Shown piece after piece: positions 1-59,546 of a stretch of DNA of 59,546 nt. The stretch is from assembly GCA_016875395.1 (NCBI GenBank), contig VGRF01000029.1:1-59546 (forward strand), in the 5' to 3' direction. Made by a program: the position numbers and the translations under genes. The stretch comes from Deltaproteobacteria bacterium. GTDB taxonomy: Bacteria; Myxococcota_A; UBA9160; UBA6930. Below the pieces are notes generated by a model that was given only the letters and a program-made list of their open reading frames with translations, ran no database searches and was not told where the DNA came from. How positions within the stretch are numbered: position 1 is the stretch's first letter; every line of letters begins with the position of its first letter.

Positions 1-127
1 CGTGGATGAACCGATTCCGCCGGCTCCTCGTCCGCTGGGAGAAGCGCGAGCAGAACTACGAGGCAATGCTCCATCTCGCCTGTGCCTGGATCACGATGAA
101 ACTGGCTGGGGTTTTCGGATAGGCTCT
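1..127 (+). mobile_element. 3' end of an IS5-family insertion sequence (transposase C-terminus and right inverted repeat)
   Basis: The frame from base 3 reads WMNRFRRLLVRWEKREQNY and ends ...MKLAGVFG with TAG at 120-122. This is the C-terminal signature of IS5-family DDE transposases, the stretch just after the catalytic glutamate. The stop lies inside the right inverted repeat at 110-127, whose reverse complement AGAGCCTATCCGAAAACC also opens the element at the right edge of the window. TA follows at 128-129, fitting the 2-bp TA duplication of IS427-type members. The rest of the transposase lies outside the window. The IS edge is about 60 bp upstream of the molybdenum hydroxylase operon. Confidence 0.88.
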
Positions 128-190
128 TAGGACAGCGGCAGAGGCGCCCCGGGCTTGGGTACGGTTCGCGCTTCCCCAGAGGAGCACGCG

Positions 191-2455
191 ATGACGACGA
201 ACGGCAAGTACAAGTGGGTGGGCACGCGTCCGATCCGGCACGACGGCGTGGACAAGGTGATCGGCAAGGCCAACTACGGCGCCGATCTCTCGTTCCCCGA
301 CATGCTGTGGGGCAAGCTGCTCCGTAGCCCCCACGCGCACGCGAACATCAAGCGCATCGACGTTTCGAAGGCGCTGAAGATCGACGGCGTGAAGGCCGTG
401 CTCACCGCGAAGGATCTGCCCGACCTCGCGTCGCAGGCCGCCGAGGGCGGCGAAGGCCACGGCGGCGACTTCCGCGACATCTCGCTCAACTGCATGGCGC
501 GCGACAAGGTCGTCTACCACGGCCACGCGGTCGCGGCGGTCGCGGCGACTTCCCAGGACATCGCGGACCTCGCGCTCGCAGCGATCGAGGTCGAGTACGA
601 GGTGCTGAAGCCCGTGCTCTCGATCGATGCGGCGCTCGCGAAGGACGCGCCGATTCTTCACCCAGGCCTGCGTACGAAGGGCGTGAAGCCGGACTCGGTA
701 CCGACCAACGTGGCTTCGCGTGTCCAGTTCGGGAAGGGCGACATCGCGAAGGGCTTCAGCGAGGCGGAGTACGTCATCGAGCGCACGTACCGCACGCAGA
801 CCGTGCATCAGGGCTACATCGAGCCGCACGCGGTCGTCGCTCGCACGAACGCCGACGGCCAATCGATCGTGTGGTGCTGCACGCAGGGCGCGTTCATGGT
901 GCGCAGCTACTGCGCCGCGGTGCTCGGCCTCGACGTCGGCCAGCTCAAGGTGATCCCGAGCGAGATCGGCGGCGGCTTCGGCGGCAAGACCACGGTCTAC
1001 ACCGAGCCGATCGCGATCGCGCTCAGCCGCAAGACGGGGCGCCCCGTGAAGATGGTGATGTCGCGCGAGGACGTGTTCCGCGCGACGGGCCCAGCGGGCG
1101 CGGCGACGGTCGAGATCAAGCTCGGCGCGAAGAAGGACGGCACGCTCGTCGCTGCGCAGTCGCGCATGTGGTTCGAGGCGGGCGGCTTCCCGGGCTCGCC
1201 GGTGGGCGCGGGCGCGATGACGGTGTTCGCGGCCTACGACATTCCGCACAGCGCGATCGAAGGCTTCGACGTCGTCACGACCAAGCCGAAGACGGCGGCG
1301 TACCGCGCGCCCGGCGCGCCGCAGGCGGCGTTCGGCATGGAGCAGGCGCTCGACGAGCTCGCCGCCGAGCTGCGCATCGACCCGATCGACCTGCGCATCA
1401 AGAACGCGGCGAAGGAGGGCGTGCAGGCGCCGTACGGCGCGAAGTTCAGCCGCGTCGGCTTCGTCGACACGCTCGAAGCCGCGAAGAAGCATCCGCACTA
1501 TCGCGCGCCGCTCGGGCCGAATCAGGGCCGCGGCATCGCGTCGGGCTTCTGGTTCAACGTGGGCATGCAGTCGAGCGCGGAAGTGCACCTCGCCGAAGAC
1601 GGCGCGGCGACCGTAATCACTGGCAACCCCGACATCGGCGGCTCGCGCGCATCGATGGCGATCTGCGCGGCCGAGGAGCTCGGCATCGACGTCGCGAAGG
1701 TGCGGCCGATCGTGGGCGACACCGACACCGCGGGCTATTGCGACCTGACAGGCGGCTCGCGCGTCACGTACGCGACGGGCATGGCGGTGATCGAGGCCTC
1801 GCGCGACGTGATCCGCCAGCTGCGCGAGCGCGCGGCCAAGATGTGGGGCTGCGACGTCGCGCTGGTCGAGTTCAGCGAGGGGCGCTGCCAGCCCGTGAAG
1901 GGCTCGGGCGTCGAGAACGACCCGCTCACCGTGGCGCAGATCGCCGCGGCGGCGGGCAAGACCGGCGGGCCCATCAACGGCCGCGCGCAGGTGAATCCGC
2001 CCGCGGCGGGCCCCGGCTTCGCGACGCATCTGTGCGACGTGCAGGTCGATCCCGACACCGGCCGCGTCGACGTCATCCGCTACACGACGATCCAAGACGC
2101 GGGCAAGGCCGTTCACCCGAGCTACGTCGAGGGCCAGATGCAGGGCGGCGCGTCGCAGGGCATCGGCTGGGCGCTCAACGAGGAGTACGTGTTCGACAAG
2201 CACGGCGTGATGGAGAACGCCGGCTTCCTCGATTACCGCATGCCGGTGGCGAGCGACCTGCCGATGATCGACACGGTCGTGCTCGAGATCGCGAACCCGC
2301 TGCATCCGTATGGCGTGCGCGGCGTGGGCGAGGTGCCGATCGTGCCGCCGCTCGCGACGGTCGCGAACGCGGTGAAGAACGCGACGGGCGTGCGCATGAC
2401 CGACCTGCCGATCTCGCCGCCGAAGCTGCTCGCGGCGCTGCAGGCGCGTTCGTAG
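191..2455 (+). CDS. Xanthine dehydrogenase family, molybdopterin-binding large subunit
   Basis: This is the catalytic large subunit (754 aa) of a heterotrimeric molybdenum hydroxylase of the xanthine oxidase/CO dehydrogenase family. Visible motifs are the glycine-rich GGGFGGK (about residue 260), AYRAPGAP (about 370) and a C-terminal GVGE (about 714), whose Glu matches the catalytic base of the family. The active-site loop lacks the AYRCSFR motif of form I CO dehydrogenase, so the substrate is unknown (purine, aldehyde, aromatic acyl-CoA or another heterocycle). The ATG at 191 follows GAGGAG at 180-185 and is preferred over an in-frame ATG at 155. It leads an operon with a MoaD-like protein and the FAD and 2Fe-2S subunits. 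Its upstream region is interrupted by the IS end. Confidence 0.93.
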   Translation: MTTNGKYKWVGTRPIRHDGVDKVIGKANYGADLSFPDMLWGKLLRSPHAHANIKRIDVSKALKIDGVKAVLTAKDLPDLASQAAEGGEGHGGDFRDISLNCMARDKVVYHGHAVAAVAATSQDIADLALAAIEVEYEVLKPVLSIDAALAKDAPILHPGLRTKGVKPDSVPTNVASRVQFGKGDIAKGFSEAEYVIERTYRTQTVHQGYIEPHAVVARTNADGQSIVWCCTQGAFMVRSYCAAVLGLDVGQLKVIPSEIGGGFGGKTTVYTEPIAIALSRKTGRPVKMVMSREDVFRATGPAGAATVEIKLGAKKDGTLVAAQSRMWFEAGGFPGSPVGAGAMTVFAAYDIPHSAIEGFDVVTTKPKTAAYRAPGAPQAAFGMEQALDELAAELRIDPIDLRIKNAAKEGVQAPYGAKFSRVGFVDTLEAAKKHPHYRAPLGPNQGRGIASGFWFNVGMQSSAEVHLAEDGAATVITGNPDIGGSRASMAICAAEELGIDVAKVRPIVGDTDTAGYCDLTGGSRVTYATGMAVIEASRDVIRQLRERAAKMWGCDVALVEFSEGRCQPVKGSGVENDPLTVAQIAAAAGKTGGPINGRAQVNPPAAGPGFATHLCDVQVDPDTGRVDVIRYTTIQDAGKAVHPSYVEGQMQGGASQGIGWALNEEYVFDKHGVMENAGFLDYRMPVASDLPMIDTVVLEIANPLHPYGVRGVGEVPIVPPLATVANAVKNATGVRMTDLPISPPKLLAALQARS

Positions 2456-2465
2456 CGAAGGCGAG

Positions 2466-2708
2466 ATGGCTGTCGTGATCGTGCCGAACGCATGCCGCGG
2501 GCTCACGGGGAGTGAGCGCGTGACGCAAGCTGCCGTGAACGTGGCCGGGTTGTTACGGGCGCTCGACGCCCGTTACCCGGGCTTCGCGGAGGCGCTCGGC
2601 CCGCGCTTCGCCGTCTCGATCGACGGCGTCATCCACGGCAATGCCGACTACGAGCGGATCGAAGACGACGCGGAGGTCGCGTTCTTGCCGCCGATCGCGG
2701 GCGGCTGA
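2466..2708 (+). CDS. MoaD/ThiS-family sulfur carrier protein
   Basis: This 80-aa protein ends in AGG, with the hydrophobic and acidic run VAFLPPIAGG that is typical of MoaD/ThiS ubiquitin-fold sulfur carriers. The C-terminal Gly-Gly is adenylated and thiocarboxylated by an E1-like enzyme. It starts 10 bp after the large subunit and is followed 43 bp later by the FAD subunit, so it belongs to the operon. The context suggests it supplies sulfur for molybdopterin dithiolene synthesis, or for the Mo=S ligand, of the neighbouring enzyme. No MoaE or E1 gene is in the window. A role in thiamine or tungsten-cofactor sulfur transfer cannot be excluded. Confidence 0.85.
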   Translation: MAVVIVPNACRGLTGSERVTQAAVNVAGLLRALDARYPGFAEALGPRFAVSIDGVIHGNADYERIEDDAEVAFLPPIAGG

Positions 2709-2751
2709 GCCGGAAAACTCGATCCAGCAGTCACGGAATCAGGAGACCCCC

Positions 2752-3621
2752 ATGCAGAAGTCTTATGAAGCGCCGCGCTCGGTGGACGAGGCGGTGGCCG
2801 CGCTCGCGAAGCACGGCGCCGCCGCGCGCGTGCTCGCCGGCGGCACCGACCTGCTCGTGCAGCTGCGGAGCGGCGCAAAGAAGCCCGCGGTCCTGGTGGA
2901 CGTGAAGCGCATCGCCGACCTCACCGCGATCTCGCTCGACGCGAAGGGCGCGACGATCGGCGCCGCGGTGTGCGGCGACGAGCTTTCGCACCGAAAGGAC
3001 CTGATCGCGCTGTGGCCCGGCTTGTTCGAGTCCGCCGCGCTGATCGGCTCGAAGCAAGTGCAGGGCCGCGCGTCGATCGGCGGCAACCTGTGCAACTCCT
3101 CACCCGCGGCGGACACGACGCCGGCGCTGATCGCGAACGACGTGCGCTGCATCATCGCGGGCCCGCGCGGTCGCCGCGAAGTCGCGGCGGCCGAGTTCAA
3201 CACGGGCCCGGGCAAGAACGTGCTCGCGGCCGACGAGCTGCTGGTCGCGCTGTTCGTGCCGCGCCCTGCAGCGCGCACCTCCGACGCGTACCTGCGCCTC
3301 ATCCCGCGCACCGAGATGGACATCGCGGTGGTGGGCGCGGGCGTGAGGCTCACCCTCGACGCGAGCGGCGTGTGCACCGCCGCGCGCGTCGCGCTCGGCG
3401 CGGTCGGGCCAACGGCCTTCCTCGTGCCGGAGGCCGGGGCTGCGCTGGTCGGCAAGAAGCTCGACGACGCCTCGCTCGCCGCCGCCGCTGCTGCCGCGAG
3501 CGCCGCGGCGAAGCCGATCGACGACAAGCGCGGCACGATCGCGTACCGCAAGCACGTCGCGGGCGTGCTCACCAAGCGCGCGGCGCGCATCGCCGCCGAC
3601 CGCGCCGCCGCCCGCCAATAA
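2752..3621 (+). CDS. Molybdenum hydroxylase FAD-binding (medium) subunit
   Basis: This is a 289-aa FAD-binding subunit of the CoxM/CutM/XdhB type, which passes electrons between the 2Fe-2S subunit and an external acceptor. Supporting motifs are AGGTDLLVQLR near residue 27 (pyrophosphate loop), GxxxxQGRASIGGNLCNSSPAAD in the middle (the second FAD loop), and a CO-dehydrogenase flavoprotein C-terminal domain ending KRAARIA. The length is normal. AGGAG at 2741-2745 lies 6 bases before the ATG. The gene ends in TAA within one of the TAACAA motifs discussed in the findings. Confidence 0.93.
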   Translation: MQKSYEAPRSVDEAVAALAKHGAAARVLAGGTDLLVQLRSGAKKPAVLVDVKRIADLTAISLDAKGATIGAAVCGDELSHRKDLIALWPGLFESAALIGSKQVQGRASIGGNLCNSSPAADTTPALIANDVRCIIAGPRGRREVAAAEFNTGPGKNVLAADELLVALFVPRPAARTSDAYLRLIPRTEMDIAVVGAGVRLTLDASGVCTAARVALGAVGPTAFLVPEAGAALVGKKLDDASLAAAAAAASAAAKPIDDKRGTIAYRKHVAGVLTKRAARIAADRAAARQ

Positions 3622-3649
3622 CAACTCGCTCTCAGCCTCGGAGACTCCC

Positions 3650-4123
3650 ATGCCCAAGCTCCACATCGAAACCACGCTCAACGGCGAGCCCGCCGAGTTC
3701 CTGTGCGAGCCGCACCAGACGCTGCTCGACGCGCTCCGCAACAACGTCGGCCTGACGGGCGTGAAGGAAGGCTGCGCAACCGGCGACTGCGGCGCGTGCA
3801 GCGTGATGTTCGACGGCCGCCTCACCTGCGCCTGCCTCGTGCTCGCCGCCGAGGCCGAGGGCCGCAAGATCGAGACCGTCGAAGGCGTCGCGGCGCCGGG
3901 CCAGCTTCATCCCGTGCAGCAGAAGCTGCTCGAGCACGCGGGCCTGCAGTGCGGCGTGTGCACGCCGGGCATCGTGGTGGCCGCGAAGGCGCTGCTCGAG
4001 AAGAATCCCGACCCGTCGGAGCGCGAGATCCGCTTCGGACTCGCGGGCAACCTCTGCCGCTGCACGGGCTACGACAAGATCATCCGCGCGGTGCAGGACG
4101 CCGCGGCGACGATGCGGGGCTGA
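3650..4123 (+). CDS. Molybdenum hydroxylase 2Fe-2S (small) subunit
   Basis: This is a 157-aa CoxS/CutS-type iron-sulfur subunit. The N-terminal plant-type ferredoxin domain has GCATGDCGAC followed by a fourth cysteine in RLTCAC. The C-terminal four-helix domain has CGVCTPG and NLCRCTGYD, the paired CxxC and CxC that hold the second cluster next to molybdopterin. It relays electrons from molybdenum to FAD. A GGAG is placed just upstream, and the gene closes the four-gene operon. Its 3' end overlaps by 44 bp the end of a convergent small gene. Confidence 0.95.
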   Translation: MPKLHIETTLNGEPAEFLCEPHQTLLDALRNNVGLTGVKEGCATGDCGACSVMFDGRLTCACLVLAAEAEGRKIETVEGVAAPGQLHPVQQKLLEHAGLQCGVCTPGIVVAAKALLEKNPDPSEREIRFGLAGNLCRCTGYDKIIRAVQDAAATMRG

Positions 4124-4274
4124 GGCTTCTCAGCGGCCCGGCTTGCTCGCCGTCTTCTCGCTCGAAGGAGCGGGGGGGCGGCTTCACTGGCGGCATCGGG
4201 ATCACGACGCCTGGTTTGGGGAAGCGTCCACTCCGATCGGATTTCGCGGTCGGTCTGGCCGGCTTTTCACTCAT
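4080..4274 (-). CDS. Small proline/arginine-rich protein, coupled to the upstream 2TM protein
   Basis: This is a predicted 64-aa protein starting MSEKPARPTAKSDRSGRFP, with a central run VVIPMPPVKPPPRSFERED and a basic tail. Its ATG overlaps the TGA of the upstream 2TM gene (ATGA at 4271-4274), so translation is likely coupled. No domain is recognisable; the composition suggests a disordered, ligand-like peptide or an accessory/antitoxin partner. Its last 44 bases overlap the end of the 2Fe-2S subunit gene on the other strand. It is supported by the overlap and the unusual sequence, not by homology. Confidence 0.5.
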   Translation of the reverse strand: MSEKPARPTAKSDRSGRFPKPGVVIPMPPVKPPPRSFEREDGEQAGPLRSLSPASSPRRPAPRG

Positions 4275-4780
4275 GAGTTCCTCCCGGGGTAGCGGGCGAT
4301 AAAATAGTCGCGCGTCAGCTGGTCGGCCCGCGTGGACAGGGTCGAGTCGCTCGGAATCGTCAGCTCTCCAAGGCACCGATACTCGGCTTCCGCTTTGCGC
4401 TCTCGGAGCGAAATTCGCATCTCGTGAATTCGGCGCTCGTCCACAATTCCCTCGGCGACGTCGAACCAATCTCGTTCGGCGGCCAAGAGCAGCTGTTCGA
4501 GTTCCACGCGATAGCGGGGACACTTGTGAAGGCGTTCCCTCAGCGAGAAGACGTGGCGCACGGTCGCGATGACTTGTGATGCGGCGATCACTCCGGCCCA
4601 AACAAAGCCGAGCTCGCTCCAGATCGCCCAGCCGCTGATGCTCGCACTCGACGCGACCGCGAGGATCACGTCGATTCGCCTGTGAAGTGTCTCGTCCCGC
4701 TGAATGAGCTCGAGGAGGTAGTTCGACTCCCAACCGAACTCGGTCATCTCGGTCCAGTACTGCTGCTGACACGCACTCAT
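4271..4780 (-). CDS. Hypothetical two-transmembrane protein (SLATT-like architecture)
   Basis: This is a 169-aa protein of unknown function. Residues about 35-70 hold two hydrophobic stretches (VILAVASSASISGWAIW and FVWAGVIAASQVIATV), followed by a charged helical C-terminal half rich in Arg and Glu (SLRERLHKCPRY, ISLRERKAEAEYRCLGEL). Two TM helices near the N-terminus plus a cytosolic helical tail recall 2TM pore-type effectors such as SLATT proteins, but I see no diagnostic motif. Its base composition is less GC-rich than its neighbours, which suggests acquisition. It is coupled to the small proline-rich gene through an ATGA overlap. Confidence 0.6.
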   Translation of the reverse strand: MSACQQQYWTEMTEFGWESNYLLELIQRDETLHRRIDVILAVASSASISGWAIWSELGFVWAGVIAASQVIATVRHVFSLRERLHKCPRYRVELEQLLLAAERDWFDVAEGIVDERRIHEMRISLRERKAEAEYRCLGELTIPSDSTLSTRADQLTRDYFIARYPGRNS

Positions 4781-4848
4781 GTACGCAACCTATGCCCGAG
4801 CCTCGCCGAGGCGCGACGAAAAAAATCGCCAAACGCTGCCAAACCGCG

Positions 4849-5790
4849 TCAGACCAGCGCCGAGAGCACCCGCGCGCCCGCATCATCGCAAGCTGTTACG
4901 GGAACGATCGCGATCTCGTCCGCGCCCGCGTCGAGGTAGTCGCGCAGGCGCGCGCGCAGCTGCTGCGCGTCGCCGAGCGCCGCGACTGTGCCGAGCAGGG
5001 CGCGCGGCACTTCGTGCGCGAGCTTCGCCTGCGGCTCGCCGCTGCGTGCGCGGTCGACGAGCGCGCCGAAGCCCGCCGCGCGGAACATCTCGCCGTAACC
5101 GGGCGGCGCGAGATAGACGCACACCTGGCGCGCGAGCTGCGCGATCGCCTCCGCGCCCGGATCGAGCGCAGCGGTGAGCCAAACCGCGAGGCGCGGGCGC
5201 GCGCGGCCGGCGGAGCGCGCTTCGCGCTCGAGCGTGGCGCGCGTCTCGCGCACCGCCGCGGGTGTGACGAGATTCAGCAGCGCGCGGTCCGCTTCGCGAG
5301 CGGCGACACCTAACATCTTCGGGCCGAACCCCGCGAGCGTGAGCTCCGGCGACGGTGCGGCGACGCGCAGCTTGAAGCCTCGCTCGTTGCGGTCGCCGCG
5401 GAGCAGCGGGCGCAGCGCGGCGATCGTCTCGCTCGCGCGCTCGGGAAGGCGCGCGTACTCGCGTCCGTGCCAGCCCGTGACGATCGCGGGGCTCGAGGCG
5501 CCGAGCGCGAGCCGCGCCGGGCGGCCGCCGAGCTCGCTCACGCTGCCCGCGCCGAGCGCGAGCGCGACGTGGCTGCGCACGCCGAGCGCGAGCGGGCCGA
5601 GCGTGAGCGCGAGCTTCGTCTCGCGCGCGATCGCGCCGCCCAGCGCGAACGCGTCGAACGTCGCCATCTCGCCGATCCACAGCTCGGGGTAGCCGAGGCG
5701 GTCCGCTTCGCGCGCGATCTCGAGCGCCTCGCTCGCGGGGCGCCCGAGCCAGTACGGCAGCACGACCGCGTGGGCGATTCGTCCGCTCAT
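4849..5790 (-). CDS. LLM-class flavin-dependent oxidoreductase
   Basis: This is a 313-aa TIM-barrel protein of the bacterial luciferase-like monooxygenase family (FMN- or F420-dependent). Features are the N-terminal AREADRLGYPELWIGE strand-helix unit, TLGPLALGVRSHVALA, GGRPARLALGASSPAIVTGWHG around residue 95-110, and a C-terminal DYLDAGADEIAIVPV repeat typical of the family. The substrate is not evident. It is a single gene, convergent to nothing close and divergent from the SIMPL gene at 5904. A second, more clearly F420-type member lies at 32.7-33.7 kb. Confidence 0.85.
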   Translation of the reverse strand: MSGRIAHAVVLPYWLGRPASEALEIAREADRLGYPELWIGEMATFDAFALGGAIARETKLALTLGPLALGVRSHVALALGAGSVSELGGRPARLALGASSPAIVTGWHGREYARLPERASETIAALRPLLRGDRNERGFKLRVAAPSPELTLAGFGPKMLGVAAREADRALLNLVTPAAVRETRATLEREARSAGRARPRLAVWLTAALDPGAEAIAQLARQVCVYLAPPGYGEMFRAAGFGALVDRARSGEPQAKLAHEVPRALLGTVAALGDAQQLRARLRDYLDAGADEIAIVPVTACDDAGARVLSALV

Positions 5791-5903
5791 CGGCGTGACT
5801 TCCGGTCGCCGTGCGCGTTGAAGGAATCGGCGGAGTGCGTCGTCACATCGCCGACCCTATCGCGGGCGTGGCTAGTGTGCGCACGCCCATCAAGGAGCTC
5901 TCA

Positions 5904-6617
5904 ATGTCCGCGTTCCGTTCGCTCGCTCGAGTTCTCGCCTTCTCACTCGTGTTCGCAGCAGCCGCAGCGATGTCCGCGCAAGTTCTGCCGCAGCCGCGCA
6001 ATCAGGTGAGCTTCAGCGTGTTCGCCGAGCGCGAGGTCGCGAACGACTGGACCACGGGCACGATCGGTACGACGGCGTCCGGCTCGGATCCCGCGGAGCT
6101 CGCGGCGCGCATCAACAAGCAGATGACGGAGGCGCTCGCGCTCGCGAAGCAGGCGAAGGGCGTGAAGGTGACGAGCGGCTCGTACAACACGTACCCGGAG
6201 TACGGCGACGGCAATCGCATCGTGCGCTGGCAGGCGAGCCAGGACTTGATCCTCGAGAGCAAGGACACCGACGCGGTGGCGAAGCTGCTCGGCAAGCTGC
6301 AAGCGAAGGGCCTCTTGCTGCGCGGCATCTCGTTCTCGGTGTCGCGCGAGACGCAGCGCAAGCTCGAAGACGAGCTGATCGCCGAGGCGATCGAGAAGTT
6401 CCGCTCGCGCGCGTCGCTCGTCGCGAAGAGCTTCGGCAAGTCGAGCTACGGCCTGATCACGGTGAACGTGGGCGGCGGCGGCTTCCAGCCCCCGATGCCG
6501 TACATGCGCGCCGACATGGCGATGATGGCGAAGGCCGAGTCCGCACCCGCGCCGAGCTTCGAGGGCGGCACCAGCCACGTGCGCATGGACGTGAACGGCA
6601 CGATCGAGCTCGAGTAA
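5904..6617 (+). CDS. SIMPL (DUF541) domain periplasmic protein
   Basis: This is a 237-aa exported protein. The start ATG at 5904 follows AAGGAG, and an N-terminal signal peptide (about residues 1-24, ending AAAAAMSAQ) precedes a SIMPL/DUF541 domain with its typical SVFAEREVANDW, the alternating-strand VTSGSYNTYPEY, and a C-terminal HVRMDVNGTIELE. SIMPL proteins form oligomeric periplasmic assemblies; the founding eukaryotic homologue binds a kinase, and bacterial roles are mostly stress-related or unknown. It stands alone, tail to tail with the hydrolase gene at 6639. Confidence 0.85.
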   Translation: MSAFRSLARVLAFSLVFAAAAAMSAQVLPQPRNQVSFSVFAEREVANDWTTGTIGTTASGSDPAELAARINKQMTEALALAKQAKGVKVTSGSYNTYPEYGDGNRIVRWQASQDLILESKDTDAVAKLLGKLQAKGLLLRGISFSVSRETQRKLEDELIAEAIEKFRSRASLVAKSFGKSSYGLITVNVGGGGFQPPMPYMRADMAMMAKAESAPAPSFEGGTSHVRMDVNGTIELE

Positions 6618-6638
6618 GCGCTCGCGCGCCGGCTGGGG

Positions 6639-7496
6639 TCAGCGCTTCGCCGCGAACGCTCGAATCGCAGCAAGCGCTTCGGGCTCGTCGAGCGCGGGCG
6701 CGTGGCCGCGATTCGGGACGATCGCCGCGAGCGTGTCGGGCTTGCGGCGGCGCATCTCGGCGAGTGTCGCCTCCGACAGGATGTCGGAGGTGGCGCCGCG
6801 AATCACGAGCGTCGGCACGCTCGCGAGCGGCGCCCATAACAACCACGGGTCCGCGGCTGCGGGCGCCGCGCCGCTTCCCGCGAACGGCTCGGCGATGCGC
6901 GGGTCGTAGTCGAAGCGCACGCCGCCGCCCGCGATCTCGGCGCACGCGCGGCGCGCGAACGCGAGCCAGTCCGCGTCGCCGTAGTCTGGGAACGCCGCGC
7001 CGTTCGCGGCACGGCACGCCTCGGCGGCCTCGCGCCAGCTCGCGAACGCGCCGCTCTTGCCCACGTAGCCGCGGATGCGCGCGAGCCCGGCTTCGTCGAT
7101 CACGGGGCCGATGTCGTTAAGCACCGCGCCGCTGAGCAGACCCGGCTTCGCGCCGGCGAGCAGAATCGTGAGGAGGCCGCCGAGAGAGGTGCCGATCGCG
7201 AGCACGCGCGGCACGCCCGCGTGCGCGAGCAGCTCGACCACGTCGCGTAGGTACGTGCCGGGGTGATAGTTCGCGGCGTTCGGGTCGTATGCCGACTGCC
7301 CGCGGCCGCGCAGATCGGGTGAGAGCACGCGGCGCGAGCGCGCGAGCTCCGTGGCGAGCGCCTCGAAGTCGCGCGCGTTGCGCGTGAGGCCGGGCAGGCA
7401 CAGCGCGGGCGGCAATGCGGGGCTCGGCGGCCCGGGGTAGTCGCGATAGGAGAGGGCGAGGCCGTCGCTCGAGACGTAGCTGCGTGTCGTCCACAT
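6639..7496 (-). CDS. Alpha/beta hydrolase
   Basis: This is a 285-aa alpha/beta-hydrolase-fold enzyme. An oxyanion-loop-like LCLPGLTRNARDF is followed by DLRGRGQSAYDPN, the nucleophile elbow GTSLGG (Ser) and a C-terminal GHAPALDEPEA that supplies the catalytic His. The conventional HG before the oxyanion loop is replaced by PG. The ATG at 7496 gives a protein starting MWTTRSYVSS without a signal peptide. The substrate is unknown; the overall pattern resembles small ester or lactone hydrolases. Confidence 0.85.
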   Translation of the reverse strand: MWTTRSYVSSDGLALSYRDYPGPPSPALPPALCLPGLTRNARDFEALATELARSRRVLSPDLRGRGQSAYDPNAANYHPGTYLRDVVELLAHAGVPRVLAIGTSLGGLLTILLAGAKPGLLSGAVLNDIGPVIDEAGLARIRGYVGKSGAFASWREAAEACRAANGAAFPDYGDADWLAFARRACAEIAGGGVRFDYDPRIAEPFAGSGAAPAAADPWLLWAPLASVPTLVIRGATSDILSEATLAEMRRRKPDTLAAIVPNRGHAPALDEPEALAAIRAFAAKR

Positions 7497-7608
7497 GCAC
7501 CCGAGGTTGCCGCGCCGACGCTCTTTTCCGCTCGCTCGCGTTCGCCGATGCGCGGCCACGATTCGCTTGCGCGCGGTACGTTCGCGCGCGACGCGAGGTA
7601 CGCGAATC

Positions 7609-8286
7609 ATGGCGATGCGGGCGACGACGATCGCGATCTGCGCCGCGGCGCTGCTCGTCACGGGCTGCACCGTGCCGACCGCGCGCATCCCCATCGACCC
7701 GCGCGGCCCTCAGCTCGCGACCGCGCAGTTCGGCGACTTGGTGGAACAAGTCGTCGACGCGCCGGGGAACCTCTACCTGCGCCGCCCGCGCCCCGACTTC
7801 AGCGCCTATCGCGCGCTGCGCTTCGAGCAGCCCGGGATCTACTACGACCCGCGCGTCACGCCGCCGCTCGTGCAGGACCACTCGATGCTCACGCGCAGCC
7901 TCGCCGACGTCGTGAGCACGGGCATCGGCCGCTCGATCCCGCTGCCGGTCGTCGCGCTGCGCGGCCCCGGCGTGCTGCGCGTGCGCGCCGAGGTGAGCAA
8001 GCTCGAGTTCGACCGTGCGCGCGCGTCGAACTCGCGCGTCACCTCGATCATCCAGCCCGGCGCCGCGGCGATGTTCGTGCTCGAGATCGCCGACGACGAG
8101 ACGGGTACGCCACTGCTGCGCATCGCCGGCCGCCGCCAACTGCCAGGCGGCATCTACACGGGCCCGTGGGCGCCCGACATCGACCGCTCGATCCAGCTCT
8201 TCCGCGGTTTCGTCGAGGACGCGCGCAAGTGCCTCGCGTTCGTGGTGCGACCTGCGCGAGCGGACGGCGACGAGGCGAGTCGATGA
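7609..8286 (+). CDS. Putative lipoprotein, DUF3313-like
   Basis: This is a 225-aa exported protein whose N-terminus MAMRATTIAICAAALLVTGC carries a clear lipobox (VTGC, Cys about residue 20). The mature part has DFSAYRALRFEQPGIYYDP and a MLTRSLADVVSTGIG region. These resemble the opening of DUF3313 lipoproteins, in which an extender strand is followed by a domain binding an unknown ligand, and the family match is by pattern only. Thirty bases downstream is a small membrane protein on the same strand. Confidence 0.72.
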   Translation: MAMRATTIAICAAALLVTGCTVPTARIPIDPRGPQLATAQFGDLVEQVVDAPGNLYLRRPRPDFSAYRALRFEQPGIYYDPRVTPPLVQDHSMLTRSLADVVSTGIGRSIPLPVVALRGPGVLRVRAEVSKLEFDRARASNSRVTSIIQPGAAAMFVLEIADDETGTPLLRIAGRRQLPGGIYTGPWAPDIDRSIQLFRGFVEDARKCLAFVVRPARADGDEASR

Positions 8287-8315
8287 TGCAGCTCACGAAG
8301 AAAGGCTGACGCGCC

Positions 8316-8630
8316 GTGCCTAACAACCTCGGCGACCGCGACGACCGCTTCGAGCTCTCGCTCTTCTGGCGCAACTCGACGCTCTGGCCCGTCACGTTCT
8401 GCGTGATCGCCGGCCTGTCCGCGCTGGGCGCCTGGGCCGTGACGCTCGCGCTCACGCAACGCAACCCCTTCGCACGCCTCGCGCTCGCGCTCGCCGCGGC
8501 GATGACCCTGTTCGCGCTGTGGGACGCGCGCTCGCGCAAAGGCACGCTCGGCGGCGGCGCGGTGGTGGTGGGCGTGATCTGGGTGCTGAGCGCGATCGGC
8601 GGGTGGTGGCTGGCGGGGGTGGGGCGGTGA
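8316..8630 (+). CDS. Small membrane protein of unknown function
   Basis: This 104-aa protein starts with GTG at 8316 (reading PNNLGDRDDRFELSLFWRN after the first residue). It has three hydrophobic segments: about residues 24-45, 53-66 and 80-102. The polar N-terminus is probably cytosolic. It follows the lipoprotein gene by 29 bp and may be co-transcribed with it. No family is recognised. The second and third codons sit on a TAACAA motif. Confidence 0.65.
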   Translation: MPNNLGDRDDRFELSLFWRNSTLWPVTFCVIAGLSALGAWAVTLALTQRNPFARLALALAAAMTLFALWDARSRKGTLGGGAVVVGVIWVLSAIGGWWLAGVGR

Positions 8631-8633
8631 GGT

Positions 8634-9700
8634 TCACTCGCTGGCGAGGCGTCGCAAGACAGCCATGCATCTCGTGATTAAGGCGTCTGACCCCCTGAAG
8701 TCCTGAAACTCGTCGAGCCGCATGCCGACAGCGGGGCCAGCGAGGCCAAGGGTTCCCGCGTAGTTCTTTACAACGCCGCACGCGAACTTCTTCGATGAAG
8801 CGCCGAACTTGATGGACCGCCCGTTCGTGCCTTGGACGAGGATTGAGCTTCCCCGTCTAACGACCCGCGCACCTGACGCCTCGCAGGCGGTCAGGAAGTC
8901 TTTGACTGTCATCTCACTGACCGACGGGTCGTGGCTCGTCGTCCTCTCGCGCCACCAACTCGAAATTGACTCGACCACCTCATCAATCGGCCTCGCTCGG
9001 GTTTCGTCGGGGAACGTTCCGGCGGCTACCTGTGTGACGAACAAAAAATCTCGTCGTCAGAGACGTCTGAACGAAGGTGCCAACCGTTCCGGTCGAGAAA
9101 GGCCAGAGTGCCCACGAGTGCAGTGCGCTTGTTCCCGTTGTGAAATGGATGGTTCTTCACGAGCGAGTGAAAGAGGGCAGCTGCTTTTTGTGGAACGGTC
9201 CGGTACTTCTCGTGCTCACCAATCGAAGTCCGCGGCCGAAGCAACGCCGAAGCGAGAAGGTTCTTGTCGCGTGGCCCTGAAGGGGTGATCGGATCGCTCT
9301 CTCTGGCGAAGAACTCCACGAGTGCGAAATGGATGGCCAAGACTTCGCTCTCTGTGAGGAACTCGACAGACTCAGCAGAAGGCCGTGGAGGCGCGCCGCG
9401 GCGCTCAGGTTCTGAGGGGTGCGCGAGGTTGACCGCAACAGCCGTCCGAGTGTGGGGAGCGGCCGATCGTTCAACCAGGTCGACTCGTTGCGGGTTGAGC
9501 AGGGCAGTTGCCGGCGACGGAGTCGACTGACTGGGCGGCGCGAGTAGGAGCCGAATCGCAGCGTCTAGTCTGAACCGAGAAATCTGATCATTGATCGAGA
9601 CAACCGGAACTCCAGCAGCCCGAAGCCGTATCAACGCCTCATCGGGGGTCATCTGAGCGCGGACCGCAAGATGCCGTACTCGTCGTTTGCGCATAGGCAT
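8634..9700 (-). pseudogene. Fic/Doc-family protein with C-terminal HicA-like extension, frameshifted
   Basis: Read from 9700, residues about 1-60 are a short unknown domain (MTPDEALIRLRAAGVPVV), then a low-complexity linker. Then comes a death-on-curing domain with the motif HPFHNGNKRTA at 184-194 (catalytic His and the anion-hole/NKR loop). The frame ends at DDEIFCSSHR around 9029. Restoring one T in the six-T run near 9045-9050 joins DDEIF to LFVTQVAAGTFP in the next frame, the expected end of a Doc fold. That frame continues to 8634 through VKDFLTACEASGARVVRRG, a stretch that resembles the small HicA RNA-binding fold. The repaired length is about 355 aa. This could be a real loss of function, a slippage site or a sequencing indel. 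The region is less GC-rich than its neighbours, and no antitoxin gene is adjacent. Confidence 0.75.
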
Positions 9701-9727
9701 GACTCCGTTGTTCCCCTGGTGAACGTC

Positions 9728-10930
9728 TTACAAGTCCGGCGTCTCGACCTCGTACCCGCTCTTCCTGAGCTCGCCGCAGATCTTTTGCAGGTGCTTCTCC
9801 CCCCGCGTCGACACCACGAACTCGACCTCCGCTTGCTTGATCGCGACGCGCCCGAACGCGCGCTCGTGCTCGATCTCGATCACGTTCGCGCCGCGATCGG
9901 CGAGGATTCTCGTCACGGTGGCGAGCGCGCCGGGGCGGTCGTCGATGCGAACGGTCAGGCGCACGAGGCGCTTCGAACGCGCGAGGCCGCGCTCGATCAC
10001 GGAGCGGAGCACGAGTAGGTCGATGTTGCCGCCGCTGAGCACGACGCCGACGCGCCGGCCGGCGAAGAGCGCGCGGTGGCGCAGCACGGCGGCGAGCGCG
10101 GCGGCGCCGGCGCCTTCGGCCACGGTTTTCTCGATGTCGAGCAGCGCGAGCACGGCTTCTTCGAGGTCGACTTCGCTGACGAGCAGGATGTCCTTCGCGC
10201 GCTGGCGCAGGATCTCGCGCGTGATTGCGCCCGGACGCTTCACGGCGATGCCTTCGGCGATCGTGTCGCGGCCGCACGTGATCGCTTCGCCCGCGAGCGC
10301 CTGCTTCATCGACGGGAAGAGGACCGTCTCGACGCCGTAGACGGGCACGCCTTCCGCGGCGATCGCGCAGCCCGAGGCGAGGCCGCCGCCGCCGACGGGG
10401 ATCACGAGCGCGTCGAGCCGCGCGTGATCCTCGAGCATCTCGAGCGCGACGGTGCCTTGGCCCGCGATCACGGCGGGGTCGTCGTAGGGGTGCACGAAGG
10501 TGAAGCCGTGCTCGCGCGCGAGCGCGCTGGCGCGGTCGTTCGCGGCGTTCAGGTCGTCGCCGAACAGCTCGACTCGCGCGCCGAGCTTCTCGGTGTGCTC
10601 CACCTTCGTGTTCGGCGTGTAGCGCGGCATCACGATCGTCGAGCGGATGCCGAGGCGCGTGGCGTGGCGCGCGACGCCCTGCGCGTGATTGCCTGCCGAC
10701 ATCGCGATCACGCCGCGCGCGCGCTCGGCGTCGCTCAGCTGGAGCAGCTTGTTGAGGGCGCCGCGCTCCTTGAAGGAGGCGGTGAACTGCAGGTTCTCGA
10801 ACTTGATGAAGATCTGCGCGCCGGCGATCTCGGAGAGCGTCTTCGATTCGAGGCACGGCGTGCGCACGACGGCGCCCGCGATGCGGGCCGCGGCGGCGCG
10901 CACATCCGCGGCTGTTACGGGATCCGTCAC
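9728..10930 (-). CDS. ilvA: Threonine ammonia-lyase (threonine dehydratase) with ACT domain
   Basis: This is a 400-aa PLP enzyme converting threonine to 2-oxobutyrate and ammonia. The PLP lysine lies in TASFKERGALNKL (about residue 53). Further motifs are SAGNHAQGVA, the phosphate-binding GGGGLASG loop and the C-terminal LSGGNID. Residues about 325-400 form an ACT domain (LVRLTVRIDDRPGALATV). One ACT domain and this length match the TdcB/short-IlvA type, so it could be biosynthetic or catabolic. The GTG start at 10930 overlaps the TGA of the upstream DUF1214 gene by 4 bases, so the two are likely translated together. Confidence 0.93.
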   Translation of the reverse strand: MTDPVTAADVRAAAARIAGAVVRTPCLESKTLSEIAGAQIFIKFENLQFTASFKERGALNKLLQLSDAERARGVIAMSAGNHAQGVARHATRLGIRSTIVMPRYTPNTKVEHTEKLGARVELFGDDLNAANDRASALAREHGFTFVHPYDDPAVIAGQGTVALEMLEDHARLDALVIPVGGGGLASGCAIAAEGVPVYGVETVLFPSMKQALAGEAITCGRDTIAEGIAVKRPGAITREILRQRAKDILLVSEVDLEEAVLALLDIEKTVAEGAGAAALAAVLRHRALFAGRRVGVVLSGGNIDLLVLRSVIERGLARSKRLVRLTVRIDDRPGALATVTRILADRGANVIEIEHERAFGRVAIKQAEVEFVVSTRGEKHLQKICGELRKSGYEVETPDL

Positions 10931-12042
10931 GGCAACTGGTTCAGCTCGGACAGCTTCACCACGCGCGTCTCGACCGGCGGAAAGTCCCTCGCCTCGACCC
11001 AGCGGAACAGCATGCCGCCGCTCGTGTGGCCGCAGGTCGTGAGCCAGTTCTTCCAGCGCGGGCCCGGATCGCGGTGCGCCACGACGATGCGCACGCTGCC
11101 GTCGGGCTCGTAGTGCGCGATGACCTTGTTGGTGTGGATGCGCGCGTAGCGGTAGTCGAGCGACTCCATCCAGAAGTTGCTGAGCTGGAAGTTCCAGAAC
11201 GCGCACTCGGGAATGCGCGTCGGGCGGATCCACAGCGCCTCGTCCTCCGCGAGCTGCCAGCGGCTCTGCAGGTAGTGGATCTGCGCGTCGCCGCCGACGG
11301 CCTGACACGTCTTCTGGTCGTCGCTCGGCAGCTGGTTCACGTGCGTCGCGTAGCGGCCCGTCATCCAGTCGACGAACAGGTTCGACGTGCCGCGCACGAA
11401 ACCGACCGTGCGCTGCAGCGTCTCTTCGAGCGTCGCCGGATCGAGCTGCGGCACGCCGCTGCCGCCCACGCGCTCGATCTTGAACGTCGCCGGCACTTCC
11501 TTCGCGCGGTCGCCGTACGTGATGCGAATCATCAGCTGATTCGTCTCTCGCGTCATCGCGAGCCAGTTGCCCGGTCGCGGCTCGCACGAGACGGCGATCT
11601 CGAACGAGCCGTCGGGGTTGATCTTCATGTCGCGGCCGTCGAGCTGGCCGTGGGGCGTCATCGTGCCGTCCTTCTCGTAGCCGCCGCCCTTCGTGCAGAG
11701 CGAGACGTACGGCACCGTGCCGCGCTGGCCGGTGAGCTTGTACTCGTACTGCCCCGAGATCTTGCAGTTCCAGTAGATGTTGTCGGGGTTGTCGTTGCCG
11801 ATCTTCACCGTCTCGTTCGAGAGCTGGTGAAAGTGCGGAAAGCGCGGGTCGCCGTGCTCGAGGTTCGCGTCGAGGCCGGCCCGTAACAACCGCGTCAGGT
11901 ACCGGATGCCCTCGGCGCGATCGAGCGCGGTGGCGGGCGTGCCCTCGCGCAGGATCGTCTGGCCCGCCGCTTCGAGCGCGCGGCAGAAATCGCTCCACGC
12001 GCGGCCGTCGATCACGCGCTGGGTCTTCTCGTCCTGCGACAT
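10927..12042 (-). CDS. DUF1214 domain-containing protein
   Basis: This is a 371-aa protein with the DUF1214 signature in its last third (ECAFWNFQLSNFWMESLDY, then IVVAHRDPGPRWKNWL and a C-terminal GGMLFRWVEA). An N-terminal region resembles the DUF1254/DUF1214 partner domain (NPDNIYWNCKISGQYEYKL). There is no signal peptide, unlike many DUF1254 relatives. The ATG at 12042 is preceded by GAGGTG. A related 450-aa protein lies at 20732-22084. The function is unknown; homologues are often found beside acyl-CoA or steroid-type catabolic genes. It is coupled to threonine ammonia-lyase. Confidence 0.82.
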   Translation of the reverse strand: MSQDEKTQRVIDGRAWSDFCRALEAAGQTILREGTPATALDRAEGIRYLTRLLRAGLDANLEHGDPRFPHFHQLSNETVKIGNDNPDNIYWNCKISGQYEYKLTGQRGTVPYVSLCTKGGGYEKDGTMTPHGQLDGRDMKINPDGSFEIAVSCEPRPGNWLAMTRETNQLMIRITYGDRAKEVPATFKIERVGGSGVPQLDPATLEETLQRTVGFVRGTSNLFVDWMTGRYATHVNQLPSDDQKTCQAVGGDAQIHYLQSRWQLAEDEALWIRPTRIPECAFWNFQLSNFWMESLDYRYARIHTNKVIAHYEPDGSVRIVVAHRDPGPRWKNWLTTCGHTSGGMLFRWVEARDFPPVETRVVKLSELNQLP

Positions 12043-12094
12043 CGCATCACCTCGCGAGTTCTTTGCAGGGTACGATGGCCCGACTGGAGGTGCG

Positions 12095-13423
12095 ATGCGC
12101 TGGCAGGATCGCGTGGGGAGCAAGCTGGTTTCGGTGCAGAGCGCGGTGGCGAAGGTCGCGTCTGGGCAGACCGTGGGCGTGGGCACGTACACGTGCACGC
12201 CACACACGCTGTGCCGCGCGCTCGCCGAACGCGGGCGGCGCGGCGAGCTGGAGAACGTGCGCATCGACCACGCGGCGTCGCTCTTCTGCTGGACCTCGCC
12301 TGACTTGCGGCGCGCCTTCGCACTGCACGACAACTTCGCGACCCCGTTCAACCGCCCCGCGATCCACGAGGGCGCGGTCGACTATCTCCCGATCAGCGTG
12401 TGGCAGGGCGGCGTGACGCCGCCGCACTACGACGCGAACCCGGACTTCTACCTCGTGCCCGTGTCGCCTCCCGACGCGCACGGCTTCTGCAGCTTCGGCC
12501 CCGGCGTGTGGTTCTCGAACTTGCTGGTGAAGGGCGCGAAGACGGTGATCGCGGAGGTCCACCCCGAGTTCATCAGGACCGGCGGCGACAACTTCGTGCA
12601 CGTCGACGAAATCGACTTCTTCGTCGAGGCGGAGGAGGCGGCGAGCTCCGTGCTGCCGCCCGGCGCCCCGCCGAGCGAAGAGGAGCTCGCGCAAGTAGAC
12701 ACGATCTGCAATCTCGTCGCGGCCGATCTCATCAACGACGGCGACACGATCCAGATCGGCATCGGCACCGTGTCGGCGTCGCTCGCGAAGTTCCTCGGCT
12801 TCCGCAACGACCTCGGCATTCAGACGGAGCTGATCACGGGCGGCACCGCGGAGCTCGTGAAGCGCGGCGTCGTCACGGGCAAGTACAAGTCGATGTATCC
12901 CGGCAAGGTCGTGGGCAGCGCGCTGGTCGCGCTGGGGCGTGAGGAGCTCGACGCGATCGACGGCAACCCCGTGTTCGAGCTGTACGACTTCGGCACCACG
13001 GACGACCTGCGCCGGCTGATCCAACAGAAGAACTTCGTGGCGGTGAACAACGCGATGGTCGTGGACCTAACAGGTCAGGTGAGCGCCGAGGCGTGGGACC
13101 ACAAGCCCTTCACCGGCGTTGGCGGCCAGACCGTGTTCATGATCGCCGGCGCGTACTCCGAGGGCGGGCGCTCGGTGAGCGTGGTGCCCTCGAGCTCGCG
13201 CCCCGCCGGAGGCGCGCGCGTCTCGCGCATCGTGCCGGCGCTCCCCGCCGGCACGCCCGTGACGGTGCCGCGCACGTTCGTCGACTACGTGGTGAGCGAG
13301 TACGGCGTCGCGCAGCTTCGCGGCAAGAGCGTGCGCGAGCGCGTGGGCGCAATGATCGAGATCGCGCATCCGGACTTCCGCGAACACCTGCGGGCCCAAG
13401 CGCGCGCGCTGTATCGGGTGTGA
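12095..13423 (+). CDS. Acetyl-CoA hydrolase/transferase family (4-hydroxybutyrate CoA-transferase-like)
   Basis: This is a 442-aa class I-type CoA-transferase/hydrolase of the Cat1/AbfT family. An N-terminal half with GQTVGVGTYTCTPHTL and ISPPDAHGF-like VSPPDAHGFCSFG is followed by QIGIGTVSASLAKFLG. Then comes the glutamate loop QTELITGGTAELV, whose Glu is the likely CoA-thioester-forming residue. The C-terminal VDYVVSEYGVAQLRGKS and MIEIAHPDFREHL are diagnostic of AcetylCoA_hyd_C. CTGGAGGTG precedes the ATG at 12095. It is divergent from the DUF1214 gene, 52 bp away. It moves CoA between short acids, but the exact pair is not readable. Confidence 0.9.
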   Translation: MRWQDRVGSKLVSVQSAVAKVASGQTVGVGTYTCTPHTLCRALAERGRRGELENVRIDHAASLFCWTSPDLRRAFALHDNFATPFNRPAIHEGAVDYLPISVWQGGVTPPHYDANPDFYLVPVSPPDAHGFCSFGPGVWFSNLLVKGAKTVIAEVHPEFIRTGGDNFVHVDEIDFFVEAEEAASSVLPPGAPPSEEELAQVDTICNLVAADLINDGDTIQIGIGTVSASLAKFLGFRNDLGIQTELITGGTAELVKRGVVTGKYKSMYPGKVVGSALVALGREELDAIDGNPVFELYDFGTTDDLRRLIQQKNFVAVNNAMVVDLTGQVSAEAWDHKPFTGVGGQTVFMIAGAYSEGGRSVSVVPSSSRPAGGARVSRIVPALPAGTPVTVPRTFVDYVVSEYGVAQLRGKSVRERVGAMIEIAHPDFREHLRAQARALYRV

Positions 13424-13546
13424 CTCTTCGCCGCGGCTCCGCGAGTCGAAACTTTTTCGTGCTGCCCGCTTGACGCCCCCGCCGCCGGCGCACAGCAATC
13501 GTTTCGTCCGCGCTGAGGGATTGCGGACGCAACGAAGGAGACACCG

Positions 13547-14032
13547 ATGAGCTTCCCCACTCTGTTCCGCCTGCACCGCCGGGAGCCTGCGCTGCGCGTC
13601 GCGGCGCATCCGGCGGTTCCGCTCGTCGACGAGATGAATCGCTTGTTCGACGACTTTTTCCGCGACTTCCCCGCCAACGCTGCCGAAGCGCGCTTCGTGC
13701 CGAGCCTCGAGCTCGAGGAGAGCGCGGACGTGGTGAAGATCTCCGCGGAGTTGCCCGGTCTCGAGGACAATGACTTCCAGCTGACGCTCGAAGACGGCGT
13801 GTTCGCTCTGAAGGGCGAGAAGCGCAGCGAGCGCGAAGAGAAGGACGAGCAGCGCGGCTGGACCCGCAGCGAGCGCAGCTACGGCAGCTTCGAGCGGCGC
13901 ATCGCGCTGCCGTGCGAGGTCGTGGCTGAGAAGGCGAGCGCCGAGTTCAAGAACGGCGTGCTGAAGGTCACGCTGCCGAAGCAGGCCGAGGCCAAGCCGA
14001 AGGCGCACACGATCCAGGTGAAGGGTGCCTGA
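13547..14032 (+). CDS. Hsp20/alpha-crystallin family small heat-shock protein
   Basis: This is a 161-aa chaperone. An N-terminal arm (LFRLHRREPALRVAAHP) is followed by the alpha-crystallin domain: LELEESADVVKISAELPGL, LEDGVFALKGEKRSE, the loop SERSYGSFERRIALP, and the conserved AEFKNGVLKVTLPK. A short tail ends HTIQVKGA, where the usual I-x-I anchor is reduced to IQV. AAGGAG lies 8 bases before the ATG. A strong hairpin follows the stop codon. Confidence 0.95.
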   Translation: MSFPTLFRLHRREPALRVAAHPAVPLVDEMNRLFDDFFRDFPANAAEARFVPSLELEESADVVKISAELPGLEDNDFQLTLEDGVFALKGEKRSEREEKDEQRGWTRSERSYGSFERRIALPCEVVAEKASAEFKNGVLKVTLPKQAEAKPKAHTIQVKGA

Positions 14033-14054
14033 CGCGCGGCGATGCCCCACAAGC

Positions 14055-14086
14055 GCGGCCCGCGTCTCGCGAGAGGCGCGGGCCGC
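14055..14086 (+). terminator. GC-rich hairpin after hsp20, possible terminator
   Basis: The 10-bp arms GCGGCCCGCG (14055-14064) and CGCGGGCCGC (14077-14086) are perfectly complementary and enclose a further TCTC/GAGA pairing. It begins 22 bases after the hsp20 stop and is 53 bases before the next start. The downstream sequence TGCCTTCAGAC has only a weak T content, so it may act as a terminator or an mRNA-stabilising hairpin. Confidence 0.5.
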
Positions 14087-14139
14087 TGCCTTCAGACGGT
14101 CGGGTTGACTCCGGGGAGCCTGCGGCGTTCACTCGCTGC

Positions 14140-15036
14140 ATGCAGAGCTTCGTGCAGCCCACTCGCGAGGGCGCACCGCCCCTCGGCAAGGCCGCTTCGA
14201 TCGCGCTCTATCTCGGCGTGCTCGCTGCTTCCGCGACGCTCGGTGCCGCAGCGCTGCGGGCGGGCACGAACCCCGGGGTCGTCGCGGGCGTGGGCTTCTT
14301 CTCACTGTGCGCACTCTTTCTCGCGCTCGAACGCTGGCGCCCGTGGCAGCGCGCGTGGAATCGCGGCTGGAGCGATCTGCGCGTCGACGCGCCGCTGATC
14401 CTGTGCGCCGCGCCGGCGGGCTTGCTCGTGAACCTCGCGGGCGACTTCGCGGGCGCGCACAGCCTCGGCATCTGGCCCGCGCACTGGCCGCTGCTCGCGC
14501 AGGCCGCCCTCGCACTCTTGCTGGGCGACTTCGTGCGGTACTGGTTCCACCGCGCCGAGCACTCCTGGCTCCCGCTCTGGCGCATCCACGCCACGCACCA
14601 CAGCGCGGAGCGCCTCTACTGCATCAACGGCCCGCGCCTGCATCCGCTCGAAGTCGCGCTCTCGGGCGCGCTGCAGACCGCTCCGCTCGCGCTGCTGGGT
14701 GCGCCCGCCGGCGCGCTCGCGCTGCAAGTGATGCTCACCCTAGCGATCGGGCGCTTCCAGCACTGCAACCTCGCGCTCACGCTCGGCCCGCTCGACTGGC
14801 TGTTCAGCGCGCCCGACCCGCACCGTTGGCACCACGCGCGCGATCCGGAGACCGCGCGGTGCAACTACGGCGGCGACGTGTTGTTATGGGATCACCTGTT
14901 CGGGACGTTCCGGCTTCCGCGCGACCGTGCGCCCGGCAGCGACATCGGGATCCCGCACGGCGGCGAGTTCCCGCGCACGTTCCTCGGCGTGCTGGCTTCG
15001 CCGTTTACGTGGCCGCGCTTCACGCTGCGTGAGTAG
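14140..15036 (+). CDS. Sterol desaturase/fatty acid hydroxylase family membrane enzyme
   Basis: This is a 298-aa integral membrane di-iron enzyme. All three histidine boxes of the fatty acid hydroxylase superfamily are present: HRAEH (HxxxH) near residue 140, HATHH (HxxHH) near 153 and HRWHH near 229. Hydrophobic helices surround them. Members hydroxylate or desaturate sterols, fatty acids, ether lipids or carotenoids; the substrate cannot be told from sequence. It is the first of a same-strand run with the next two genes, separated by 25 bp. Confidence 0.9.
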   Translation: MQSFVQPTREGAPPLGKAASIALYLGVLAASATLGAAALRAGTNPGVVAGVGFFSLCALFLALERWRPWQRAWNRGWSDLRVDAPLILCAAPAGLLVNLAGDFAGAHSLGIWPAHWPLLAQAALALLLGDFVRYWFHRAEHSWLPLWRIHATHHSAERLYCINGPRLHPLEVALSGALQTAPLALLGAPAGALALQVMLTLAIGRFQHCNLALTLGPLDWLFSAPDPHRWHHARDPETARCNYGGDVLLWDHLFGTFRLPRDRAPGSDIGIPHGGEFPRTFLGVLASPFTWPRFTLRE

Positions 15037-15061
15037 GCTGGCCCCGGCGACCGGAGGCGCG

Positions 15062-15892
15062 ATGCAGACGAACTATCCGTTCACGCCCGGCGGCGTAGCC
15101 GACTACCCGGTGAAGGTCGGCTCGATGCTGCTCACGCTCGTCGACCCCGAGCGCGGCTACGAGCGCGCGTACAACCGCTGGTACGAGCGCGATCACTTCT
15201 ACGCGGGCTGCCTGATCGGGCCTTACCTGTTCGCTGGCGCGCGCTGGGTGGCGACGCGCGCGCTGAAGGATCTGCGCTGGCCGCGCGAGAGCGCGATCGC
15301 GCAGCCGTTCGACGCGGGCTCGTACATGGCGACTTATTGGGTGCTCGAGGGCCATCACGAGGAGCACTTCGACGCGTGGGCGCGGCCGCAGGTGCGCGAG
15401 CTCTACGCCGAAGGCCGCGGCTTCGCGAAGCGCACGCACGTGCACACGGCGCTGTTCGATCACCTGGGCGCGACGTATCGCGACGCGGACCCGGTGCCGA
15501 TCGAGCTCGCGCTCGATCGCGGCTACGACGGGCTCGTCGCGGTGTGGCTCGACGGAATCGAGCGATCCGCCGCGCAGCTCGCGCGCGAGCTCGGGAAGGA
15601 GCTCGTGCCGCAGCTGCTCGCGGAGTCGAACGTGGAGATCGCATCAGCGTGGATGCCGAGCGCGGGCGAGAACGAGCCCAAGAACGTGCCGATGCATCTC
15701 GGCTCCCGCGCCGGCGGCCCCGAGCGCCTGTGCCAGCTGTTCTTCGTGACGGGCGACGTGCGCGCGCCGCTCGCGCGCTTCCGCAGCTACACGCAGGCGA
15801 TCGAGAGCGCGGGCCTCGCGAAGACGCAGCTCGTCGCGCCGCTCGTGAAGACGGTCCCGGGGACGGAGAGGTACGTGGGGGAGCTGTGGTGA
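15062..15892 (+). CDS. Hypothetical protein, possibly EthD-like alpha+beta barrel
   Basis: This is a 276-aa soluble protein without a recognised family. The N-terminal part (SMLLTLVDPERGYERAYNRWY followed by ERDHFYAGCLIGPYLFAG) and the C-terminal part (CQLFFVTGDVRAPLARF ... TQLVAPLVKTVPG) each look like a strand-helix-strand unit of the dimeric alpha+beta barrel (EthD/antibiotic-monooxygenase) type. The gene's stop overlaps the GTG of the following epoxide-hydrolase-like gene by 4 bases, so they probably act in the same pathway. Confidence 0.7.
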   Translation: MQTNYPFTPGGVADYPVKVGSMLLTLVDPERGYERAYNRWYERDHFYAGCLIGPYLFAGARWVATRALKDLRWPRESAIAQPFDAGSYMATYWVLEGHHEEHFDAWARPQVRELYAEGRGFAKRTHVHTALFDHLGATYRDADPVPIELALDRGYDGLVAVWLDGIERSAAQLARELGKELVPQLLAESNVEIASAWMPSAGENEPKNVPMHLGSRAGGPERLCQLFFVTGDVRAPLARFRSYTQAIESAGLAKTQLVAPLVKTVPGTERYVGELW

Positions 15893-16746
15893 GGACGCAG
15901 GAGATCTCAGCCAACGGCCTTCGCTTCACCGTCGACCTCGCGGGCGATGCGGGCGCGCCGCTCGTGCTCCTGTTGCACGGCTTTCCGCAGACGCGGCACA
16001 CCTGGCGCCACGACCTGCCGGCGCTCGCGGCGGCGGGCTGGCGCGCGGCGGCGCCGGATCAGCGCGGCTACTCGCCCGGCGCGCGGCCCAGTGGAGTCGA
16101 GCACTACGGCGTCGACGCGCTGCTCGCCGATGCGCTCGGGATCGCGGACGCGCTGGGCGCGCCGCGCTTCCATCTCGTCGGCCACGACTGGGGCGGGCAG
16201 CTCGCGTGGCTGCTCGCCGTGCGCCACCCCGCGCGCGTGCGCTCGCTCGCGGTGCTCTCGCGCCCGCATCCCGCCGCGTTCGCGCGCGCGATGGCGAGCG
16301 ACTCCGCGCAGAGCGAGCGCTCGAAGCATCACCGCGCGTTCCAGGATCCGAAGACCGCCGACTTGTTACTGGAAGCCGGTGCGCGCCGGCTGCGCGGCAT
16401 GCTGCGCGCGCAAGGCGTGCCGGACGCGGACATCGACGCGTACGTCACGCCGCTCGCGAGTCGCGCTGCGCTCGACGCGGCGCTGAACTGGTACCGCGCC
16501 GCGTTCGCGGGAAGCTCGGCGCTCGCGCTGAAGGATCTGCCGCCCGCGCGCGTGCCGACGCTGTTCGTATGGGGCGACGCCGACGCGACGGTGGGCCGCA
16601 TCGCCGCCGAAGCCACGCGCGAGCACGTCGACGCGCCGTCCCGCTTCGTGGTGGTGCCGGGCGCGGGGCACTTTCTCACGGACCAGCAGCCCGAGCCGGT
16701 GACGAAGGCGCTGCTCGCGCATCTCGCGGAGCACGCGGGGGCGTAG
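15889..16746 (+). CDS. Epoxide hydrolase/haloalkane dehalogenase-like alpha/beta hydrolase
   Basis: This is a 285-aa alpha/beta hydrolase. [10 protein letters not shown] forms the oxyanion loop, and the nucleophile elbow is GHDWGG, with Asp rather than Ser. This places it with soluble epoxide hydrolases and haloalkane or fluoroacetate dehalogenases. A candidate acid is in WGDADATVG and the base is the His of [12 protein letters not shown]. The GTG start at 15889 overlaps the upstream stop (GTGA). [11 protein letters not shown] matches the epoxide hydrolase DxRGYG(S)S region. Confidence 0.9.
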
Positions 16747-16793
16747 CGGCACAGGCTGCTGGGTCTGACCCCGCGCTCCGCGAGCTTGGTCCC

Positions 16794-17639
16794 TCAGAAC
16801 AGCATCTGCGGATTGCTCGCCGTGCGCACCAGCTCGAGCCGCGCGTTGCACATGCGCCGCCACGCGTCGCCCTCGGGCGCGAGCGCGTAGAAGCGGTCCT
16901 CCTTCATCGCGTTGACGGCGCGCTCCGCGATCGCGTCGGGCGAGATGCCCGTTGCGATCGCGGTCTTGATCGCGTTCTCGACCGCGTCGCGCTCCGGCGA
17001 CGCCGGCTCGTCGCCGCGCTTCAGGTGGAGTGGGCGATTGCGCTCGGCGTGGCCGATGCGCGTCGCCACGAGCTCGGGGCACACCGCGGTCACGCCCACC
17101 GGCGCGCCGCGATTCTTCAGCTCGAGGTAGAGGCTCTCCGAGAGCGCGAGCGCGGCGTGCTTGCTCATGAAGTACGCGCTGCTGGTCGGCCCATACGTGA
17201 AGCCGGCCATCGACACGGTGTTGATCACGTGCGCGGGCTCGCCCTGCCTCAAGAAGATCGGAACGAACGCGCGAATGCCGTGCAGCACGCCGTAGACGTT
17301 GACGCCCATCACCCACTCGTAGTCGCTGAGCGGCGCCTCCCAGGTGAGGCCGCCCGCGAAGACGCCCGCGTTGTTGCAGATCACGTGCGCCTTGCCGAAC
17401 GCCTCGAGCGTCTTCTCCGCGAGCGCCGTCACCGAGTCCTGCGAGCTCACGTCGCAGCGCACGGCGCGCGCGTCGACGCCTGCGCTTGTGAGCTCGCGCA
17501 GCGCGCCGCGCAGCGCTTCTTGCTCGACGTCCGCGATGACGACGCGCATGCCCTCCGCGCCGAGCCGCTGCGCGAGCGCGCGCCCGATGCCGCTCGCCGC
17601 TCCCGTAACGACCGCCACCTTGCCGCGCAGGTCCTTCAT
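16794..17639 (-). CDS. Short-chain dehydrogenase/reductase (SDR)
   Basis: This is a 281-aa classical SDR. TGAASGIG near residue 12 binds the NAD(P) pyrophosphate, and an Asp in IADVE at the end of strand 2 suggests NAD(H). NNAG, the catalytic Ser in NTVSMAG and Tyr/Lys in AYFMSKHAA complete the site. The C-terminal extension is longer than average (about 280 aa). The substrate is unknown. Its ATG overlaps the stop of the upstream membrane protein gene by 4 bases. Confidence 0.93.
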   Translation of the reverse strand: MKDLRGKVAVVTGAASGIGRALAQRLGAEGMRVVIADVEQEALRGALRELTSAGVDARAVRCDVSSQDSVTALAEKTLEAFGKAHVICNNAGVFAGGLTWEAPLSDYEWVMGVNVYGVLHGIRAFVPIFLRQGEPAHVINTVSMAGFTYGPTSSAYFMSKHAALALSESLYLELKNRGAPVGVTAVCPELVATRIGHAERNRPLHLKRGDEPASPERDAVENAIKTAIATGISPDAIAERAVNAMKEDRFYALAPEGDAWRRMCNARLELVRTASNPQMLF

Positions 17640-19075
17640 CGCGTCTCCCTCCCTGTGCTCCGATAGACGACGTACGCGTCGTATTCGAGCACGCGATTCT
17701 TCCAGAACAGCGCGCCGCGAAACACGCGCGGCACGTAGCCGGGAAAGAGGCGCTCCGGCTCGACCAGCAGTGGCTGCTCGTCGACACCTTTGACGCCCAC
17801 GATCACGACATCCGGGCGCGCGCGCAGAACCGCCTCGTACTCGTTGAGCCAGGGCGCCGAGGCCGACGAGTCGAGGAAGGCGCCGCCCGTGCGCGCGCGA
17901 TAGTTGTCGAAGCGATTGCTCTCGAAGTAAGGCTGCACGGCGAACGCGCCGAAGCCGAGCGCGAAGATCGTGTCGGGCTCGGTCGTCGTCTCTGCGAGAT
18001 GGCGCGCGACGGCAGGCGCGCCGGAGTACGACTCACTCCAGTCGTAGCGCGCGCTGCGGAGCGCCCAGGAGGCGTGCACGAGCAGCACTGCCGCGAGCGC
18101 GGCCAGCGCAGCTCCCGCAGTCCACGCGCGTTCATGCTCATCGCGTTCGCGCGCGAACGCGACCCACAGAGCGAACACCCACAACAGGAAGAGCATGCCC
18201 TCGTGCCACTCGGAGTACGCTTTGGTGGCCGCGAACGCGATCAGCAACGCGGCGGGCAGAACGAAGGTCGCGAGCACGCGCCGCGCCGCGAGGATCGGGA
18301 GCGACGCGGCGATCACCGCCAGCGAGAGCGGCGCGATCTCAGTGAGGGACGAGCTCGAGAAACGCCACGCGACGGCGAAACCGCGGTCTGGATGAAGCGC
18401 GAAGCCTGGGACGACCATCGTGTGGTCGTTCGGCGGCCACAGCACGAGTGCGACGAAGGCGCCGACCGCGAGCAGTGCGCTCATCGCGAGTGCGTGCTGC
18501 TGCAGAGCGTGCGCGCCGAGCTCGCGTCGGTGAGAGAGCAGCTCGTACACGTGCAGCGCGCCGAGACCCGCCGCGATCAGCCAGCAGTGCACGCTCGCGA
18601 GCGCCAGCGCCGCGAGCAGCGCAGCAAGTGCGAAGGGACGCTCGAAGCGGCGCGGCCAAATCGCGGCGAGGGCAAACAAGACGAGTGGCGCGAGCGCGTA
18701 CGGGCGCGCGACGACGGCGTACTGGTAGAGCGGGAAGTACGTGAAGGGGAACAGCGCTCGTACCCACGCAGGGAAGGGCGCGCGCAGAACGAACACCACC
18801 GCGCCGGCGAACGCGAAGAGAGCCGCGAGCACGTGCATCGATGCGAACGGCGCACCGCCGCGCGCGAGTGGCACGAGCAGCGCGTGCCAGAGGCCGGGAT
18901 TGCCCTCGTAGCGGAGCCAGTGCGCGTAGAGCTCGAACAGGTCCGCATCGCGCGCGAGCAGCCACGCCTGCGCCTCGTCGAACCAAGGCTCGTGCCGCGG
19001 GATCAGCAGCGCGAGTGCGGCGCCATAACAAGCGAGCGCGGCGAGCTGCCAGAGCGCGGGCCGCGCCGTGCTCAC
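17636..19075 (-). CDS. GT-C-fold-like polytopic membrane protein
   Basis: This is a 479-aa protein with about ten hydrophobic helices and a C-terminal soluble segment (about residues 390-479). The first luminal loop carries RHEPWFDEAQAWLLARD, matching the acidic DE motif of the PMT/ArnT-like GT-C glycosyltransferases, which use polyprenyl-phosphate sugars. The GTG start at 19075 has GGAG upstream and is preferred because the next upstream stretch has no protein-like pattern. It overlaps the downstream SDR by ATGA. Family placement is by this loop and topology only. Confidence 0.75.
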   Translation of the reverse strand: MSTARPALWQLAALACYGAALALLIPRHEPWFDEAQAWLLARDADLFELYAHWLRYEGNPGLWHALLVPLARGGAPFASMHVLAALFAFAGAVVFVLRAPFPAWVRALFPFTYFPLYQYAVVARPYALAPLVLFALAAIWPRRFERPFALAALLAALALASVHCWLIAAGLGALHVYELLSHRRELGAHALQQHALAMSALLAVGAFVALVLWPPNDHTMVVPGFALHPDRGFAVAWRFSSSSLTEIAPLSLAVIAASLPILAARRVLATFVLPAALLIAFAATKAYSEWHEGMLFLLWVFALWVAFARERDEHERAWTAGAALAALAAVLLVHASWALRSARYDWSESYSGAPAVARHLAETTTEPDTIFALGFGAFAVQPYFESNRFDNYRARTGGAFLDSSASAPWLNEYEAVLRARPDVVIVGVKGVDEQPLLVEPERLFPGYVPRVFRGALFWKNRVLEYDAYVVYRSTGRETR

Positions 19076-19095
19076 CGGAGGCTCCGCGCGAGCGT

Positions 19096-19503
19096 TCAGC
19101 CGGGGGTCTTCTCGAATGCCGGCGCGCCCGCGAACACGGTCTGCCAGGGCTGCTTGTCGCAGGTGAAGATCGAAACGCCCGGCTTGTCGAACGCGCTCGG
19201 GTCGTCCAGCGATCCCACCTTGATGATCACCGCGCCCTTCATCCCCGGCGCGCGGCTCACCACGTGCGTGCCGCAGTTCGGGCAGAACTCGCGCGTGACC
19301 GGCGCCGCCAGATCCTTGCGCGCGAACTTCTTCACCTCGCCCGCGGTGTACTTGAACTCGGCCTCGGGCGTCACGATCAGCGGGAGCGCGTTGCCGCCGC
19401 TGAAGTACGAGCACTCGCGGCAGTGGCACATCAGCTTCATCAGCGGCGTGCCGCCCGCTTCGTATTTGAGCGATCCGCAATAACAATGACCTGTGAGAGC
19501 CAT
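19096..19503 (-). CDS. GFA family (CENP-V/formaldehyde-activating) zinc protein
   Basis: This is a 135-aa protein with the Zn-binding pattern of the GFA family: GHCYCGSLKYE, CHCRECSYFSGG and the later FCPNCGTHVV, with paired CxC and CxxC sites. GFA proteins bind glutathione adducts of formaldehyde or have unknown small-molecule roles. The ATG at 19503 is followed by ALTGHCYCG as usual for the family. It lies 20 bp upstream of the membrane protein gene on the same strand. Confidence 0.92.
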   Translation of the reverse strand: MALTGHCYCGSLKYEAGGTPLMKLMCHCRECSYFSGGNALPLIVTPEAEFKYTAGEVKKFARKDLAAPVTREFCPNCGTHVVSRAPGMKGAVIIKVGSLDDPSAFDKPGVSIFTCDKQPWQTVFAGAPAFEKTPG

Positions 19504-19589
19504 CTCGGCCTCCGAGCTCGGGTGAAGCGCGCACGCTAACGCGCAGCGCACGTGCGACGAAAGTGCGCGGCGCGATAGGGTCGACCGCG

Positions 19590-20735
19590 ATGCTCTTCCA
19601 CTTCGATTTCGCGATCTGGGCGCGCATGGTGTCGCTCGCCCTGCGCGAGCGCGGCGCGAGGCGCGCTTGGTACCTCTATCGCCTGCTCATCTGGGTGCCC
19701 GTCGTCGCGAGCACCCACGCCGTCTGCTTCTTCCTCGACGCCCTCCTGTTCCCGCGCTTGCGCCGCATCGAGGTGCGCTCGCCCGTCTTTCTCGTGGGCC
19801 ACGCGCGCAGCGGCACGACGCTGCTGCACCGGCTGATGAGCCAAGACGGCGAGCGCTTCTGCTCGAATCGGATGATCGAGCTCTATCTGCCTTCGCTGCT
19901 CCAGAAGAAGTTGTTACGGGCGCTCGGCGCCTTCGACCGTCGCGTTCTCGGAAGGCGCCTCGCGAAGCGCGTGCGCGCGTGGGAGCAGCGCCGCTACCGC
20001 GCCACCAAAGACATCCACGCGATGGGCCTCTTCAAGCCCGAGGAAGACGACCTCTTCTTCTACTACTCGTGCGCGTCGGGCTTCTGGAGCACGAAGGTTC
20101 CGTACCTCGGCAAGATCGACTTCTTCGCGATCGACCGCTGGCCCGAGAAGCGCCGGCGCCGCCTGATGCGCTTTTACCGGGAGTGCATCAAGCGCCAGCT
20201 CTACGTCGACGGCGCGGACAAGATCTACACCTCGAAGAGTCCGGTGTTCGCGGGCCGCGTCGCCGCGCTGATCGAGGAATTCCCCGACGCACGCTTCGGC
20301 ATCACGCTGCGCGATCCCGGCGAGACGATCCCGAGCCTGCTCAAGTTGTTACAGACCGCGTACCGCCTGCAGGGCGCGTCGCCCGAGGACGCGAAGCGCG
20401 CGCTCGAGGCACAGGTCGAGATCTCCCTCGAGTCCTACCTGCATCCGCACGAGGTGCTGGCAAAGCATCCCGGGACGAAGCGCGCGCTCGTCGACTACGC
20501 GCAGCTCACCGCCGCTCCGCGGGGCGCGCTGGAGAAGATGTACGCCGAGCTCGGCTTCGACGTGACGCCCGAGCTCGCGCGCGTTCTCGCCGCCGAGGAA
20601 GCGCGCGCGAAGAAGCACGAGACGAGTCATCGCTACAGCCTCGAAGAGTTCGGGCTCGCGAAGAACACGCTGCGTGAGCGGATGGCAAAGCTCTATGCGC
20701 AGTTCCACTGGCCGCGCGACGAGGAGACGAAGTGA
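19590..20735 (+). CDS. Sulfotransferase family protein
   Basis: This is a 381-aa PAPS-dependent sulfotransferase-like protein. An N-terminal hydrophobic segment (WYLYRLLIWVPVVASTHAVC, about residues 29-48) may anchor it to the membrane. VFLVGHARSGTTLLHRLM is the 5'-phosphosulfate loop, and KIYTSKSPVFAGRV with ARFGITLRDPGETIPSLL forms the 3'-phosphate-binding region. DFFAIDRWPEKRRRRL is typical of the Sulfotransfer_3 type. It ends with the GTG of the next gene overlapping (GTGA), linking it to a DUF1214 protein. Confidence 0.88.
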   Translation: MLFHFDFAIWARMVSLALRERGARRAWYLYRLLIWVPVVASTHAVCFFLDALLFPRLRRIEVRSPVFLVGHARSGTTLLHRLMSQDGERFCSNRMIELYLPSLLQKKLLRALGAFDRRVLGRRLAKRVRAWEQRRYRATKDIHAMGLFKPEEDDLFFYYSCASGFWSTKVPYLGKIDFFAIDRWPEKRRRRLMRFYRECIKRQLYVDGADKIYTSKSPVFAGRVAALIEEFPDARFGITLRDPGETIPSLLKLLQTAYRLQGASPEDAKRALEAQVEISLESYLHPHEVLAKHPGTKRALVDYAQLTAAPRGALEKMYAELGFDVTPELARVLAAEEARAKKHETSHRYSLEEFGLAKNTLRERMAKLYAQFHWPRDEETK

Positions 20736-22084
20736 CGGAGCAAGCGAAACGAGAGCTGCGCGAAGCGTGGGACGCGCTGATCGCGGACTTGCAGCGCGCG
20801 CGCGACGCGATCGAGGACCCGAAGCTGTTCGCGCCGCCAGCGACCGAACGCGGCCTCGCCGAGGGCTACCGCTACCTGATGACGCTGCTCTACTGCGGCA
20901 TCGAGCGCGGCTTCTTCGAAGATCCGCGCTTTCCGTACGTGCGCCGCGCGATCCAGGCGATCTCGAAGGCGACGATCGACAACGCCGACGCGATCTACTT
21001 CACGATGCCGATCGACGGCAACGAGACCTACTCGTTACGGGGCCGCGCGCGCGACACGCGCCACTGGCGCGGCGAGCCGCGCGCGAAGTCGGGGCTGCTC
21101 GCACCGCAGTACCTGATCTTCGAGTGCACGCGCGGCTTCACGGGCGACACCGGCTCGCTCGCCGAGCTGCGCTCCGGCGAGAAGGCGCTCGCGGGAGTGC
21201 TCGACATCTCGCAACTGCAAGTCGCAGCCGACGACACGTTCGAGATTCTGCTCGCGCCCGAGCGCCCCGCTGGCTTCACGGGCAACTTCCTCCCCACCAA
21301 GACGAGGCGCGGCCAGCGCGAGTTCGTCTGCGACTACGTGTCGGGCCGCCAGCTCTTCTACGACTGGTCGCGCGAAGAGCCCGTCGACCTCGTGATCACG
21401 CGCGTCGGCGCCGAGCGCGAGCATCCCGCCGCGTACACGCCCGCGCGCGCCGCCGAGCAGCTGCGCCGCGCCGGAGCGCTCGCGCGGGGCCAGATGCACT
21501 TCTGGAACGAGTTCTACGACGTGCTGCTCGAAACCCACGCCGACCGCAACGGCGACGGCAAGCGCTTCATGCCCCGAAACAGCTTCAACGACCCGAACGC
21601 CGCGAGCGGCGCCACCGGCGGCGGCATGAACAGCAACATCTACGCGGGGGGCGTCTACGAGCTGGAGCGCGACGAAGCGCTCGTGATCGAGAACGAGATC
21701 CTGATCGAGCCGATGTACATCGGGATGCACCTCTCGAACTTCTGGGGCGAGTCGTTCGACTACGCGAACCGCCTAACAAGCCTCAACGGCTTCCAGAGCG
21801 AGCGCTCGAGCGACGGCTGGCTGCGCTACGTCGTCGCGCACGAAGACCCCGGCGTTCCGAACTGGCTCGACACGACGGGCCAGCGCGAGGGCTTCATGTC
21901 GCCGCGCTGGGCCTACTTCACGAAGCCGCCCACCGAGCAGTGGCCGTGCATCCGCGCGAAGAAGGTGCCGCTGGCGGACGTGCGGAAGCACCTGCCCGCG
22001 GACACGCGCCTCGTGTCGCGCGAGGAGCGCATCGCGCAGATCAAGCTGAGGCAGGAGCACGTGCAGCGGAGGTTTCAGCAGTAA
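20732..22084 (+). CDS. DUF1214 domain-containing protein (second copy)
   Basis: This is a 450-aa relative of the protein at 10927-12042. It shares the N-terminal RYLMTLLYCGIERGFFEDPRF pattern and the DUF1214 core GMHLSNFWGESFDYANRL, VVAHEDPGVPNWLDTTG and SPRWAYF. It is about 80 residues longer. The GTG start at 20732 overlaps the sulfotransferase stop. The function is unknown; coupling to a sulfotransferase here and to threonine ammonia-lyase in the other copy shows no common pathway. Confidence 0.82.
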   Translation: MTEQAKRELREAWDALIADLQRARDAIEDPKLFAPPATERGLAEGYRYLMTLLYCGIERGFFEDPRFPYVRRAIQAISKATIDNADAIYFTMPIDGNETYSLRGRARDTRHWRGEPRAKSGLLAPQYLIFECTRGFTGDTGSLAELRSGEKALAGVLDISQLQVAADDTFEILLAPERPAGFTGNFLPTKTRRGQREFVCDYVSGRQLFYDWSREEPVDLVITRVGAEREHPAAYTPARAAEQLRRAGALARGQMHFWNEFYDVLLETHADRNGDGKRFMPRNSFNDPNAASGATGGGMNSNIYAGGVYELERDEALVIENEILIEPMYIGMHLSNFWGESFDYANRLTSLNGFQSERSSDGWLRYVVAHEDPGVPNWLDTTGQREGFMSPRWAYFTKPPTEQWPCIRAKKVPLADVRKHLPADTRLVSREERIAQIKLRQEHVQRRFQQ

Positions 22085-22117
22085 CAAGCCTGCCGCCCTG
22101 GGTGTTACGGTTCCGCG

Positions 22118-23323
22118 ATGCCCGGCCCCGAAGCCATCGCCCGCGAAGCGATCGATGCCGCGCTCGCGGGCGCGGGCTGGGCGGTGCAGGACTTCGCGGC
22201 GACGAACATTCACGCCGCTCGCGGCGTCGCGGTGCGCGAGTTCCCGCTCGCCGCCGGCTTCGGTTTCGCGGACTACCTGCTCTACGTCGACGCAAAGGCC
22301 GTTGGCGTGATCGAGGCCAAGAAGGCCGGCACGACGCTCTCGGGCGTCGAGCCGCAGGCGGCGCGCTACGCGCAGGGGCTCCCCGCGAGCTTGCCGGCGC
22401 CGCTTCGCCCGCTCGCGTTTCTCTACCAGTCGACCGGCGACGAGACGTGCTTCACGAACGGGCTCGATCCGGAGCCGCGCAGCCGCCGCGTGTTCTCCTT
22501 CCACAAGCCGGAGACGATCGCGGCGTGGCTCGCGGACGACGCGGTGTTTCTGCCCGAGATCCATGGTGTGCCCGATCCACTCTCCGAGCGGCCTGCGAGC
22601 TTGCGGCTGCGCCTTCAGACTATGCCGCCGCTCGACGCGCGCGGGCTGCGCGGCGCGCAGGCCACCGCCGTCGCGAACCTCGAGCGCTCGCTGCGCGAGA
22701 ACCGGCCGCGCGCACTGATCCAGATGGCGACGGGCAGCGGCAAGACGATCGCGACGATCAGCGCGATCTATCGCCTCATCAAGTTCGGTGATGCGAAGCG
22801 CGTGCTCTTCCTGGTCGACCGCGACAACCTCGGCAAGCAGGCCTATCGCGAGTTCCAGGCGTTCACGACGCCGGACGACGGCCGCAAGTTCACCGAGCTC
22901 TACAACGTGCAGCGGCTCGCCAGTAACAAGCTCGACCCGGTGGCGCGCGTCGTGATCACGACGATTCAGCGCCTCTACTCGATGCTGAAGGACGAGGAGC
23001 TGCCCGCGGAGGCGGAGGGCGGCTCGCTGTTCGACACCTACGCCGCGCTGCGCCGCGAGCCGGCGCCGGTGGTCTACAACGCCGCGCTGCCGATCGAAAC
23101 GTTCGACTTCATCTTCGTCGACGAGTGCCACCGCTCGATCTACACGGTGTGGCGCCAGGTGCTCGAGTACTTCGACGCGTTCCTCGTCGGCCTCACCGCC
23201 ACGCCGTCGAAGCAGACGTTCGGCTTCTTCCAGCAGAACCTCGTGATGGAGTACGGGCACGCGCAGGCCGTCGCCGACCGCGTGAACGTCGATTACGACG
23301 TGTACAAGCTGCGCACGCAGTGA
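22118..23323 (+). pseudogene. hsdR: Type I restriction enzyme R subunit (HsdR), 3'-truncated
   Basis: This encodes 401 residues of an HsdR protein that is normally about 900 aa or more. It has the N-terminal nuclease domain (FADYLLYVDAKAVGVIEAKKAG, PD-(D/E)xK motif), Walker A MATGSGKT, RVLFLVDRDNLGKQA, the DEAD-box-like VDECHRS (motif II) and GLTATPS (motif III). The frame stops right after DYDVYKLRTQ, where intact homologues continue into the second RecA domain. The sequence beyond belongs to a truncated gene on the other strand. No hsdM or hsdS is in the window, so it cannot act as a restriction enzyme. Confidence 0.9.
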
Positions 23324-23325
23324 GC

Positions 23326-23717
23326 TGAGTGGCCCCATTCGTGTAGTCCGTGTCGTCATCCGCCCAGAGGCGGACCGTCTCGATGTCCTGCCGAAAGAAG
23401 CCAGTGTGTTGCCACACGGCCATCCCGGTGATTCGCGTTGGCGCACCGAGGTCCAGGACGATCACGCCCGTGAGCGCGCAGTTGCTCCCCCACGCGCCGT
23501 AGTTCCCGTGCTGCGTGACCGTGGTGTAGGCGTCGAAGTCAGTGACTCCATGGACGTAGGGAGCTTGTAGGCCCGATTGGTCGATCAGGTTGGTAGACGG
23601 TGAACCCGGGAACGCGCACAGGCCGTTGTGTACGACGACCGACGGCTGGATCATCTCACCCGCGGTCGACGCGGCGGCTCCGCTGAGTAGCGCGAGTGCG
23701 AGCACAGCGAGGCGCAC
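23326..23717 (-). pseudogene. Secreted protein with F5/8C-like domain, 3'-truncated
   Basis: The reading frame starts with a signal peptide (VRLAVLALALLSGAAASTAGE) from a GTG at 23717. GGAGGTG is five to twelve bases upstream, which decides this start over an ATG at 23744. The mature part (NLIDQSGLQAPYVHGVTDFD, ITGMAVWQHTGFFRQDIETV, LWADDDTDYTNGAT) resembles galactose-binding/discoidin-like domains found in PEP-CTERM proteins. About 130 residues in, it runs into the end of the HsdR fragment on the opposite strand, and the remaining frame to 23193 is antisense to hsdR. The true 3' part is missing. Confidence 0.72.
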
Positions 23718-23770
23718 GAGTTCACCTCCGACTCGGGGCAGCATGGAGCATCGGGAAGCCTCCTCGCCAC

Positions 23771-24520
23771 TCACCGCCCCTTCCAGCGCGGCTCCCGCTT
23801 CTCGAAGAACGCGGCAACTCCTTCCCGCGTGTCCTCGCTCGCGCGCACGATGCGCGACGCATCCGCGCTGATTTCCCACGCTCGCGCGTCGCCGGCTTCG
23901 AGCGCCTCGTTGATCGCGCGCAAGCTCTGCCGCACGGAGACGGGGCTGTTCGCACAGATGCGCGCGGCGAGCGTGCAGGCTTCGTCGACGGCGCGGCCTG
24001 GCTCGCACAACACGTTCACGAGGCCCAGGCGTTCGGCGCGCTCTGCGCCGAGCGCGTCGCCGGTGAGGGAGAGCTCGCGCGCGACGTTGAGCGGCAGCGC
24101 GTGCGCCGCGCGGTGCGGGCCGCCGTAGAGCGCGAACACGCCGCGCTTCACTTCGGGCAGCGCGAAGCTGGCGCTGCGCGAGGCGACGACGAGGTCGCAG
24201 GCAAGCACCATCTCGAAGCCGCCGCCGAACGCGAGGCCCTCGCACGCCGCGATCAGTGGCTTGGTGCGCGCGCGTCGCACGACGCCATACGGGCCTCCGC
24301 GCCCGGTCGAGTTGTTGTTGGCGTCGCGCAGGTCGCTGCCTGCAGAAAAGACGCCGCCCATGCCGGTGAGCACTCCGACCCACAGCTCGGCGTCGTCCTC
24401 GAGCGCGTTCATCGCGGCGTCGAGCCCGCGCGTCATCTCGCCGTTCATCGCGTTGCGCTTCTCGGGCCGGTCGAGGCGCGCGATCAGCACGCGGCCGCGG
24501 CGCTCGGTGGTGACGGGCAT
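23771..24520 (-). CDS. Enoyl-CoA hydratase/isomerase family protein
   Basis: This is a 249-aa crotonase-fold enzyme. The oxyanion hole is formed by FSAGSDL near residue 58 and CEGLAFGGGFEMVLACDL near residue 100. The hydratase Glu of the second helix is represented by the ALPEVKRGVFALYGG region. The C-terminus has EDTREGVAAFFEKREPRWKGR, as usual for this family. It probably hydrates or isomerises an enoyl-CoA in beta-oxidation-like degradation. It stands alone between the truncated secreted gene and the divergent VOC gene. Confidence 0.92.
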   Translation of the reverse strand: MPVTTERRGRVLIARLDRPEKRNAMNGEMTRGLDAAMNALEDDAELWVGVLTGMGGVFSAGSDLRDANNNSTGRGGPYGVVRRARTKPLIAACEGLAFGGGFEMVLACDLVVASRSASFALPEVKRGVFALYGGPHRAAHALPLNVARELSLTGDALGAERAERLGLVNVLCEPGRAVDEACTLAARICANSPVSVRQSLRAINEALEAGDARAWEISADASRIVRASEDTREGVAAFFEKREPRWKGR

Positions 24521-24627
24521 GCGGGGCTCCTCTCGCGAGATCGCGAGGGGTAGCCCGCGTTGCCTACGCGCCGCACGCGGCTACGGCTCGCGACGGAGCG
24601 GTCAGCTCCCCTACCGTCCCTCCCTTC

Positions 24628-25053
24628 ATGCGCTTCACCCCCTCGCACTTCGGCCTGTGCGTGCACGATCTCGCGCGCTCGCTGCGCTTTTGGTGCGACG
24701 GTCTCGGATTCGCTGTCGCCGAGCGCTTCGAGATCGGCGACGAGTTCGGCGCCGCGCTCGAAGTGGAGGGGCGCGTCGACTGCATCTCGCAGTTCATTCG
24801 CAAGGACGCGCTCGCGATCGAGCTGCTCGCGTACCGCTCGCCGGGCGCGATCGGCGCGCCGCCCACGCGCCGCAATCAGCTCGGGCTCACGCACGTCTCC
24901 CTCTACGTGGACGACGTTGCGTCCGCCGCTTCGCACCTCGTCGCGTGCGGCGGGAAGCTGCTGCCCGCGACGCACGCGGAGAACGACGCGGTCGAGCTGC
25001 TGTTCGTGGAAGACCCGGACGGAGCTCGCGTCGAGCTGATTCGTAACAAGTAG
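24628..25053 (+). CDS. VOC family (glyoxalase/bleomycin resistance-type) protein
   Basis: This is a 141-aa protein with two beta-alpha-beta-beta-beta units. The metal positions expected for the family are present: His in SHFGLCVHDL, Glu in the first unit (AIELLAY), His in LTHVSLYVDD and Glu in DGARVELI. The arrangement fits methylmalonyl-CoA epimerase/glyoxalase-like lyases or ring-cleavage-type members, and the substrate is not determined. The stop is 8 bases before the GTG start of the first of two tandem hydrolases. Confidence 0.9.
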   Translation: MRFTPSHFGLCVHDLARSLRFWCDGLGFAVAERFEIGDEFGAALEVEGRVDCISQFIRKDALAIELLAYRSPGAIGAPPTRRNQLGLTHVSLYVDDVASAASHLVACGGKLLPATHAENDAVELLFVEDPDGARVELIRNK

Positions 25054-25061
25054 GAGCTGCC

Positions 25062-25952
25062 GTGCCGCGCGCGAAGTCGAACGGAATCGAGCTCGAGTAC
25101 GACACGTTCGGAAGCGAGGGCGACCGGCCGCTGCTGCTGATCATGGGCCTCGGCGCGCAGATGCTGCAGTGGGACGAGCGCTTCTGTGAAGCGCTCGCGG
25201 CGCGCGGGCAGTTCGTGATTCGCTTCGACAACCGCGACGTCGGGCTCTCGACCAAGTTCGACCACGAGGGCGTGCCCGATCTCGCGAAGCTGATGCAGCC
25301 CGGGGCCGACCGCAGCGGCGTGCCGTACACGCTCGACGACATGGCGGACGATGCGGCGGGCTTGTTGGGAGCGCTCGGGCTCGCGAGCGCTCACGTCTTC
25401 GGCGCGTCGATGGGCGGCATGATCGCGCAGACCGTCGCCTACCGGCACGCGGCGAAGACGCGCAGCCTGATCTCGCTCTACTCGAGCACGGGCAACCCGA
25501 AGCTGCCGCCCGCGAAGCCCGAGGCCATGGCGGTGCTGATGGCGCCGCGCCCGAGCGACCGCGCGGGTGCGATCGAGGCGGCGGTGCGCGCGTCGCAGGT
25601 GACGAGCGGGCCAGGCTATCCGCTCGACCCCGAGTACCTGCGCGAGCGGCACACGCGCATGTTCGACCGCTCGTTCACGCCCGTCGCCGGCGCGCGCCAT
25701 CTCGCCGCAGTCACCGCGCACGGCAACCGCGCGCCGCGACTCGCTGCGATCACCGCGCCGACGCTCGTGATCCACGGCACCGCGGATCCGCTCGTGCCGG
25801 TCGAGGGCGGGCGCGACACGGCGCGGTCGATCCCCGGCGCCGAGCTGTGGGAGATCGAGGGCCTCGGCCACGGCATCCCGCCCGCGCTCTGGACCGCCCT
25901 CGCGGACCGCGTCGCCGCGCACACGGCCAAGGCCGAAGCGCGCCGCCAGTAA
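25062..25952 (+). CDS. Alpha/beta hydrolase, tandem copy 1
   Basis: This is a 296-aa alpha/beta hydrolase starting GTG. MGLGAQMLQWDERF replaces the usual HG oxyanion loop. RFDNRDVGLSTKFD precedes the nucleophile elbow GASMGGMIAQ, and APTLVIHGTADPLVP and EGLGHGIPPALW give Asp and His. This pattern is typical of hydrolases annotated near aromatic-polyketide or rdmC-type esterases. It is about three quarters identical by eye to the next gene, 24 bp downstream, so the pair is a tandem duplication. Confidence 0.9.
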   Translation: MPRAKSNGIELEYDTFGSEGDRPLLLIMGLGAQMLQWDERFCEALAARGQFVIRFDNRDVGLSTKFDHEGVPDLAKLMQPGADRSGVPYTLDDMADDAAGLLGALGLASAHVFGASMGGMIAQTVAYRHAAKTRSLISLYSSTGNPKLPPAKPEAMAVLMAPRPSDRAGAIEAAVRASQVTSGPGYPLDPEYLRERHTRMFDRSFTPVAGARHLAAVTAHGNRAPRLAAITAPTLVIHGTADPLVPVEGGRDTARSIPGAELWEIEGLGHGIPPALWTALADRVAAHTAKAEARRQ

Positions 25953-25976
25953 CAACTTCCACGAACGGAGATCGTC

Positions 25977-26867
25977 ATGCCCCAAGCTCGCGCCAACGGA
26001 ATCCAGCTCGAGTACGACACCTTCGGCCGCGCGAGCGACGCGCCGCTGCTGCTGATCATGGGCCTCGGCGCGCAGATGGTGCTGTGGGACGAGGAGTTCT
26101 GCGGGATGCTCGCGGAGCGCGGCCACTACGTCGTGCGCTTCGACAACCGCGACGTCGGGCTCTCCACGAAGTTCGACGACAAAGGCATGCCCGACATGCT
26201 GAAGATCATGACGCCGGGCGCGGACCGCAGCGGAGTGGCCTACACGCTCGACGACATGGCCGACGACGCGGCCGGCTTGCTAGGCGCGCTGCGCATCGAC
26301 AGCGCGCACGTCGTGGGCGCCTCGATGGGCGGCATGATCGCGCAGACGGTCGCGTACCGGCACGTCGCGAAGACGCGCAGTCTCGTCTCGATCATGTCGA
26401 GCACGGGCAACCCCGCGCTTCCGCCCGCGAAGCCCGAGGCGATGGCGGTGCTGATGACGCCGCGACCGCTCGATCGCGCGAGCAACATCGAAGCGAGCGT
26501 CGCGGCGAGCAAGGTGATCGGCAGCCCCGCGTTTCCGCCGAACGAGGCGCGCCTGCGCGAGCGCGCGGGCATGATGTTCGACCGCGCCTTCACGCCGATC
26601 GGCACGATGCGGCAGATGGCGGCGATCATGGCGCACGGCAATCGCGCGCCGCGGCTCGCGGCGGTGACGGCGCCGACGCTCGTGATTCACGGCGTCGCCG
26701 ATGCGCTCGTGCCCGTGGAAGGCGGGCGCGACACCGCGAAGTCGATCCCGGGCGCGCAGCTGCTCGAGATCGAGGGCATGGGCCACGACATTCCGCAGCA
26801 GCTGTTCGTGCGCATCAGTGACGCGATCGCGGCGCACACGAAGAAGGCGGAGGCGGCGCGACGCTGA
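25977..26867 (+). CDS. Alpha/beta hydrolase, tandem copy 2
   Basis: This is a 296-aa paralogue of the preceding gene with the same length and the same motifs: MGLGAQMVLWDEEF, RFDNRDVGLSTKFDD, GASMGGMIAQTVAYRH, HGVADALVPVEGG and EGMGHDIPQQLF. It differs mostly in the lid region (residues about 150-215), for example NIEASVAASKVIGSPAFPP in place of the copy 1 sequence, which suggests altered substrate range. ACGGAGATCGTC precedes the ATG. Confidence 0.9.
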   Translation: MPQARANGIQLEYDTFGRASDAPLLLIMGLGAQMVLWDEEFCGMLAERGHYVVRFDNRDVGLSTKFDDKGMPDMLKIMTPGADRSGVAYTLDDMADDAAGLLGALRIDSAHVVGASMGGMIAQTVAYRHVAKTRSLVSIMSSTGNPALPPAKPEAMAVLMTPRPLDRASNIEASVAASKVIGSPAFPPNEARLRERAGMMFDRAFTPIGTMRQMAAIMAHGNRAPRLAAVTAPTLVIHGVADALVPVEGGRDTAKSIPGAQLLEIEGMGHDIPQQLFVRISDAIAAHTKKAEAARR

Positions 26868-27199
26868 CGCGACGCGCTCTGCGCTGCGCTCGCGAGCGCC
26901 GTCGTCGCGTGCGACGCGCCCGTCGAGGACCCCGGGCTGCATTGGCCGTTCGCAGGCGGCAGTGCTTACCAGGATCGCGACTGCGATCGCGTGCGACGCC
27001 GAGGGCGTGCCGCACTCCGTCGTCAGTTCGGGCCTCGCGCAGTTCGCCGCCGGCGGCCGGCGACCTCGAGCAGCTCTGGGTCGTCGCCATCGAGTTCCGC
27101 GTCCCAGATCGAGCCGACTTCGCGTCACGCGGTCTGCCTAACATTTTCCTTGCTGCGCAGACCGACCACGGCTCACACTGCGCCGCAGGAGGACTCCGC
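26868..27199. other. 332-bp intergenic stretch with no supportable gene
   Basis: No frame here has a start, a ribosome site and protein-like composition together. One plus-strand frame near 26880-26960 reads like a lipoprotein signal followed by DPGLHWPFAGGSAYQD, but it has no clear start and is interrupted. It could be a decayed fragment. Bases 27187-27193 (AGGAGGA) form the ribosome site of the next gene. Confidence 0.4.
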
Positions 27200-27722
27200 A
27201 TGCTGCGCTCGCTGTTCGCGTTCTCGCTCGCCGCGCTCCTCGCGAGCTCCACGCTCGCCAACACGCTCACGCAGAACGTGTCGTGGACGATCGACCGCTC
27301 GGGCACGACTGCGAAGTACCGCGTCACCGCCTACGGCGACTCGATCTACGCCGGTTACTACGGATCGCTCTCGCGCGCCGCGAAGCGGGCCGGCCCGCAC
27401 GTCGACGGCGAGTACCTCTCGCAGCTCTGGAACTCCGACATCCAGGTCGTGCGCCGCGCGAAGTCGGGCGCCGTCGCGAGCGACATCTACAACAACAAGA
27501 TCGTCGCCGAGCGCTCCTACATGCAGACGACGGACACGCGCGTCGTCACGTTCGAGATGTGCGGCAACGACGGCCTGCAGGCGCGCAGCTCGTTCGCCGG
27601 CCAGAGCGGCACCTGCAACTACGCCCCGCTGAACACCGCGCTCGCGAACTGCACGACTTATCAGGACCTCGCGATGGCGGCGATCAACACTTACGCCCAC
27701 GCGAACACACGCCTCAAGGTCC
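27200..27722 (+). pseudogene. SGNH/GDSL hydrolase-like secreted protein, 3'-truncated
   Basis: A well-placed AGGAGGA and ATG start an exported protein with signal peptide MLRSLFAFSLAALLASSTLA. The mature part has the block I motif YGDSIYAGYYGS (catalytic Ser in GDS), the block II glycine region SGAVASDI and a block III-like EMCGNDGLQA (Asn). After NTYAHANTRLKV the sequence loses the family pattern, and the C-terminal D-x-x-H block is absent. The continuing frame merges with the start of an unrelated coding remnant at about 27723. The truncated product lacks the catalytic His. Confidence 0.75.
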
Positions 27723-28013
27723 GCGCGCACTGCACTCGACGAAGCACTCGCGGCGTGGACCGTGGAGGACGCAGTCGCGGAGTACGCCGCAGTGTTCGAG
27801 CGCGCTTACTCCGACGAGGCGCAGATGACGGCGCTGCTCGAACTGTTGCGTAGTGAGGACGGGCGCAAGCTCGAGCGAACGCTTCGAGACGCGATGTTTC
27901 GGATGGCCGAAGCGCAGGCGCGCCGGCGCGACATGAGTATTCAGCGAAAGCTCGATCGACTGGCGCGTCAGCTCGCGCAGCGCGTGCTCGAGTACCAGAA
28001 GACGGGGAGATGA
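27723..28013 (+). pseudogene. C-terminal remnant resembling DUF2059 proteins
   Basis: In the frame that begins ALDEALAAWTVEDAVAEY the sequence is strongly protein-like to the TGA at 28013: a helical, charged segment FERAYSDEAQMTALLELL, SEDGRKLERTLRDAMF and a coiled-coil-like C-terminus. The pattern (a tyrosine-rich helix, then L..LL.SEDGRKL) resembles the DUF2059 fold. No start codon with a ribosome site precedes it except a GTG at 27762. It joins directly to the truncated SGNH gene in a different frame. Confidence 0.55.
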
Positions 28014-28023
28014 GCCGCGCCGG

Positions 28024-28878
28024 CTACGCGAGAAAGCGCAGCGCAATCATCGAGGGCACGCTGGCGTAGTAGATCGCGCCCGTGACGTGCTCGCCGAGTC
28101 CGCGCGTACGCACGGCGCTCGCCGCGGAGCGCTGCGCGCCGATCAGCGCGACGCCCTCGCACACGGCGCGCCAGAGCGCGCTCCAAAGCACGAGGTACAG
28201 CGCAGCCGTTGCGTAGTGCACGCTCGCGCTGAGCAGCCAAGCGCGCAGGCCCGAGACGTAGTACTCGCCGAGCAACGCGCCGAAGGCGATGTGCTGGTGC
28301 GCGTTGAAGCCGACGAAGCCGGGCAGCAGCGCGAAGGCGGCGATGCGCGCGGGCCAGCGCGTCCACCACGGGCGGCCAAACGCGGCGCGCGCCGCGGCGA
28401 AGCGCACGGGCAGGCTCGCGAGCGCATCGCGCGCGGCTTCGCAGCCGGCGCCGGCGAGGGCGTCCAGCAGCGCGTGCGGATTCGGCAGCGCGAGTCGCAC
28501 GGGGGCGCGCGCGCCGGAGCGCAGCGTGAGCGTGAGGTTCGGCAGCGGAAGCGGCACGAGTGCCGCGTGCGCCGACGCGATGCTCGAGAGCGGAATGCGC
28601 AGTGCGAGATCGCTGCGCTCGATCATGAGCTGCGCGCCCGTAACGACTGCGCGCGCGGCGTACGCCCGCAACAACGCGCGCGCCGCGAGCTCGGGCGCCA
28701 GCGCGAACAGCGCGAGGCCCTCGGCGAGCGCGAGCGGCGTGAGCGGCGGATCGCTCGCGCGCACGAGCGCCACGAGCAGCAGCAAGAGCGCGCCGCGCGA
28801 GAAGCCCCGCAGCACCGCCGCGGCGCTGCGCGCCGCGGGCGGCAGCGCGAAGAGCTCGAACGAAGGCGGCGGTGACAT
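28024..28878 (-). CDS. Hypothetical membrane protein
   Basis: This is a 284-aa protein. Hydrophobic segments are at about residues 24-40, 48-66 and, after a soluble middle (residues 75-170, an apparent beta-rich PH-like section with LMIERSDLALRIPLSSI), at about 185-200, 215-240 and 262-282. ALLPGFVGFNAHQHIAFGALLGEYY is notable for two close His residues. No family is recognised. It is divergent from the next gene. Confidence 0.7.
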   Translation of the reverse strand: MSPPPSFELFALPPAARSAAAVLRGFSRGALLLLLVALVRASDPPLTPLALAEGLALFALAPELAARALLRAYAARAVVTGAQLMIERSDLALRIPLSSIASAHAALVPLPLPNLTLTLRSGARAPVRLALPNPHALLDALAGAGCEAARDALASLPVRFAAARAAFGRPWWTRWPARIAAFALLPGFVGFNAHQHIAFGALLGEYYVSGLRAWLLSASVHYATAALYLVLWSALWRAVCEGVALIGAQRSAASAVRTRGLGEHVTGAIYYASVPSMIALRFLA

Positions 28879-28913
28879 CTCTCGTATGCTCGCGCGCGGC
28901 GCGGTGAGGTCCG

Positions 28914-29549
28914 ATGGCGGAGCGTGCGTCAGAGCGAGATGCGGACGGTGTCGTGGTCACGCCGAGCGGGCGCGCGTGGCCGAAGCGGGCGTGGCTCGCG
29001 TGTGCCGGCGCGATCTGCGCGGGTGTGATCGCGGTCGTCGCGATTCCGCGCGGCGACGAAACGCAAAGTGCGGCGCCCGAGCGAGCGCCTGCGAACGGCG
29101 ATCGCGCCGGCGCCGTGTCGCTGAGAAGCTCAGCGAGGAGCGACAGCGGCGCCGCGCCTGCCGCGGTGAACGCGGGCTCCGCCGGACCCGCAGCCACAGC
29201 GCCGTCTCCCCAACAACTCGCGGCGGAGTCCGCTGTGCAGCAAGGCCTCGCGCCGAGCGGCATCGGCCTCTTTCCGCCGCCGGGCACCGATCCGGTGAAG
29301 ATCGGGATCGTCGTGCCGGACGACTTCCCGCTGCCCGAGGGCTACCTGCGCCACTACCAAGTCACCGACGACGGCCAGCCGATGCCCGCGATCCTGATGT
29401 TTCACCCCGACTACGAGCTGCTCGATGCGCGCGGTCAGCCCGTGCCGCTTCCCGAGAATCGCGTCGTGCCCGCCGAGCTTGCGCCGCCCGGCCTCGCGAT
29501 CGAGATGCTCGTGCCGCCGCCTCCTCGCGTCGAAGAGGGCGCGCCCTGA
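28914..29549 (+). CDS. Membrane-anchored hypothetical protein
   Basis: This is a 211-aa protein with one TM helix (residues about 25-45, WLACAGAICAGVIAVVAIP) and an Ala/Ser/Pro-rich linker. It has a small soluble domain (about 110-200) reading DPVKIGIVVPDDFPLPEGYL, HYQVTDDGQPMPAILMFHP. The C-terminus is proline-rich (LVPPPPRVEEGAP). The stop overlaps the probable start of the Lnt-like gene by 4 bases (CTGA). The function is unknown; coupling suggests an envelope role. Confidence 0.68.
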   Translation: MAERASERDADGVVVTPSGRAWPKRAWLACAGAICAGVIAVVAIPRGDETQSAAPERAPANGDRAGAVSLRSSARSDSGAAPAAVNAGSAGPAATAPSPQQLAAESAVQQGLAPSGIGLFPPPGTDPVKIGIVVPDDFPLPEGYLRHYQVTDDGQPMPAILMFHPDYELLDARGQPVPLPENRVVPAELAPPGLAIEMLVPPPPRVEEGAP

Positions 29550-31119
29550 CGCGCGCACTGCTCGCGCTCGCTGCCACGCTCGCGAGCTGCGCCGCGCTCG
29601 CGCTGTGCGCAGAGCTGCCCGCGTTCGGGCCTGCGCTGCTGTTCGTCGCGCTCGTGCCGTGGCTCGCGATGCTGGAGCGCGCGCACAGCTCGTCAGGCGC
29701 GCTCGGCCTCGCGCTCGCCTTCAGCGTGGCGTTCACAGGGCTCGTGCTCGGCTGGTTCGCAGCGGCGATAGCCGAGTACACGAGCGCACCGGCATGGCTC
29801 GGCTGGTGCGCGCTGCTCGTGCTCGCGCCGCTGCTGCAGCCGCAGACGTTCGTGTTCGTCGTGGTGCGCTCGTGGCTGCGCACGCGCGGCGCGGGCTCCG
29901 CGTTCGTGGCGCTCGCCAGCGCGAGCGCGTGGATCTTCACGGAGCACGCGCTGCCGAAGCTGTTGGGCGACTCGCTCGGGCTCGGCTGCACCCGTCTGCG
30001 GCGCTGCGCCAAGGCGCGGACCTCGCGGGTGTGCCCGGGCTCACGCTCGTCGTGCTGCTCGTGAACGAGTGCGCGCTCGCGGCACTCGCGTCATTCCGCG
30101 CGCGCCGGCGGCATGCGTGGCGCGCGCTCGCGCTCGGCACCGCGCTCGTCGCGACGCTCGCAGCCCACGGAGCGTGGCGCGGTCTCTCGCTGAAGGGCGC
30201 CGAGGCGAGCGCACCGCGCGTTCACGCGCTGCTCGTGCAGGCGAACTTCGCGCGCTACGGCGAGCTCGCGCGCGAGCTCGGCGAATTCGAGACGGTGGCG
30301 CTCGTGCTGGAGACGCACTTCGCGCTCAGCGCGGAGGCGCTCGCGCGCACACCGGCCGATCTCGTCGTGTGGCCGGAGACGGTGTACCCGACCACGTTCG
30401 GCTCGCCGAAGTCCGCGGACGGCGCCGCCTTCGATCGCGCGATCGCAGCGTTCGCGGCGCAGAGCGGGGTGCCGCTCGTGTTCGGCAGCCACGACGCGGA
30501 CGCCGGCGGCGAGTACAACGCCGCGATCTTCCTCGAAGCGAGCGGCGCGGGGCGCGTGAGCTTCGACGCGTACCGCAAGGCCGCGCCGTTTCCGCTCACC
30601 GAGCGCGTTCCGGATTGGCTCGACTCGCCGTGGCTGCGCGAGGCGCTGCCTTGGCTCGGTGCCTGGCGCGCAGGCGAGGGTGCGCGCGTGATCGACCTCT
30701 CGCTGTCGGATGGCCGCACGCTCCGCGCTGGCCCGCTGATCTGTTACGACGCGCTCGATCCGAGCCTCGCGCGGACGCTCGCGCGCGACGGCGCGGATCT
30801 CTTCGTCACGCTCAGCAACGACTCGTGGTTCTCGCACGCGGGCGGCCCGCGCCTGCACCTGCTCGTCGCCGCTTTCCGCTCGATCGAGACGGGACGCGCG
30901 CAGCTGCGCGCCACGAACACAGGTTTCAGCGCGCTGATCTCCCCGCGCGGCGCGATCGAGCAGCGCCTCGCCGTGAACGAGCGCGGCGTGCTCGCGGTGG
31001 AAGCACCGTTGTTAGGCGGGTACGCCACTCCGTACTCGCGCATCGGCGACGCACTTCCGCGCGCGGCGGGCGTGCTCGCGATCGCGGCGTGCGCGTGGGC
31101 GGCGCGGAGGAAGCGCTGA
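29546..31119 (+). pseudogene. lnt: Apolipoprotein N-acyltransferase (Lnt)-like, with a -1 frameshift
   Basis: The first frame (29546 to about 29985) holds the membrane half: helices from LTRALLALAATLASC through WIFTEHALPKLLGDSLGLG. One base is missing near 29985-29990, where GGCTGCAC stands for an expected GGCCTGCAC. The second frame resumes LHPSAALRQGADLAGVPG and continues to 31119. It contains the nitrilase-type domain with VWPETVYP (catalytic Glu), YRKAAPFPLTE (Lys) and ICYDALDP (Cys). Together these make an Lnt of about 525 aa, which adds the third acyl chain to lipoproteins. No ATG precedes the first frame; a CTG overlapping the upstream stop is the best start. Whether the indel is real is uncertain. 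Confidence 0.78.
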
Positions 31120-31122
31120 GGT

Positions 31123-32229
31123 TCAGCCGATCCCGTACATGCGCGCGCAGTTGTCGCGCGTGATGCGTGCGACCTCGGCGGCGGGCACGCCCTCGAAGTC
31201 CCGTGCGATCACCTCGCGCGAGTTCGGCCAGGTCGAGTCGCTGTGCGGGAAATCGCTCGCCCACATCAGGTTGTCGGCGCCCACGAACTCGCGCGTCACC
31301 ACGCCCACGCGATCGTCTTGGAACGTCGCCGCGACTTGGCGCTTGAAGTAGAAGCTCGGCTTCTCCGGGATGACGAAGCCGGTCTCGAGCGAGCGGTAAT
31401 TGTGGTAGGAGTGGTCGAGGCGCTGGAGGAAGTGCGGGATCCAGCCGATGTCGTTCTCGGCGCTCACGATGCGCAGCCCCGGGAAGCGGTGCATCGCGCC
31501 GCCGAAGATGATGTCCGAGATCGAGCGCTCCATGCGGTGCGGCAGCGAGGGGTACGTCTTCATCAGGCTCGCGCCTTCCATGCCCGTGCCGTCGGCGCCC
31601 GTGAGGATGTGCAGCGAGAGCGGCAGGCGCGTGTCCTGCGCTGCGGCCCAAAGCGGGTCCCACTCGTTCGACTCGTACGGCCGCGAGGCAGGCGGCGCGC
31701 CCCAGATGAGACCGCCGCGCAGGCCGAGCTTCGCGGCTCGCTGAATCTCGGCGGCGGCCTCGGCCACGTCGTCCATCGGCACCAGAGCCACGCCCGCGAG
31801 CCGCCTCGGCGCGACGCCGCAGAACTCCGCGAGCCAGTTGTTATAGGCGCGGAAGCTCGCAGCGCGCAGACCCGCGTCCTTGATCCCGTAGAGCATCATC
31901 GCGAGGCTCGGGTAGATCACTTCGCCCGAGACGCCGTCGACGTCTTGGTCCTCGAGGCGCTGCACGGGATCCCATGCGCCGGGCCTGACACCTGGGTAAC
32001 CCGCCATCATGCGCTCGCCGAACTTCGTGGGATCGACGCCTGCGACCGCGAAGCCCGACACGGGGAACGGGCGCAGGTTCTCGCAGATGAACCAGTCGCC
32101 CTCGGGAAGATTCGCGGCCCGCTTCACGACGCGCGGTGCGCGGTCGCGATACGTCGCGTCGATGCGCGCGGTCCACAGATCGGCCGGCTCGACCACGTGC
32201 GAGTCGGCGGAGAGAACGGTGCTCGTCAT
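31123..32229 (-). CDS. Amidohydrolase family protein (ACMSD/LigW-like)
   Basis: This is a 368-aa TIM-barrel metal-dependent hydrolase/decarboxylase. The metal ligands are visible as DSHVVEP (the DxH of strand 1), His in PLSLHILTG, SAENDIGWIPHFL (with His) and the final Asp in WASDFPHSDSTWP. The N-terminus carries the DxHVVEPADLW typical of this subfamily, common in aromatic and steroid-type degradation clusters. A similar but distinct member lies at 35992-37152. Confidence 0.9.
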   Translation of the reverse strand: MTSTVLSADSHVVEPADLWTARIDATYRDRAPRVVKRAANLPEGDWFICENLRPFPVSGFAVAGVDPTKFGERMMAGYPGVRPGAWDPVQRLEDQDVDGVSGEVIYPSLAMMLYGIKDAGLRAASFRAYNNWLAEFCGVAPRRLAGVALVPMDDVAEAAAEIQRAAKLGLRGGLIWGAPPASRPYESNEWDPLWAAAQDTRLPLSLHILTGADGTGMEGASLMKTYPSLPHRMERSISDIIFGGAMHRFPGLRIVSAENDIGWIPHFLQRLDHSYHNYRSLETGFVIPEKPSFYFKRQVAATFQDDRVGVVTREFVGADNLMWASDFPHSDSTWPNSREVIARDFEGVPAAEVARITRDNCARMYGIG

Positions 32230-32287
32230 CGCGGTTCTCCTCAGAGTTCGATCGAGTCGAGTCTCCGCGGCGCGACGTCTGGCCCCG

Positions 32288-32629
32288 CTACTTCGCGCGC
32301 CGCAGCTTGCCCTTCGCCTTGTGCACCTCGGCGCGAATGCGCGCGAGCGCGGCGGAGTCGCCCTTGGCCTCCGCCGCCTCGCGCTCGCTCTGCAGGTCGC
32401 GCAGGCGCTGCTTCGTCTCGGAGCGCATCACGTCGACGTCTCCGCTCAGATCCAGCACCGCGATCTGTCGGCGCTTGCAGATCTCCGCGAGCAAGCGCTC
32501 GCGGTCCATCGACTCGGCGCCGTGCATGCCCGGCGTCGTCTTCGCGGCGTGGCGAAGCTGCGCCACGTTCATCAGCCGCAGCGCCTTGTAGTCGAGCGGC
32601 GCCGCCTCTTCCTTCTTCTCTTCCGCCAC
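32288..32629 (-). CDS. Small Rho-N/SAP-like protein
   Basis: This is a 113-aa protein starting GTG at 32629 (AEEKKEEAAP after the first residue). Residues about 12-55 (DYKALRLMNVAQLRHAAKTT, RLLAEICKRR) resemble the Rho N-terminal/SAP helix-extension-helix that binds nucleic acids. The rest is a charged coiled coil (VMRSETKQRLRDLQSEREAAE and so on) with a basic end. It sits between the amidohydrolase and the F420-type oxidoreductase on the same strand. A nucleic-acid-associated role is inferred. Confidence 0.65.
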   Translation of the reverse strand: MAEEKKEEAAPLDYKALRLMNVAQLRHAAKTTPGMHGAESMDRERLLAEICKRRQIAVLDLSGDVDVMRSETKQRLRDLQSEREAAEAKGDSAALARIRAEVHKAKGKLRRAK

Positions 32630-32652
32630 GTTCGTTCGCGCGCCTCGCGTTG

Positions 32653-33696
32653 CTAGAGCATTTCCTCGGCGAGCAGCTTCAGCGCTTCGGGCTGGCCCGT
32701 GCCGATCTGCATCGTGTGCACATGGCCCTTCTTGCCCGCTTCCTTCCACGCCTGCAGGCGATCCTTGATGCGCGCCTTCGAGCCCACGAGCGCGACGGCG
32801 TCGATCATCTCGTCGGGCACGGCGGCGATCGCCTCCGCGCGCTTCCCCGCGAGGTAGAGATCTTGGATCTTCACCGCGGCCTCTTCGAAGCCGAGCCGCT
32901 TCGCGTGGTCGTTGTAGAAGTTCTTGCCGCGCGCACCCATGCCGCCCACGTAGAGCGCGGTGCCAGGCTTTACGGAGTCGCGCGCCTTCTGCAGGTCGTC
33001 GTTGATCACGACGCTCACGCCCGGCACGACATCGAAGTTCGCGAGCGACTTGCCGCCGCCCGCCGCCTTGAAGCCTTCCTCGAGCGCGGGCAGCTGCACC
33101 GACGCGAACTTCTCCGGGATCACCATCATCGGGAACACGCCGTCCGCGCACTCGGCCGCCATCTTGAGACCCGCCGGCCCGATCGACGCGGTGTAGATCT
33201 TCAGATTCGGGTTGCCGTGCAGAATGCTCTTCAGCGGCTTGCCGAGGCCCGAAGTGTTAGGGCCGGTCGCCGGGATGTTGTACTCGCTGCCGTGGAACTC
33301 GAGCGGCTTCTCGCGCGCGAGGATCTGGCGCACGATCGCGATCGTCTCGCGCGAACGCGTGAGCGGCTTGCCGTAGGGCACGCCGTGCCAGCCCTCGACC
33401 ACCTGCGGGCCCGATGGGCCGAGGCCGAGGATGAAGCGCCCGCCCGAGAGATTGTCGAGCGTCATCGCGGTCATCGCCGTCATCGCCGGCGTGCGCGCGG
33501 GAATCTGCATGATCGCGGTGCCGACCTTCAGCTTGGTCGTGTTCGCGAGGATCCAGGTGGCAGTTGTTACGGCGTCGTTGCCGTAGGCCTCGGCGGTCCA
33601 GGCCGAGTCGAAGCCGAGCGATTCGGCGAGCTTGATGAAGTCGAGGTTGAGCTTCGCCTCGGGGCCGAACGCGGCGGCGGTGAGTCCGAGCTTCAC
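32653..33696 (-). CDS. F420-dependent LLM-class oxidoreductase
   Basis: This is a 347-aa luciferase-like barrel. ESLGFDSAWTAEAYGNDAVT, TTKLKVGTAIMQIPARTPAM, GGRFILGLGPSGPQVVEGWH and the C-terminal LLAEEML match the F420-dependent group (methylene-H4MPT reductase-like) rather than the FMN bacterial luciferases. The KLNLDFIKLAESLGFDS start pattern is characteristic of actinobacterial-style F420 enzymes. It implies that the host makes F420. The substrate is not evident. Confidence 0.88.
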   Translation of the reverse strand: MKLGLTAAAFGPEAKLNLDFIKLAESLGFDSAWTAEAYGNDAVTTATWILANTTKLKVGTAIMQIPARTPAMTAMTAMTLDNLSGGRFILGLGPSGPQVVEGWHGVPYGKPLTRSRETIAIVRQILAREKPLEFHGSEYNIPATGPNTSGLGKPLKSILHGNPNLKIYTASIGPAGLKMAAECADGVFPMMVIPEKFASVQLPALEEGFKAAGGGKSLANFDVVPGVSVVINDDLQKARDSVKPGTALYVGGMGARGKNFYNDHAKRLGFEEAAVKIQDLYLAGKRAEAIAAVPDEMIDAVALVGSKARIKDRLQAWKEAGKKGHVHTMQIGTGQPEALKLLAEEML

Positions 33697-33802
33697 GGGG
33701 ATCTCCTTCGTTTGCGGGAAGCGCGGAGTATGGCACGGGAAAGAACGCGAGAACGACGGTCACCGCGGCTTGTGCTGCGCGGGAGCAAACGCAGGAGCTT
33801 CG

Positions 33803-34030
33803 CTGAACTGGGACGCGATCGGTGCGATCGGGGAGTGGGTCGGAGCGCTCGCGGTCGTCGTGACGCTCGCGTAGTCGAGCAGTACTTCTTGGAGGAGCTC
33901 ATCTCGTTCTACGACTCCTGGGATCGCATCCAGAGCGGCGACATCAACGCGAAGCTCCGGCCGATCAACCGATTGGGCGCCTCCGTACCGGAGTTCAAGG
34001 AAGCGATGGACCGCCCTGTCGCCAAGCCGG
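33803..34030 (+). pseudogene. Remnant of a small membrane-protein gene joined to another fragment
   Basis: AGGAG at 33793-33797 is followed by CTGAACTGGGAC, giving NWDAIGAIGEWVGALAVVVT. This is the typical opening of small proteins that begin MNWDAIGAIGE with one TM helix, but the ATG is CTG here and the frame stops at TAG 33872-33874. Immediately after, another frame reads VEQYFLEELISFYDSWDRIQ and INRLGASVPEFKEAMDRPV with no start of its own. This looks like two truncated coding pieces joined, similar to the other junctions in the window. Function is lost. Confidence 0.5.
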
Positions 34031-34050
34031 CGAGATCGCCCGGCGCGGGA

Positions 34051-34578
34051 TCACCGCGACTCGCGCGTCACCGCCTCGACGGCGCGCCTGAACGAAGCGG
34101 GATCGATCGCGGGGAAGCGAAAGAGGAGCGGCTCGATCTCCTCGAAGCGGCGCAACAACTCACTCGGCACGATCAGCTCGCGCGCGATCATCTCCGCGAC
34201 GTCCGCCCGGTCTTGTGTATGTCCGCGCTCGAGCTTCGCGAGCGCCTGGGCGTACGGGTCGTAGTGGTGGAAGTCGAGCTTGCCCTCGCGCGCGACCCAG
34301 GGGCTGCGATCGCGCCAGCCCGGCAGCTCGGGAATGAACTGGTCGGGCGCCGCCAGCTCGAGGTTCACGTCGAGCCGCTCCTTCAGCTCGGCGATCGCCC
34401 GCAACAACCGATCCGACTCGGGCTCGAGCTTGAGGTCGATGTCGACGGTGCTCTGCCGCCAGCCGACGAGCACGGCCGTCGAGCCGCCGACCAAGTAGGC
34501 GCGCCCTTCGCGGTCCGCCTCGCGGCCGAGCGCGCGCATGAACTCGCGCACGCGCGCGGCGTCTACTGGGCGGCGCAC
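34051..34578 (-). CDS. DUF6036-type nucleotidyltransferase, likely toxin of a two-gene pair
   Basis: This is a 175-aa protein with a Pol-beta-like nucleotidyltransferase motif (YLVGGSTAVLVGWRQ ... TVDIDLKL: GGS followed by DxD), as in AbiEii/MNT-type toxins. It then has ELKERLDVNLELAAPDQF and a helical C-terminus with KLERGHTQDRADVAEM. The GTG start at 34578 overlaps the end of the upstream gene by 16 bases, so the pair is tightly linked. Such proteins transfer NMPs to tRNA or proteins; here the target is unknown. Confidence 0.8.
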   Translation of the reverse strand: MRRPVDAARVREFMRALGREADREGRAYLVGGSTAVLVGWRQSTVDIDLKLEPESDRLLRAIAELKERLDVNLELAAPDQFIPELPGWRDRSPWVAREGKLDFHHYDPYAQALAKLERGHTQDRADVAEMIARELIVPSELLRRFEEIEPLLFRFPAIDPASFRRAVEAVTRESR

Positions 34579-34841
34579 GCGAGCGCTCGCTCGAAGCTCA
34601 CGAGGCGGCGGATCAGCGCGTTGTACTGCGAGTGCGCGCCGTCTCCCGCGGTCTCGGCGATCAGATCGTAGAGCGCGTGCTCGGGCGCCGCGTGGGAGTG
34701 CGCAGGCACCTCGACTCCCAGCTCGCGAAGCCGCGGCTCGCCGATCGCGACGAGCAGCGCTTGCGCAGAGCGGACGCCGCACGCAAGGTCGGCGATCCCG
34801 CGCTCGATCAGGTCGCCGCCGGGGAAGGACGCGTACTCCAT
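34563..34841 (-). CDS. Small partner protein of the nucleotidyltransferase
   Basis: This is a 92-aa protein starting at ATG 34841. It is mostly helical, with LIERGIADLACGVRSAQALL, IGEPRLRELGVEVP, HALYDLIAETAGDGAHSQYN and LIRRLVSFERALAC. No DNA-binding motif is obvious. The immediate upstream position and overlap with the nucleotidyltransferase gene suggest an antitoxin, adaptor or paired regulator. The start is preferred because upstream of it the frame is Arg-rich and shadow-like. Confidence 0.65.
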   Translation of the reverse strand: MEYASFPGGDLIERGIADLACGVRSAQALLVAIGEPRLRELGVEVPAHSHAAPEHALYDLIAETAGDGAHSQYNALIRRLVSFERALACAAQ

Positions 34842-35062
34842 CGCGGGCAGCGTAACGCGGCCCCGTTGCGACGACGCAGCACCCGCGACTTGCGCGAGTC
34901 GACGGCGATTCGGGCGGAGTAGAGTGCGCATCGAGCGGCGGCACACGACGGACCTCGCTGCGCGCGGAGCTGCGATGAACTGCCCCCGCTGCCAGCACGC
35001 GAACCCCAACTCGGGAGAGGGCGAAAGCGCGGTAGTGAACCGAGCGAAGTGAGCCGCACACG

Positions 35063-35833
35063 ATGCCCCACCTCCGCATGTACTCCGAGCTCGCGCACTG
35101 GTGGCCGCTGCTCTCGCCGCCCGCGCACTACGTCGAGGAAGCCGCGTACTTCCGCGCGCTGCTCCGGCGCCACCGCCCGCGGCCGCGCACGCTGCTCGAG
35201 CTCGGCTGCGGCGGCGGCAGCCTCGCGTCGAATCTGAAGCGCGACTTCGCGCTCACGCTCACGGACGTGTCGCCGCAGATGCTCGCGGTGTGTCGCGCGG
35301 AGAATCCCGAGTGCGAGGTGCTGGAGGGCGACATGCGCACGCTGCGCCTCGCGCGCGAGTTCGACGCGGTGCTCGTGCACGACGCGATCATGTACGCGAC
35401 CACGGAGGCCGACCTGCGCGCCACGATCGCGACCGCCGCGCTGCACTGCCGCGCAGGCGGGCTCGTGCTGCTCGCGCCGGACTGCACGCGCGAGAGCTTC
35501 GGGCAGCACACCGCGGACGAGGACGCGGGCGCTTCGCACGCGGATGGCGGCACGGATCACGGCGGAGAGGACGCGCCTGACGGCCGCGGGCTTCGATACC
35601 TCGAGTGGTGCTGGGATTCGGATCCGAGCGACACGACTTATCAGGTCGCGTACGCGTTCACGCTGCGCGAGCGCGACGGCAGCGTGCGCACGGAGCTCGA
35701 CGTGCAGACGCAGGGCCTCTTCTCCGAGGCGACCTGGCTCGCGCTGATGCGCGAGTGCGGGCTCGAGGCGCGCACCGTCTCGGACCCGTGGCGCGGCAAG
35801 ATCTTCGCGGGGGTTCGTCGCGCCGCGACGTGA
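35063..35833 (+). CDS. SAM-dependent methyltransferase
   Basis: This is a 256-aa class I methyltransferase. The SAM loop is LLELGCGGGS (about residue 42-51), followed by LTLTDVSPQML (acidic end of strand 2), VLEGDMRTLRL and a short FDAVLVHDAIMYATTEADL. A Gly/Asp/His-rich insert at residues about 150-175 (TADEDAGASHADGGTDHGGE) is unusual and may bind metal. The C-terminal half (YLEWCWDSDPSDTTYQVAYAF) is like methyltransferases acting on small molecules. The gene ends before two strong palindromes. Confidence 0.88.
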   Translation: MPHLRMYSELAHWWPLLSPPAHYVEEAAYFRALLRRHRPRPRTLLELGCGGGSLASNLKRDFALTLTDVSPQMLAVCRAENPECEVLEGDMRTLRLAREFDAVLVHDAIMYATTEADLRATIATAALHCRAGGLVLLAPDCTRESFGQHTADEDAGASHADGGTDHGGEDAPDGRGLRYLEWCWDSDPSDTTYQVAYAFTLRERDGSVRTELDVQTQGLFSEATWLALMRECGLEARTVSDPWRGKIFAGVRRAAT

Positions 35834-35847
35834 ACTCGGGCCCCGGC

Positions 35848-35926
35848 TGGCCATCCGTGCCAGGCACGGATGGCCAACCCCCGCACGCTCGGCGCGTGGC
35901 CATCGGTGCCTGGCACCGATGGCCAC
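35848..35926. repeat. Two adjacent perfect palindromes (REP/BIME-like or bidirectional terminator)
   Basis: First palindrome: TGGCCATCCGTGCC (35848-35861), one centre base, then GGCACGGATGGCCA (35863-35876). Second: GTGGCCATCGGTGCC (35896-35910), one centre base, then GGCACCGATGGCCAC (35912-35926). Arms are 14 and 15 bp with no mismatch. The two share a core but differ at a pair of positions that change together (C-G against G-C), so pairing is kept. They lie between the methyltransferase stop and the amidohydrolase start and could form transcript hairpins. Confidence 0.8.
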
Positions 35927-35991
35927 CTCGGTGGTCAGGAGCGCGGGCGCGCTACCAACTGCGCACGTCATCACGGACGAAGGAGCACGCC

Positions 35992-37152
35992 ATGGCCCTC
36001 TCGATCATCGACGTCGACGCTCACATCAGCGAGCCGCACGACCTCTGGACGCGCCGCGCGCCCGCATCGCTGAAGGATCGCGTGCCGCGCGTGGTGAAGA
36101 ATGGCGACAAGCGCGCGTGGATCGTCGACGGCGACATCGAGCTGTCGCACGCGTCGCCGTCGAGCGTGATCCGCAAGGACGGCGCGAAGTCGCGCGGGCC
36201 GGAGTTCTTCGCCTGGCAGATCGAGGACGTGCACCAAGCGTCCTGGGACATGAAGGCGCGCGTCGGCGTCCTCGATCAGCTCGGGCTGTACGCGCAGATC
36301 CTCTACCCCAACGTCGCAGGCTTCGGCAGCCAGAACTTCATGAAGGTGAAGGACGACGCGCTGCGGCTCGCGTGTGCGCGCATCTACAACGAGGCGATGG
36401 CGGAGATTCAGGCGAGCTGCAGCGGCCGCATCTTCCCCATGGCGCTGATGCCGTGGTGGAACATCGCGCAGTGCGTCGAGGAGGTCGGGCGCGCGAAGTC
36501 ACTCGGGATGAAAGGCATCGTGATGTGCAGCGATCCCGACTCGATCGGCCTGCCCGACCTCGGATCGCCGGAGTGGCTCCCGTTCTGGGAAGCGTGCGAC
36601 GACGCCGAGCTGCCCGTGAACTTCCACATCGGCGCGAGCGAGACCTCGTTCAACATGTTCGGCCGCGCGTCGTGGCCGTCGATGGGGCAGCGGCGCCGCC
36701 TCGCGCTCGGCTCGTCGGCGCTGTTCATCGAGAACTCGCGGGTGATCTCGAATCTGCTCTACAGCGGCCTGTTTGATCGCTGCAAGAAGCTGAAGATCGT
36801 GTCCGTCGAGAGCGGGATCGGCTGGATCCCGTTCGTGCTCGAATCGCTCGACTACGAGTGGTCCGAAACGGGCTCGAACGGCGAGCAGGCGCTCGAGATG
36901 AAGCCGTCGGACTACTTCAAGCGCCACATCTACGGATGCTTCTGGTTCGAGAAGACCGCACCGACGAAGCTGATCGATCAAGTCGGCGAAGACAACGTGC
37001 TGTTCGAGACCGACTTCCCGCACCCGACGTGCCTGTATCCCGACGTGCAGCAGCACATCGCGGAGATCAGCGCGGGCTGGAGCGAGACGCGCAAGCGCAA
37101 GATCCTGCAGGACAACGCCGCGGCGCTGTACAAGATCGCGCTGCCGAGCTGA
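35992..37152 (+). CDS. Amidohydrolase family protein (second member)
   Basis: This is a 386-aa metal-dependent hydrolase/decarboxylase of the ACMSD/LigW type. IIDVDAHISEPHDLW contains the first metal ligands. Further ones are VNFHIGASETSFNMFG, SVESGIGWIPFVLES and the closing FETDFPHPTCLYPD. GAAGGAG precedes ATG 35992. It leads a short run with two class III CoA-transferases, which fits a pathway that activates and then modifies an acid as its CoA ester. Confidence 0.9.
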   Translation: MALSIIDVDAHISEPHDLWTRRAPASLKDRVPRVVKNGDKRAWIVDGDIELSHASPSSVIRKDGAKSRGPEFFAWQIEDVHQASWDMKARVGVLDQLGLYAQILYPNVAGFGSQNFMKVKDDALRLACARIYNEAMAEIQASCSGRIFPMALMPWWNIAQCVEEVGRAKSLGMKGIVMCSDPDSIGLPDLGSPEWLPFWEACDDAELPVNFHIGASETSFNMFGRASWPSMGQRRRLALGSSALFIENSRVISNLLYSGLFDRCKKLKIVSVESGIGWIPFVLESLDYEWSETGSNGEQALEMKPSDYFKRHIYGCFWFEKTAPTKLIDQVGEDNVLFETDFPHPTCLYPDVQQHIAEISAGWSETRKRKILQDNAAALYKIALPS

Positions 37153-37201
37153 CAAACTCCGCTAGCCCGCCGCGCGTCGTTCGTGCCAACTTCGCGCTCC
37201 C

Positions 37202-38284
37202 ATGAGCAACGAACTCCCCCTCTCCGGCATGCGCGTGCTCGAGGTCGGCGGCGGCGTCGCGGCCGCGTTCGCAACCCGCTTCCTCGCGGGCTACGGCGCG
37301 GACGTGATTCGCAGCGAAGGCGCTGCGGGAGCCCTGACAGGTGACGAGGAAGCCGCGCTGCTCGCCGGCAAGCGGCGCATCGCGGTCAGCGACGCGCAGC
37401 TGCGCGCGCTCGCGCTCGAGGCGGACGCGGTCGTTGAAGACGGGCGGCCTGGCGCGCTCGCGGCGCGCGGCCTCGATCCGCACGCCCTGCGCGCCGCGAA
37501 GCCCGCGCTCGTGATCACCTCGCTCACCGCGTTCGGGCAGCACGGGCCGTATGCCGAGTACGAGGCGACGAATCTCGTCGCGCACGCGGCGGGCGGCATC
37601 CACTCGCTCACGGGGATCAAGACGCGCCCGCCGCTGCAGAGCGGCGCCAACCAGGCGTGGAAGCTGCTCGGCCTGAACGGCTTCGGCGCCACGCTCACGG
37701 CTCATTACGGTGCGCTGCTGCAAGGCGAGGGCGACTGGCTCGACCTCAGCGCGCAGGAGTGCGCCGCCGGCATGCTCGAGCTGTACGGCCCGCGCAGCGG
37801 CGTCGACGGCGTGCCCTCGCCGCGACTCGGCAATCGCACCAACGCGATCTGGGGCCTCTATCCCGCGAAGGACGGCTACGCGGGCGTGTGCGCGCTCCAC
37901 CGCCAAGTGCCGGCGCTCTATGCGCTGATCGGCGACCCCGAGCTGCAGCAGCCGAAGTACATGGACCCGATGGAGCGCATCAAGGACGACAAGGACCTCG
38001 GCGACAAGGTGCGCGACTGGTTCGCGCCGCACACGAAGGCGGAGCTCGTCGAGCTCGGCGCGAAGCACAAAGTGCCGATCGGCGCCGTGATGACGCCGCT
38101 CGACTTGTTGGGGAACGCCTCGCTGAACGAGCGCGCGTTCTTCGACGAAGTCGACACGCCTGCGGGACGCGCGCGCGTGCCGGGCCGCATGTTCCTCGGC
38201 ATCGACTGGCGCGCGGGCAAGCTCTCCGCGCCCGCCGCCGACACCGATGCGGTGCTCCGAGATTGGCTGGGAGGCGCGCGATGA
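37202..38284 (+). CDS. Class III (CaiB/BaiF) CoA-transferase, subunit 1
   Basis: This is a 360-aa CoA-transferase family III protein. The N-terminus is shorter and more divergent (MRVLEVGGGVAAAFATRFLA) than in active single-subunit enzymes. AFGQHGPYAEYEATNLVAHAAGG and FGATLTAHYGALLQGEGDW precede LSAQECAAGM, where the usual catalytic Asp position appears to be Glu. The stop overlaps the ATG of the next CoA-transferase by 4 bases. The arrangement of an aberrant and a more regular subunit recalls heteromeric BbsEF-type transferases. Confidence 0.87.
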   Translation: MSNELPLSGMRVLEVGGGVAAAFATRFLAGYGADVIRSEGAAGALTGDEEAALLAGKRRIAVSDAQLRALALEADAVVEDGRPGALAARGLDPHALRAAKPALVITSLTAFGQHGPYAEYEATNLVAHAAGGIHSLTGIKTRPPLQSGANQAWKLLGLNGFGATLTAHYGALLQGEGDWLDLSAQECAAGMLELYGPRSGVDGVPSPRLGNRTNAIWGLYPAKDGYAGVCALHRQVPALYALIGDPELQQPKYMDPMERIKDDKDLGDKVRDWFAPHTKAELVELGAKHKVPIGAVMTPLDLLGNASLNERAFFDEVDTPAGRARVPGRMFLGIDWRAGKLSAPAADTDAVLRDWLGGAR

Positions 38285-39510
38285 AGCGGCTTCCGCTCGA
38301 GGGCGTACGCATCGCCGATCTCACGATGATGTGGGCGGGCCCGTACGCAACCCGCGTGCTCGCGGAGATGGGCGCGGAGGTGGTGAAGATCGAGTCGCCG
38401 CGCGCGTGGGACAACGTGCGCACGCTGCTGCCGATCGATCACCCGACGCCGTGGAACGCGAGCTGGTACTTCAACGACTACGCGCGCGACAAGAAGTCGC
38501 TGACGCTCGACCTCGCGCAGCCGCGGGGCCGCGAGCTGTTCCTGCGCTTCATCGCGAAGTGCGACGTCGTGATCGAGAACTACCGCGCCGAGGTGATGGA
38601 CAAGCTCGGCGTCGGCTACGAGGTGCTGCGCGCCGCGAAGCCCGACATCGTGCTCGTGTCGATGGCGGGCTTCGGGAAGACAGGCCCCGAGCGCGACCTC
38701 GTCGGCTTCGGCCCGATCGTCGAGATGATGGCGGGCATGAGCTCGACGAGCGGCTACGGCGACGACGGCGTCCCGTACAAGACGGGCATCTCTTACGGCG
38801 ATCCCGTCGGCGGCCTCGCGGCCGTGAGCGCCGTGGTGCTCGCGCTGATTCAGCGCAGGCGCACGAAGCGCGGCGCGTGGATCGACCTCGCGCAGCGCGA
38901 GACGATGTCGCAGATGCTGGGCGAGAAGTTCGCGGAGGCTTCGCTGCGCGGCGAGCAGCCGACTCATCATGGGAACCGCCACCCCGTGTGGGCGCCGCAG
39001 GGCGTCTATCCCGTCGCGGGCGACGACCAGTGGCTCGCGATCTCCGTGCGCGACGACGGCGAGTGGCGCGCGCTTGCGGGCGCGATCGGCGCGAGCGAGC
39101 TCGCGGGCCTCACGCTCGCGGAGCGCCGCGCGCGTCACGACGAGCTCGACGCGCGCATCAGCGCGTGGTCGCGCGGGGTGGACCCGCAGAGCGCGATGGA
39201 ATCTCTGCAAGCGCAGCGAATCCCCGCCGCGCGCGTGCTCAACTCGCACGACATCCACTGGGATCCGCACCTGCTCGCGCGCGAGTCGTGGAGCTTCCTC
39301 CCGCATCCGCTGATGCAGCCGTGGCCGCAGCCGAAGTCCGCATGGCGGCTCGAAGAAGCGAAGCCCGAGCCGCGCCGCCACGCGCCGCTGTTCGGCGAGC
39401 ACAACCGCGAGATCCTGTGCGGATTGTTAGGGGTGAGCGAAGCGGAGTTCGCGGAGCTGGAGGCAGCGCAGGTGATCGGGGATGCGCCGATTGGGGCGAA
39501 GGTGGGGTGA
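38281..39510 (+). CDS. Class III (CaiB/BaiF) CoA-transferase, subunit 2
   Basis: This is a 409-aa class III CoA-transferase. The conserved RIADLTMMWAGPYATRVLAE, GAEVVKIESPRAWDN and DKKSLTLDLAQPRGRELFL open the fold. SMAGFGKTGPERDLVGFGPI and YGDPVGGLAAVSAVVLALIQRR follow, with WIDLAQRETMSQML at the catalytic position (Glu where Asp is common). The C-terminal PLFGEHNREILCGLLG is typical. It is likely the partner of the preceding gene, transferring CoA to a carboxylic acid substrate. Confidence 0.9.
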   Translation: MKRLPLEGVRIADLTMMWAGPYATRVLAEMGAEVVKIESPRAWDNVRTLLPIDHPTPWNASWYFNDYARDKKSLTLDLAQPRGRELFLRFIAKCDVVIENYRAEVMDKLGVGYEVLRAAKPDIVLVSMAGFGKTGPERDLVGFGPIVEMMAGMSSTSGYGDDGVPYKTGISYGDPVGGLAAVSAVVLALIQRRRTKRGAWIDLAQRETMSQMLGEKFAEASLRGEQPTHHGNRHPVWAPQGVYPVAGDDQWLAISVRDDGEWRALAGAIGASELAGLTLAERRARHDELDARISAWSRGVDPQSAMESLQAQRIPAARVLNSHDIHWDPHLLARESWSFLPHPLMQPWPQPKSAWRLEEAKPEPRRHAPLFGEHNREILCGLLGVSEAEFAELEAAQVIGDAPIGAKVG

Positions 39511-39584
39511 GAGGAGGTTCGCGGCGGGAGTCGCTAAGAACTGCAAATCGCCACGAGGGCGACAACACGCAGAGTGGTCGCCAA

Positions 39585-40109
39585 ATGAAAAATCACCGAC
39601 CGAAAGATCAGCGACTGATCTATGGGGATGTTGTTCCAATCTTCCGTTGGGCCGGGAGCAAGCGGAAAAACCTCGACACGCTCGCATCGTTCTGGAGCAA
39701 CCGTTTCGATCGGTACCTCGAGCCCTTCGTCGGCTCCGCGTGCCTCTTCCTCCGAATCAAGCCCGGAGCTGCGATACTAGGAGACCTCAACCCGTGGCTA
39801 ATTGAGACCTATCGAACGATTCGCCACCAGCCCTTGGAAGTCGCCGAGGCTCTCTACGAAATCCCGCGCGACTCCGCGACCTACTACCGCGTGCGCAAGA
39901 CCCCGACGCGACAGGGTACGGCAGTCCACCGAGCCGCGCGGCTCGTATATCTGAATAGGAACTGTTTCAACGGAATTTTCCGCACGAATCTGAAGGGCGA
40001 GTTCAACGTCCCGTTCGGAACAAAGCAAGGTCAGTATCCGCGGCGTTGTGACTTTGAGAACGCGGCGAATCTGTTGAAGAGCGCGAAGTTCCCACGACGA
40101 TTCTCGTAG
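39585..40109 (+). pseudogene. dam: DNA adenine methylase (Dam/DpnII type), 3'-truncated
   Basis: This gives 174 residues of a D12-class N6-adenine methyltransferase, normally about 270-300. The FRWAGSKRK motif I (SAM binding), RYLEPFVGSACLFL, AILGDLNPWLIETY and the target-recognition portion LVYLNRNCFNGIFR are present. The sequence ends after AANLLKSAKF, before the catalytic DPPY motif (motif IV). The tail and the stop are produced by joining to a peroxiredoxin remnant. It is less GC-rich than surrounding genes, suggesting acquired DNA. It cannot methylate. Confidence 0.9.
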
Positions 40110-40210
40110 ACGCGGGAGGCAGCGTGCGCTGGATCGACCAGAGCACGGATTATCAGGTGCGCTCGGATCCCGAGCGCGTTCGCGCTGCGCTGAACGCGGC
40201 GCTCGCATGA
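40091..40210 (+). pseudogene. Peroxiredoxin-like C-terminal remnant
   Basis: In a different frame from the Dam fragment, the sequence reads PTTILVDAGGSVRWIDQST, then DYQVRSDPERVRAALNAALA and TGA at 40208-40210. This is the usual end of AhpC/TSA-type proteins (TFLVDRDGxVRW...DYxVRPDPxxVL). The N-terminal redox part is missing, so the fragment is not functional. It ends 9 bases before the NYN gene. Confidence 0.65.
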
Positions 40211-40219
40211 GGAGCTGAC

Positions 40220-41077
40220 TTGGCCAACGACGAGCCGCGCATCGCGGTGTTCGTGGATTTCGAGAACCTCGCGATCGGCGCGCGCGACATGCGCGGCCAG
40301 GAGACGTTTCGCATCGACGTCGTGCTGCGGCGCCTGCTGGAGCGCGGCCGCATCGTGTTCAAGCGCGCCTACTGCGACTGGACGCGCTACCGCGACGCGA
40401 CGAAGGAGCTGCATCAGCAGGGCGTGGAGCTGATCGACGTGCCGCACACCGGCATGTCGGGCAAGAACAGCGCCGACATCCACATGGTGGTCGACGCGCT
40501 CGAGCTGTGTCACGCGAAGCAGCACATCGACGTGTTCGCGCTGCTCACGGGCGACAGCGACTTCTCGCCGCTCGTGGCGAAGCTGAAGGAGAACGACAAG
40601 CGCGTGCTCGGCGTCGGCGTGAAGGCGTCGTCGTCGAAGCTGCTGATTCAGAGCTGCGACGAGTTCATCTACTACGACGACCTGGTGCGCGCAAAGCCGC
40701 CGGTCGTCGCGAAGCCCGCGGCGAAGCCGCATGCACCCGCAGCCGCGGCGCCCGCACGCGACGCCAAGGAGGCGAAGGGCGACAAGAGCGACAAGAGTGA
40801 CAAGGGCGAGGACAAGCGAGGCGAGGCGATGGAGTGGCTGGTCGAGACCGTGACCGCGCTCGCCGAGAACTACGAAGCGCCCTGGGGCTCGATGGTGAAG
40901 CAGACGCTGAAGCGCGTGCACCCCGGCTTCAACGAGAGTTATTACGGGTACCGCGACTTCGCCGAGCTGCTGGAGGACGCCGAGGACAAGGCCGTGGTCG
41001 AGCTCGACTGGGACGACAAGCGGGGCAACTACCAGGTGCGCCTCGCGAAAGCGAAGCGAGCGAGGGGCGCGAAGTAG
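40220..41077 (+). CDS. NYN domain ribonuclease with LOTUS (OST-HTH) domain
   Basis: This is a 285-aa protein. The NYN/PIN-like nuclease domain occupies residues about 8-155: VFVDFENL with the first Asp, SADIHMVVDAL and LLTGDSDFSPLV with the further acidic residues of the site. An Ala/Lys/Asp-rich linker (about 165-200) leads to an OST-HTH/LOTUS domain (EWLVETVTALAENYEAPWG, FNESYYGYRDFAELLEDAE, VVELDWDD) that binds RNA. The start is TTG at 40220, with GGAG 5 bases upstream. Such proteins are proposed to cleave RNA in processing or defence. Confidence 0.9.
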   Translation: MANDEPRIAVFVDFENLAIGARDMRGQETFRIDVVLRRLLERGRIVFKRAYCDWTRYRDATKELHQQGVELIDVPHTGMSGKNSADIHMVVDALELCHAKQHIDVFALLTGDSDFSPLVAKLKENDKRVLGVGVKASSSKLLIQSCDEFIYYDDLVRAKPPVVAKPAAKPHAPAAAAPARDAKEAKGDKSDKSDKGEDKRGEAMEWLVETVTALAENYEAPWGSMVKQTLKRVHPGFNESYYGYRDFAELLEDAEDKAVVELDWDDKRGNYQVRLAKAKRARGAK

Positions 41078-41125
41078 GCGAGCGGAGACGACGCGGTAGC
41101 GAAGCGAGCGAGGGGGGCGAAGTAG
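41051..41125. repeat. Near-identical 27-bp repeat of the NYN gene 3' end
   Basis: Bases 41051-41077 (last 27 bases of the NYN gene including TAG) recur at 41099-41125 with one mismatch, 48 bases apart. The unit starts GCGAAGCGAGCGAGGGG and ends GAAGTAG. It is either a small tandem duplication of the gene end or two copies of a GCGAGCGAAG-rich intergenic motif also seen elsewhere in this window. Confidence 0.65.
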
Positions 41126-41128
41126 CGT

Positions 41129-43198
41129 TCAGTTCGCGGCGGCGGGCTTCGCTCGCGGCGCGAGATTCTTCTCGAAGAACGCGATCAGCGCCTCGTACCA
41201 GCGGACGCGGTTCGCCTCGAGCACGAAGCCGTGAATCTCGTCGGGAAACTCGAGGTACTCGTACTGCTTGCCATCGCGTTTCAGCGCGTCCGCCATGCGC
41301 TGCGACTGACGTACGTGCACGCGCTGGTCGTCGACACCGTGCCCCAGCAATACGGGCGCACGAATGCGTGCGACGTTGCGTAGCGGCGATGCGGCTCGGA
41401 GCCGCTCTTTGTCTCCCCTCTCGCCGCCGACCATCGTCTCGTGCCAGTCGTAGCCCCACGAGTACCACTGATCGTCTTGAAGCAGGAACTCGATGTCAGT
41501 CACCGAGGCGTAAGCGGCTCCCGCTCGGTAGAGCTCGTGTGTCTTTGCGAGGCCAGCGAGCGTCGCGTAGCCGCCGAAGCTGCCGCCGTAGATGCCCACG
41601 CGATCCGCGTCGGCGAAGCCCTGCGCGACGGCCCACTTCACGCCGTCCGTGATGTCGTCTTGGATCTTCTGCCCCCACTCGCGGTAGCCCGCTTCGAGGT
41701 GAGGGGTGCCAAGGCCCGAGGACCCGCGGAAGTTCGGCTGCAGCACGGCGAAGCCGCGGCTGGCGAACAGCTGGACTTCAGCGTCCCACTGAATCAGATC
41801 GCGCGCCCACGGGCCGCCGTGAATCAGCATGACGAGCGGCAAGTCCTTCGCCTCGTGCCCGCGCGGAAGGGTGAGGTACGCGGGAATCGCGAGTCCGTCC
41901 CGCGCCTGATAAGTCACGCGCTTCGTCTCCGAGAGCTGCTCGCGGCGGATGTCCGGGCGCTCGTCGATGAGCGGAAACAGCTGCTTCAGCTTGCGGTCGT
42001 ACGCGAAGTACGTCGGAGGCTGGGTGTCTGCGCTGACGTGGAGGATCTGGCGGTTGCCGTCCTTCGAATAGCTCCGCGGATAAATCTGAACTGCCTGCCC
42101 GAACTCCTGCTCAAACGCCCGATGGAGTGCGGCGCGCTCTCGCTCTGCAGCCTCGTCCAGGAAGTGAATCTGCGGCGAGTCCGTCGTGTAGCGAATTCCG
42201 AGCACCCGCCAGTCGCCTGCTGGCGAGCGGAAGAGACCGTCAACATCGACCTCGGGGTGCGCGTAGACGAGCTCACCGAGCTTCTTGGCGCGCAGGTCGT
42301 ACTCGTAGATCGCCGTGCGACCGTCGAGGTCGCGATTGACGTAGATCTTGCCCGGGTCCTCGGCGCTGAAGCCGAGAAACTCCTCTTCGTGCGAGAAGGC
42401 TTCCTTCCGAATCGTCAGCTCGAAGTCCGCCTCCGGATCCACGCGCGTCCACAGCTCGTAGTACTTGTCCTCGCGGTACGCGATGCCCGCGCGGATGTCC
42501 CCAGCCTTGTCCGCCAACCACTCGCGCACCATCGACTTCGCACCTTGGTGCGGTCGCAACGCGCCGGTCTGAACGTTCATCTTCTGCACGCGCGGCCACT
42601 CGTCGCGATAGGGCGAGTCGAATTGAATCAGGAGATAGTCCGGATCGTCCGGCGTCCAGTGGACGATCTGGTCCTGATAGAACGGCTGCAGCTTCATCTG
42701 CCCGAGATACGGCCAACGCTTGCCGAGCCACCCGAAGTTCTTGCCGTCTGCGTCGACGCCATAGAGGCGAGTCACCCGGCTGCGCATCCCGACTCCATTC
42801 GGATTGCGCGCATGCACGCTCATCAGCAGCCGCTTCGAGTTCGCCCACTCGAGCCAGTTCAGACGGATGTCCGGGTCGTCGAGCTTTGCGACCGCTTTCA
42901 TGGCGCCGCCCGCAAGCGGTCTCGTGAAGATGAACTGGAGGTCGCCCTTGGACACGATCACCGCGACCGTCTGCCCGTCGTCGGAGAGCGCCGGGCTCGT
43001 CACGCTCGGGTTCGAGAAGAGCTGCCGCACCGTGAGTGCGGACGACGCCTCCTGCGCCTCGCCGGAGACCGCGAGCGCGATCAACGCGCCGAGTGCTGGG
43101 GCCAACCGCGCGCCATACCGGGAACGACCTGCGAGCAACACCTGGAGCCTCCTTCGGCCCCAATAACTTCTCACACCCGCACTCGCGGAGGCGCGCAT
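41129..43198 (-). CDS. S9 family prolyl oligopeptidase-like peptidase
   Basis: This is a 689-aa protein with an N-terminal signal-like segment (LAPALGALIALAVSGEAQEA; the start could also be a GTG about 20 residues downstream). The N-terminal beta-propeller region is rich in D/W repeats (TVRQLFSNPSVTSPALSDDG). The C-terminal alpha/beta hydrolase domain has GIYGGSFGGYATLAG (Ser at about 537), LGHGVDDQRV (Asp) and FPDEIHGF (His about 655). It resembles dipeptidyl aminopeptidase/acylaminoacyl-peptidases of subfamily S9C. It is exported and likely periplasmic. Confidence 0.92.
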   Translation of the reverse strand: MRASASAGVRSYWGRRRLQVLLAGRSRYGARLAPALGALIALAVSGEAQEASSALTVRQLFSNPSVTSPALSDDGQTVAVIVSKGDLQFIFTRPLAGGAMKAVAKLDDPDIRLNWLEWANSKRLLMSVHARNPNGVGMRSRVTRLYGVDADGKNFGWLGKRWPYLGQMKLQPFYQDQIVHWTPDDPDYLLIQFDSPYRDEWPRVQKMNVQTGALRPHQGAKSMVREWLADKAGDIRAGIAYREDKYYELWTRVDPEADFELTIRKEAFSHEEEFLGFSAEDPGKIYVNRDLDGRTAIYEYDLRAKKLGELVYAHPEVDVDGLFRSPAGDWRVLGIRYTTDSPQIHFLDEAAERERAALHRAFEQEFGQAVQIYPRSYSKDGNRQILHVSADTQPPTYFAYDRKLKQLFPLIDERPDIRREQLSETKRVTYQARDGLAIPAYLTLPRGHEAKDLPLVMLIHGGPWARDLIQWDAEVQLFASRGFAVLQPNFRGSSGLGTPHLEAGYREWGQKIQDDITDGVKWAVAQGFADADRVGIYGGSFGGYATLAGLAKTHELYRAGAAYASVTDIEFLLQDDQWYSWGYDWHETMVGGERGDKERLRAASPLRNVARIRAPVLLGHGVDDQRVHVRQSQRMADALKRDGKQYEYLEFPDEIHGFVLEANRVRWYEALIAFFEKNLAPRAKPAAAN

Positions 43199-43255
43199 TC
43201 CTTCGCGAGCGCGCTCAGTTTGCGCGACTTCGCTCGGCTTCGCCTCGTTGCGCGC

Positions 43256-44089
43256 TCAGCTCTTCCCGATTCGCGGGAATGCCGGCTTGCGGCCCTCCAG
43301 GAAGCTGTTCACGCCCTCGCCGAAGTCCTTGCGCTTGAAGCTGTCGGCCATGCGCGCGTTCGCCTCGTTCATCGCGACATCGAGGGGCTGCTGCAGCGCG
43401 CGGTAGACCTGCTGCTTCATGTTCATGATCGAGGCGGGCGAGGACCACGTCGCGAGATCCTCGACGTACGCCTTCGCCTCGCGCAGCAGCTCGGCGCCCG
43501 GCACGACGCGGTTCACGAGGCCCATCGCGAGCGCCTCCTTCGCGTCGATCTTGCGCGGGCTCCACATCATGTCGAGCGCGCGGGACGGGCCGAGCAAGCG
43601 CGGCAGGATCCACGACGCGCCGTGCTCGGCGATCAGGCCGCGCTGCGCGAAGGCGGTGCGGAACACCGCGGTCTCCGAAGCGAAGCGCAAGTCGCAGAGC
43701 GCCGCGATCGAGAGGCCGAGGCCTGCGACGGGGCCGTTCACGGCGGCGATGATCGGCTTGCGCACCTTCAGCAGGTACGCGTACGTCACCGAGAACTCGG
43801 CGCCCATCGCGGGATCGCCCGGCTCGATGTCGAGCTCGTTGTCGTTCGCGCCGAGCGTGCGCTCGCCGCGCGCGCCGGCCGCGAGCGCCTGCGCGTCCAT
43901 GCCCGCGCTGAAGCCGCGGCCCGCGCCCGTCAGCACGATGCCGACCACGCGCGCGTCGTCCTCTGCGGCGCCGATCGCGTGGCGCAGCTCGCTCAGCATC
44001 TTGTGCGTGAGCGCATTGAGGCGGTCGGGGCGGCTCAGCTGGATGACTGCGGCGCTGCCATCGATGTCGTACTGGATCTGCTCGTACAC
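43256..44089 (-). CDS. Enoyl-CoA hydratase/isomerase family protein (second)
   Basis: This is a 277-aa crotonase-fold enzyme. LNALTHKMLSELRHAIGAAED, GRGFSAGMDAQALAAG (oxyanion loop), AAVNGPVAGLGLSIAALCDL and AFAQRGLIAEHGASWILPRL (the Glu helix) are present. The C-terminal NMKQQVYRALQQPLDVA is usual in hydratases. It is 24 bp from the nitronate monooxygenase gene, same strand, so the pair is likely transcribed together. Confidence 0.93.
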   Translation of the reverse strand: MYEQIQYDIDGSAAVIQLSRPDRLNALTHKMLSELRHAIGAAEDDARVVGIVLTGAGRGFSAGMDAQALAAGARGERTLGANDNELDIEPGDPAMGAEFSVTYAYLLKVRKPIIAAVNGPVAGLGLSIAALCDLRFASETAVFRTAFAQRGLIAEHGASWILPRLLGPSRALDMMWSPRKIDAKEALAMGLVNRVVPGAELLREAKAYVEDLATWSSPASIMNMKQQVYRALQQPLDVAMNEANARMADSFKRKDFGEGVNSFLEGRKPAFPRIGKS

Positions 44090-44113
44090 GCTTCTCTCCT
44101 TGCGGCTCGATTG

Positions 44114-45055
44114 TTAAGGGCGGCCGCCGTAGTTCTTGCCGAGCGACTCCACGACCGCGTGGAACTCGTTCACCGTGTCGCGCAGGATGTCGGCGACGGG
44201 GCGCACCGACTCGATGCGGCCGGCGACTTGGCCCGAGAGCGCGACGCCGGCGTCGACCTTTCCGCCGAAGTAGACGTCGCGAACGCCCGCGCCCATCTCT
44301 TCCATCGCGGTGCTCGGATCCTTCTCGAGCCGCTCGGTGCGCGTGGTGCGCAGCGCGCGCAGGGCGGGGCGGCCCGGCGGCTTGATCATCACCGTGCCGG
44401 TTTCGGCCGCAGCGACGATCGATTGCTTCCAGCCGTCGTGAATCGGTGATTCGAGCGCCGACACCATGCGCGTGCCCATCTGCACGCCCTCGGCGCCGAG
44501 CGCGAACGCCGCGGCCATCGTCGCGCCGTCGCAGATGCCGCCCGCCGCGATGATCGGCACGTCAAGCTTCGAGCGAATCAGCGGCAGCAGCACCATCGTC
44601 GCCACTTCCTGGTGGCTCTTGAAGCCGCCGCCTTCGCCGCCTTCCACCACGAGCCCGTCGACGCCCGCGTCGACCGCCTTCTGCGCGGCCCTGAGGCTCG
44701 GCACGACGTGGAAGACGGTCAGGCCCGCGGCCTTCAGCGCCTTCGTGTACTTGGTCGGGTCGCCCGCAGAAGTTGTTACGAACTTCACGCCCTGCGCGAC
44801 GACGAAGTCGACGATGCCGGGGTCGCGCACGAAGGCCTGCGCGATGTTCACGCCGAACGGCTTCGTCGTGAGCTCGCGCATCTTCACGATCTCGCCGCGA
44901 ATCTCGTCGAGCGCGCCGGAAGACGTCTCGATGATGCCGAGGCCGCCCGCGTTCGAGACGGCGGACGCGAGCTGCGCCCGCGCGATCCAGCCCATGGGGG
45001 CTTGGATGATCGGGAGCGACACTCCGAGTAGTCGGGTGATGCGGTTATCAAGCAC
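44114..45055 (-). CDS. Nitronate monooxygenase (2-nitropropane dioxygenase family)
   Basis: This is a 313-aa FMN-dependent NMO family protein. IIQAPMGWIARAQLASAVSNAGG, the phosphate-binding FGVNIAQAF, FVTTSAGDP, VVEGGEGGGFKSHQEVATMVL (catalytic-region Glu/His) and IIAAGGICDGATMAAAFALGA with VQMGTRMV are all present. The length is usual for the small NMO class. The start is GTG at 45055. Enzymes of this family oxidise alkyl nitronates, and some act as enoyl-CoA-type reductases. Upstream 270 bp contain a palindrome but no gene. Confidence 0.9.
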   Translation of the reverse strand: MLDNRITRLLGVSLPIIQAPMGWIARAQLASAVSNAGGLGIIETSSGALDEIRGEIVKMRELTTKPFGVNIAQAFVRDPGIVDFVVAQGVKFVTTSAGDPTKYTKALKAAGLTVFHVVPSLRAAQKAVDAGVDGLVVEGGEGGGFKSHQEVATMVLLPLIRSKLDVPIIAAGGICDGATMAAAFALGAEGVQMGTRMVSALESPIHDGWKQSIVAAAETGTVMIKPPGRPALRALRTTRTERLEKDPSTAMEEMGAGVRDVYFGGKVDAGVALSGQVAGRIESVRPVADILRDTVNEFHAVVESLGKNYGGRP

Positions 45056-45329
45056 GGTGTCGCTCCCTCGGATTGCGCGCGCGGCGCGCGCAATCCGCAT
45101 CCAAGCTTTCCTTGTTGACTTCGCTCGCCTTCGGCTCGCTGCGCGCTTCGCTTGCCGCCTCGGCCGACCTACTTGGCAGGCGAGCTCGACATCGAGCACG
45201 TGCGGTCGAGTTCTCGAACGCGTGGCCGGGAAGAGTGCTTCAGCCGCGCGGAGATTGTCAGGGCTACCGCCGTGACGAAGAGGTGCAGGCAGGTTGCTAG
45301 CGCGGGTCGGGGTCGCGCGTCTCGCGCTG
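45056..45329. other. Intergenic 274 bp with a perfect 29-bp palindrome
   Basis: A palindrome CGGATTGCGCGCGC (45069-45082), one centre base and GCGCGCGCAATCCG (45084-45097) lies 14 bases upstream of the nitronate monooxygenase start, like those at 35.9 kb in arm length. The rest of the region (to 45329) has no coding frame I can support, only GCGAAGC-type low-complexity sequence. The hairpin is placed so that it could end or modulate read-through from the VWA operon. Confidence 0.55.
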
Positions 45330-47888
45330 CTATTCGGTTTCGATTTCGAGCGTGCGCCGCTCGCGCAGCTCGCGCTCGCGGGCGTCGCGCGGCGACTCGG
45401 GCACGGCGGGCGCGAGCGGTTCGGTGCTGGGTGCGCCCTCGTACACGGTGATCTGGCGCCGCACGCGCAGCGGCTCGCGGCCGTCGACGTGCGCGACGAC
45501 CTCGATCGCATTGGTGCCTGGGGCGACGGGCACGTCTGCGCGGAACGAGCCGTCGGGGCGCATGCGGAAGCCGCTCGCCTTCGCGCCGGTCGTCGCGTTG
45601 CGGATCTCGACGCGATCGAGGCCCGTGAGCCGCACGCTCCGTAACAACGAGACGACGTCGGCAGGGTGCTCGACCGGCACGAAGCGCCCGCCCGTCCGCG
45701 CCGCGATCTCGCGATACATCTCGAGCTTCGCGAGCGCCTGCGGTCCGAGCGCGAAGGTGTGCACCGGTACGCCGTAGCGCGCCAAGTCGTCGGCCGCCTC
45801 GAGCGCCTCCTTCTCGCCCTTCTCTCGCGACGGAACGGTCGGTTGCCCGTCCGACAACAGCAGCACCGCGCGATGTCGCGCGCGCTCCGGGTCGCGCGCG
45901 TCGTTCAGCGCGCGGAACGCGACGCGCAGCGCGTCGGCGATGCTCGTGCCGTTGTCGTGAAAGCCGGCGGCGTAAACGTCGAGCTGGCGGGCCACGCTGC
46001 GCGGGTGACCCAGCGCGGAGTCGACCCACGCGAAGCCGGCGAACGACACGAGGCCGACGCGCATCGTGTCGGGATCGAGCTGCGCCATCAGGCGACGTGC
46101 CGCCGCGACCTCGGCGGACACGACGGAGTCGCCGATCTCGGCAGCCGCGACGAAAGACAGCGAGCCCACCTCCTGGTTGACGTAGCGGTCGCGCGTGCGA
46201 TTGCGCGCGGCGCGGCCGTTGCCGTCGATGTCGCGCCCGGTCGCGACGAGCGTGCTCTCGGATTCGTCGAGCGCGATCACGACATCGTGGAACGCGGCCT
46301 CCCAGCGCCCGCCGCGCCCGCTGATCTCCACGCTCGCCAGGCCGCGCACCGCCGGCGGCGCGCTCACTTCGAGATGCGCCGTGAGATGCCGCGTCGCGAT
46401 CGGGCCGCCGGAATCGCCGCGCGCGCGGCGCAGCAGCGTCTCCAGCTCCTCGGCGCTCGTGCCGCGCAGGTCTTCGTGCGCGCGTGAGAGCACGCGGGCG
46501 AGCTGCGCGCGCGCGGAGCTCCCGTCGTTCGCTTCGAGCGCGAGCTTCGCGAGCGCAACGTCGAGGCCGCCGAGCGCGGGCATGCGCGCCTGCGCATCGC
46601 CGAGCAGCGTCTCGGCTTCGACCCGCTCGCCGCGCAGGCGCGCGAGCTCGGCACGCCCGAGCTGCGTCGTGACCGCGTGGCGCTCGATCGCGGCGCTGTC
46701 CCCTAACAAGCGCTCCGCTTCGGCGAGTTGCCCCTCGCTCGCGGGGTCGTCGCGCGTCGCGAGAGCGAGCCGCGCGAGAGCGAGCGCGCGCAGCGCCGCA
46801 GCATCGCTCTGGGCGAGCGCCTCCGTCTCGGCGATCCCCGCCTCGACGCGCTCGCGGTCGTCGCCGCGCAGCGCTCGCAGCTGGACGAGCTGCGCCGCCG
46901 CGCTCGGATGACGCAGCGCCGCGCTGCGCAGCCAACGCTCCGCGGGCGTCCACGCGAACTTGCCGAGCGACAGCGCGAGCTCGCCGAGCAGCGCGTCGCG
47001 ATCGGCGGGTGCGAGCGCAGCCGGCGCGCCGATCTCGCCGACGCCGAGCTGCGCGAGCGGAATCTTGCGCCGCGGCAGCTCGCCGAAGCTGAGAAAGCGC
47101 AGCAGCTCCGCTTCGAGCGCGTCGGGCGCTGCGCCGAACGCGTCGGCGCACGCGGCCTCGGGCGCCGCACCGCTGCGCACGAGATCGAGGTAGCGAGCGA
47201 GCTGCGCGTCGCGATCCGCAAAGCCCAGCTGTTCGCCCTCCAACAAGTAGTGGAGCAGCGCCCAGCTCTCGGCGGCGAGGCCTTCGCGCGCGTGCTGCGA
47301 CCAGCGCAGCGTCTCCTTCGCGGTGAGCACGCGCTTCAGCGGGTGCAGCGTCGCGAGCGAGAACCACTCGAGCCGCGCGCGCGGTGGGCGCCCGAGCTCG
47401 AGCGCTCCCGCTTCGGCGCGCGCCGTCGAGACGAGCTCGGCGGCGCCTTCTTCGAGCCAGAGCGGGCGTCCGTCATCGGGATCGCTCGCGGCCAGCAGAT
47501 GCACGAGCGCATGCTGTGCTGCGGTGAGCGCCTGCTCGGGCAGCGAAGCATCGAGCACGAGGTAGGCGCGCTCGGGGGTCACCTGCAGGAACGCGCTCGC
47601 GCCGGAGAGCGGCCGCAGGAACGCATAGCCCTCCGTGGGCGCGAGCTCGATCGCCGTAACAGCTGGGAGTCTTTCGCCGCGCGCGCCGGTCAGGCCGCTC
47701 GCCGCGGCGAGCGCGCGCTCGAGCTGAAGCGCGAGAGCCTGGGCACGTGCGCCGCCGCCGCTGCTCACCGCCTCGATGTGCGCGCCGCGTGCGGCGGAGA
47801 ACGCGGCGGGCGGCGCGGAGGGCGCAGTCTCGGCCCGCGCAAGCCCCGCGAGCGCGACCACGGCGAGAGCGAGGCGTGCGGACTTCAC
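45330..47888 (-). CDS. VWA-domain protein with inactive-looking gluzincin domain (VWA cluster, gene 3)
   Basis: This is an 852-aa exported protein (signal MKSARLALAVVALAGLARAE). Domains: a peptidase-MA-like region with AQHALVHLL (H126-A127-L-V-H130) and a Glu at 147 (PLWLEEGAAEL); the expected HELVH Glu is Ala, so catalysis is probably lost. Then an alpha-helical repeat region (about 270-480), a VWA domain with MIDAS DESES (541-545), the conserved DIDGNG insert, GTS and SDGQ, and a C-terminal beta-sandwich (ending in a charged tail ERELRERRTLEIETE). Its ATG overlaps the stop of the VWA lipoprotein gene upstream (ATGA at 47885-47888). Confidence 0.82.
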   Translation of the reverse strand: MKSARLALAVVALAGLARAETAPSAPPAAFSAARGAHIEAVSSGGGARAQALALQLERALAAASGLTGARGERLPAVTAIELAPTEGYAFLRPLSGASAFLQVTPERAYLVLDASLPEQALTAAQHALVHLLAASDPDDGRPLWLEEGAAELVSTARAEAGALELGRPPRARLEWFSLATLHPLKRVLTAKETLRWSQHAREGLAAESWALLHYLLEGEQLGFADRDAQLARYLDLVRSGAAPEAACADAFGAAPDALEAELLRFLSFGELPRRKIPLAQLGVGEIGAPAALAPADRDALLGELALSLGKFAWTPAERWLRSAALRHPSAAAQLVQLRALRGDDRERVEAGIAETEALAQSDAAALRALALARLALATRDDPASEGQLAEAERLLGDSAAIERHAVTTQLGRAELARLRGERVEAETLLGDAQARMPALGGLDVALAKLALEANDGSSARAQLARVLSRAHEDLRGTSAEELETLLRRARGDSGGPIATRHLTAHLEVSAPPAVRGLASVEISGRGGRWEAAFHDVVIALDESESTLVATGRDIDGNGRAARNRTRDRYVNQEVGSLSFVAAAEIGDSVVSAEVAAARRLMAQLDPDTMRVGLVSFAGFAWVDSALGHPRSVARQLDVYAAGFHDNGTSIADALRVAFRALNDARDPERARHRAVLLLSDGQPTVPSREKGEKEALEAADDLARYGVPVHTFALGPQALAKLEMYREIAARTGGRFVPVEHPADVVSLLRSVRLTGLDRVEIRNATTGAKASGFRMRPDGSFRADVPVAPGTNAIEVVAHVDGREPLRVRRQITVYEGAPSTEPLAPAVPESPRDARERELRERRTLEIETE

Positions 47889-48988
47889 GGCGGCGGCGGG
47901 TCGTAGCGCACGGCGATTTCGCGCGTGAAGCCGAGCGAGCCGCGCATCTCGAAGTCGAGCGCGAGTCGGTTCTCACCGGGCGCGACTTCGACTTCGCTCG
48001 CGAACACGCCCGCCGCTGCGGGAATGATGCGCTCCTCGCCCGTCGTCAGATTTCGCACGACTACGTGGCGCAGCGGCGAGCTCACGAGCGAGGCGAGCTT
48101 TACGCGCGCATCGGGACCATTCGCGTCGAAGGCCTCGCCGCCGGTGACCTCCGCCGCGATTCGCGCCGCATCCACTCGCTTGAACACAGTGGGCGATGCG
48201 AAGTCGACTGCGTGCACTACCACGCCGTACTGCTTGAGGAACTCGGCGGCGGAGCGAGCATGCCTTCTCGCCGTGACCTCGTCGGGCGTTTCTGCTTCGC
48301 CGTCCGAGAGCACGATGATGGTCGCCAACCGCCTTACCTCGTCCCCTCTGCGCGTCGCGAAGAGCGTCGCAGCGGCGCCCAGGGCCCCGCCGATCGATGT
48401 CCCCCTTTCGCACAGAACTCTCAGGGGCCGTGAATCGAACCCATTCACCGAGCGAACACGCTTTCCGTTGCGCGGATTGACGAGGAAGCAGTCACGCCGA
48501 TTGGGGCGCGTCGGCGTCCAGCCAGCGAGCGCCGCCGCGGCATCGGCTGGCGCAGCGAAAGGCGAGAGCATCTCGGAGCGCAGCGCGAACGCGATGACCG
48601 CCACGCGCGACGCCTCGGCATCCATCAGACCGAGGAGCTCGCGCGCCGTACTCACTTCCGCGGCGAGCACATCGTCCCCAGGGTCGGATACGGACTTTGC
48701 GAAGGTCGAGCGGCCGACCTCGCCATCGCCGTCCACGTCGAGGCCACTCGGCCGGTTGGAGCTGCCAGAGCGGTCGATCAGCACGACGAAGTCGCGCTGA
48801 ATCTGAAGGCTGCCGGCAAGCTGGGTAGGGGACTCACGCACGACGCGAGGCGAATCGAGGTTCACCTCCGCGGACACGCGCAGCGGCTCGCCGAGCGGCT
48901 CTGCGGGAGGCGGCGTTGGCGCAGCGCACGCGAGCGACGAGGTCACGACCGCTGCGCAGGTGAACACTCGCAGCATGCACGCCTCCAA
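47885..48988 (-). CDS. VWA-domain lipoprotein (VWA cluster, gene 2)
   Basis: This is a 367-aa protein. The N-terminus MEACMLRVFTCAAVVTSSLAC may be processed as a lipoprotein at SLAC; a start at the second Met (48976) is equally possible. A short Pro-rich spacer leads to a VWA domain from about residue 66: FVVLIDRSGSSN (DRSGS MIDAS), DVDGDGEVGRS, later GTSIGGALGA and VLSDGEAETPDEV. The C-terminal VEVAPGENRLALDFEMRG matches the beta-sandwich of the two larger neighbours. It lacks the peptidase-like and helical-repeat parts. Confidence 0.8.
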   Translation of the reverse strand: MEACMLRVFTCAAVVTSSLACAAPTPPPAEPLGEPLRVSAEVNLDSPRVVRESPTQLAGSLQIQRDFVVLIDRSGSSNRPSGLDVDGDGEVGRSTFAKSVSDPGDDVLAAEVSTARELLGLMDAEASRVAVIAFALRSEMLSPFAAPADAAAALAGWTPTRPNRRDCFLVNPRNGKRVRSVNGFDSRPLRVLCERGTSIGGALGAAATLFATRRGDEVRRLATIIVLSDGEAETPDEVTARRHARSAAEFLKQYGVVVHAVDFASPTVFKRVDAARIAAEVTGGEAFDANGPDARVKLASLVSSPLRHVVVRNLTTGEERIIPAAAGVFASEVEVAPGENRLALDFEMRGSLGFTREIAVRYDPPPP

Positions 48989-49138
48989 TTCGGCCCCGGC
49001 CGTCTTGTACCACCCGCGCCGCGACCGTGGCAGCTGCCGCGTGCGTGATCCTGCTCGCGTTGGCGCCTCCGGTGCGCGGGACCGACAAGTCCCCGGAACG
49101 CGTCGTTCTCGTCACGCGGCCCGCCCCAACCGTCTTGA

Positions 49139-51781
49139 TCACTCGGGCGCGGGCGGCGGCGCGCTCACGTCCTTCGTCTCGATCGAGAGCGCGCGCCGCT
49201 GCTGCTCCCGCTCGGTGCGCTCCGCCTCGAGGCGCGCGCGCAATGCGATCGCCTCGGTACGCTCGCGCAGCTTTCGCAGCAACTCGGCGGCGCGAGCTTC
49301 GCGGGCGGCGTCGTCGCTCGACGCGGGCTCGTAGACGATCGTGCGCGTCGCGAGCAGCGGCGCGCGGCCGGCGACGCGCGCCTCGATCTCGATCTCGTTC
49401 GTGCCGGGCGCGAGCGGCACCAGCGCGTCGAAGCTGCCGTCCGGGAAGCTGCGCACCGCGCGGGCGGGCTCGCCGCTGCCCTTGTTACGGACGGAGACCG
49501 CGTCGAGGCCGGTGAGCCGCGCGCGCTCGAGGAACGAGATGTCGGCGAGGTCGGCGACCGCGAAGTACTCGCCGCCGGTGATGTCCGCGATCTCTCGCAG
49601 CGTGTCGCCCTCGTCCGAGGCGCGCTCGCCGACGGCGAAGGCGTGCACGCGAACGCCGAACTCGCCGAGGCGCGTCGCGATCTCGAGCGCCGCCTTCCGC
49701 GCTTCGAACGGATTCGGCGCCGTGGGATCCTGGCCGTCGGTCAGGAACAGGACGCTGCGCTGCGCGCGGTCGCCGGGCGGGCGGTTCTCGATCAGCTCCT
49801 CGAACGCGCGGCGCAGCGGCGCCTCGAAGCTCGTGCCGGTGGGGTCGAAGCGCACGCGGTGCCTCTGCAGCGCGCGAATCACCTCGTCGCGATCGCCGAG
49901 CGGCGCCGCGAGCTTCGCCTTCGCGGTGAAGAACACGAGGCCGATGCGGGTCGTGCGCCCATCGAGCTCGGCCGCGAGCCGTTCGGCGGCGGCGAGCTCG
50001 GCGCGCACGACCGCGTCGCCGCGATCGCTCGACGCGCGGCGCGGGTCGTCGCGCATCCATAACAACTGCTCCATCTTGCGCGCGCGACCGACGCGACCAT
50101 CGCCGTCGACGTCGGCGCCCGAGGCTTCGAGCGTGGTGTTCGAGACGTCGAGCGCGAGCACGATGTCGTGCAGCGGCGCTTCCCAGAGGCCCGCCTTGCC
50201 GCGCAGCTCGAACCACGCCAGATCGCTGCGCGCCTCGGCGCCGGCGGCCGGCGTCGTCACGTCGAGACGCGCAGCGAGGTGGCGCATCTCGGCGGAGACG
50301 TCCGGCGAAAAGCCCGCGTCGCGCGCGAGCCGTGCGAGCTCGTCGAAGTCGGCCGCGCGCAAGTCGTGAGAGCTCGCGAGCACACGCGCGAGCGAAGCGC
50401 GCGCCTGCGCAGAATCGCCGAGTGACTGGTGCGCCCGCGCGAGCTCGCTGTCGACCGCGTTCGCGAGCGGCGCCGCGGCACGCGCGCCCTCGAGATCCCG
50501 CAGCGCGGCGGCGAGCTCGCCGCGCGCGAGCGCGACCTGCGCGCGGCCGAAGCGCGCGCCGGGATGCTCGGGATCGAGCTCGGCCGCGCGCGCGAAGCTC
50601 GCTTCGGCGTTCGCGATCCGCTCGCGTTGCACTTCTTCGCTCGCGTTCTGCGCGGTCAGCGCGAGCCACGCATGGCCAATTCGCCACGCCGCATCGGCGT
50701 CGCGGCTCGCGTGAGACGCCGCCGCGAGCAGCGCCGTCTCCGCGCTGGCATCGCCGCGCAGCGCCGCGAGCGAAGCGAGGCCCGCGTGGGCGAGAGGATG
50801 CTCGGGCTCGCGCGCGAGCACCGCTGCGAGCCAGCGCTGCGCGCGCTTCCAGCGCTGCGCGCCGATCGAGAGCGCGAGATCGCCGAGCAGCGCGTCGCGC
50901 TCGCTGTCGCGGAGCGGCGCGAACGCGAGCGCGGGCGACTCGCGGGCTGCGAACGGCACGCGCACGCGCGGCAGCTCCGGCAGCGCGAGGTATGCGAGCA
51001 GCTCGCGCTCGAGCGCGTCGATGTCGCGGCCGAACGCCGCGAGGCACGCGGCATCGACGGCCTCGCCCGCTGCGACGCGCCGCGCGTAGTCCGCGAGTGC
51101 ACCGTCTGGCGCGCCGCCGCCGACGCGCAGGAAGTGTGCGAGCGCCCACGACTGCGCGTAGAAGCCCGCCAGCGGCCCGCGCTTCCAGTGCATCACGTCG
51201 TTCGCGGCGAGCACTCGCGCGAGCGGCAGCGGCGCCGCGCTGGCAATCTCGAGGCGAAGCTGGAGAGGCGTCCCGATCTCGACTTCGTCGCCGAGCACGC
51301 GCGCCGTCGAGAGCAAGTCCGCCATGCCTTCGCGAATCCACGGCGGCAGCGGCGTGTCCACGTTCGCGGACTGCAGCCAGTGCACGAGCTCGTGGCGCGC
51401 GACCTCGAGGCCCACGTCTCGCTCGCTCGCATCGATCGCGAGGAAGCTGCGGTGCGGGCTCGACACGAACAGCCCGGAGAGCTCGCGGCGCGGGCGCGCC
51501 GCCGCGAAGTTGCGCGTGTGCGGGAACAGCACGACGAGCGTTCGCCCGCTCGGCCGGTCCTCGAGCTGCGTGAACGCGAGCGCGACCTCGCGGAAGCGCT
51601 CGAGCTCTGCAGCGATCTCGCGCGTGCGCTCCTCGCCGAGGCCGCTCGCGAGCTCGAAGTGCGGTGAGCGCGCCAGACGCCACTCGCCGCGCGGACGCAT
51701 CGGCACCGTGCCGCACGCGAGCGAGAGCAGCGCCGCCGTGAGCGCCGTGGCGATGACACGCCGCGTGCATCGTGTTCGCAA
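49139..51781 (-). CDS. VWA-domain protein with gluzincin metallopeptidase motif (VWA cluster, gene 1)
   Basis: This is an 880-aa protein with an N-terminal export signal (MRTRCTRRVIATALTAALLS then LACG, a possible lipoprotein). The peptidase domain has VARHELVHWL (HELVH at 130-134) and WIREGMADLLST with Glu 151, the H-E-x-x-H plus Glu pattern of gluzincins. Residues about 260-480 are helical repeats (AHAGLASLAALRGDASAETA, then LDPEHPGARFGRAQVALARG) of TPR type. The VWA domain has LALDVSNTT (MIDAS about 545), DVDGDGRVGR, GTSFEAPLR and LTDGQDPTAP. The beta-sandwich and a long charged tail (RERTEAIALRARLEAERTER) follow. It is likely co-transcribed with the next two genes. Confidence 0.83.
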   Translation of the reverse strand: MRTRCTRRVIATALTAALLSLACGTVPMRPRGEWRLARSPHFELASGLGEERTREIAAELERFREVALAFTQLEDRPSGRTLVVLFPHTRNFAAARPRRELSGLFVSSPHRSFLAIDASERDVGLEVARHELVHWLQSANVDTPLPPWIREGMADLLSTARVLGDEVEIGTPLQLRLEIASAAPLPLARVLAANDVMHWKRGPLAGFYAQSWALAHFLRVGGGAPDGALADYARRVAAGEAVDAACLAAFGRDIDALERELLAYLALPELPRVRVPFAARESPALAFAPLRDSERDALLGDLALSIGAQRWKRAQRWLAAVLAREPEHPLAHAGLASLAALRGDASAETALLAAASHASRDADAAWRIGHAWLALTAQNASEEVQRERIANAEASFARAAELDPEHPGARFGRAQVALARGELAAALRDLEGARAAAPLANAVDSELARAHQSLGDSAQARASLARVLASSHDLRAADFDELARLARDAGFSPDVSAEMRHLAARLDVTTPAAGAEARSDLAWFELRGKAGLWEAPLHDIVLALDVSNTTLEASGADVDGDGRVGRARKMEQLLWMRDDPRRASSDRGDAVVRAELAAAERLAAELDGRTTRIGLVFFTAKAKLAAPLGDRDEVIRALQRHRVRFDPTGTSFEAPLRRAFEELIENRPPGDRAQRSVLFLTDGQDPTAPNPFEARKAALEIATRLGEFGVRVHAFAVGERASDEGDTLREIADITGGEYFAVADLADISFLERARLTGLDAVSVRNKGSGEPARAVRSFPDGSFDALVPLAPGTNEIEIEARVAGRAPLLATRTIVYEPASSDDAAREARAAELLRKLRERTEAIALRARLEAERTEREQQRRALSIETKDVSAPPPAPE

Positions 51782-51883
51782 GCGTCGCCTCCGCGCTCGC
51801 CCCGATCCGTTCTACCACGGCTCGCGGCCCTCGAAGTGAGCGGACTACCGTCATCCCCTCACCTGAGCACGAAGCGAGCCCGC

Positions 51884-53356
51884 ATGTCGATTCCGCCCCG
51901 TACGCCCGTTCTCGTCGGCATCGCGCAAGTCGAGCAGCGCGAGCGCGATCCGCTGAGCGCGAAGGAACCTCTCGCGCTGATGGTGGAGGCGACGAAGCTC
52001 GCCGCGGAGGACGCGGGCTCGCGCGAGCTGCTGACGCGCGCGGACGCCGTTCGCGTCGTGCGCGGCATGTGGCCGTACGCGGACCCCGCCCGCGTCGTCG
52101 CACAGCGCATCGGCGCCGCGAGCGCGAAGTCCGGGATCACTCCCTACGGCGGCAACTTCGTGCAGACCGCGCTCAACCAGACGGCGCTCGACATTCAGTC
52201 GGGTGCCGTCGACATCGCGATCCTCACCGGCGCCGAGTGCGGGCAGACGCAGGCGCGCGCGCGCAAGCAGAACGTGAAGCTCGCGTGGAGCGAAGCGCCC
52301 GGGAAGCCCGACGTGCAGATCGGCCACGACGCGCCGATGTCGCACGAGGCCGAGCGCAAGGCCGGCGTGAAGCAGCCCGTGCAGATGTATCCCGTGTTCG
52401 AGAACGCGCTGCGCTACGCGCGCGGCGAGGCGCTGCCGCGCCACATCGAGCGCGTGTCGAAGCTGTGGGCGGGCTTCAGCGCGGTGGCCGCGAAGAATCC
52501 GCACGCGTGGATCCGCGACGCGAAGAGCGCGGAAGAGATCCGCACGCCGAGCCCTGACAACCGCATGATCAGCTTCCCGTACCCGAAGCTGATGAACAGC
52601 AACAACAACGTGGACCAGGGCGCCGCGCTGATTCTCACGAGCGTGGAGACCGCGCAGCGCCTCGGCATCGCGCGCGCGAAGTGGGTGTTCCCGTGGGCCG
52701 GGGCCGACGCGCACGACTACTACATGGTCAGCGAGCGCGAGAACCTGTTCACCTCGCCGGCGATCCGTTTCGCCGCGCGCAAGGCGCTCGAGCTCGCGGG
52801 CGTGGGCGTCAGCGACCTCGCGCACGTCGACATCTACTCGTGCTTCCCCGTCGCGGTGCAGGTCGCCGCGCGCGAGATCGGCCTCGACGAAGGACGACCC
52901 CTAACAGTCACCGGCGGCCTCACGTTCGGCGGCGGCCCGCTCAACAACTACGTGATGCACGGCGTCGCGCGCATGGCCGAAGTGCTGCGCGCCGACGCGG
53001 GCAAGCTGGGGATGTGCACCGCGAACGGCGGCTTCCTCACCAAGCACTCGATGGTCGTGTACTCGACCGAGCCGCCGGCGCGCGAGTTCCGCCACGCCGA
53101 CGTGCAGGCGCAAGTCGACGCGACGCCGCGCCGCGACGTGCTGCTCGACTACGCCGGCGACGCCACGCTCGAGAGCTACACGGTCGACTTCGCGGGCGAC
53201 TCACCCGCGATCGGCCACGCCGCGGTCCTAACACCTGACGGGAAGCGCGCGTGGGCGAACACGCAGGACAAAGACGTCGCGCTCGCCATGACGCGCGAAG
53301 AGTTCTGCGGGAAGCGCGTGCGGGTGAAGGACGGGGCGTTCGAGGTGGCGGGGTAG
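51884..53356 (+). CDS. Thiolase-like acetyl-CoA acetyltransferase family protein
   Basis: This is a 490-aa thiolase-superfamily protein. TPVLVGIAQVEQRE at the start, DIAILTGAECGQTQARARK near the first catalytic region (Cys in AECGQ), then FPYPKLMNSNNNVDQGAALILTS, HVDIYSCFPVAVQVAAREIG and TGGLTFGGGPLNNYVMHGVA with a His. This is the SCP2/acetyl-CoA acetyltransferase-like group, often with altered catalysis. The C-terminus has an extra domain (residues about 400-490). It starts at ATG 51884 with the VWA cluster divergent. Confidence 0.88.
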   Translation: MSIPPRTPVLVGIAQVEQRERDPLSAKEPLALMVEATKLAAEDAGSRELLTRADAVRVVRGMWPYADPARVVAQRIGAASAKSGITPYGGNFVQTALNQTALDIQSGAVDIAILTGAECGQTQARARKQNVKLAWSEAPGKPDVQIGHDAPMSHEAERKAGVKQPVQMYPVFENALRYARGEALPRHIERVSKLWAGFSAVAAKNPHAWIRDAKSAEEIRTPSPDNRMISFPYPKLMNSNNNVDQGAALILTSVETAQRLGIARAKWVFPWAGADAHDYYMVSERENLFTSPAIRFAARKALELAGVGVSDLAHVDIYSCFPVAVQVAAREIGLDEGRPLTVTGGLTFGGGPLNNYVMHGVARMAEVLRADAGKLGMCTANGGFLTKHSMVVYSTEPPAREFRHADVQAQVDATPRRDVLLDYAGDATLESYTVDFAGDSPAIGHAAVLTPDGKRAWANTQDKDVALAMTREEFCGKRVRVKDGAFEVAG

Positions 53357-53361
53357 GAGCC

Positions 53362-54375
53362 TTACTTCGCGACTTGGATCAGCTGCTTCCCGAGATTCTT
53401 CCCCGTGAACAGCCGCATCAGCGCCTCCGGCGCGCGTTCGATGCCCACCACGATGTCCTCCTGGTGCACGAGCTCCCCGGCGTCGACCCAGCGCTTCAGC
53501 TCCTCCCGCGCGGCCCCGAACTTCGCCGCGTAGTCGATCACGATGAAGCCCTCCATGCGCCCGCGCTGAATCACGAGATTCATGAGGTTGCGCGGACCCG
53601 GCGGCGGCTCCACCTCGTTGTACGCCGAGATGCCGCCGCACAGCACCACGCGCGCCTTCATCCGAATCTGCGCGAGCACCGCGTCGAGGATGTCGCCGCC
53701 GACGTTGTCGAAGTACACGTCGACACCCTGCGGCGCGAGCTGCGCGAGCCGCACGCCCACGTTCTCGCGCTTGTAGTCGATGGCGGCGTCGAAGCGCGCC
53801 TCCTTCGTGAGCCACGCGCACTTATCAGGGCCGCCGGCGATGCCGATCACCTTGCAGCCCTTGAGGCGCGCGATCTGTCCCGCGATCGATCCGGTCGCGC
53901 CCGCGGCGCCGGAGACGACGACCGTCTCGCCCGCCTTCGGCTGACCGAGATCGAGCAGGCCGAAGTACGCGGTGAGTCCAGTTACGCCGAGCACGCCCAT
54001 CAGCAGCTTCGGATCGAGGCCAGCGGGCACCTTGCCCGAACCGAACAAGCCGCCGGGCTTCGTGACCGAGTACTGCTGCCAGCCCGCCATGCCCTCGACG
54101 ACGTCGCCCGGCGCAAGCAGCGGCGAGCGCGACTCGAGCACGCGCCCCACCGAGCCCGCGCGCATCACCTCGCCGATCTGCACCGGCGGCATGTAGCTCG
54201 GGCGATCCTCCATCCAGCCGCGCTGCGTCGGATCGCACGAGAGGTAGAGCGTCTCGACCAGCACCTCGCCCTCGCCGAGCGCGGGCACCGGCGCTTCCTG
54301 AAACTTCCAGTTCGCCTCGCTGATCATCCCGTGCGGGCGCTTGGCGAGAACCCACTGCTTGTTCGTGCGTGACAT
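53362..54375 (-). CDS. NADP-dependent oxidoreductase, MDR family (CurA/leukotriene B4 dehydrogenase-like)
   Basis: This is a 337-aa zinc-free medium-chain reductase. NKQWVLAKRPHGMISEANW opens the protein. GVLGVTGLTAYFGLLDLGQP and the NADP loop VVSGAAGATGSIAGQIARLKGC follow, then IGIAGGPDKCAWL and DVYFDNVGGDILDAVL. The length is typical. Such enzymes reduce activated C=C bonds of enones. The gene is convergent with the thiolase gene, 5 bp between stops. Confidence 0.92.
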   Translation of the reverse strand: MSRTNKQWVLAKRPHGMISEANWKFQEAPVPALGEGEVLVETLYLSCDPTQRGWMEDRPSYMPPVQIGEVMRAGSVGRVLESRSPLLAPGDVVEGMAGWQQYSVTKPGGLFGSGKVPAGLDPKLLMGVLGVTGLTAYFGLLDLGQPKAGETVVVSGAAGATGSIAGQIARLKGCKVIGIAGGPDKCAWLTKEARFDAAIDYKRENVGVRLAQLAPQGVDVYFDNVGGDILDAVLAQIRMKARVVLCGGISAYNEVEPPPGPRNLMNLVIQRGRMEGFIVIDYAAKFGAAREELKRWVDAGELVHQEDIVVGIERAPEALMRLFTGKNLGKQLIQVAK

Positions 54376-54410
54376 GGCTCTGCTCCTCGGTGGTTGCGGC
54401 GGCCTGCCGC

Positions 54411-54830
54411 TCAGTCGATCTCGGGCGGCGGGCTGAGCGCCGCCGCGTAGGCGGAGAAGAATGCTTCAGCGGGGCGCGGGTCGGCGACGGGCGTGCCCGC
54501 ATGGTCCGTCACGACAGCGGCGCTGATCGTCGCTTCGTCCCTTGCGCCGACCGTGACGGTGAGGCGCAGCGGATGCGCGTCGAGGCGCGAGGCGGAGATG
54601 GTGCCGGCCTCGCTGTTCGCGGCTTCGAGCGCGAAGCCGAGGTCTTGCAGCGCGGAGATCGCGAGGCGGCGCGCCACTTCGAGGCTCGGCGCGGCGAAAT
54701 CGCGAGTGACCGGGAGCGGCGCATTGGCGGCTCGTCCGCGCGAGAGCGTCGCGAACGGCGACTCGGCGTGCGCGTGGGTCGCGAGCAAAGCTGTTAGGGC
54801 GAGCGCGCCCGCGGTTCGTCGACCGGTCAT
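54411..54830 (-). CDS. Small exported protein of unknown function
   Basis: This is a 139-aa protein with a signal peptide (GALALTALLATHAHA). The mature part has DFAAPSLEVARRLAISALQD, LGFALEAANSEAGTISASRL and LRLTVTVGARDEATISAAVV, a strand-helix-strand arrangement like small lipoprotein domains that pair with the gene just upstream. Its ATG overlaps the stop of that gene (ATGA at 54827-54830). Confidence 0.7.
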   Translation of the reverse strand: MTGRRTAGALALTALLATHAHAESPFATLSRGRAANAPLPVTRDFAAPSLEVARRLAISALQDLGFALEAANSEAGTISASRLDAHPLRLTVTVGARDEATISAAVVTDHAGTPVADPRPAEAFFSAYAAALSPPPEID

Positions 54831-55306
54831 TTCGGCCCGGCCTGAATGTTCGCCAGGGCGAGCTCGCGCTCGACTTCGGCGAAGAAGCCGGCGTACTCGC
54901 CGGGCTCGCGCACGGCTTCGCGGCGCAGCTCGCGGCCGCGCGCGTTGTAGGCGAGGCGCTGGAAGGTGACGCGCAGCTGCGTCTGCAGGCCGAACTCGCC
55001 GGCGGGGCGCGTCGCGAGCGAGGCGCGCAAGCGCGAGCGCGCGCGGCCGGCGTGGGTGTCCTTCGCGCCCACGATCACGCCGAGCGCGTAGTCCTGCGCC
55101 TCGGCCGAGAAGCCGTGCGCGGTGAGTACGGCGACGCACGCGGCGAGCACGGCGGACTCGTCGTCGGTCTCGTAGAGGCGCGTGTGCCGCGCGCGCTCCT
55201 CGGGCGAGATCGGCGCGAGCGCGAGCGCTTCGGGCGGAGGCGGGGCGGCGGCGCAGCCGAGGCCGAGCGCAGTGATGAGGGCGGGCAGGAGCGAACGCAG
55301 GAGCAA
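54827..55306 (-). CDS. Small lipoprotein of unknown function
   Basis: This is a predicted 159-aa lipoprotein. From a TTG start at 55306 (GAGG five bases upstream) the N-terminus LLLRSLLPALITALGLGCAA has a good lipobox (LGLGC). The rest has ARHTRLYETDDESAVLAACV, LTAHGFSAEAQDYALGVIVG and TQLRVTFQRLAYNARGRELR. This is a fold of the same type as the coupled downstream gene (helix with GFxxEAxDxxxGxI strand). The two could form a heteromer in the envelope. Confidence 0.68.
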   Translation of the reverse strand: MLLRSLLPALITALGLGCAAAPPPPEALALAPISPEERARHTRLYETDDESAVLAACVAVLTAHGFSAEAQDYALGVIVGAKDTHAGRARSRLRASLATRPAGEFGLQTQLRVTFQRLAYNARGRELRREAVREPGEYAGFFAEVERELALANIQAGPK

Positions 55307-55457
55307 TGCGGCCTCGGGGAAGGGGCGACCACGATAACGGGCGCGAGGGCGACGACCTCGTCCGGCTCGAGCGGCAGATTGCAGGGCGGCTGGGCCGTCG
55401 TCAGCTTGCGTGCGGCGGCTCGAGTCGCCTCTGGTGTCTCGTCTCGGGGGTGCGGAA

Positions 55458-55913
55458 GTGCGGCGAGTCTTCTTCAGTGCAGCAGTGCTCCTGTTCGCGT
55501 CCGCTTTGCTCGCCTCGCCGGGCGGCGTGACCCGCGAGCAGTTCCTCGAGCAGAACGGGATCGATCCCGCAGAGCCCGCGTTCGTGCGGATCGTTCGATC
55601 CGAGCTTCCGGGGAACTGCGACGGCAAGGCAGTCGCCGATTTCGTCGCGGAGAGCACGCCGCTGTGGTTGTCGGTGCAGCAAGGTGATCTGGAGCGAGGA
55701 TCGACGGATGGTCACACGGTCGTGAGGTTGGCGATCGCGAACGGCCAACCGACCGAGAGCACGGTCGCCTGGGACTCGATCGGATCCCCCTCGCTGATGG
55801 AGCGGCTCGAAGCCGACTTCTCGCGCATTCGATTCGCGCGGACCTGCGTTGGCGCTGCGGAAATCGAGCTTCGATTTCATCTCCCGAGCGAACCCGCGCG
55901 AGCGTCGCTCTAG
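55458..55913 (+). CDS. Small exported protein of unknown function
   Basis: This is a predicted 151-aa protein starting GTG at 55458 with a signal peptide (VRRVFFSAAVLLFASALLAS). The mature part contains FVRIVRSELPGNCDGKAVAD, LSVQQGDLERGSTDGHTVVR and FSRIRFARTCVGAAEIELRF with two Cys. No family is recognised, and its position is divergent from the lipoprotein pair. Confidence 0.6.
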   Translation: MRRVFFSAAVLLFASALLASPGGVTREQFLEQNGIDPAEPAFVRIVRSELPGNCDGKAVADFVAESTPLWLSVQQGDLERGSTDGHTVVRLAIANGQPTESTVAWDSIGSPSLMERLEADFSRIRFARTCVGAAEIELRFHLPSEPARASL

Positions 55914-55939
55914 GGGCGGCGCAGCGCAGCGCGTTCGGT

Positions 55940-57208
55940 TCAGCGCGCGCCCTCGCGCGGCGGCCTCACGAGCAGCATGGCGATGGCGCCGACGAGCATC
56001 ACGCCTGCGAGCCCCGTGAACACGGGCACGAAGCTGCCCGCGACGTCGGCGGCGCGACCCACGAGCGGCGGCGCCGCCAACAACAAGGGCAAGCCGAGCA
56101 CGCCGTGCAGGCCCATCGCGCGCCCGAGCACGCGCGGACCGAAGCACGCTGCCTGCAGCACCGGCCCCGAGACGCCGAAGCCGCCGCCCGCGAAGCCCGC
56201 GGGCAGCGCGATCGCGAGGAAGCCCGCGAGGCTCTGCGAGTGCGCGACGCCGATCCAGCCCACGCCCGAGAGCGCGAACACCACCGCGGCTACGACCTGC
56301 TTCGGGAAGCGCTCGTGCAGCCAGCCCGTCGCGATGCGGCCGCAGAACGCGCCCACCGACATCGCCGACGCGACCCAGCGTGCGTCGCTCGCCGGCACAC
56401 CCACGTTCTCCATGTGCTTCACCACGAAGACGCCGCCGAGCGAGGCGGCCGTAGCGATCGCGAGCGACGCTCCCAGCACCCAGAAATTGCGGTCCCGCAG
56501 CAGCGCGCCCACCGCGCCTTCGGGCTCCGCGGGGGAAGCCGCCGCGCTGCCGAACGACTCGGGCGTCACGTTCTGGTCGGGTGCGTCGCCGTCCGGCAGC
56601 TGCCCCACGTCCTCGGGCCGCTTCACCGCGAACGCCGCGATCGCGGGGCCGAGCAGTACGAGCGCCGTGCACGCGAGGGTGAGCAGTGCGCCGCGCCAGC
56701 CGAGCCGCGCGATCAGCTCTTGCCCGACGAGCGGGATCGTGATGCCTGCGGCGCTCGTGCCGAGGCTCGTGAGCGCGAGCGCGCGGCTGCGCCTGCGCAC
56801 GAACCAGCCCGCGACCATCACCTGCGGACCGATCTGTCCGTAGGCGCCGATGCCGATTGCGGCCAACACCGCGAACGCAGCGAGCGCGGGCACGCTCTCC
56901 GCTCGCGAGGCCGCGGCGAGCGAACCGGCGCCGAGCGCGAGGGCCCCTAACAACACCGGGCGCAGCGGGCCCAAGTCGAGCAGCAAGCCCACCAGTGGAC
57001 CGGTGAGCGCGAGCGCGAGGATGAACAGCGCCATGCCCGTGCCGAGCGACTGCGCGTCGAGGCCGAACTCGGCGCCGAGCGGCGTGACCAGGAAACCGAA
57101 GGTCTCGAGCAGGCCGGGCCCGAGCCAGATCAGCGCCGCCCCGAGCGCGACGATCCGCCAGCCATCGAAGCGCGCGCGCGGTTGCATCGCACGCAACGTT
57201 AGTTGCAC
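55940..57208 (-). CDS. Major facilitator superfamily (MFS) transporter
   Basis: This is a 422-aa protein with 12 apparent TM helices and a central charged loop (VKRPEDVGQLPDGDAPDQN). The first half has GWFVRRRSRALALTSLGTSA between helices 4 and 5. MxxxLxxxRFxxWxxxxGxxxI-type motifs at the N-terminus and RVLGRAMGLHGVLGLPLLLA in the second half match the monocarboxylate/oxalate:formate antiporter group. The start may be ATG 57208 or the in-frame ATG 57187. The substrate is unknown. Confidence 0.88.
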   Translation of the reverse strand: MQLTLRAMQPRARFDGWRIVALGAALIWLGPGLLETFGFLVTPLGAEFGLDAQSLGTGMALFILALALTGPLVGLLLDLGPLRPVLLGALALGAGSLAAASRAESVPALAAFAVLAAIGIGAYGQIGPQVMVAGWFVRRRSRALALTSLGTSAAGITIPLVGQELIARLGWRGALLTLACTALVLLGPAIAAFAVKRPEDVGQLPDGDAPDQNVTPESFGSAAASPAEPEGAVGALLRDRNFWVLGASLAIATAASLGGVFVVKHMENVGVPASDARWVASAMSVGAFCGRIATGWLHERFPKQVVAAVVFALSGVGWIGVAHSQSLAGFLAIALPAGFAGGGFGVSGPVLQAACFGPRVLGRAMGLHGVLGLPLLLAAPPLVGRAADVAGSFVPVFTGLAGVMLVGAIAMLLVRPPREGAR

Positions 57209-57262
57209 CGGCTGACTCGCTGCGAGTCGAGGCGTATGGTGCGCCCATCTTCAGGAGCAACA

Positions 57263-58324
57263 ATGGCGACTTCTTTTGCGCTGATCGACGACGGGCAGAC
57301 GCACACGCTGAGTGCGGCCGTGGCAGGTGAGCGCGTGCGCATCTCTGCGGCCGATGCGAAGCGCGCGCTCGGCTACGAGCTGAAGCCCGAGGGCCTGTGC
57401 AAAGGCGCCGCGTGCTTCCCCGTGCGCGATCGCACCGCGCTCGTGAGCGGCGACGCGCTCGACCTCGGCGAGCTCGCGCGCGTGACCGGTCGTCCCCTCG
57501 CGCTCGACGTCGCGGAGCGCGCGGGTGCGCTCGGCGTTGCGGTGGAGGATCAGCTCGCCGCGCTGCGCGGGCTCGAGGCGCCGGACTTCGCGCTCCCCGA
57601 CTTCTCAGGGAGGGTGCACCGCCTCTCGGGCTATCGCGGCAAGAAGGTGCTGCTGATCGCCTACTCGAGCTGGTGAGGCTGCCGCGAGGACCTGCCCGTG
57701 TGGCAGTCGCTGTATGAAGAGTTGGGATCGCTCGGCTTCGTGCCGATCACCATCGCGCTCGACCGCAATGCGGACGAGCCGCGGCCGTTCGTGGAGAAGG
57801 CGAAGCCCACGCATCCGAGCCTGCTCGACACCGAGCACCGCGTGGCGGAGCTGTTCCACATCGTGAACGTGCCGACCATGATCTGGATCGACGAGCGCGG
57901 CGTGATCGTGCGCCCGCAGGACAACCAGTTCGGCACCGACACGTTCACGCAGTTCCACGGGAAATCGTCGGGGATCTATCTCGAGCTCGTGCGCAAGTGG
58001 GTGCGCGAAGGCAAGGGCGCGCTGGCGGCGGACGAGGTGCGCAAGCACCAGCAGACGCCGACGCCGGAGTGGCAGCTCGCGCGTGCAGAGCGCGCGCTCG
58101 CGTGGCACCTCCACAAGGCGGGGCGCAGCGAGGCGGCGGAGCGCCACTTCGTGCGCGCCGGCCAGCTCGCGCCCAAGGACTGGACGATTCGCCGCGGCTC
58201 GATGCCGATCCGCGGGCTGAACCCGTTCGGCCCGGACTTCTTCGAGCTGGCGAAGCAGGGCGGCGCGGAGTTCCCGATGGACGAAGTGTCGAAGACGCGC
58301 GTCGCGCCGCGGGCCACGCTTTGA
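57263..58324 (+). CDS. Redoxin domain protein, predicted selenoprotein (in-frame UGA at 57674-57676)
   Basis: Frame 57263-57673 encodes 137 residues. An N-terminal domain (residues 1-95, with LCKGAACFP) is followed by the redoxin start FALPDFSGRVHRLSGYRGKK. Then comes LLIAYSSW, TGA, GCREDLPVW, and the same frame continues to 58324 with the rest of the thioredoxin fold (PITIALDRNADEPRPFVEKA, HIVNVPTMIWIDERGVIV) and a C-terminal segment. Reading UGA as Sec138 gives a W-U-G-C-R-E active site with Cys140, in place of WCGC. Both halves are fully coding in one frame and have no other stop, so selenocysteine is the simplest reading. A pseudogene or a base error is the alternative. It is probably a cytosolic thiol/selenol peroxidase or oxidoreductase. 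Confidence 0.85.
57692..57706 (+). promoter_or_regulatory. Candidate bacterial SECIS hairpin
   Basis: After the UGA at 57674-57676, CTGCC (57692-57696) pairs with GGCAG (57702-57706) around a 5-base loop CGTGT with G in second place, about 20 bases from UGA. Bacterial SECIS elements bound by SelB need a hairpin at roughly this distance with a G near the loop start. A competing 7-bp stem (GGCTGCC at 57677-57683 with GGCAGTC at 57702-57708, one wobble) starts right at UGA with GG in its large loop. Which forms is not decided here. Confidence 0.5.
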
Positions 58325-58791
58325 GGCGAGCGCGCGCACCGGGTTTGCAGCTCGTGCGCGCGTTCGCATTGCTGAGCGCACTCGCGTTCGCCGCACACGC
58401 AGAGGACGCGACAGCGCCCGAGGCCGAGGCGCTGCGCGCGATGGACGCGTTCATGGCCGCGTTCAACGCGCGCGACGTCGAGGCTTGGATCGCGACGCTG
58501 AACTTTCCCCACGTGCGCATCGCGAGCGGGCAGGTCGCGGTGTTCCGCGACGCCGCGGAGTTCCGTAACAACTTCGAGTTCGCGCGCTTCGCCGAGCAGA
58601 CGGGCTGGAGCCGCAGCGAGTGGACCGAGCGGCGCGTGATCCAGGCCGGGCCCGACAAGGTGCACGTGGCGGTCGTGTTCACGCGCTTTCGCGAGGACGG
58701 CTCGGTGCTCGCGAGGTACGAGTCGCTCTACGTCGTGACGCAGCAGGGCGGACACTGGGGTGTGCAGGCGCGCTCCAGCTATGCGCCCTGA
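58321..58791 (+). CDS. SnoaL/NTF2-like exported protein, copy 1
   Basis: This is a predicted 156-aa protein. A TTG start overlapping the selenoprotein stop (TTGA) or a GTG at 58354 gives a signal peptide (VRAFALLSALAFAAHA). The mature NTF2-like domain has ALRAMDAFMAAFNARDVEAW, FPHVRIASGQVAVF, KVHVAVVFTRFREDGS and a C-terminus WGVQARSSYAP. Such folds serve as small-molecule isomerases or binding proteins. It is 31 bases upstream of a paralogue. Confidence 0.75.
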   Translation: MRRARAPGLQLVRAFALLSALAFAAHAEDATAPEAEALRAMDAFMAAFNARDVEAWIATLNFPHVRIASGQVAVFRDAAEFRNNFEFARFAEQTGWSRSEWTERRVIQAGPDKVHVAVVFTRFREDGSVLARYESLYVVTQQGGHWGVQARSSYAP

Positions 58792-58822
58792 CGGGCCAGC
58801 GCGGCGCCGGGAGGCGAGAGAG

Positions 58823-59278
58823 ATGGGGCTTCGCCGAATCGCAGGTCTGGTCGCAGCGCTGGCATGTGCGGTCGCCTCGGCGAACGAGGCGATGGCGCAG
58901 ACGACGATGTCGCCGGCGGGCGCCGCTGCGATGCGCGTGCTCGACGAACAGCTGTCGGCCTACAACGCGAGCGACAAGCAGGCGTTCTTGATCACGCTCC
59001 ACTTCCCGCACGTGCGCATCGCAGGGAACAACGTGCGGGTCTATCCGAATGCGCAGTCCTATCTGCCCGAGCTCTCGATGAAGCAGATCGGCTGGGACTA
59101 CGCGCGCTGGACCGATCGCAAGATCGTGCGGGACAGCGCGACCAAAGTGCACGTCGCCGCGACCTTCACGCGCTTCCTCGCGAACGGCCGCGCAGTCGAC
59201 AGCTTCGAGGGCCTCTACATCATCGCGCTGAAGGGCGGACGCTGGGGCGTGTTGGCGAGGTCGAGTTATGCACCTTGA
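58823..59278 (+). CDS. SnoaL/NTF2-like exported protein, copy 2
   Basis: This is a 151-aa paralogue of the preceding gene. The signal peptide LRRIAGLVAALACAVASANE leads to the same domain (MRVLDEQLSAYNASDKQAFL, HFPHVRIAGNNVRVYP, KVHVAATFTRFLANGR) and the same ending WGVLARSSYAP. GAGAGAG precedes ATG 58823. The duplication keeps the FPHVRIA and RSSYAP segments most strongly, so these are likely functional or structural. Confidence 0.8.
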   Translation: MGLRRIAGLVAALACAVASANEAMAQTTMSPAGAAAMRVLDEQLSAYNASDKQAFLITLHFPHVRIAGNNVRVYPNAQSYLPELSMKQIGWDYARWTDRKIVRDSATKVHVAATFTRFLANGRAVDSFEGLYIIALKGGRWGVLARSSYAP

Positions 59279-59418
59279 CGAGTGAGTTCGTCGCTCTCGA
59301 GGCGCGCGCTTGTTCTGGCGTTGGTTTGGTGCGTCAGGCATCGAGCGCGGGCGCTCGTTGAGGAGGGGCGTAACGGGATGCCCGAGATGAGGTGCGCGCG
59401 GAGAGGCTCGTTCGCCTA

Positions 59419-59546
59419 AGAGCCTATCCGAAAACCGCCCAGGGTGTTAATGATTGACAAGCCGTGACCCTCCGACTGGCGACCGGGGGTGAAGTGTCTG
59501 CACGAGGGAAGGCTCACCGGGGCTGGCGGATTCCCGACGAGCTGTG
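59419..59546 (+). mobile_element. 5' end of an IS5-family insertion sequence (left inverted repeat)
   Basis: AGAGCCTATCCGAAAACC at 59419-59436 is the exact inverted counterpart of the repeat at 110-127. TA precedes it at 59417-59418. The internal sequence next to it (GCCCAGGGTG...) differs from the internal sequence of the other end, so this is the left end and the element runs in the + direction like the copy at base 1. The transposase start lies beyond the window; no IS protein is readable here. Confidence 0.8.

Follow-up and report, generated by a model that had tools for sequence, protein, structure and literature searches.

The question raised by this locus is whether two overlapping reading frames that join within a run of six T, the first containing most of a Doc-type Fic domain and the second a C-terminal segment proposed to resemble the HicA toxins, are the pieces of a single gene and, if so, what kind of protein this gene encodes and why its frame is broken. 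The locus lies in contig VGRF01000029.1 of a deltaproteobacterium (assembly GCA_016875395.1), and the whole stretch of 59,546 nucleotides that was analysed is referred to here as the window. The features are as follows:

8634..9700, minus strand: the whole broken gene, a long Doc with a C-terminal HicA-fold domain (from the frames, Pfam and the family profile)
9026..9700, minus strand: ORF A, the N-terminal extension and most of the Doc domain (224 aa, start ATG at 9700)
9365..9700, minus strand: N-terminal extension of 112 residues, with a weak resemblance to IF2_N that is under the cut-off
8940..9364, minus strand: Doc/Fic domain spanning both frames, motif HPFHNGNKR (Pfam Fic, TIGR01550)
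9043..9048, minus strand: run of six T in which the two frames meet (A6 on the plus strand)
8739..8912, minus strand: predicted HicA-fold domain, alpha-beta-beta-beta-alpha, with serine replacing the catalytic histidine of HicA (predicted structure, fold comparison and profile-profile alignment)
8637..8738, minus strand: helical tail with a leucine invariant in the alignments (predicted with lower confidence, pLDDT 58-75)

The original prediction, made from the letters alone, was right about the coordinates, the minus strand, both frames and the T run. ORF A reads up to DDEIF, continues for five more residues and stops, while the second frame, overlapping the first, is open from 9047 (FLFVTQV...) to a stop at 8634 and holds the last part of the Doc domain followed by the C-terminal domain. 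The T run is the sole run of at least six in the gene and one of six such runs in the window. The Fic domain was recognized by Pfam (PF02661, E 2.7e-14) and the Doc model TIGR01550 matched with E 4.4e-12 and 46.2 bits (cut-off 38.65). The C-terminal part (C-part) gave no Pfam family at E up to 10 and no NCBIfam model either. For the N-terminal extension the IF2_N score was 17.1 bits, under the cut-off of 25.3, and this identity was not used; apart from it, the extension had no convincing match in its own genome. From codon 23 to codon 121 of ORF A there is no in-frame ATG, GTG or TTG, so that a whole Doc domain requires the N-terminal extension. The gene is poorer in G+C than the window as a whole (60.4% versus 69.9%), and it is passed over as non-coding by a codon model that had been trained on 19 stretches of host genes. 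A dehydratase-like gene, presumably threonine dehydratase-like, ends 27 nt upstream on the same strand. A search for flanking repeats revealed no conspicuous pair, and neither a promoter nor a terminator pattern could be found for the gene.

Evidence that the two pieces make up one gene comes from their relatives, among which only profiles were able to reach: tblastn of the second piece alone gave no match in plasmids and phages, BLASTP of the second piece found nothing in the Salmonella protein described below, and no relative turned up when viral contigs were scanned with ORF A as a single protein. On the family profile the two pieces abut (positions 4-110 and 110-254), the profile used for this end-to-end fit having included the window's second piece. 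When the profile was built without the window sequence it still matched the second piece with 39.8 bits over its whole length, and a C-part profile without the window sequence gave 24.7 bits for the window C-part alone, versus 3.7 for the best of 200 shuffles. The relatives considered were the best 80 of 233 loci from named genomes plus 24 from viral contigs, and the distance from the Fic motif to the stop was mainly either about 58-72 residues (short Docs) or about 167-208 (long Docs), with some in between. Besides the window, 51 loci matched the long-Doc profile through its C-terminal half in a six-frame reading; these are not independent (one contig contributed both L010 and L130, and several of the viral rows are almost the same), and the list holds only loci with a scoring C-part, so that a broken and very divergent member could escape it. 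None of the 51 was split at the window's site; L007 and L012 are the two with a split, in each case elsewhere. A relative from the same phylum (G320) reads through the break site, with 50% identity over the Doc domain and the C-part, and plasmids of Salmonella and Klebsiella encode proteins of 244 and 245 residues with the same layout. Intermediate loci such as L079, L085, L089, L136 and L137, in which 83-110 residues follow the motif, fall between our limits for short and long Docs; no C-part in another frame was found among the rows listed for such loci, and they may be truncated members.

The intact members are therefore single proteins of ~240-300 aa made of a Doc-type Fic domain, a HicA-fold domain and a helical tail, aligned here in author-selected sets of long members (36 rows in alignment A3 and 34 rows in each of A4 and A5). 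Their Fic motif is HxFx(N/D)(G/A)NKR, with H, F, N, K and R nearly invariant in 34 rows. In the PHROGs collection, phrog_18015 (244 positions, function unknown) was matched by 35 of 36 aligned rows, with a best E of 5e-175, and is this long-Doc family. The proposals that an N-terminal segment, a Doc domain and a C-terminal domain belong to one protein, and that a one-base difference of frame at the six T splits it, were thus borne out, the relatives keeping both domains in one frame and the pieces fitting end to end; homologues do not keep just one of the two domains, since full-length relatives with both were found. We are highly confident in this architecture, i.e., a Doc domain followed by a HicA-fold domain that lacks the HicA catalytic histidine, and a helical tail.

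The resemblance of the C-part to HicA became apparent at the level of predicted structure. The AlphaFold2 model of an intact inovirus relative (L121) had a mean pLDDT of 92.9; its first 142 residues superimposed on P1 Doc (3dd7) with Z 15.5 and 1.9 A over 121 residues, and its residues ~146-222 matched 1whz (Z 7.8), 6hpb (7.4), 5yrz (7.0), 6g26 (6.8) and 4p78 (6.3). Three of these five chains are titled HicA, and the other two, 1whz and 5yrz, we take to be HicA-like. When the window C-part was modeled by itself (mean pLDDT 78.9, with about 89-95 for residues 11-60), it showed the order alpha-beta-beta-beta-alpha, and its best solved match was E. coli HicA 6hpb, with Z 8.8 and 1.6 A over 56 of 57 residues. 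Its top five matches were the same five chains, the next four at Z 7.6 to 6.6, followed by an unrelated fold at 5.3. Profile-profile comparison of the C-part with 14 HicA sequences gave an in-register alignment with a probability of 89.7 and E 1.9e-6, the controls reaching at most 1.6 for 100 column-shuffled HicA alignments and 0.3 for the reversed alignment; the HicA sequences were drawn from this genome and from others of its order, 14 of 19 matches being aligned and six of the 14 having been picked by their GSH motif. Other results speak against the assignment: Foldseek E-values for HicA were weak (0.04-0.3), a profile search of the sequences of solved structures found no HicA at E up to 10, and the Pfam HicA family PF07927 was not among the 25 families listed for 36 family rows. 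In a viral structure library there were two unnamed matches at E 0.001 or better, and the HicA-like rows were weak.

The catalytic histidine is needed for the RNase activity of HicA (PMC7180214). At the aligned catalytic column none of the 34 family rows had a histidine, nor did any column of the family contain more than 4 histidines, while both histidines were kept in 14 of 14 aligned HicA rows. One HicA match left out of the alignment (L183) has an R at the place of the catalytic histidine. The C-part therefore appears, from these models and alignments, to be a HicA fold without the known HicA chemistry, that is, no HicA RNase by the known criteria. Of the original suggestion of a HicA-like C-terminal domain, the fold stood, on structure prediction and fold comparison, while a match to PF07927 and the catalytic histidine did not. 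That the protein might be a double toxin, with the C-part as an active RNase of the HicA type, would agree with the fold, but the missing histidines make this quite unlikely. No HicB was noticed among the ORFs adjoining the window gene, as judged from the list of ORFs.

Two explanations of the broken frame fare best, and we consider them about equally likely, each somewhat short of an even chance. According to the first, the break is an assembly or sequencing error at a homopolymer, and the gene is intact in the organism and works like the other members. The break sits at the only run of at least six in the gene, both pieces stay open apart from it, and there is a second frame break on the same contig. 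The whole window was examined for assembly errors with the codon model and ten translated stretches, and at 29540-31116 on the plus strand a copy of lnt was found to be split near 29987-29998, with LNT_N in one frame and CN_hydrolase in another. In the 13 other genomes of the family, lnt is best matched by open frames of 436-798 codons; the own genome, however, has two further lnt-like matches, and the break in lnt may therefore be real. Real breaks can also occur in the long-Doc family, since three Vibrio phage records share one common break in their long Doc gene, which speaks for some of the losses in the family being genuine. Two further genes of the window had matches ending early. At 39522-40106 (plus strand) a D12-class adenine methyltransferase gene with 57.5% G+C matches its family up to position 157 of 253, beyond which it continues into the G+C-rich end of an apparent other gene, and at 27053-28004 (plus strand) the match of a GDSL hydrolase-like gene, under the Pfam cut-off, ends about half way, with another frame of the same strand from ~27730.

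According to the second, the locus is a young pseudogene, a toxin gene brought in by a mobile element and then lost through slippage at the six T. The foreign composition speaks for it, as does the distribution, the second piece being present in one of 97 kin genomes, its own, a set that includes no other genome of its genus. In addition, three members of the window's clade of five (support 100/99) are disrupted, each in a different way: the window copy, G320 and L042, which close to the end of its contig has its front exchanged for what is presumably the end of a transposase. On the other hand, five is a small count for a clade, and a single lesion with no further stop fits an error equally well. 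Homologues of the dehydratase in the same family were tried as a reference for the empty site, but at ~40% identity they were unusable.

A phase-variable switch working through slippage of the T run would also place the break in a homopolymer, as found here. However, the run of six T was absent from the break site in all three close relatives examined, and six T is short for such a switch, which also counts against this reading, so that we give it little probability. The original prediction had also allowed for a programmed slip, but a programmed -1 frameshift, although the frames do join in the T run, is the least probable of all the explanations, because the split is not common to the relatives, the three close ones examined have no T6 at the site, and nothing unusual was seen in the downstream RNA structure (z +0.80). 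Programmed recoding very probably does not explain the break.

As to where such genes are found, several long Docs are located in filamentous phages and prophages, in a satellite-like element and in lambdoid prophages, and the family is phage-linked. In the filamentous phage that carries the inovirus member L121, a Zot gene (5.1e-55) is followed by a small ORF and then, after 37 nt, by the long Doc; L122 has Zot and a secretin matching M13 protein IV nearby, and the record of L007 gives a filamentous-phage class. L131 is accompanied by an integrase and a Psu-like gene, and L045 by an S24 repressor and an O-like replication gene; L043 follows a peptidase gene, with no phage gene. The scan assigned no family to several neighbors of the long Docs. 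The enterobacterial version was found at full length in five of 5426 complete E. coli genomes. In E. coli PSJ-16 (L189, 8001-10504), the one genome examined for its context, the long Doc has hipBA on one side and decayed genes of a filamentous prophage on the other; a secretin gene and a Zot gene marked as incomplete are its neighbors. Within the filamentous phage contig of L122, a cREC_REC gene (cyclic-phosphate-processing receiver domain, E 5.9e-28) occupies 2603-2905, directly upstream of the long Doc, and in the filamentous Vibrio phage of L007 the long Doc gene (2507-3239) is annotated as two ORFs, a split that recurs identically in three phage records. Superinfection exclusion has been described for two of ten inovirus proteins tested in an inovirus survey (PMC6813254), the main text of which has zero mentions of Doc and of Fic, its supplementary tables lying outside this count.

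The long and the short Docs also differ in what precedes them. An ORF of 45-130 codons ending at the Doc start (counted on the upstream side only) was found for 48 of 50 short Docs, mostly from Paenibacillus and therefore not independent, versus five of 44 long Docs, the intermediate loci being omitted from this count. The five ORFs upstream of long Docs were unlike one another, as judged by eye. In the window the gene directly upstream is the dehydratase-like one and not a small antitoxin ORF. In six cases (L045, L124, L126, L127, L128 and L135) a second, shorter Doc-like ORF (HPFFNANKR, about 160-178 codons) stands directly before the long Doc, at a spacing of 12-18 nt in the three cases measured, and in L076 two long Docs are in tandem.

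We favor as the best overall explanation, including its proposed function, that the locus is a horizontally acquired and broken copy of the phage-linked long-Doc family, with a probability of roughly 0.5. The window copy as assembled would be inactive. In the motif of the window (HPFHNGNKR), as in the family, a lysine takes the place of the Fic glycine, and its near invariance points to a phosphate transfer of the Doc type. P1 Doc phosphorylates EF-Tu (PMC7180214); by analogy, the Doc domain would be a kinase blocking translation through phosphorylation of EF-Tu. Since there is mostly no upstream partner gene, the control must have another source, for which the attached domain presents itself as the obvious candidate. 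The C-terminal part might thus act in place of a separate antitoxin, in cis, with the HicA-fold domain as a putative sensor of RNA or of a phage signal and the tail helix as a brake, and the protein could be a one-gene factor of abortive infection or superinfection exclusion. This function, an EF-Tu kinase under cis control by its C-part, is put forward tentatively, by analogy.

The fold comparisons contain some hints on the place of the brake. NmFic is a class III Fic protein, and proteins of the NmFic type have their inhibitory helix in the C-terminal end region covered by the fold alignment. The Fic chains of NmFic, H. pylori, E. faecalis and Mycoplasma aligned to the L121 model reach residue 238-239, and for 3se5 (the NmFic mutant described as delta8) and 3sn9 the alignment stops at 143-146. 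This hints that, in the model, the tail helix with its invariant leucine may occupy the position that the inhibitory helix has in those proteins. The inhibitory motif of the class III Fic proteins was not seen in the family, by eye.

Several known systems are related to this one in part. The Doc of phage P1, the toxin of the type II Phd-Doc toxin-antitoxin pair, shares the Fic fold, the motif with the lysine and the location in a phage; however, it has about 125 aa and a separate antitoxin, Phd, whereas the family described here has an attached HicA-fold domain and mostly no antitoxin-like ORF upstream. The class III Fic proteins share the Fic core and a C-terminal end that aligns up to residue 239 of the L121 model, but they are AMPylators with another motif and have the inhibitory motif that is not visible here. 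With the HicA toxins (PF07927) the family has in common the alpha-beta-beta-beta-alpha fold and the in-register profile match, and it differs in the absence of the catalytic histidine and of a Pfam match, in that no HicB was noticed beside the window gene, and in the fusion behind a Doc domain. CapRel is a fused toxin the C-terminal domain of which is both antitoxin and phage sensor (PMC10865869). The logic proposed here, toxin and control in one chain, is alike, although the toxin domain differs and the likeness is one of analogy. The window copy departs from phrog_18015, to which no function is given in PHROGs, in its chromosomal location, its additional N-terminal part and its broken frame. 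The PADLOC assignments (PDC-S23 and others) were rejected, as the matches were confined to the Fic part of longer models. The main text of the HicA survey (PMC10865869) has zero mentions of Doc and of Fic, and a Doc-fused HicA fold is none of the 14 contexts that the survey gives there. No described Doc-HicA fusion was found in the literature searched, which does not prove its absence; the combination of a Doc domain with a HicA fold devoid of the catalytic histidine, mostly without an antitoxin-like ORF upstream, was not found described in that literature.

The window copy itself is just a damaged example, but the family to which it belongs joins in one protein two toxin folds that are normally separate. 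It presents a form of Doc that mostly has no adjoining antitoxin gene and a HicA fold that lost its catalytic residue and kept its shape. A still wider reading, which we regard as speculative and rather doubtful, is that this is a widespread one-gene system carried by phages, in which the HicA fold has been turned from an RNase into a sensor and brake, with the tail helix as antitoxin, and by which filamentous phages, satellites and lambdoid prophages would halt translation under attack by a rival phage. If the C-part is indeed a brake in cis, the silencing and the switching-on of a solitary Doc would become directly testable, and a phage family of unknown function would gain a mechanism.

Follow-up and report, generated by a model that had tools for sequence, protein, structure and literature searches.

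Three adjacent genes that each encode a VWA domain raise the question of what their products are built from and whether they work together as one system. We sought to answer this question for a locus within a window of 59,546 nucleotides, that is the whole stretch of DNA that was analysed, corresponding to contig C29 of a 4.5 Mb genome (G000). We found that the genes are real and well folded in structural models, and that two of them, lying side by side, carry a rare fusion that joins two common modules; one of these looks active and the other is a pseudopeptidase.

Layout of the locus and predicted location of its products

All three genes lie in one direction on the minus strand (Table 1). 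A sequence-only reading had described them as a same-direction cluster of VWA genes encoding proteins of 880, 367 and 852 aa. The genes, their direction and the first and last of these lengths stood, and the length of gene 2 was revised to 363 aa. The longer product would begin at a TTG at 48988 that overlaps the GGAGG Shine-Dalgarno sequence, and the ATG at 48976 is therefore the most likely start as judged from the sequence. The start of gene 3 and the stop of gene 2 overlap by 4 bases. Simple scans of the gap between genes 1 and 2 and of the surrounding region returned no promoter-like or terminator-like sites, a result that says little in such a GC-rich genome. The flanking genes belong to ordinary metabolism (an S9-type peptidase, an enoyl-CoA hydratase, a FabK-like enzyme, a thiolase and a reductase) and are unrelated to the cluster.

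The envelope location proposed earlier agrees with the predicted signals, which comprise two lipoboxes and one Sec signal. Gene 2 carries the lipobox SLAC/A, as expected from its earlier description as a short probable lipoprotein, and gene 3 has a plain Sec signal peptide without a lipobox. The lipobox of gene 1 makes it a second probable lipoprotein, which had been overlooked. Since gene 1 is thus itself a predicted lipoprotein, the suggestion that gene 2 acts as the docking unit is weakened. Lipoproteins are sorted according to the residue at position +2, and by this usual rule the Gly at +2 of gene 1 would direct the protein to the outer membrane.

Table 1. Positions of genes, motifs and other features of the locus in the window.
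Feature	Position	Strand	Remark
Gene 1	49139..51781	-	880 aa; TTG start, GGAGG six bases upstream
Gene 1 lipoprotein signal peptide (residues 1-23), lipobox LSLAC/G	51713..51781	-	read from sequence
Gene 1 HELVH, residues 130-134	51380..51394	-	two His ligands (H130, H134) and catalytic Glu131, on one predicted helix
Gene 1 WIREGMADL, residues 148-156	51314..51340	-	third zinc ligand Glu151, on next predicted helix
Gene 1 FYAQSW, residues 207-212	51146..51163	-	Tyr208
Gene 1 MIDAS start DVSNT (545-549), then DVDGDG loop (557-562)	50096..50149	-	Thr at third MIDAS position
Gene 1 C-terminal sandwich strands (DAVSVRN ... APGTNEIEIEARV ... RTIVYE)	49328..49504	-	weak Glucodextran_B-like match
Gap between genes 1 and 2	48977..49138	.	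162 bases
Gene 2	47885..48976	-	363 aa; ATG start, GGAGG five bases upstream
Gene 3	45330..47888	-	852 aa; GTG start
Gene 3 HALVH, residues 126-130	47499..47513	-	Ala in place of the catalytic Glu; both His ligands retained
Gene 3 third ligand Glu147	47433..47459	-	kept
Gene 3 GLAAESW, residues 203-209	47262..47282	-	Tyr position is Ala205
Gene 3 MIDAS start DESES, then DIDGNG loop	46215..46268	-	intact
Gene 3 MIDAS part NGTS	45942..45953	-
Gene 3 MIDAS part SDGQ	45843..45854	-

A collagenase-like N-terminal domain joined to a TPR array

The gluzincin-like N-terminal domain and TPR-like repeats noted earlier in two of the genes were recovered in genes 1 and 3. The gene 1 product consists of the signal (residues 1-23), the N-domain (approximately 30-275), a TPR array (approximately 285-490), a VWA domain within a beta-sandwich (approximately 500-825) and a charged C-terminal tail. 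Gene 3 follows the same order, with its Sec signal at the front and a short tail at the end. The repeats directly follow the N-domain, and their Pfam matches are weak.

We assigned the N-domain to a family through its relatives. Peptidase_MA_2 matched gene 1 with an E value of 0.19 for the whole protein and of 0.011 for the isolated N-domain, matches that both fell short of the Pfam gathering score. Across the N-domain set, matches were obtained to DUF1570 in 32 of 34 sequences, to Peptidase_MA_2 in 27 of 34 and to M9 collagenase in 17 of 34, and the best solved relatives of the N-domain profile were microbial collagenases (E 0.0016). By these family matches the N-domain belongs to the DUF1570/Peptidase_MA_2 group, with bacterial collagenase its nearest relative among solved structures. 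The intact HELVH plus Glu reported earlier for gene 1 is indeed present, and an AlphaFold model of its N-domain and TPR array (pLDDT 93.1, pTM 0.92) places HELVH and Glu151 on adjacent predicted helices (residues 95-117 and 124-134 in the numbering of the fragment modelled), so that a confident predicted fold surrounds the zinc motif. A fold search with this model returned TPR matches only and no zincin among the matches listed; the zincin fold therefore rests on the sequence families and on the predicted helix layout.

With the M9 collagenases ColG and ColH the domain shares the gluzincin arrangement, in which HExxH lies on one helix and the Glu on the next. In contrast to clostridial collagenases, where the third Glu lies 28-30 residues downstream (PMC3711286), here it follows the second His by 17 residues, and the window proteins are without the collagen-recruitment domains of ColG/ColH. 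Closer in overall build are DUF1570/Peptidase_MA_2 proteins that likewise join the N-domain to a TPR array, without the VWA module, and that are widespread in Acidobacteria and elsewhere. A text search of the open-access literature for DUF1570 returned a single paper, a survey of deep-sea metagenomes. BepA, an M48 peptidase plus TPR that serves in outer membrane quality control, is likewise an envelope zinc peptidase with TPRs, but it belongs to another peptidase family and lacks a VWA domain.

Joint loss of catalytic Glu and Tyr in fused proteins

The sequence-only reading had overlooked that the catalytic Glu is lost in gene 3, which carries HALVH and not HExxH. We therefore counted catalytic-site residues in 79 aligned N-domains. 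HExxH with the Glu ligand was found in 74, HExxH with Asp in 1, HAxxH with the Glu ligand in 3, and KGxxG in 1. The three HAxxH proteins are gene 3 and two homologues designated G004c and G009, and all three are fused to a VWA module. Gluzincins often rely on a downstream Tyr to stabilise their reaction intermediate. At the position of Tyr208 of gene 1 we found Tyr in 74 of the 79 sequences, His in 1 and Ala in 4, and Ala occurs in exactly the four sequences that lack the catalytic Glu. Fisher's test gave p = 6.7e-7 for this association, a value that ignores relatedness where at most three independent lineages are involved. Stand-alone relatives of the N-domain keep both the catalytic Glu and Tyr almost without exception, whereas Glu is lost in 3 of 7 fused proteins. 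From its residues, gene 1 is predicted to be an active peptidase.

Genes 1 and 3 can be aligned from end to end with approximately 40% identity and are sisters in the tree (support 99/97 and 97/97); by this evidence they are sister duplicates, tandem copies of the rare fusion. A single clade uniting gene 3 with G004c and G009 was modestly rejected (AU p = 0.043 and 0.022), so that the change from Glu to Ala, as read from these sequences, probably arose at least twice among fused proteins. Each time, the two His and the third Glu ligand were kept on long branches despite the loss of Glu, which argues for a zinc site that is maintained without catalysis. Since an active-looking gene 1 stands next to a zinc-keeping, catalytically dead gene 3, the pair may constitute an enzyme with a built-in non-enzymatic partner.

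The survival of ligand residues beyond catalytic ones in gene 3, G004c and G009 would also be expected if these proteins served in surface adhesion or in a matrix. Their peptidase-like domain would then be chiefly a scaffold stabilised by zinc, and the work would fall to the VWA unit, which resembles ITIH1, integrin beta and TRAP structures and would bind ligands through its MIDAS. However, the retention of Glu and Tyr by the stand-alone relatives suggests that most of the family is under selection for catalysis, and G004c and G009 have lost their MIDAS residues as well, in contrast to gene 3. We consider the adhesion reading improbable.

Inactive zinc peptidase copies occur widely, yet little is understood about them, and the literature says as much of their roles (PMC3650047). 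Here an apparently active and an inactive copy lie side by side, with ligands kept, two catalytic residues lost together and the change repeated in a second lineage. Genes 1 and 3 thus provide a natural experiment, and a clean one, on the role of a pseudopeptidase that keeps its zinc site.

Two side observations concern related sequences. A fused homologue without the peptidase Glu and Tyr and without the MIDAS residues lies in a syntenic block in two genomes (L023, 8672-11500; L027, 8243-10813). The window's genome also encodes a further short N-domain relative (L036, 9228-10160) whose zinc motif is fully degenerate, reading KRDLVK instead.

A VWA domain predicted to be nested in a beta-sandwich

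The VWA domain attributed earlier to all three genes was detected in each of them, by Pfam VWA in genes 1 (E 1.2e-10) and 3 (E 1.5e-8) and by VWA_2 in gene 2 (E 4.1e-5). The three sandwich segments quoted in the sequence-only reading were likewise all located in the three proteins. The DxSxS, Thr and Asp elements of the MIDAS are complete in genes 2 (DRSGS, RGTS and SDGE, with a DVDGDG loop) and 3, and in gene 1 Thr takes the place of the last Ser. Gene 2 also contains a Cys-bounded insert (48401-48496) just before the MIDAS Thr, which from its sequence is possibly a disulfide loop.

The AlphaFold model of the gene 1 VWA module (pLDDT 89.6, pTM 0.85) has three strands before the VWA domain and five after it. 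From this strand order the VWA domain is predicted to be nested in a sandwich resembling the integrin hybrid domain. Rescoring against Glucodextran_B after joining the two sandwich halves changed the score by +1.7, +1.1, -0.5 and -1.3 bits. The best fold matches of the model include archaeal ArnAB, ITIH1 (1.3e-10), BatB and integrin beta chains (2.8e-9). The VWA domain of ITIH1 sits within a hybrid domain, and ITIH1 dimerises through its MIDAS in a cation-dependent manner (PMC7170535). On the nesting predicted here, the window proteins would share with ITIH1 and integrin beta a VWA domain with a MIDAS in a hybrid-type sandwich, but they are not members of those families at the sequence level.

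The combination of VWA and TPR also recalls the Bat operon of Bacteroides aerotolerance, and thus a Bat-like or MoxR-VWA chaperone of the aerotolerance or cofactor-insertion type. Among solved structures BatB ranks with the best relatives of the VWA domain by sequence as well as by fold, the VWA core is similar to that of BatA/BatB, and TPRs are present. However, no MoxR ATPase, DUF58 or BatD-like gene adjoins the locus, whose immediate neighbours are metabolic genes and the S9 peptidase, and the NCBIfam BatA score for gene 3 was 28.7 against a cut-off of 380. We regard such a chaperone as very improbable.

The VWA proteins of the class also have a charged helical C-terminal tail that often ends in an RKELEIxxE-like motif; gene 2 is without it. 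The tails lie at 49169-49198 in gene 1 and 45333-45359 in gene 3, and others were seen in L145, L144, L015, L138, L006 and further loci. The motif was found in 25 of 35 tails against 9.7 expected in shuffles, an enrichment that is inflated by related sequences and by a pattern picked after viewing the tails.

Comparison with CLCA proteins

The order of zincin, VWA and beta-sandwich is shared with the CLCA proteins of animals and some bacteria (PF08434 metallopeptidase, VWA, beta-sandwich, FnIII). CLCA proteins have expanded by lineage-specific duplication, and some members have substituted catalytic residues (PMC3650047); the window genes are likewise duplicated within their lineage, with one copy substituted at the catalytic site. 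The VWA domain further gave a weak match to the CLCA model TIGR00868 and a match to a CLCA VWA structure. Unlike in CLCA, a TPR array here separates peptidase from VWA, the sandwich is predicted to enclose the VWA domain, and two of the three genes encode predicted lipoproteins. A Pfam scan of the three proteins at E values up to 1 returned no match to PF08434 (CLCA_N), and membership in CLCA was rejected on this ground; the proteins could therefore at most work like CLCA, and the resemblance is probably a convergent design. It is tempting to regard the locus as an independently built bacterial counterpart of CLCA, in which an envelope metallopeptidase with an integrin-like VWA domain is paired with a zinc-bound dead twin that controls or targets it, an idea that we think rather unlikely.

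PADLOC models matched none of the three genes, and an anti-phage defence system was discarded as a candidate. The combination of peptidase, TPR and nested VWA was not found described in the open-access literature searched.

Common modules, a rare fusion and a local arrangement

We searched 91 genomes of the class, a sample in which the window's genome is the sole member of its genus. The VWA and sandwich module is present in all 91, usually in several and often in 5-10 copies, and its hallmark is a DxDGDG or DxNGNG loop shortly after the start of the MIDAS. The sandwich segment noted earlier as shared by the three genes is thus class-wide and was rejected as a mark of the cluster. No function was assigned by the libraries searched to this module, which occurs in every genome examined of a little-known class.

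The full fusion is rare, with 7 genes in 4 of the 91 genomes: two in the window's genome, three in G004 (MAG Deltaproteobacteria OFTM159), one in G009 and one in G085, a genome of another order. A search of the phylum sample, with three candidates scored per genome, gave no match to the full-length fusion outside the class. Other than the window pair, every fused gene is solitary. The surroundings of G004c and G009 are syntenic, and apart from this synteny no partner is common to the neighbours of the fused genes. Gene 2 had no close relatives in 80 genomes of the order (next best match E 3.9e-19), and its very long branch makes its placement in the VWA tree unsure.

If the three genes formed a conserved system, their order should recur in relatives, as the sequence-only reading had suggested checking. 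The genes are not syntenic there: the tandem arrangement was found only in this genome among the 91. Since fused genes elsewhere also stand alone, the window cluster is a local arrangement, and a conserved three-gene system was rejected.

This distribution may be explained by lineage-specific expansion, in which three VWA proteins became adjacent by duplication and each has its own partner, with no shared complex. Paralogues of the VWA module occur at scattered sites in the genomes of the class, other fused genes are found singly and dispersed (the three copies of G004 lie on separate contigs), and the sister duplicates are in tandem in one genome only. On the other side, genes 2 and 3 overlap, all three genes are co-directional without a detected terminator, and simple tandem duplication alone does not place a VWA-only lipoprotein between duplicates. 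We regard expansion without a complex as plausible and nearly as likely as a complex.

A tentative model of an envelope complex

The explanation that we tentatively favour, short of an even chance, is that fusion copies and a VWA-only lipoprotein form an envelope complex joined through the MIDAS. The fusion would combine two common secreted modules, a collagenase-like (DUF1570) gluzincin with its TPR array and the class-wide nested VWA. Gene 1 would be a zinc endopeptidase anchored in the outer membrane, with TPRs that hold a substrate or partner and a MIDAS for binding a second one. Its twin, gene 3, would bind zinc without cutting and has an intact MIDAS, gene 2 would contribute the VWA-only lipoprotein, and MIDAS contacts would join the three proteins. 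In this complex gene 3 may hold, target or temper substrates for gene 1 during envelope protein processing.

The domain anatomy, the duplication, the loss of catalytic residues with ligands kept and the intact MIDAS of genes 2 and 3 can be read directly from the sequences; our further inferences are that gene 1 is a working peptidase, that gene 3 still holds zinc, that MIDAS contacts bring the three proteins together and that gene 1 is tuned or targeted by gene 3. Counted against this explanation are the Thr at the third MIDAS position of gene 1, its weak Peptidase_MA_2 match, the fold search in which only TPR matches were listed and the unrelated flanks. Since the cluster occurs in no other genome, a fixed complex is without comparative support, and the loss of the MIDAS in G004c and G009 indicates that some fused proteins can do without MIDAS binding.

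Neighbours of VWA genes elsewhere in the class

In four class genomes VWA genes have as their neighbour a gene for a small secreted protein with a WDQxRVTxYAxEL-like segment (L024 g5, L025 g10, L032 g9 and L039 g7), which is a candidate partner of the class-wide VWA proteins. In G029 (L163) separate, unfused genes for a VWA protein and for a DUF1570-TPR protein lie approximately 3 kb apart (3900-5183 and 8385-9902), an arrangement that may be due to chance. In the window's genome a longer VWA protein of 701 aa is encoded near a PilT-like gene (L033, 7037-9142 and 13693-14826), and VWA genes were also observed near a similar PilT-like gene at L028 in G022.
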